DNA from: Candidatus Heimdallarchaeota archaeon
GTDB lineage: Archaea > Asgardarchaeota > Heimdallarchaeia > Hodarchaeales > LC-3
NCBI GenBank assembly: GCA_027364495.1
Contig: DAHXPE010000248.1
Coordinates: 1-16,199, forward strand
DNA length: 16,199 bases
Reading direction: 5' to 3'
Part shown: one piece after another, positions 1 through 16,199 of the stretch
How positions within the stretch are numbered: position 1 is the first letter of the stretch
Layout of the letters: each line of letters starts with the position of its first letter
Program-made: the position numbers and the translations under genes
Notes under the pieces: model-generated
Database searches by the model: none
What the model saw: the letters and a program-made list of their open reading frames with translations, nothing else
What the model was told of the DNA's origin: nothing

Positions 1-397
1 CAATTGCCTTAATATTTTTTAGATCCCAAAGATATGTCTTTAGTAATCATGAAATGATATATTCATTAAAGTCTTATTTTGGTTTCCAAATAAAACATTA
101 TCTTTTAATTCTCACTAAAAAATAGATTTAAAATGACTTCAATGATGTTGAACATCAAAAATGGATTCCTATTCTTTAAGATTAAGATTAATATTGTGTT
201 GAAAAATTATTTAACACATTTTCGAGAATAATAAACTATTACTGCTGATGATACAAAGCCATTTTTGTTTAATTATTAATTCAAATCGGACCTTTTTACC
301 AATAAAATAGGATGTTAAAGCTCCTAAATCAGCATTTCCAACATGGATTAGAAAAATAGAATATTTGTTTTTTGAATAAAATTTTTAAATACCCATA
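1..397. other. Left-edge non-coding stretch
   Basis: I see no convincing gene here. The longest ATG frame (133-231, 32 codons) has no recognisable motif and is treated as chance. The sequence is AT-rich with scattered stops on both strands. Its right end carries the likely promoter of the following LON-domain gene. Confidence 0.5.
382..390 (+). promoter_or_regulatory. Putative TATA box of LON-domain gene
   Basis: The TTTTTAAAT-type element is centred near 386. An archaeal start site about 26 bases downstream would fall near 412. That lies after the first possible ATG (398) and before the second (440), so it favours 440 as the translation start. This is a visual call only. Confidence 0.35.
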
Positions 398-439
398 ATG
401 TTTATTAGAGTAATAGTTAGTTTTGAAAGTTATAATATT

Positions 440-1129
440 ATGAATGATTCCAACGATCCAAATGAACTTGATGTTTTTGAACAACCCAAAGAAACTGGTG
501 AATTTTACCCTGTTTTTCCTATATCAAATGCGGTTTTTTTTCCTAAAACAGTAATTCCTCTCCATATTTTTGAACCCCGATATAAAAAAATGATTGCTGA
601 GGTGAAAAATTTTGGAAACAAAAAGTTTGCTTTAACAGGACTCGTTACATCAGTAAATCCAATTCGTTCTAAACCGGAAGAACTTGGAGTACTAGTTGAA
701 ATCCTAGAAGAGGAAGAATTACCTGATGGTAGGTTTAGCATAGTTGTTCTTATTTTAGAGAGGGTTAAAATATTAGATTATTTTAGACCTTATGATTTAT
801 TTTCAGATGATTATGCTCTTGGGGAAATTGTTTCAATTCCAGAAGAACCAATTGATTCTAATAGTGTTGAATGGATCGAATTAAGAAAAAATCTCTTCAT
901 GGAATTTAAAAGTCATTTTGAACGTATAACAAAAAGGACTTTAAATTTGACTGAGGAATCCATTGCTGAAACATTCACCCCAGAAGAATCAATAAATACT
1001 GTATGTAATATTACTCTTTTAAATTATCAAGAAAAACAATCTCTTCTGTACTTAAATTCAATCTATGAAAGAGGAAAACGCATTCTTGAAATTTATAGAA
1101 ACTTCAATCAAAAACAACGAAATTTGTGA
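440..1129 (+). CDS. Stand-alone LON substrate-binding domain protein
   Basis: The protein matches the N-terminal substrate-binding domain of Lon proteases (LON_substr_bdg family). The diagnostic part is near the N-terminus: FPISNAVFFP, then PLHIFEPRYKKMI, followed by the GLV strand and a long helical C-terminal half. At about 229 residues from this start it has neither the AAA+ ATPase nor the Ser-Lys protease domain. It is therefore the single-domain form, whose members are thought to bind unfolded or hydrophobic segments; a protease role cannot be claimed. An in-frame ATG at 398 would add 14 residues. I prefer 440 because the domain begins about 20 residues after it and the TATA-like box predicts a transcript starting near 412. 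The gene ends in TGA and is followed at once by a T-rich stretch and a decayed frame. No functional partner is visible next to it. Confidence 0.85.
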   Translation: MNDSNDPNELDVFEQPKETGEFYPVFPISNAVFFPKTVIPLHIFEPRYKKMIAEVKNFGNKKFALTGLVTSVNPIRSKPEELGVLVEILEEEELPDGRFSIVVLILERVKILDYFRPYDLFSDDYALGEIVSIPEEPIDSNSVEWIELRKNLFMEFKSHFERITKRTLNLTEESIAETFTPEESINTVCNITLLNYQEKQSLLYLNSIYERGKRILEIYRNFNQKQRNL

Positions 1130-1143
1130 AAGAAAAAAAAATA

Positions 1144-1392
1144 ATGATTGAGACGAGTCTTTTTTATTTAATATCAAAATTACCGACAATTATCAATTCA
1201 TTTAAAAGAATATTAGAAAACGACAAAGATTATCAGTATGTTGCAGAATTAAAAGATTAATTAAATTTTGAAACTAAATAAAGTCCAGTTATTAAAGAAG
1301 GTGAAATTCTTGGGGTTAATGGTGGTTCTACAGATATTTCTGGGTAGAATACTTGTCAAAGAATCTCAAAAGTGAAAAAAATTTTTAATTAA
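1144..1392 (+). pseudogene. Decayed reading frame with three in-frame stops
   Basis: One frame from an ATG at 1144 reads as protein-like sequence interrupted at 1258-1260 (TAA), 1279-1281 (TAA) and 1345-1347 (TAG), ending with TAA at 1390-1392. The pieces include NSFKRILENDKDYQYVAELK and SPVIKEGEILGVNGGSTDIS, with mixed polar and hydrophobic composition unlike random AT-rich DNA. All three stops are one substitution from a Gln codon (CAA or CAG). I do not recognise the family. The frame starts 15 bases after the LON gene and overlaps the 3' end of the opposing zinc-ribbon gene by 8 bases. It could be a gene remnant or a chance open stretch. Confidence 0.35.
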
Positions 1393-1888
1393 ATATTGTA
1401 CCAATCAATTGGTCTAAGTATTCTTGTAGAGCTGGATCTTGATCTCCTATGGAAGATATTCTATCCCAATTTTCTCTTGTTAGACCATAGCTTTGTAATC
1501 TTTCTTGTAAAATCAAAATCCAATTTCGCATTCCATCTTGATAATTAGGTGCTTTATTTAAAATTATTCTGAATTCTAAAGATAGTTGTAAATAAACCTT
1601 TTGCTCAGTGATTGGTAATATTGAATTTGATACACCTTGAGGAAAGAGAAATTCTAAAGGTAAATCTGTATACAGCCGTATAGAATTTTTTGTTTGAGGA
1701 GCTGTGTTTTGATTTGAATAATTGCTTGGCGGTGGATTGTAATCTTGTTGAATTTCATTCGAAAATAATGATCTATAATCACCTTCTGTTCGGTCTGATA
1801 GACTATCCTCGTTGCCACAATGAGGACAGGGATGTCCCTTTTCAAGTTTTCCAGTCACATAATTATGACATTTTTTGCAAACAGGCAT
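1385..1888 (-). CDS. Zinc-ribbon protein of unknown function
   Basis: The 167-residue protein opens with a compact zinc ribbon. Cys4 and Cys7 form one CxxC knuckle, Cys21 and Cys24 the second, followed by Gly25. A polar, Asn/Gln/Pro-rich linker (about residues 48-68) looks disordered. It joins the ribbon to a C-terminal segment (about 70-167) predicted to be mostly helical, containing SLEFRIILNKAPNYQDGMRN and a Trp-rich stretch. This two-part layout is common among archaeal proteins that bind nucleic acid or other proteins through the ribbon, but the C-terminal part matches no family I know. The ATG at 1888 gives the ribbon directly at the N-terminus, which supports this start. A TATA-like T/A tract at about 1906-1925 would allow a near-leaderless transcript. 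It appears to be a single gene. Confidence 0.75.
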   Translation of the reverse strand: MPVCKKCHNYVTGKLEKGHPCPHCGNEDSLSDRTEGDYRSLFSNEIQQDYNPPPSNYSNQNTAPQTKNSIRLYTDLPLEFLFPQGVSNSILPITEQKVYLQLSLEFRIILNKAPNYQDGMRNWILILQERLQSYGLTRENWDRISSIGDQDPALQEYLDQLIGTIFN

Positions 1889-2015
1889 TGATTCTTTTCG
1901 TCTTAGTTTTTTTTTTAAAAATATTAGGTGTTAACAATTAACTTTCTTATTTTTTTAAATTTTTTTGCTATGTTTTGTGTGTAAAACTAATCTCAAAATT
2001 ATTTTTTTTAAAAAA

Positions 2016-2975
2016 TTACCGTTTTTTATGCTTATACCCTTTAGTGTAAACAGGTGCACTTTCAGGTAAGAATTCGAACAGTTCTTTTCTACTAACTTCC
2101 AATAATTCAATTTTTTTACCTAAGAGTTCTGCATAACAACGTATTTGTATACCCGATTCCTTAATATAATCAATTTCATCAGCAATTAAATCAGTCCAAT
2201 TTTTAGATCTGAGCAAATGGTGTTCTATTGTTAAATATTTTATATTAGTTTGATCAATGACTTTTTTGATATTTTCTTTGAATGCTGGTAACTGTTCTTT
2301 CATTGGCCCATCCATTATCAGAATATCAGGCTGTTCTGAGAGAATCCAATTGACATGCTCTTCTAACGGGATTCCAACCACATCGCCTGTATAACAAAAC
2401 TTTGTATCTTTATAGGTAATGCTACAGCCAACAACATACCCAAGAGGAGATTTTTCACCATGAGACAAAATAGGAGATCCTTTTATCACAAATTCATCAG
2501 TCTGAAAGGATGAATTTTCAGCTGGAAAAAAATCTTGTTTTAATTTTTTTAGCGCAATTGTAAATTTCCTAGCTCGGCGGGTTTGATTTCTATTTAAATT
2601 TCCTTTCGGATCTTTAATAAAAAAGGGTGCTATTGGAAAATCTTGCAATTGAGGATCCCAGTGATGCATAACCTTGCTTATTTTAACTGCTTCATTTATT
2701 TTCGGAAAATGATCATAATGATAATGACTAACCCAAAAACCAGCAACTGGTAATTCTTTCATAACTTGCAATATTGTTGCTCTGTGTTCATTTCGACGGT
2801 TCAGTTCCATTGAATGAGGGGGAAGATCATATCTTCTAGGAGCAACATCAACACCTGGATCAATAATAAATTGAGTATTTTTACCCTGAATCGTAATCGC
2901 CGAGCTTCTAGTTCCTAACGATTCGCCTGCTAACGGAATTAAATTTAAATCTAGTAAATGCACCACAGTAAGCAC
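2016..2975 (-). CDS. UPF0282-family metallo-beta-lactamase-fold hydrolase
   Basis: This 319-residue protein resembles the archaeal UPF0282 family of MBL-fold proteins. The N-terminal IPLAGESLGTRSSA segment and IDPGV strand (about residues 13-42) are typical of it. The metal motif SHYHYDH gives HxHxDH at residues 84-89. Later metal-ligand candidates are in ILSHGEK, YTGDVVG and TIEHHLL. Two metal ions and hydrolytic activity are expected from the fold, but the family's substrate is unknown. There is no ATG at the 5' end. The start is GTG at 2975, with further GTGs at 2966 and 2963. A TATA-like element at about 2996-3007 predicts a transcript beginning almost at 2975, so a leaderless GTG start fits. 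Length matches the family. The divergent gene at 3112 shares the upstream region. Confidence 0.88.
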   Translation of the reverse strand: MLTVVHLLDLNLIPLAGESLGTRSSAITIQGKNTQFIIDPGVDVAPRRYDLPPHSMELNRRNEHRATILQVMKELPVAGFWVSHYHYDHFPKINEAVKISKVMHHWDPQLQDFPIAPFFIKDPKGNLNRNQTRRARKFTIALKKLKQDFFPAENSSFQTDEFVIKGSPILSHGEKSPLGYVVGCSITYKDTKFCYTGDVVGIPLEEHVNWILSEQPDILIMDGPMKEQLPAFKENIKKVIDQTNIKYLTIEHHLLRSKNWTDLIADEIDYIKESGIQIRCYAELLGKKIELLEVSRKELFEFLPESAPVYTKGYKHKKR

Positions 2976-2995
2976 TCTAATTCAATTTTACTTTT

Positions 2996-3007
2996 TTTAA
3001 TATTATA
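2996..3007 (-). promoter_or_regulatory. Putative TATA box of UPF0282 gene
   Basis: Read on the minus strand this is TTATAATATTAA. It is centred about 26 bases upstream of the GTG at 2975, the spacing expected for a leaderless archaeal mRNA. It decides the choice of GTG start, since no ATG exists. Confidence 0.4.
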
Positions 3008-3096
3008 AGACTAATTTTTTGATTTTTCCTTGAGTCGAAATTGATGAAATAATTTCATATATACTTTTTAGCATTAATGACAACATAAAATTTATG

Positions 3097-3104
3097 TATA
3101 AATA
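3097..3104 (+). promoter_or_regulatory. Putative TATA box (TATAAATA) of four-helix membrane gene
   Basis: A near-consensus TATAAATA is centred near 3100. A start site about 26 bases on would be at 3126-3127, which coincides with an in-frame TTG at 3127. It forms the right half of the divergent 2976-3111 promoter region. Confidence 0.4.
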
Positions 3105-3111
3105 AAAATTT

Positions 3112-3513
3112 TTGTTAAATCAAAACTTGCTGATAGTATTGAATTTTTTGAAGCTTAGTTATCAAATTGGTGGTACATATGATCTGTTTTTAGGAATTGG
3201 AGTCCTTTTCTTAAGAAATTATTTGTTGACTTTTATTCATCAGAAAATTCCGGATATTCCACAAATAGCCGACGCATTAGGTCTTTTTCTACTAGCGTAC
3301 GGTACTCTTCTTATTGACGAATCACGAAAACATGACATGAGAGTAAATATTGGTCTAACTTCAGCATCTGTTAGGATAGTATTTTTTATATCAATAATTT
3401 TATACCTGTTATTTTCATCTGTTGAATTTCTATACGTAGTATTCGCCTGTACAGATTTTCTAACGGGCTTATTTATCTTGTATGGTGTTTTTTCAATCAA
3501 TCGTCCCCATTAG
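3112..3513 (+). CDS. Small four-helix integral membrane protein
   Basis: The predicted protein (up to 133 residues) is almost entirely hydrophobic. It has four likely membrane helices: GTYDLFLGIGVLFL, IADALGLFLLAYGTLLI, RIVFFISIILYLLF and LYVVFACTDFLTGLFILYG. A short charged loop (IDESRKHDMR) lies between helices 2 and 3. The GGTYDLFLG motif and an acidic residue inside helix 4 (CTDF) may be functionally important. I do not recognise a named family. No ATG begins this frame: candidates are TTG at 3112, TTG at 3127 (favoured by the TATA position) and TTG at 3139. The 3' end overlaps the convergent receiver-domain gene by 21 bases. The stop is TAG. Confidence 0.6.
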   Translation: MLNQNLLIVLNFLKLSYQIGGTYDLFLGIGVLFLRNYLLTFIHQKIPDIPQIADALGLFLLAYGTLLIDESRKHDMRVNIGLTSASVRIVFFISIILYLLFSSVEFLYVVFACTDFLTGLFILYGVFSINRPH

Positions 3514-3852
3514 ATTATTTTTAACAAAGTTTATTAGATTTTCAGGTTTTTTATCAAGAAAAAAATCAAAGCCAAGATCTTTAGTCAATTCAGGTGAAAT
3601 ATTACTAGATGTAAAGGCAATTATTTTGCTTTTTAATCGACGTTTTTTATGTATTTTTAGGATATCAAATCCCTCGCGTCGATAATCAAGATTTATATCA
3701 CAAAAAATAAATGGAAATCGAAAACGTTTAGTTAAATCTACATAATCTGATGTATTCTTTCCCACCACTAATTTAATGTTGAATTTTTTAACTATTTCCG
3801 ATACCAAATCAATAATTTCATTATTATCTTCAATTAACAGTAATTTAATAAT
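3493..3852 (-). CDS. Single-domain response regulator (REC), atypical start
   Basis: Read from 3852 the frame encodes a complete receiver domain of 119 residues. The acidic pair is in LLLIEDNNE (Glu8, Asp9). The likely phospho-acceptor is Asp52 in FIFCDINLD, the switch Thr/Ser is in IIAFTSS (Thr81), and the conserved Lys is in FFLDKKP (about Lys102). No output domain follows, so it would act like CheY or Spo0F, receiving phosphate from a histidine kinase not present here. The first ordinary start codon is TTG at 3807, which would remove strand 1 and the acidic pair. The frame is open only back to TAA at 3853-3855, immediately followed by ATT ATT AAA, with GAAGGT just upstream. Either an AUU start is used, or the start codon was lost and the gene is decaying. 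It converges with the membrane gene, overlapping 21 bases. Confidence 0.65.
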   Translation of the reverse strand: MIKLLLIEDNNEIIDLVSEIVKKFNIKLVVGKNTSDYVDLTKRFRFPFIFCDINLDYRREGFDILKIHKKRRLKSKIIAFTSSNISPELTKDLGFDFFLDKKPENLINFVKNNLMGTID

Positions 3853-4057
3853 TTAGACCTTCAAATTTTTAAAAAAACGATTAGGGACCCAATAATTAAA
3901 TTAATAATGTTTTTTTTAAATAAATTGTGGTTGTTATCGAATTTATAAAAATGGATAATATTGCTGTAATATGATTTGAACAAATTTTAAATAAATTAGA
4001 TTTAAAGAATTTTATTCAAACTTATAATTTATATTGTATTACTAATATTGGGATCGT
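3853..4057. other. Intergenic stretch upstream of receiver gene
   Basis: This segment is extremely AT-rich with no open frame of note. Minus-strand GAAGGT at about 3856-3861 is the only Shine-Dalgarno-like element I see. It ends at the relic starting at 4058. Confidence 0.4.
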
Positions 4058-4255
4058 CTATCCCTTAATTGCTTCTCTAACTTTATCATCACTTGTTCCA
4101 TCTTCAATTGTTGACAAATCATCCACGTTTTAACCTTCAAATATAGTTTTGATGACTCTCCAATAATCTTTCCAGAACGCCGTTTGGGAAAATTTTGGAC
4201 GAACTTTATGTGTGGGTGGCACCTCTACTAAAACTCCTTTTTTTGGTGTTAACCT
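4058..4255 (-). pseudogene. Gene relic, C-terminal-like fragment with internal TAA
   Basis: On the minus strand one frame reads protein-like sequence from 4255: a segment ending KGVLVEVPPTHKVRPKFS, then QTAFWKDYWRVIKTIFEG. A TAA follows at 4130-4132, then NVDDLSTIEDGTSDDKVREA in the same frame to TAG at 4058-4060. The aromatic and charged composition and the VPPTHKVRPKF core are unlike random intergenic DNA. There is no start codon and a stop lies just upstream (4256-4258), so this looks like the C-terminal remnant of a lost gene. I cannot name the family. It lies 29 bases beyond the stop of the acyltransferase, on the same strand. Confidence 0.4.
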
Positions 4256-4283
4256 TTAAGAAAAGAAGAAAATATTGAATAAT

Positions 4284-5030
4284 CTATTTTGTTGCATGAT
4301 TATTATTTTTTTTCATAAATTTAGCTGGCATACCGACCCATGTCTCATTTGAAGGAATATCAGCATCTATTAAGCACACGGAAAATGCTCCTAAAACTGA
4401 ATTATCACCCATTTTACCACCAGGAGTCAATACAGCATTATGTCCTATAAAGCAGTTATTTCCGACTTTAACACGTTTATAAAGAATATTTCCGCCTAAT
4501 TGGTCACCGCCATGGTTAATATGTGCTCCAATAATCGCACGTGGACCAATAAAAACATTATCACCAAATTCTATTAACGGAATACCATCGATTCGTACTT
4601 CAGTTGATATATACGTATTTTTACCAAATTTAACTCCGTAAGCCGATAAAAAGAACTTATTGATATAGAGCTGGGTTAAAAACGGTATAATTTCAAAAGT
4701 TTTGCACCAGTACTTGGCAATATTATCTGCTGAAAGATGGATAGAAAATATAAGGTTTTGGCTTGATTTTAATGGATAACTTCCTTCTTTGATTTTTGGT
4801 AAAAAAAGAGTAACGATTATTCTTCCATGAATTGTTACAAAAATCATAAATGCAACAAGCCATAATATTGGTAGAGTTACTGGTAAACTCAAAAAAAACA
4901 GAAAATTATGTTGTTGCAATACAAAATAAACATAGTATGTCAAAGGTGAAAAGGAAATAAGAAGAGCAATAATAGTTAATAAAGAATAAATTACAATAAT
5001 AAAAAGGAATCGTAAATTCAAAAAATTCAC
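4284..5030 (-). CDS. Membrane-anchored hexapeptide (left-handed beta-helix) acyltransferase
   Basis: The protein has two parts. Residues about 1-90 carry two or three membrane helices (one ending LLTIIALLISF and one in PILWLVAFMIFVTIHG). Residues about 130-240 form a left-handed beta-helix of hexapeptide repeats (VKFGKNTYIS, IEFGDNVFIGPRAIIG, VKVGNNCFIGHNAVL, GKMGDNSVLGAFSV). A typical WVGMPAKFMKK end follows. GAHINHGG supplies the probable catalytic histidine of such CoA- or acyl-carrier-dependent transferases. The arrangement recalls the C-terminal part of large Pls/NRPS-tail proteins, where membrane segments precede a beta-helix; here it is free-standing. The substrate is unknown, perhaps a sugar or amino group of an envelope glycan or lipid. 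The start is non-ATG: GTG at 5030 is preferred, TTG at 5033 is adjacent. The stop is TAG. Confidence 0.8.
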   Translation of the reverse strand: MNFLNLRFLFIIVIYSLLTIIALLISFSPLTYYVYFVLQQHNFLFFLSLPVTLPILWLVAFMIFVTIHGRIIVTLFLPKIKEGSYPLKSSQNLIFSIHLSADNIAKYWCKTFEIIPFLTQLYINKFFLSAYGVKFGKNTYISTEVRIDGIPLIEFGDNVFIGPRAIIGAHINHGGDQLGGNILYKRVKVGNNCFIGHNAVLTPGGKMGDNSVLGAFSVCLIDADIPSNETWVGMPAKFMKKNNNHATK

Positions 5031-5133
5031 CAAATAACAATTATTTATGTGATTTTTTTAATTATTTTAAAGAATTGTCTAAAAAATCATTTTTGAAAAC
5101 AAAATTTCAATTTAGTAAAAGGAATTTTTTCCT

Positions 5134-5538
5134 TTATATCATATCAAATGGTAGTTTTTTCGGTTTTTGCCAAATAACATCTCGTTTCTTAATATAGAGC
5201 CAAATAATCGGTAATAATTCGATAATCCCTAGTCCAAAGAAAATAAGATCATCACTATCAATTGTCGTTACATTGCTTCCTAAAATTAAAAAAAAAGCTG
5301 ATGTTATTGCTATTGCAGTAAAAACGAGGGTAAAATTCTTTGAAACAGAATAAGAACTTATAATTGCTCTATAAAGTACAGGAAATGCTCCAATTATTAT
5401 TATAAAATGAACAAAAATTAACATAAGACTTCCTGCATCTGTTTTATCACCATGGGGTGCCATAGCTGAAGCTATAAATAACAAAAGTACATTAATTGTG
5501 CCTATTATCAAAACAGCTTTTTCAGATTTTCTCATCAT
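5134..5538 (-). CDS. Four-helix membrane protein of unknown function
   Basis: The 134-residue protein has four clear hydrophobic helices: AVLIIGTINVLLLFIASAMA, a LIFVHFIIIIGAFPVLY segment, VFTAIAITSAFFLILG and FFGLGIIELLPIIWLY. It ends in a basic tail (KKRDVIWQKPKK). A short hydrophilic loop, APHGDKTDAG, follows helix 1, and another with acidic residues (TTIDSDD) precedes helix 4. It starts at tandem ATGs (5538 and 5535) and has no signal peptide beyond helix 1. I do not recognise a family; small four-helix proteins of this kind are common in archaeal genomes. It lies 104 bases upstream of the acyltransferase on the same strand and could be co-transcribed, but the gap is AT-rich and may hold a separate promoter. 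Confidence 0.65.
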   Translation of the reverse strand: MMRKSEKAVLIIGTINVLLLFIASAMAPHGDKTDAGSLMLIFVHFIIIIGAFPVLYRAIISSYSVSKNFTLVFTAIAITSAFFLILGSNVTTIDSDDLIFFGLGIIELLPIIWLYIKKRDVIWQKPKKLPFDMI

Positions 5539-6003
5539 TGTATCTCAGAGTATCCTTACCATTAAAACTCTAGATCTTTTATTTTAAAAAGATTTGGAAG
5601 AATAAATAAATACTAATTTAGGTAGTCCTAATAGGGCTAAAATGGTTTAAAATAGAAATAAATTAGTTACTATTTCATAAAAATGATTTAATATTTAAAT
5701 CTCATAACTAAAATTTTTCTGAAGAATTATTTCTTATTTTATGCAAATTTAAAATTAAAAATTCTTGAAACTAAAATCAACAATAATTAATTATTAATTA
5801 AACTTGAAGCAGCATCCAAACTAACTTAAATGGAGTTTAAAGTGCTTTGATTATACTGATTTTTCACCTATTTCAATAATTCTGCAAACCAATCTATTCA
5901 GTCGAAAATAAGTCATCCAACAAATTATCAGATGGATCAATAGCTTTTTACAAATTTGCTCATAGCTAGCTGAAAATTAAATAGTGAAATTTAGAGGGCT
6001 TTT
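5539..6003. other. Gene-free intergenic stretch
   Basis: There is no credible gene. Notable items are a perfect 14-base AT-only palindrome at 5782-5795 and a short minus-strand frame at about 5894-5947. That frame reads KAIDPSDNLLDDLFSTE before a TAG and looks like an acidic protein tail. It is too short to call and is bounded upstream by a stop, though it could be the last trace of a decayed gene. Confidence 0.4.
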
Positions 6004-6255
6004 TTACATAATAACAAACTTTTTTACCTTAGTTCCAAGCCTATAATTGATTTGAGCTAATTTTTTTCTTTTATCGCGTGCATAACCATACAATCTTTTA
6101 ATAGGCTTTAAAAATTGAGGAGGATTGTCTTGATCGATTAAAATTTTGTCTTTTTGCTTCGCTCGGTGTGTTTCATTAGTTTCATCTTCTAAATCCTCTT
6201 CTTCTTCGTCCTTTTCTTCATGTCCAAAACTTTTAAAAGATGTTACATCAAACAA
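6004..6255 (-). CDS. Small highly charged protein, start uncertain
   Basis: The predicted 83-residue product has a strongly acidic first half, with a run of Glu/Asp around residues 13-27. Its basic second half is rich in Lys/Arg (KPIKRLYGYARDKRKKLAQI, then TKVKKFVIM). No membrane helix or known motif is seen. The only ordinary start is TTG at 6255. The frame stays open upstream to 6339 and that part also looks coding (TGKEYFKNFSLQSDELL), yet it contains no ATG, GTG or TTG. The gene may therefore be truncated, frameshifted near the T8/A7 run at about 6302-6316, or use a rare start. A TATATATA element at about 6318-6328 could drive it. It is hypothetical, and decay is a real alternative. Confidence 0.4.
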   Translation of the reverse strand: MFDVTSFKSFGHEEKDEEEEDLEDETNETHRAKQKDKILIDQDNPPQFLKPIKRLYGYARDKRKKLAQINYRLGTKVKKFVIM

Positions 6256-6346
6256 TAATTCATCTGATTGAAGAGAAAAATTTTTAAAATATTCTTTACC
6301 AGTTTTTTTAAAAAAAATATATATAAAATTGATAATAACTTATTAT

Positions 6347-6502
6347 ATGTTTATTAAAAAATATTTCAAATTTATTTAGGTCAAAAAGAAGTAAAAAAGA
6401 TTTGGAAAAGATTAATGAGAAAAATTAAATGTCATTGGTGATTCATATCGTTCGAAGTTAGGTATTTATTATAGCCAATATTTCAATGAAAAAATAATTT
6501 GA
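6347..6502 (+). pseudogene. Frameshifted mini-gene overlapping next start (TGATG)
   Basis: Protein-like sequence is spread over three frames. An ATG at 6347 begins MFIKKYF. A second frame gives KNISNLFRSKRSKKDLEKIN from about 6353. A third gives EKLNVIGDSYRSKLGIYYSQ then YFNEKII, ending in TGA at 6500-6502. The frame changes fall at homopolymer A-runs (six A near 6354-6360 and five A near 6420-6424). One base removed from the first and one added to the second would restore a single frame of about 52 codons. The TGA overlaps the ATG of the following membrane gene by one base, the arrangement of translationally coupled genes. The family is not recognised. Indel sequencing errors would give the same picture. 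Confidence 0.35.
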
Positions 6503-6978
6503 TGAGTTACATGAAAACTAAAGAATTAGAAGGAAGTTTTTCCATAATTGGTATGGTAGTCATTTGTCTGGTCATTGTTAATTATATATCTCGAGAATTA
6601 CTTAATAATGGTTTAGTTTTAATTGGTATTGTCATCGCAATTGGCTTAATAAACGGATATATTTTCTATGATGTAATAAAAAAGTCTATCGTTGATATTG
6701 TCGTATTTGGTGATTTGTTTCTTGTATTATTAGCTATTATATTTTATTTTTCTTTCCAAAAGGACTTTGCAAATAATGCTAAAAATTCAGGTTTAGCTTC
6801 ATTAGGATTACCTTTTGTCTTTGTTTTATTGGTTACTGTTTTTATTATAGCATTTTTTGGTTTAGCAATTTTTGGTATAGTTATATTTATTCCAGCATTA
6901 ATTGGAAGACAAATACGAGTAAGAAATATGCATAAAAATACATTCAATAACAGTAATTATAATAATAGACCAAAATAA
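6502..6978 (+). CDS. Four-helix membrane protein of unknown function
   Basis: About 158 residues are encoded from the ATG at 6502; an in-frame TTG at 6499 and an ATG at 6511 are alternatives. Four hydrophobic segments are visible: FSIIGMVVICLVIVNYIS, LIGIVIAIGLINGYIFYDVI, VVFGDLFLVLLAIIFYFS, and a long stretch from PFVFVLLVTVFIIAFFGLAIF to PALIG that may be one or two helices. The tail is basic and Asn-rich (GRQIRVRNMHKNTFNNSN), as expected for a cytoplasmic end. No cysteine pairs, histidine clusters or known signatures are seen. It follows the broken mini-gene at 6347-6502 with a one-base stop/start overlap and is followed by two T6 tracts. Confidence 0.6.
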   Translation: MSYMKTKELEGSFSIIGMVVICLVIVNYISRELLNNGLVLIGIVIAIGLINGYIFYDVIKKSIVDIVVFGDLFLVLLAIIFYFSFQKDFANNAKNSGLASLGLPFVFVLLVTVFIIAFFGLAIFGIVIFIPALIGRQIRVRNMHKNTFNNSNYNNRPK

Positions 6979-7003
6979 TTGATAATAAATTATTAATTGA
7001 CAA

Positions 7004-7018
7004 TTTTTTACATTTTTT
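7004..7018 (+). terminator. T-tract terminator after membrane gene
   Basis: Two T6 tracts (7004-7009 and 7013-7018) lie about 25-40 bases after the stop at 6978. Runs of T without a required hairpin are typical archaeal termination signals. Confidence 0.45.
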
Positions 7019-7051
7019 CAATTAATCTGAAATAGTTCTTAACTAAAATTA

Positions 7052-7085
7052 TCCCTTGACTATGTGATTAACCAGGGGAAAAAAA
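7052..7085 (-). terminator. Hairpin plus T7 tract between convergent genes
   Basis: TCCCTTG (7052-7058) can pair with CAGGGGA (7073-7079), giving a 7-bp stem with one G-T wobble and a 14-base loop. On the minus strand a T7 run (7085-7079) overlaps the outer edge of the stem. It lies 57-90 bases beyond the stop of the GNAT gene and fits a terminator for it. The GC content of the stem stands out from the surroundings. Confidence 0.4.
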
Positions 7086-7141
7086 TATATAGATTCATTT
7101 ATCATCAAACTGATACAACTTAATACGTTATTAGAACTAAT

Positions 7142-8287
7142 TCATTCACTTTGGTAATTATTGATTTCTAAAAATTCCTTTAATTTATCTATACGGAATT
7201 CATATTGGTGTTCTAAACCGCTCTGAACATAGCCTAATTCATCATTTATGGCAATCATATGTTTATTAGAATATGCATTGTGGGTTATCCAAAATTTAAC
7301 CTTGTTTTTACTTATCGGATCTGATAATAATCTTTGCATCATCAAATATTTCAAAGTAAGACCCAATTTCTTACCTCGATGTTCACGTTTGACTCCAGTA
7401 TCTCCAACATAGGCAATATTTGGTAAATCAGCTCTTATTCTTGTTTCAGTCATTGCAATAGGTATACCCGTCTTATTATCCACTGCAATATAAAGCCATT
7501 CAGTTAATTCTTCCTTCTTATCAAATTTAAACATATTTAGAAAATCTTCCTCGGTTATAGTCGAATCTTCTTGGGAATTATTATCCCGCGGCATATCATT
7601 GTCTAACTCTTCAAGTAACTTGACATATTGAGCTCTTGTAAATGATAAATCTTTAAATGCTATATCGTCGACAAATACAATTGAATATCCATTTCGATTT
7701 GCTTTTAATTCTAAATCTTTCGCCTTTTGAGAAACATCATTTAATGAATGCTTTGTTAAATCAACTTCTGACCTCCTACCGATAAATGAAAGTTTGCTAT
7801 CTAATTGATCAGCAAGCGAAGAAAGTTTTGCATCTAAAGTAGTCATTTCATTGGGATATTTTTGGTTTTCGTCTACTCTAAAGAAAAATTGATAAATTTT
7901 GACATAATTGGGAAGCTGCTTAAAACTTTCTAGACATAATGCTTTAAAATAGCCTTGTCTACGATATTCGGGCTTAATATAAAAGTCAGTCCAACATAAG
8001 TGCTTATTGGTTTTTCCAGTATTGAACATTAATCTACAATAACCAATGGATTCACCAGATGATGATTGAATTAATATATAAATCATTTTCTGATCAATTT
8101 TCCAGGGAAGAGCTAGGCGCCTTTTATAAAACTCAATGGAATTCGTTTGATGAGGATAATGCATATTGGACCATAATTCATGTGAAAGTATAGCTAATTC
8201 ATATGCCACTTTATCATCTGGAGAATTGGGATCAAATATTTTAAAATTTGTCACTTTTTTTGTCATTGTTTCCATTTTACTTGCCAT
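7142..8287 (-). CDS. Tandem-GNAT N-acetyltransferase
   Basis: Two GNAT folds lie in one chain, a layout also seen in mycothiol-synthase-like enzymes. Numbering from the upstream TTG at 8302, the first fold carries the acetyl-CoA motif YIKPEYRRQGYFKAL (RRQGYF at about 114-119). The second has VKREHRGKKLGLTL (RGKKLG at about 309-314), preceded by AYVGDTGV. It is followed by the conserved Asn-rich segment WITHNAYSNKHMIAIN and LGYVQSG, which is typical of motif B. The middle (about 150-255) is helical and charged. It probably transfers an acetyl group to a small-molecule amine; which half is catalytic cannot be told. Starts considered are TTG 8302, ATG 8287, ATG 8275 and ATG 8266. ATG 8287 is chosen because it lies shortly after the site predicted from a TATA-like AAATAAATAA near 8325. 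It stands alone, downstream of the ABC operon on the same strand but separated from it by a terminator. Confidence 0.82.
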   Translation of the reverse strand: MASKMETMTKKVTNFKIFDPNSPDDKVAYELAILSHELWSNMHYPHQTNSIEFYKRRLALPWKIDQKMIYILIQSSSGESIGYCRLMFNTGKTNKHLCWTDFYIKPEYRRQGYFKALCLESFKQLPNYVKIYQFFFRVDENQKYPNEMTTLDAKLSSLADQLDSKLSFIGRRSEVDLTKHSLNDVSQKAKDLELKANRNGYSIVFVDDIAFKDLSFTRAQYVKLLEELDNDMPRDNNSQEDSTITEEDFLNMFKFDKKEELTEWLYIAVDNKTGIPIAMTETRIRADLPNIAYVGDTGVKREHRGKKLGLTLKYLMMQRLLSDPISKNKVKFWITHNAYSNKHMIAINDELGYVQSGLEHQYEFRIDKLKEFLEINNYQSE

Positions 8288-8396
8288 GTAATTAATATTC
8301 AATTTAATTTAAGAGGAATTATTTATTTGTACATAGATCTTATGAACAATAATCTAGTTTCTGATATTCTTGCATTTTTTAAACAATTCGTTAAGG

Positions 8397-8416
8397 AAAA
8401 AAAAATGATAAAAAAA
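8397..8416 (-). terminator. T-rich terminator of ABC export operon
   Basis: On the minus strand a T7 run (8416-8410) and a T9 run (8405-8397) begin six bases after the stop of the last permease gene (8422-8424). This is a strong archaeal-type termination signal that separates the operon from the GNAT gene. Confidence 0.55.
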
Positions 8417-8421
8417 CAAGG

Positions 8422-9309
8422 TTAAATTCTATGCAAACCAGTTCTTTTAGCAAATCGTTCAGCTTTTCTTAGCAAAACAATGCTTAGTGTCAAATAAATT
8501 ACTGTAAAAATTAATAAAATCATTATTTCCATTTGAACTGGGAATATTGTTGTCCAATGGCCTCTAAAACTATAATACCTAACTAAATCATATCCATACG
8601 TAGGAGGAAGAAGATAGGCGATGAATCGGATAGGTACTGGATAAGATTCAACTGGGAAAAATGCTCCAGCCAGGAATTGAAATAGCGTATTAAGAATTCC
8701 AGCTAAAGCATTAACTTGTTTCCAAAGTATCGCTGAAAGGCTAATTAAAACTCCCATAGAAATCAGATTTACTAAGACAACCATACTAACTACAAAGACG
8801 CCAGCAATTGCATCTGGATATTGAAATATTCCAGATGCATATGATAAAATAATTAAAGCAGGAATAAATAAAACAGCAAATTTCACAGCAGCATCTGAAA
8901 GTATGGATCCAATAAAATATCCATATTTTGAAGATGGATTAAAGAATAGATATTCAAGAGTCCCATTATAAATATCACGCTGAACATTATTCAAGGGAGT
9001 CCACATTGCAGTTGAATTGAATATCATTATTAAAATAGCTCCCATATAAAATATCATGATATCCCCTCGAGTCAACCATTCATAGCCATTTTTGTAATAC
9101 AATGAGAAGGCGAATATAGAAAATACAATCATAAGAATAATAAATTCGATGAGTCCACTCAATAAATTAATTTTGTATCGCAAATACATTTGTAAATTCA
9201 TCCTGAAACTGGATTTGACAACATCAACAAAACTAACTTTTTTTGATTTTCCATGATCATCTTTATCTTCTGATGGTGAATATGAGATAATTTTTGATGA
9301 TTTATACAT
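8422..9309 (-). CDS. ABC-2 type transporter permease (second subunit)
   Basis: This 295-residue integral membrane protein of the ABC-2 family has a cytoplasmic N-terminus of about 48 residues. It has about six membrane helices, the first in LIEFIILMIVFSIFAFSLYY (residues 53-72). The RDIYNGTLEYLFFNP motif (about 111-125) is the coupling-region signature shared with its neighbour. The helix-5/6 region contains ALAGILNTLFQFLAGAFFPV and the AYLLPPTYGYDLVRYYSF segment typical of the family. It is clearly paralogous to the permease at 9322-10209, with the same length, motifs and similar end (TGLH versus KGLH). With the ATPase it should form an exporter, either as a heterodimer of permeases or as alternative partners; the substrate (lipid, glycan, drug or peptide) is unknown. 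A site AGAGGAAA at 9316-9323 lies at good spacing from the ATG, and the gap to the upstream gene is 12 bases. Confidence 0.88.
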   Translation of the reverse strand: MYKSSKIISYSPSEDKDDHGKSKKVSFVDVVKSSFRMNLQMYLRYKINLLSGLIEFIILMIVFSIFAFSLYYKNGYEWLTRGDIMIFYMGAILIMIFNSTAMWTPLNNVQRDIYNGTLEYLFFNPSSKYGYFIGSILSDAAVKFAVLFIPALIILSYASGIFQYPDAIAGVFVVSMVVLVNLISMGVLISLSAILWKQVNALAGILNTLFQFLAGAFFPVESYPVPIRFIAYLLPPTYGYDLVRYYSFRGHWTTIFPVQMEIMILLIFTVIYLTLSIVLLRKAERFAKRTGLHRI

Positions 9310-9315
9310 TTAATA

Positions 9316-9323
9316 TTTCCTCT
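9316..9323 (-). promoter_or_regulatory. Shine-Dalgarno site of second permease
   Basis: AGAGGAAA on the minus strand overlaps the stop codon of the preceding permease and ends six bases before the ATG at 9309. It supports this start and coupled translation. Confidence 0.6.
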
Positions 9324-10209
9324 ATAAAATGTGTAATCCTTTCGTTTTGGAATGTTTGATAACTATTTTTTGTAACACTACAGCAATGATAGTATATAAA
9401 ATGGTAAAACCTATAATTAAGAGCCAATTGATAGCTAATGGCAATACAAGAGGCCAATGACCATTGAAACTATAATATCTAATTAATTCATAAGCCCAAG
9501 TATGTGGAAATAAATAGGCAATTGGTCTAACATAAGTTGGAAGTGAAAATAACGGAATAAAAGCACCAGTAAAAAACTCTATCGTTAAACCGAGTAATGA
9601 TACAAGTGCTTGGACTTGTTTAAATAATATAACAGTTAAACTAACAATTATTCCAAAAGACATTAGAGATAGCATTAGTAAAGACAATGTAAAAAGAATC
9701 ATTACAATATTAAATAATGGAAGATGCGTATAAATTATAAGGACAATAAAGGCTGGTATAAAGCCCGTTAAAGAACTTGTAATAACTGAACCAAGAAGAT
9801 AGCCAAAAAAGTAAGGATATTTCTTCATAGGAGTGAAATACAAATATTCTAAAGTCCCATTGTATAATTCTCGGTTCATGGCATCAACAGGACTCCATAT
9901 GGCAACGCCATCAAATACGAGAATTAGAAAACCACTCAAAAAGAAGATGAAAATTTTAGTTGTTCCAAAATTTGTATAACCACGAAATCCAACCGCAGTC
10001 GCAAACAAAAAGAAAACCGCTATAAGTATGCCTATTTGAACTATGGATCCTACTGCTTCAGCGCCATATCTTTTCCAAATCAATAAACGAACAATCATTG
10101 AGTTATATGCTATGGACCAAAACGAAGCATCTTTAGATAGTCCTTTATAGGAGTCAACATTTTTGTTTTCTGATTGATATTCCTGTTTTGTAGACGAAAC
10201 TATTTGCAT
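9322..10209 (-). CDS. ABC-2 type transporter permease (first subunit)
   Basis: This is a 295-residue ABC-2 membrane subunit. A charged cytoplasmic N-terminus (about 1-50) is followed by about six helices, the first in SIVQIGILIAVFFLFATAVG (55-74). The signature RELYNGTLEYLYFTPMKKYP (about 113-132) matches the paralogue's NGTLEYL motif. The late part carries IAYLFPHTWAYELIRYYSF and a final long helix before the basic end IKHSKTKGLHIL. These features fit families of drug, polyketide or lipid exporters (DrrB/NodJ-like fold). The ATG at 10209 lies three bases after the ATPase stop, and GAGGT (10217-10221) sits inside the end of the ATPase gene, so the two are translationally coupled. Having two different permeases of equal length suggests a heterodimeric channel produced by gene duplication. 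Confidence 0.88.
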   Translation of the reverse strand: MQIVSSTKQEYQSENKNVDSYKGLSKDASFWSIAYNSMIVRLLIWKRYGAEAVGSIVQIGILIAVFFLFATAVGFRGYTNFGTTKIFIFFLSGFLILVFDGVAIWSPVDAMNRELYNGTLEYLYFTPMKKYPYFFGYLLGSVITSSLTGFIPAFIVLIIYTHLPLFNIVMILFTLSLLMLSLMSFGIIVSLTVILFKQVQALVSLLGLTIEFFTGAFIPLFSLPTYVRPIAYLFPHTWAYELIRYYSFNGHWPLVLPLAINWLLIIGFTILYTIIAVVLQKIVIKHSKTKGLHIL

Positions 10210-10212
10210 TGT

Positions 10213-11169
10213 TTATACCTCAAATCTCTCTTCTATGGCACCAATGTGGTGTATAAATGCATCTTCTAATGAAACAGTCGAATGTCTAAACCCTGTTTTT
10301 ACACCATCTTCTCTTAAAACCTGAATGATTTGTTCTGATGCATCTAATAAGTCATTGACTCCAAAAGAATACCAGTGCTCATTTTTATCCATAGTAAGCA
10401 TGACTGTTGGCAAATTTCTAATTTTCTCATAAGTTGTAGTTGGTAGAGAGTCCTTTTGCAATTCAATAAAATCTTGAATTTTTAGTGATTTTTTAAGGTC
10501 ATTGGGAGAACCTGTTGCTCCAATTTTACCTTTATTAATCAAACTCACTCTATCGCTTAATTCTTCAACTTCACTCATAATATGACTAGTTAAAAGTAGG
10601 GATTTACCTTCTTTTTCAGAATAACTTTTAAGAAAATTTCTAATCCTTTTTGCAATAATCACATCCAGACCTTTAGTCGGTTCATCAAGAAAAATTACTG
10701 GTGGATCATGTAACAGAGCTCTCATAATAACAACTGCCTGTTTTTGTCCTCCTGATAATTCATTGAACTGTTTCTCCACATTTTCATTAAAATCAAAATA
10801 ATTACCAAGTGTTGCTATTTGGTTATCAACGTAGTCTTTAGATAATCCTCGAAGAGAACCAAAAAATCTTAAGTTTTCTCTCACGGTTAATCTTGCATAG
10901 GCAGATCGTTCTGTGTCCTGTCCAACATAGCCTAAAACATGTTTAATTTCATTCTCTTGAGTATCAAGATCATATCCAAGGATATTTACTGTACCAGAGT
11001 CTTTTAGTAGTAAAGTCGCCATAATTTTTATTAAAGTTGTTTTCCCAGCTCCATTAGGTCCTAATAATGAGTGGATTTCACCTTTTCTGAGATCAAAGTT
11101 TACTCCGTCTAAAGCCGGTTTATTTTTATAGCTTTTTTTGATATTTTCTGCAAATAGTACTTGAACCAT
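10213..11169 (-). CDS. ABC transporter ATP-binding subunit
   Basis: This 318-residue nucleotide-binding subunit belongs to the ABC-2 exporter class. All motifs are intact: aromatic A-loop Tyr14, Walker A GPNGAGKTT (37-45), Q-loop Gln84 in YVGQD, signature LSGGQ (138-142), Walker B VIFLDE (158-163) with catalytic Glu163, D-loop GLD, and switch His196 in LTSHI. A C-terminal extension of about 100 residues (from about 220) resembles the tail of DrrA-like ATPases and may contact the permeases or regulate activity. It is the first gene of a three-gene operon and would energise export by the two permeases downstream. ATG 11169 is the only sensible start. A TATA-like element and a palindrome lie just upstream (see separate entries). 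No substrate-binding protein is present, consistent with export. Confidence 0.93.
   Translation of the reverse strand: MVQVLFAENIKKSYKNKPALDGVNFDLRKGEIHSLLGPNGAGKTTLIKIMATLLLKDSGTVNILGYDLDTQENEIKHVLGYVGQDTERSAYARLTVRENLRFFGSLRGLSKDYVDNQIATLGNYFDFNENVEKQFNELSGGQKQAVVIMRALLHDPPVIFLDEPTKGLDVIIAKRIRNFLKSYSEKEGKSLLLTSHIMSEVEELSDRVSLINKGKIGATGSPNDLKKSLKIQDFIELQKDSLPTTTYEKIRNLPTVMLTMDKNEHWYSFGVNDLLDASEQIIQVLREDGVKTGFRHSTVSLEDAFIHHIGAIEERFEV
10217..10221 (-). promoter_or_regulatory. Shine-Dalgarno site of first permease
   Basis: GAGGT on the minus strand lies within the last codons of the ATPase gene, seven bases before the permease ATG at 10209. It fixes that start and indicates translational coupling. 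Confidence 0.6.
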
Positions 11170-11199
11170 ATGTTTTCACAACAATTATGTAATCATTGA

Positions 11200-11209
11200 T
11201 AACATGTTA
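11200..11209 (-). promoter_or_regulatory. Palindrome at ABC operon promoter, candidate operator
   Basis: TAACATGTTA is a perfect 10-base palindrome. It sits between the putative TATA box (11217-11224) and the ATPase ATG (11169), about where transcription would begin. A dimeric repressor bound here would block the polymerase. Chance occurrence in AT-rich DNA is possible. Confidence 0.3.
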
Positions 11210-11216
11210 ACTATGG

Positions 11217-11224
11217 TTTTTAAA
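11217..11224 (-). promoter_or_regulatory. Putative TATA box of ABC operon
   Basis: TTTAAAAA on the minus strand is centred near 11220. It would place the transcript start near 11194, giving a leader of about 25 bases before the ATG at 11169. Confidence 0.35.
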
Positions 11225-11550
11225 GGTTTTGATTTCAAATGTTTTTGATAAATCTTTTTAATTAATTTTATCTTCTTAATTATTTATATTTTGCCTAACA
11301 TTTTTTTATCAGCAGACAATTCTTTATGGGATAAATTAACCAACATGTCATAGAATTGATAAAATTTTTTCAGAAAATAGCTCTTTTTATTTATGGATTT
11401 AACATCATTAACAAGTATGAAACCTAAATATAAACCAAACTAACTATATGTGTTGCCCTATTTTCTACCAGGAATTATTTTTAAAGAAATGGAATAAATT
11501 TTGCCGACTTTAATTTTACATCAACAACTTTTTATCATACAACTATTTTA

Positions 11551-11670
11551 GATGCTTTATCATGCGCTAATAGTAGCTAAATAGAGTTTAATTCTTATGT
11601 AAAAGGCTTAGAGAATATCAGAAATCAAGAGAAAACATTTTTTCCTTAAAAGAACTGATTAGTAACTGCA
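11551..11670 (+). pseudogene. Decayed zinc-ribbon-like segment, copy 1
   Basis: Fragments of coding sequence can be matched to copy 2 downstream. DALSCANSS (from 11551) parallels DICS-stop-CGSK, and LENIRNQEKTFFP (from 11608) parallels LENLGNKGKTYLP. Several stops interrupt the frame (TAG/TAA near 11570-11582, TAA after the FFP codons, TGA soon after). The Cys pair is only half kept. It has no start codon and reads as an older, more decayed duplicate. Family not recognised. Confidence 0.35.
11602..11670 (+). repeat. Diverged direct repeat, copy A
   Basis: The 69-base unit (AAAGGCTTAGAGAATATC to GTAACTGCA) pairs with 11811-11877 at roughly 75% identity by eye. The LEN codons of the two copies are exactly 210 bases apart, so both are read in the same frame. 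This suggests duplication of coding sequence rather than of a mobile element. Confidence 0.45.
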
Positions 11671-11713
11671 TAAACATCCAAAGTTTAATAAATAGCTTAA
11701 TTGAGTGAAAATA

Positions 11714-11880
11714 ATGAATAAAACAGACATTTGCTCTTGATGTGGTAGTAAGAAAATTAATGGTCCTTGTCAATCAACTGGCGACCTTGACTTGCTGATT
11801 ATGATAATGAAAAGAGTCTAGAGAATCTCGGAAATAAAGGAAAAACTTATTTACCTTAAAAAAGATTAATTCCTGCAAAT
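11714..11880 (+). pseudogene. Decayed zinc-ribbon-like gene, copy 2
   Basis: From ATG 11714 the frame reads MNKTDICS, an in-frame TGA (11738-11740), then CGSKKINGPCQSTGD. This would be a CxxC zinc knuckle if the TGA were TGG (Trp). A frame change near 11790 leads into LADYDNEKSLENLGNKGKTY and LP, then TAA, then KRLIPANEFTSNE. The pieces are clearly protein-like and parallel copy 1. At least one nonsense and one frameshift change separate it from an intact gene. It lies directly upstream of the HIT gene on the same strand. Confidence 0.4.
11811..11877 (+). repeat. Diverged direct repeat, copy B
   Basis: This is the partner of 11602-11670. Shared blocks include TAGAGAAT, GAAAT, CCTTAAAA and CCTGCA/AACTGCA. 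The encoded peptides (LENLGNKGKTYLP versus LENIRNQEKTFFP) keep their reading frame. Confidence 0.45.
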
Positions 11881-11959
11881 GAGTTTACATCTAATGAATC
11901 TTGTACATAACATTAATTTCAACATATAATCAAAAATAATTAGAAAAGGTATGGTTTTT

Positions 11960-12382
11960 ATGAAAGACGATTGTATTTTTTGCCAAATAGCTGAAAAAAA
12001 ATCACCAGCAGGAATTCTCTTTGAAAACAAATTAGTGATGGCCTTTATTGATATTCGACCAGTCAATGAAGGTCATGCGCTTGTAATTCCAAAGACACAT
12101 GCGAAATTAATTGAAGAAATTGAGTCAGAAGAAGTTTTTTTAGAGCTTTTTAGAGTGGGTAAAAAAATTCAACTAATGATAAAGGAAAAAATTCAGGGTA
12201 TAACCGGTTTTAATTATTTTATTGCTAATGGGGAAGACGCTGGTCAGGAAGTTTTTCATGTTCATCTCCATATTATCCCTAGGTATCCAAATGACGGGTT
12301 TGGTATTAAATTTGGTCCGAATTATGGAAAAATTTTAAATCAAGAAGAAATAAAGAATGTCAGAAATAAATTGTTGAATTGA
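11960..12382 (+). CDS. HIT-family nucleotide hydrolase
   Basis: This 140-residue histidine-triad protein has the signature FHVHLHIIPR near residues 99-108 (His100, 102 and 104; the middle one is the usual nucleophile). Cys5 and Cys8 (CIFCQI), with downstream histidines, form the zinc site seen in many prokaryotic HIT proteins. The PVNEGHALVIPKTH block (about 34-47) and FNYFIANGEDAGQ (84-96) are also family-typical. HIT enzymes hydrolyse nucleoside phosphoramidates or dinucleotide substrates such as AMP conjugates; the exact substrate is unknown. An in-frame ATG at 11951 sits directly on an AAAGGT site. The ATG at 11960 lies nine bases after that site and begins MKDDCIFC as in relatives, so it is preferred. 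The TGA stop is followed at once by TAA. Length is normal for the family and it appears to be a single gene. Confidence 0.92.
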   Translation: MKDDCIFCQIAEKKSPAGILFENKLVMAFIDIRPVNEGHALVIPKTHAKLIEEIESEEVFLELFRVGKKIQLMIKEKIQGITGFNYFIANGEDAGQEVFHVHLHIIPRYPNDGFGIKFGPNYGKILNQEEIKNVRNKLLN

Positions 12383-12487
12383 TAATATAGTTATAAAAAG
12401 AAAATTCCAAATATTTAATTTTAAAAATTATTAAAACTGCGTTAATTTTGTTTATATCGAAAAAGGGTGATCAGATTTCCACATTCT

Positions 12488-12973
12488 CTAAATAATAAGT
12501 ATTGGAAATAGCAACCAGGGTAAATTTATTCCTAAAACTACCACTAATTGTAATGTTGCATTTGGTCCAAACATTTCTTCACTTAATATAATTAACACAT
12601 TCGTCATCATTACTGAAGAACAGATCATAATTGGATTACGAATCCGATTTTTTCCCTTTATGAAAGCATATATTGCAAAGACATAAAATGGACCAAAAAA
12701 TATTGCATCGATAAGTATAGTCGTTTTCCACCAGAATTGTCTAGCCATTAGTAGAGGATCAAAAGTATTACCATATCAATGAATTATATTTACTATAAAT
12801 GGTAATGGCCAGATCAGATACTCAAAATGATATGGATCTGGAATAATTAATTTTTCAATATCAACTATATATGTAATAAACAAGATATTTATTAAAAAGT
12901 AAACCAGTATAGCAATATCTAGGGTACGTTTCCGTAATGGTGTTATACTGTAAGATGAAGTGGGAGTTGACAT
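12488..12973 (-). pseudogene. EXPERA-domain (TMEM97/sigma-2-receptor-like) membrane protein split by in-frame TGA
   Basis: One frame of 161 codons is interrupted only by TGA at codon 66 (12776-12778). It resembles human TMEM97 along its length. The basic start RKRTLDIAILVYFL corresponds to RRCVEWLLGLYFL. Asp38 lies where TMEM97 has Asp29. Then come FDPLL (Asp72, like Asp56 in KDPLL), YAFIKGKNRIRNP (YAFLKGSCKWIRTP), an SSVMMTN block (SVHTMTT) and the final hydrophobic PWLLFPILI. Four membrane helices are expected. The TGA falls where TMEM97 has Trp49 of KWYAKEF. The gene may be newly broken, mis-sequenced or read through; a shorter product could also start at ATG 12748. EXPERA proteins include sterol isomerase EBP and TM6SF2; an archaeal role in lipids is only a guess. 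ATG 12973 is preceded by AAAGGA (12984-12989). Confidence 0.75.
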
Positions 12974-13009
12974 AGAAAATGATTCCTTTTTGATAAATAG
13001 TGGCGTAAA

Positions 13010-13019
13010 TAAATTTAAA
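13010..13019 (-). promoter_or_regulatory. Putative TATA box of EXPERA gene
   Basis: TTTAAATTTA on the minus strand is centred near 13014 and predicts a transcript start near 12988. That leaves a leader of about 15 bases carrying the AAAGGA site before ATG 12973. Confidence 0.35.
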
Positions 13020-13054
13020 AAAAAAAATTAATTTAAAGAGAATGATATATTAAA

Positions 13055-13888
13055 TTAAAATTCAATAATCATATCTTCTTCACAAATATTATAGCCCCTT
13101 TTTTGCACTTCTATAAATTCTTCACAACTCTTGTCTAATACGGGATTTGAATGATTAATATGGGTAAAATAAAATTTTTCCTTATGCTGATTTCCTAATA
13201 ATTTCATAGTCTCCAATATTGGTGGATGAGGCACGAGTTTCTGCCTCATAATTTCTGTTTGTTTATAAAAAGTCCCGTCCAAAATTACTATATCTGCCAT
13301 TGTTATTCTTTGAATTATTTCATTTGTCAAATAATCCGTATCAGTTAAATAAATTACCTTTTTGTTTGTAATTTTATTTCTTATTTCTAATCCAACTGTG
13401 TTTCCATCTTCATTTCTATGTGGAACATAAAAAGGAATTATACTCAATGAATCATCGAATTTAAATTCTTCCTCTTGCTTAATTACCCTTTCTTCTAATT
13501 CTTGCCTTTCAAATAAATATGAAAATGGTTTATTACTCTTTAAAAATGAAAGATTTTCCTTTGTTGCATATATTGGAAACAATTTTGTTGAAGCTGACTC
13601 ACGGCCAAAATAAATCAGTCCTGTATAATGACCAATATGAAGATGAGTTAGTAATAATCCGTTAAGCTCCAAATTTTCTCTTTCTAAGTGTCTATTCATA
13701 AGATTTATTTGTTTTGGTAAATCAGGAGTGGCATCAATAATTAAAGAATTTGTCTTACCAAGTATACCAATACAAGAAACATATTTTTTTGTCTTTGTAT
13801 TTTGTATGTCGAGACAATTCTTACAAATACAATTGAGGTGAGGAATACCACCATCCTGAATTGTACCCAAGATAACAATTTTAGCCAT
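13055..13888 (-). CDS. PqqB-like metallo-beta-lactamase-fold hydrolase
   Basis: This 277-residue MBL-fold protein is of the PqqB-like type. The N-terminal LGTIQDGGIPHLNCICKNC (7-25) includes a CxCxxC cluster (Cys20, 22, 25), which in PqqB relatives binds a structural zinc. SLIIDATPDLPKQ (48-60) is family-typical. The metal motif is THLHIGHYTGL (81-91), giving HxHxGH, so the usual Asp is Gly86. Later ligand candidates are in VPHRNEDG, YLTDTDYL and THINHSNP. PqqB is tied to pyrroloquinoline quinone synthesis in bacteria, but no pqqA, C, D or E gene is here. An orphan hydrolase acting on another small molecule is more likely. ATG 13888 has AGGTG (13896-13900) at good spacing. A TATA box (13912-13921) is close enough for a very short leader. 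It is divergent from the methyltransferase gene. Confidence 0.85.
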   Translation of the reverse strand: MAKIVILGTIQDGGIPHLNCICKNCLDIQNTKTKKYVSCIGILGKTNSLIIDATPDLPKQINLMNRHLERENLELNGLLLTHLHIGHYTGLIYFGRESASTKLFPIYATKENLSFLKSNKPFSYLFERQELEERVIKQEEEFKFDDSLSIIPFYVPHRNEDGNTVGLEIRNKITNKKVIYLTDTDYLTNEIIQRITMADIVILDGTFYKQTEIMRQKLVPHPPILETMKLLGNQHKEKFYFTHINHSNPVLDKSCEEFIEVQKRGYNICEEDMIIEF

Positions 13889-13911
13889 AATCGAGCACCT
13901 GGAATAATTTT

Positions 13912-13921
13912 TATTTATAAA
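13912..13921 (-). promoter_or_regulatory. Putative TATA box of PqqB-like gene
   Basis: TTTATAAATA on the minus strand is centred about 28 bases before ATG 13888. A start site near 13890 would make the mRNA nearly leaderless and leave the AGGTG site outside it, so one of the two signals may be fortuitous. Confidence 0.4.
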
Positions 13922-13992
13922 CTATTATTATGTTTAGTTAATGATTTTTAATTACTTTTTAATATATTTTATTTTAAATAGAACTAATTACC

Positions 13993-14000
13993 TTTAAAAT
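13993..14000 (+). promoter_or_regulatory. Putative TATA box of methyltransferase gene
   Basis: TTTAAAAT is centred about 25 bases before ATG 14022, matching a leaderless transcript that begins at the start codon. No Shine-Dalgarno site is present, consistent with this. Confidence 0.4.
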
Positions 14001-14021
14001 TTTATTTTCTAATATTGATTT

Positions 14022-14675
14022 ATGAATTTAATTGATGTTCTTAAGAATAGCGAACATACCTACAATTTAGTTGCATCTACCTATAATAAATTATTTTTTG
14101 ATGAGCTTTCTAGAAAACCATTTGATCGTGCTCTTTTAGATAAAATATCTGATTCATTGCATAAAGAAAATGCACTAATATTAGACATTGGTTGTGGCTC
14201 AGCTGGTCATGTTGGCAGATATCTATCCGAAAAAGGTTTCGTTGTCTGTGGTATCGATCTTTCACCTAAAAGTATTGAATTAGCCTAAAAAACCAATCCT
14301 AAAATGGATTTTAAAGTTATGAACATGATGCAACTTGATTTTAAAGATTCGTCTATTCAGTCAATACTGGCTTTTTATTCTATCATTCACATCCCTAAAA
14401 ATGAAATTACAAAGGTCTTTACTGAATTTTCTAGAGTATTAAAGCCAAATGGTCTTTTAATACTTGCTGTTCATGAAGGCACCACTGAACAGGTTATTGA
14501 TGAAATGCTAGGTTATAAAACAACTCTTTATGTTGATTTTTTTACTGATAAAGAATTGACCGAGAAATTATCTCAATCGAATTATTTAGTACAATATTCA
14601 CATACTAGAAAGCCTTATGAATTTGAACATCAAACCAATCGTGTATATATCATTGCAAAATCTATGAAAAAATGA
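14022..14675 (+). pseudogene. Class I SAM-dependent methyltransferase split by in-frame TAA
   Basis: Read through one TAA at 14286-14288, this is a complete 217-codon methyltransferase in a single frame. Motif I is ILDIGCGSAGH (about residues 53-63), binding S-adenosylmethionine. The acidic residue ending strand 2 is in VCGIDLSPKSIELA. The motif before the acceptor region is MNMMQLDFKDSS, followed by ILAFYSIIHI (strand 4) and FSRVLKPNGLLILAVHEG, typical of the Methyltransf_11/25 group. The stop replaces the residue after SIELA, where relatives often carry Lys, Arg or Gln (AAA or CAA are one change from TAA). The first part alone (88 residues) lacks the later strands. An internal ATG at 14304 could start a second piece, but it would lack motif I. 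It is either a fresh nonsense mutation or a base error. Substrate unknown. Confidence 0.75.
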
Positions 14676-14794
14676 ACTATACTATTATCATTAAAGTCAT
14701 TAAATAATTTCCATCAATAACGAATTCATCAGTATTGATATTCCTTAGTTATGAATTATAAAAAAGAAGACTTTAATATATTCAAGTGAATTTC

Positions 14795-14804
14795 TTAATT
14801 AAAA
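14795..14804 (+). promoter_or_regulatory. Putative TATA box of DUF4032 gene
   Basis: TTAATTAAAA is centred near 14800 and predicts a transcript start near 14826, seven bases before ATG 14833. The 157-base gap after the methyltransferase gene is otherwise featureless. Confidence 0.3.
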
Positions 14805-14832
14805 ATCAATTGGCAAAAAATAGTACCAAAAA

Positions 14833-16098
14833 ATGTCGACTCATAACATTAAAAGTGAAATCATTTCTTATAATATACTAGAAGATTATCCAGATTTTCT
14901 TGAATTACCCTGGAATAAACCTTTAGAAGAGTGGGATCAATTTTATGAGAATATTGTGGAATATGAAATAGGCATACATAGAAACATCGTTAAATTTCTT
15001 GAATATGATGACAAAGTTTATGCTTTTAAAGAATTACCCAAAAAACTTGCTACTCACGAATTTAACATGTTAAAGGAGCTCAAGGATTTAGAACTACCTG
15101 TTGTTAGACCAGTAGGCTATGTTCAATTTAAAAAAGATAATGGTGAGGAATATGGAATAATTATAACTGAGTATTTAGAATATTCAATTCCATTTAGGCT
15201 TTTGTTTTTTAAACCAAAACTTTATCGTTATCAAAAGAAAATGATAAAATCAATCGCGAATCTTATTGTAAGATTACATTTAGCTAAATTTTATTGGGGA
15301 GATTGTTCACTTTCAAATATTCTTTTCAAGCGAGATGCTGGTGAGCTTCAAGCATATCTCGTTGATGCCGAAACTATGGAGCATTATGATACTATCTCTA
15401 CACCCAAAAGAGAACATGACCTAGATATCATGACTGAAAATATTGGCGGAGACTTATTAGATATCGAGGCTCAAAATAAACAGCCCTTGGAATTAAATTT
15501 TATCGACACAGCAGAACAGATTAAAAAATCATACAGTGATTTATGGTCGACTTTAACTCAAGAAATAAGTTTTTCATTCCAAGAAAAATACAAAATAAGA
15601 CAAAAATTGGAAGAAATTTATAATCTAGGATTTGTTGTAAAGGAATATTCGTTAACACCAAAAGAATCCGCTAACGAACTTATCATGAATACTGTTGTAA
15701 CAGAAAAATTCTATTATAAAACTGAATTGAAAAATTTAACATCCATAATGAGTGAGGAAAATCAAGCTAAATTAATGTTCAATGATATTTTGGAATACAA
15801 AGCACATTTGGAGTCAAAACTGGATAGATCGTTTCCATTAAAGGTAATTGCACATCAATGGTATGATTCAATTTATAAACAGACCTTAAATCAAATGGGC
15901 ATTGATGAAGATGATATAAATGGACCACAAATTTTTTGTCAGGTTCTCGAACATAAATGGTTACTTTCAGAGCGAAACAAGAGTGATATAGGTCTCTTAA
16001 AAGCAATTAACGATTATTTGAAATTAGATGAAGCTAAAATTGAAAAAGAAGACCTTAATATTTCTAATTCCGCCTCTTTTTTAGAACCAAAAGATTAA
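14833..16098 (+). CDS. DUF4032 kinase-like protein
   Basis: This 421-residue protein of the DUF4032 family has kinase-like architecture. The opening LELPWNKPLEEW and GIHRNIVKF (24-55) are family-typical. Lys66 in VYAFKELP and Glu76 resemble the ATP-binding Lys-Glu pair. LPVVRPVGY and ITEYLEYSIPFR follow. The catalytic-loop equivalent is WGDCSLSNILF with Asp157 and Asn162, and the metal-binding equivalent is VDAET with Asp178. HDLDIMTENIGGDLLDIEA and the YKIRQKLEEIYNLGFVVKEY region follow. The C-terminal half (about 230-420) is mostly helical with a family-conserved layout. The key residues suggest it can bind ATP and perhaps phosphorylate an unknown, possibly small-molecule or lipid, substrate. 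The family is best known from bacteria such as actinobacteria, so transfer into this lineage is plausible. ATG 14833 fits the promoter. It ends overlapping the stop of the convergent edge gene. Confidence 0.85.
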   Translation: MSTHNIKSEIISYNILEDYPDFLELPWNKPLEEWDQFYENIVEYEIGIHRNIVKFLEYDDKVYAFKELPKKLATHEFNMLKELKDLELPVVRPVGYVQFKKDNGEEYGIIITEYLEYSIPFRLLFFKPKLYRYQKKMIKSIANLIVRLHLAKFYWGDCSLSNILFKRDAGELQAYLVDAETMEHYDTISTPKREHDLDIMTENIGGDLLDIEAQNKQPLELNFIDTAEQIKKSYSDLWSTLTQEISFSFQEKYKIRQKLEEIYNLGFVVKEYSLTPKESANELIMNTVVTEKFYYKTELKNLTSIMSEENQAKLMFNDILEYKAHLESKLDRSFPLKVIAHQWYDSIYKQTLNQMGIDEDDINGPQIFCQVLEHKWLLSERNKSDIGLLKAINDYLKLDEAKIEKEDLNISNSASFLEPKD

Positions 16099-16199
16099 TT
16101 ATTATCTTCATTTATTGTCTTAGAGTAACAATTCGAACATTTTTTAAATACATTGAATTGTTGATCAATAATTCCACCACCAAGTTCATGTTCAATAAC
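16095..16199 (-). CDS. 3' end of an unidentified gene (runs off window)
   Basis: The minus-strand frame is open from the window edge for 34 codons to TAA at 16095-16097. It contains EHELGGGIIDQQFNVFKKCS followed by NC, giving a CxxC near the C-terminus that may be half of a zinc site. Its stop overlaps the stop of the DUF4032 gene by two bases, so the two genes converge tightly. The family cannot be judged from this piece. Confidence 0.45.
   Translation of the reverse strand, partial: VIEHELGGGIIDQQFNVFKKCSNCYSKTINEDNN

Follow-up and report, generated by a model that had tools for sequence, protein, structure and literature searches.

Proteins of the EXPERA family (PF05241) are discussed almost solely in the context of eukaryotic sterol biology. 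Two aspartates of TMEM97 (the sigma-2 receptor), Asp29 and Asp56, are described as both essential for ligand recognition (PMC7409002), and proton transfer by acidic residues has been proposed as the mechanism of EBP and suggested for TMEM97 (PMC4263179). According to a 2022 survey, PF05241 is 84% eukaryal in the survey's data and is present in a few actinobacteria (PMC9903846). No paper joining EXPERA with archaea, or TMEM97 with Asgard archaea, was found in the open-licence literature, and papers on emopamil and archaea are, by their titles and some of their passages, not about archaeal members.

The window – the whole stretch of 16,199 nucleotides analysed here – carries a real Asgard homologue of the EXPERA proteins, which among solved proteins is nearest to TMEM97 and which is probably broken. 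The relevant features are:

12488..12973, minus strand: EXPERA (TMEM97-like) gene, interrupted; 161 codons plus TAG when read through (PF05241, AF2 model, TMEM97 fold match)
12860..12862, minus strand: codon of Asp38, equivalent to TMEM97 Asp29 (alignment)
12776..12778, minus strand: in-frame TGA at codon 66 (105 of 118 aligned rows with Trp here)
12758..12760, minus strand: codon of Asp72, equivalent to TMEM97 Asp56 (alignment)
12488..12748, minus strand: longest reading frame still open, 86 aa from Met76, without the first helix and without either aspartate
12488..12490, minus strand: codon 162, a TAG that is probably premature (the relatives P0002 and P0003 have Tyr)
12452..12487, minus strand: remnant C-terminal tail RMWKSDHPFSI plus TAA, like the C-terminal end of P0001 and other relatives
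11951..12382, plus strand: HIT-family protein, convergent neighbour, TGA stop (PF01230, E 2.2e-23)
13055..13888, minus strand: PqqB-like MBL-fold protein, same-strand neighbour, host marker (PF12706)
2016..2975, minus strand: UPF0282-like (PRK04286) MBL-fold protein, host marker (relatives)

The original prediction was that the read-through frame encodes an EXPERA protein, and a profile search bears this out: PF05241 matches the frame with an E-value of 1.2e-13 (51.8 bits; cut-off 25.7); on its own, the open stretch of 86 aa matches at 2.5e-11 (44.4 bits). Among 632 candidate proteins, 603 are relatives at E <= 1e-3; the best of them (P0001) is 77% identical to the window protein, while the others among the 120 matches listed are 53–67% identical. 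A profile built from the window and 37 of the 120 listed relatives (38 rows, with 57–77% identity among them and outliers down to 53%) finds a sole PDB sequence at E <= 1e-3, namely the sigma-2 receptor/TMEM97 (E 6.4e-14). The predicted retention of both ligand-binding aspartates likewise stands – D38 and D72 align with the aspartates of the receptor's MDLQ and DPLL motifs – and the DPLL, YAFxKGxxxxIRxP and SxxMxT blocks are, by eye, present as claimed. An AF2 model of the read-through protein has the four-helix core fold of TMEM97 and EBP, and comparison with solved structures places TMEM97 nearest by fold as it is by sequence.

The host can be read from the neighbouring genes. The UPF0282-like protein has 18 relatives at E <= 1e-3, and all three that carry a name are Asgard (Kariarchaeaceae, 69% identity; Heimdallarchaeota LC_3, 65%; a Thorarchaeota MAG, 58%); the five best organism-named relatives of the PqqB-like protein are two Hodarchaeales, Heimdallarchaeota LC_2, LC_3 and Kariarchaeaceae (40–47% identity), with bacterial names starting at 41% or less and at lower scores. 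Because of these named relatives the host is an Asgard archaeon near Heimdallarchaeia, as the original prediction of an Asgard member had supposed. The UPF0282-like protein finds matches in 105 of 227 Asgard genomes, the best at 38% identity or less; none of the 227 is close kin of the host. Two further genes of the window were noted: a protein with a Kdo/WaaP-type kinase domain and DUF4032 (14833–16098, plus strand), and a SAM-methyltransferase-like gene (14022–14675, plus strand) with TAA at codon 89 (14286–14288) and homology on both sides of it, making it a second broken gene nearby.

The predicted frame is itself real, although it had been given without its strand and without the probable premature nature of its terminal TAG. 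It lies on the minus strand, running from an ATG at 12973 to the TAG at 12490–12488, with a single internal TGA. Beyond the TAG, and in the same frame, the window reads RMWKSDHPFSI where the tail of P0001 reads RMWKSDCPFT. Thus the uninterrupted reading frame that a functional EXPERA protein needs is absent: TGA stands at codon 66, and homology continues past the TAG at codon 162. Substitutions accompany these stops, the window differing at five of 47 near-invariant sites (leave-one-out, 38 rows; mean 1.16; one in P0001), although this is just one more than the four of the next rows. Because of the two interruptions and the changed near-invariant sites, the copy is probably not a working protein; it is probably a pseudogene, and a recent one.

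Each stop, taken singly, could be an error of sequencing or assembly, and the gene might then be intact in the cell. Retention of D38, D72 and the fold in the read-through frame would be expected of such a gene, and the in-frame stop of the methyltransferase gene, as well as two of the ten Asgard copies elsewhere that are one base short beside runs of T, is what error-prone MAG data would give. Single stops in such data are not rare, since at least eight matches to the UPF0282-like gene in Asgard genomes carry one; internal stops occur in none of 62 EXPERA matches from five genome samples. Errors would, however, have to account for two stops of different kinds and five changed near-invariant sites in a single gene whose adjoining genes are open. 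Moreover, the UPF0282-like and PqqB-like proteins each have a nearly identical match (P0121, 315 of 316 residues equal; P0139, 275 of 277), and for both matches the longest contig given measures 56,444 bases, which suggests that a nearly identical contig spanning the EXPERA gene is in the searched protein database, yet no intact near-identical EXPERA protein is among the 120 matches listed. The search had a fragment-length filter under which an 86-aa fragment would be hidden, so that the state of this sister contig is itself inferred. On balance we consider an intact gene behind erroneous stops unlikely, if deserving of some weight. Far less credible is that a full protein is made by read-through or recoding of the stops, with TGA meaning Trp and TAG meaning Tyr or pyrrolysine. 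The TGA does fall at a position that is mostly Trp, and two close relatives have Tyr where the TAG stands; but TGA terminates five of the 19 listed open reading frames of the window, including the HIT gene, TAG and TAA terminate others, and no single recoding accounts for internal stops that occur once per kind and in different genes. Recent decay of the EXPERA gene is accordingly the reading we retain.

As to the Asgard copies that are one base short (L082 in genome G058 and L090 in G086), the missing base falls in both at one alignment column within helix 1, next to runs of T and upstream of the matched part, leaving the N-terminus in another frame; the sister copy L083 is in frame. Homopolymer error, decay or a programmed frameshift could each produce this arrangement.

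The gene is not a lone archaeal member. Of the 145 confirmed loci in named genomes, the 80 best comprise 79 from bacteria and one from Heimdallarchaeota. PF05241 is found in 10 of 227 Asgard genomes; among bacteria, the counts are 18 of 140 for Myxococcota, 12 of 151 for Chloroflexota, 8 of 149 for Spirochaetota and 1 of 148 for Bacteroidota. The centre genome of each of these five samples had been picked for its match, and the sole Bacteroidota match is that centre genome. From these counts the family is patchy across bacteria and archaea alike. A Nitrososphaerales MAG protein (P0109) is among the relatives listed, and the control genome of Sulfolobus acidocaldarius has a PF05241 match at E <= 0.001 that lies below the family cut-off.

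A tree was built from 66 of 119 rows; those left out, 53 in all, were mostly near-duplicates from Bacteroidales and Myxococcota, with some others and bovine TMEM97. In it the window pairs with P0001 (support 99/90), and these are joined by P0002 and P0003 (99/95). Asgard rows occupy five places, seven of them forming a clade with 100/100 support. A single clade of all 13 Asgard rows is rejected (p 0.013), this set having been chosen after the tree was seen and including halves of two tandem proteins. One clade of the single-domain Asgard rows with P0001–P0003 is not rejected (p 0.181), and neither is one that puts L047 with the window group (p 0.418); the two-clade reading was likewise tested after the tree had been seen. 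In the genome of L047 (G001) no match to the UPF0282-like protein was found. Several gains are the easier reading of the patchy spread, with a single Asgard origin possible. For the lineage of the window, lateral acquisition within a patchy prokaryotic family is probable rather than proven, because the test did not reject a common origin for the single-domain Asgard copies.

A further expectation of the original prediction was that an Asgard member would inform the origin of the family. Comparison with bovine TMEM97 disappoints it, the scores tying the receptor no closer to Asgard than to bacterial copies: the best is that of P0001 (45.7 bits), followed by bacterial L057 (45.4 bits), and recognised Asgard rows rank 28th to 118th of 119 (the query itself being rank 0). 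In a quick tree (careful search unfinished) the branch of bovine TMEM97 has a length of 10, too long to place. That the Asgard copies were inherited vertically and are ancestral to eukaryotic TMEM97 would be consistent with the Asgard host, with the well-supported clade of seven Asgard rows, with the single-domain clade that the data do not reject, and with the top score of P0001 – the window's sister – against the bovine protein. Such descent is nevertheless decidedly unlikely, given the mere 10 of 227 Asgard genomes with the family, the rejection of a single clade for the 13 rows (a post hoc group including tandem halves), and a bacterial protein scoring nearly as P0001 does while most Asgard rows score lower. 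With a family so scattered and a copy so interrupted, the window alone is no proof that archaea gave the gene to eukaryotes.

Relatives in bacteria point to a partner. A short-chain dehydrogenase (SDR) adjoins the EXPERA gene in 56 of the 80 best loci. In 26 it is of type A, directly downstream on the same strand (by title: 12 Myxococcota/Deltaproteobacteria, nine Bacteroidota, two Actinomycetota, and one each of bacterium A37T11, Spirochaetota and Bacillota); in 30 it is of type B, directly upstream (28 Bacteroidota, two Spirochaetota). Among the remaining loci an SDR lies 2–7 kb away in three and none was found in 21. The probes for types A and B were drawn from L010 and L006, members of the same 80-locus set, and the 56 adjacencies are not independent events, because Bacteroidota supply 28 of the 30 loci of type B, and in them neighbouring genes too are shared by descent. 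In Asgard genomes the partner is seen in three of ten: G012 and G022 have type A upstream, and G086 has it as an in-frame fusion. None was found within 1.5 kb in the other seven, and none for the window copy within the window, which makes the functional link an indirect one.

The fusion (L090, 1333–2583), with EXPERA and SDR domains in one open frame, is the sole one of its kind; upstream lies a further membrane protein frame (381–1277) with no NCBIfam family match. Five apparent bacterial fusions (L005, L007, L013, L014 and L066) were set aside as over-extended SDR frames, because their shifts relative to the EXPERA frame are not divisible by three. The host of L013, Minicystis rosea, is described as making cholesterol (PMC12004948). 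For four type A SDRs (the three from Asgard genomes and that of L008) the best NCBIfam model is 7beta-hydroxysteroid dehydrogenase, with 145.7–174.3 bits; as every score falls under the curated cut-off of 300 bits, this name was not adopted. At 1e-40 no NCBIfam match was found for the type A proteins of L011 and L079 or the type B proteins of L006 and L036. In nine Bacteroidota loci (L036, L056, L063, L065, L068, L071, L072, L077 and L080) an old-yellow-enzyme-like flavoprotein adjoins the EXPERA gene, often with a type B SDR on its other side.

The best explanation for the locus starts from its observed features – family, fold, two invariant aspartates, two in-frame stops and an Asgard neighbourhood – and adds to them a history and a lipid function for the relatives: the window holds a recently decayed TMEM97-like EXPERA copy in a Heimdallarchaeia-like Asgard archaeon, an account that we regard, taken whole, as reasonably probable. 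The gene would have encoded a four-helix EXPERA membrane protein, functional in recent ancestors, probably gained by lateral transfer inside a prokaryotic family of patchy spread, and then lost in this lineage. Intact members may be membrane lipid isomerases that act with an SDR. A hydrophobic ring-shaped or isoprenoid lipid would sit in a membrane pocket with D38 and D72 along its wall. A double bond of that lipid would be shifted by the proton transfer proposed for EBP, and the adjacent soluble SDR would interconvert alcohol and ketone on the same lipid. On this inference the prokaryotic members, where intact, would bind a hydrophobic lipid or isomerise it, with the SDR acting on its hydroxyl or keto group. 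Members are also found in lineages that, to our knowledge, are not known for making sterols, and we know of no prokaryotic member that has been assayed. A bolder proposal, which we regard as doubtful, is that in prokaryotes including some Asgard archaea a TMEM97-like EXPERA protein and a hydroxysteroid-dehydrogenase-like SDR form a two-part isomerase/oxidoreductase acting on a cyclic or isoprenoid membrane lipid, that this module predates sterol substrates and was the reservoir out of which eukaryotic EBP, TMEM97 and TM6SF arose, and that the window lineage is losing it.

The locus serves as a warning: a eukaryotic protein's Asgard homologue need not be its ancestor and can instead be a gene in decay from a scattered family. 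More useful as a lead is the partnership with the SDR: prokaryotic members, with their strictly kept aspartates and recurrent SDR neighbour, offer a tractable route to the role of the fold outside sterol biology.

Compared with known systems, TMEM97 (PDB 7m93 to 7m96, 7mfi) differs at four positions, the bovine protein having T, L, Y and Y where the prokaryotic family has EE at 132–133, N150 and W153; ER retention or a receptor role is not readable from this family, and the window copy is interrupted. EBP, the sterol delta8-delta7 isomerase (PDB 6oht, 8w0r), shows 14–16% identity, and was not among the PDB sequence matches of profile A2 even at E <= 10. TM6SF1/2 have tandem EXPERA domains, whereas the window gene has one; two Asgard loci (L084 in G011 and L085 in G015, frames of 374 and 388 codons) show the same tandem arrangement, a likeness of arrangement only. 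The prokaryotic proteins annotated as 'emopamil-binding family' (PF05241) in MAGs of Chloroflexi, Myxococcota, Bacteroidota, Spirochaetota and Actinomycetota belong to the same family as the window gene; these have open frames and adjoin an SDR in 56 of 80 loci, whereas the window copy has neither feature. The prokaryotic EXPERA family is a known one, patchy and under-studied.
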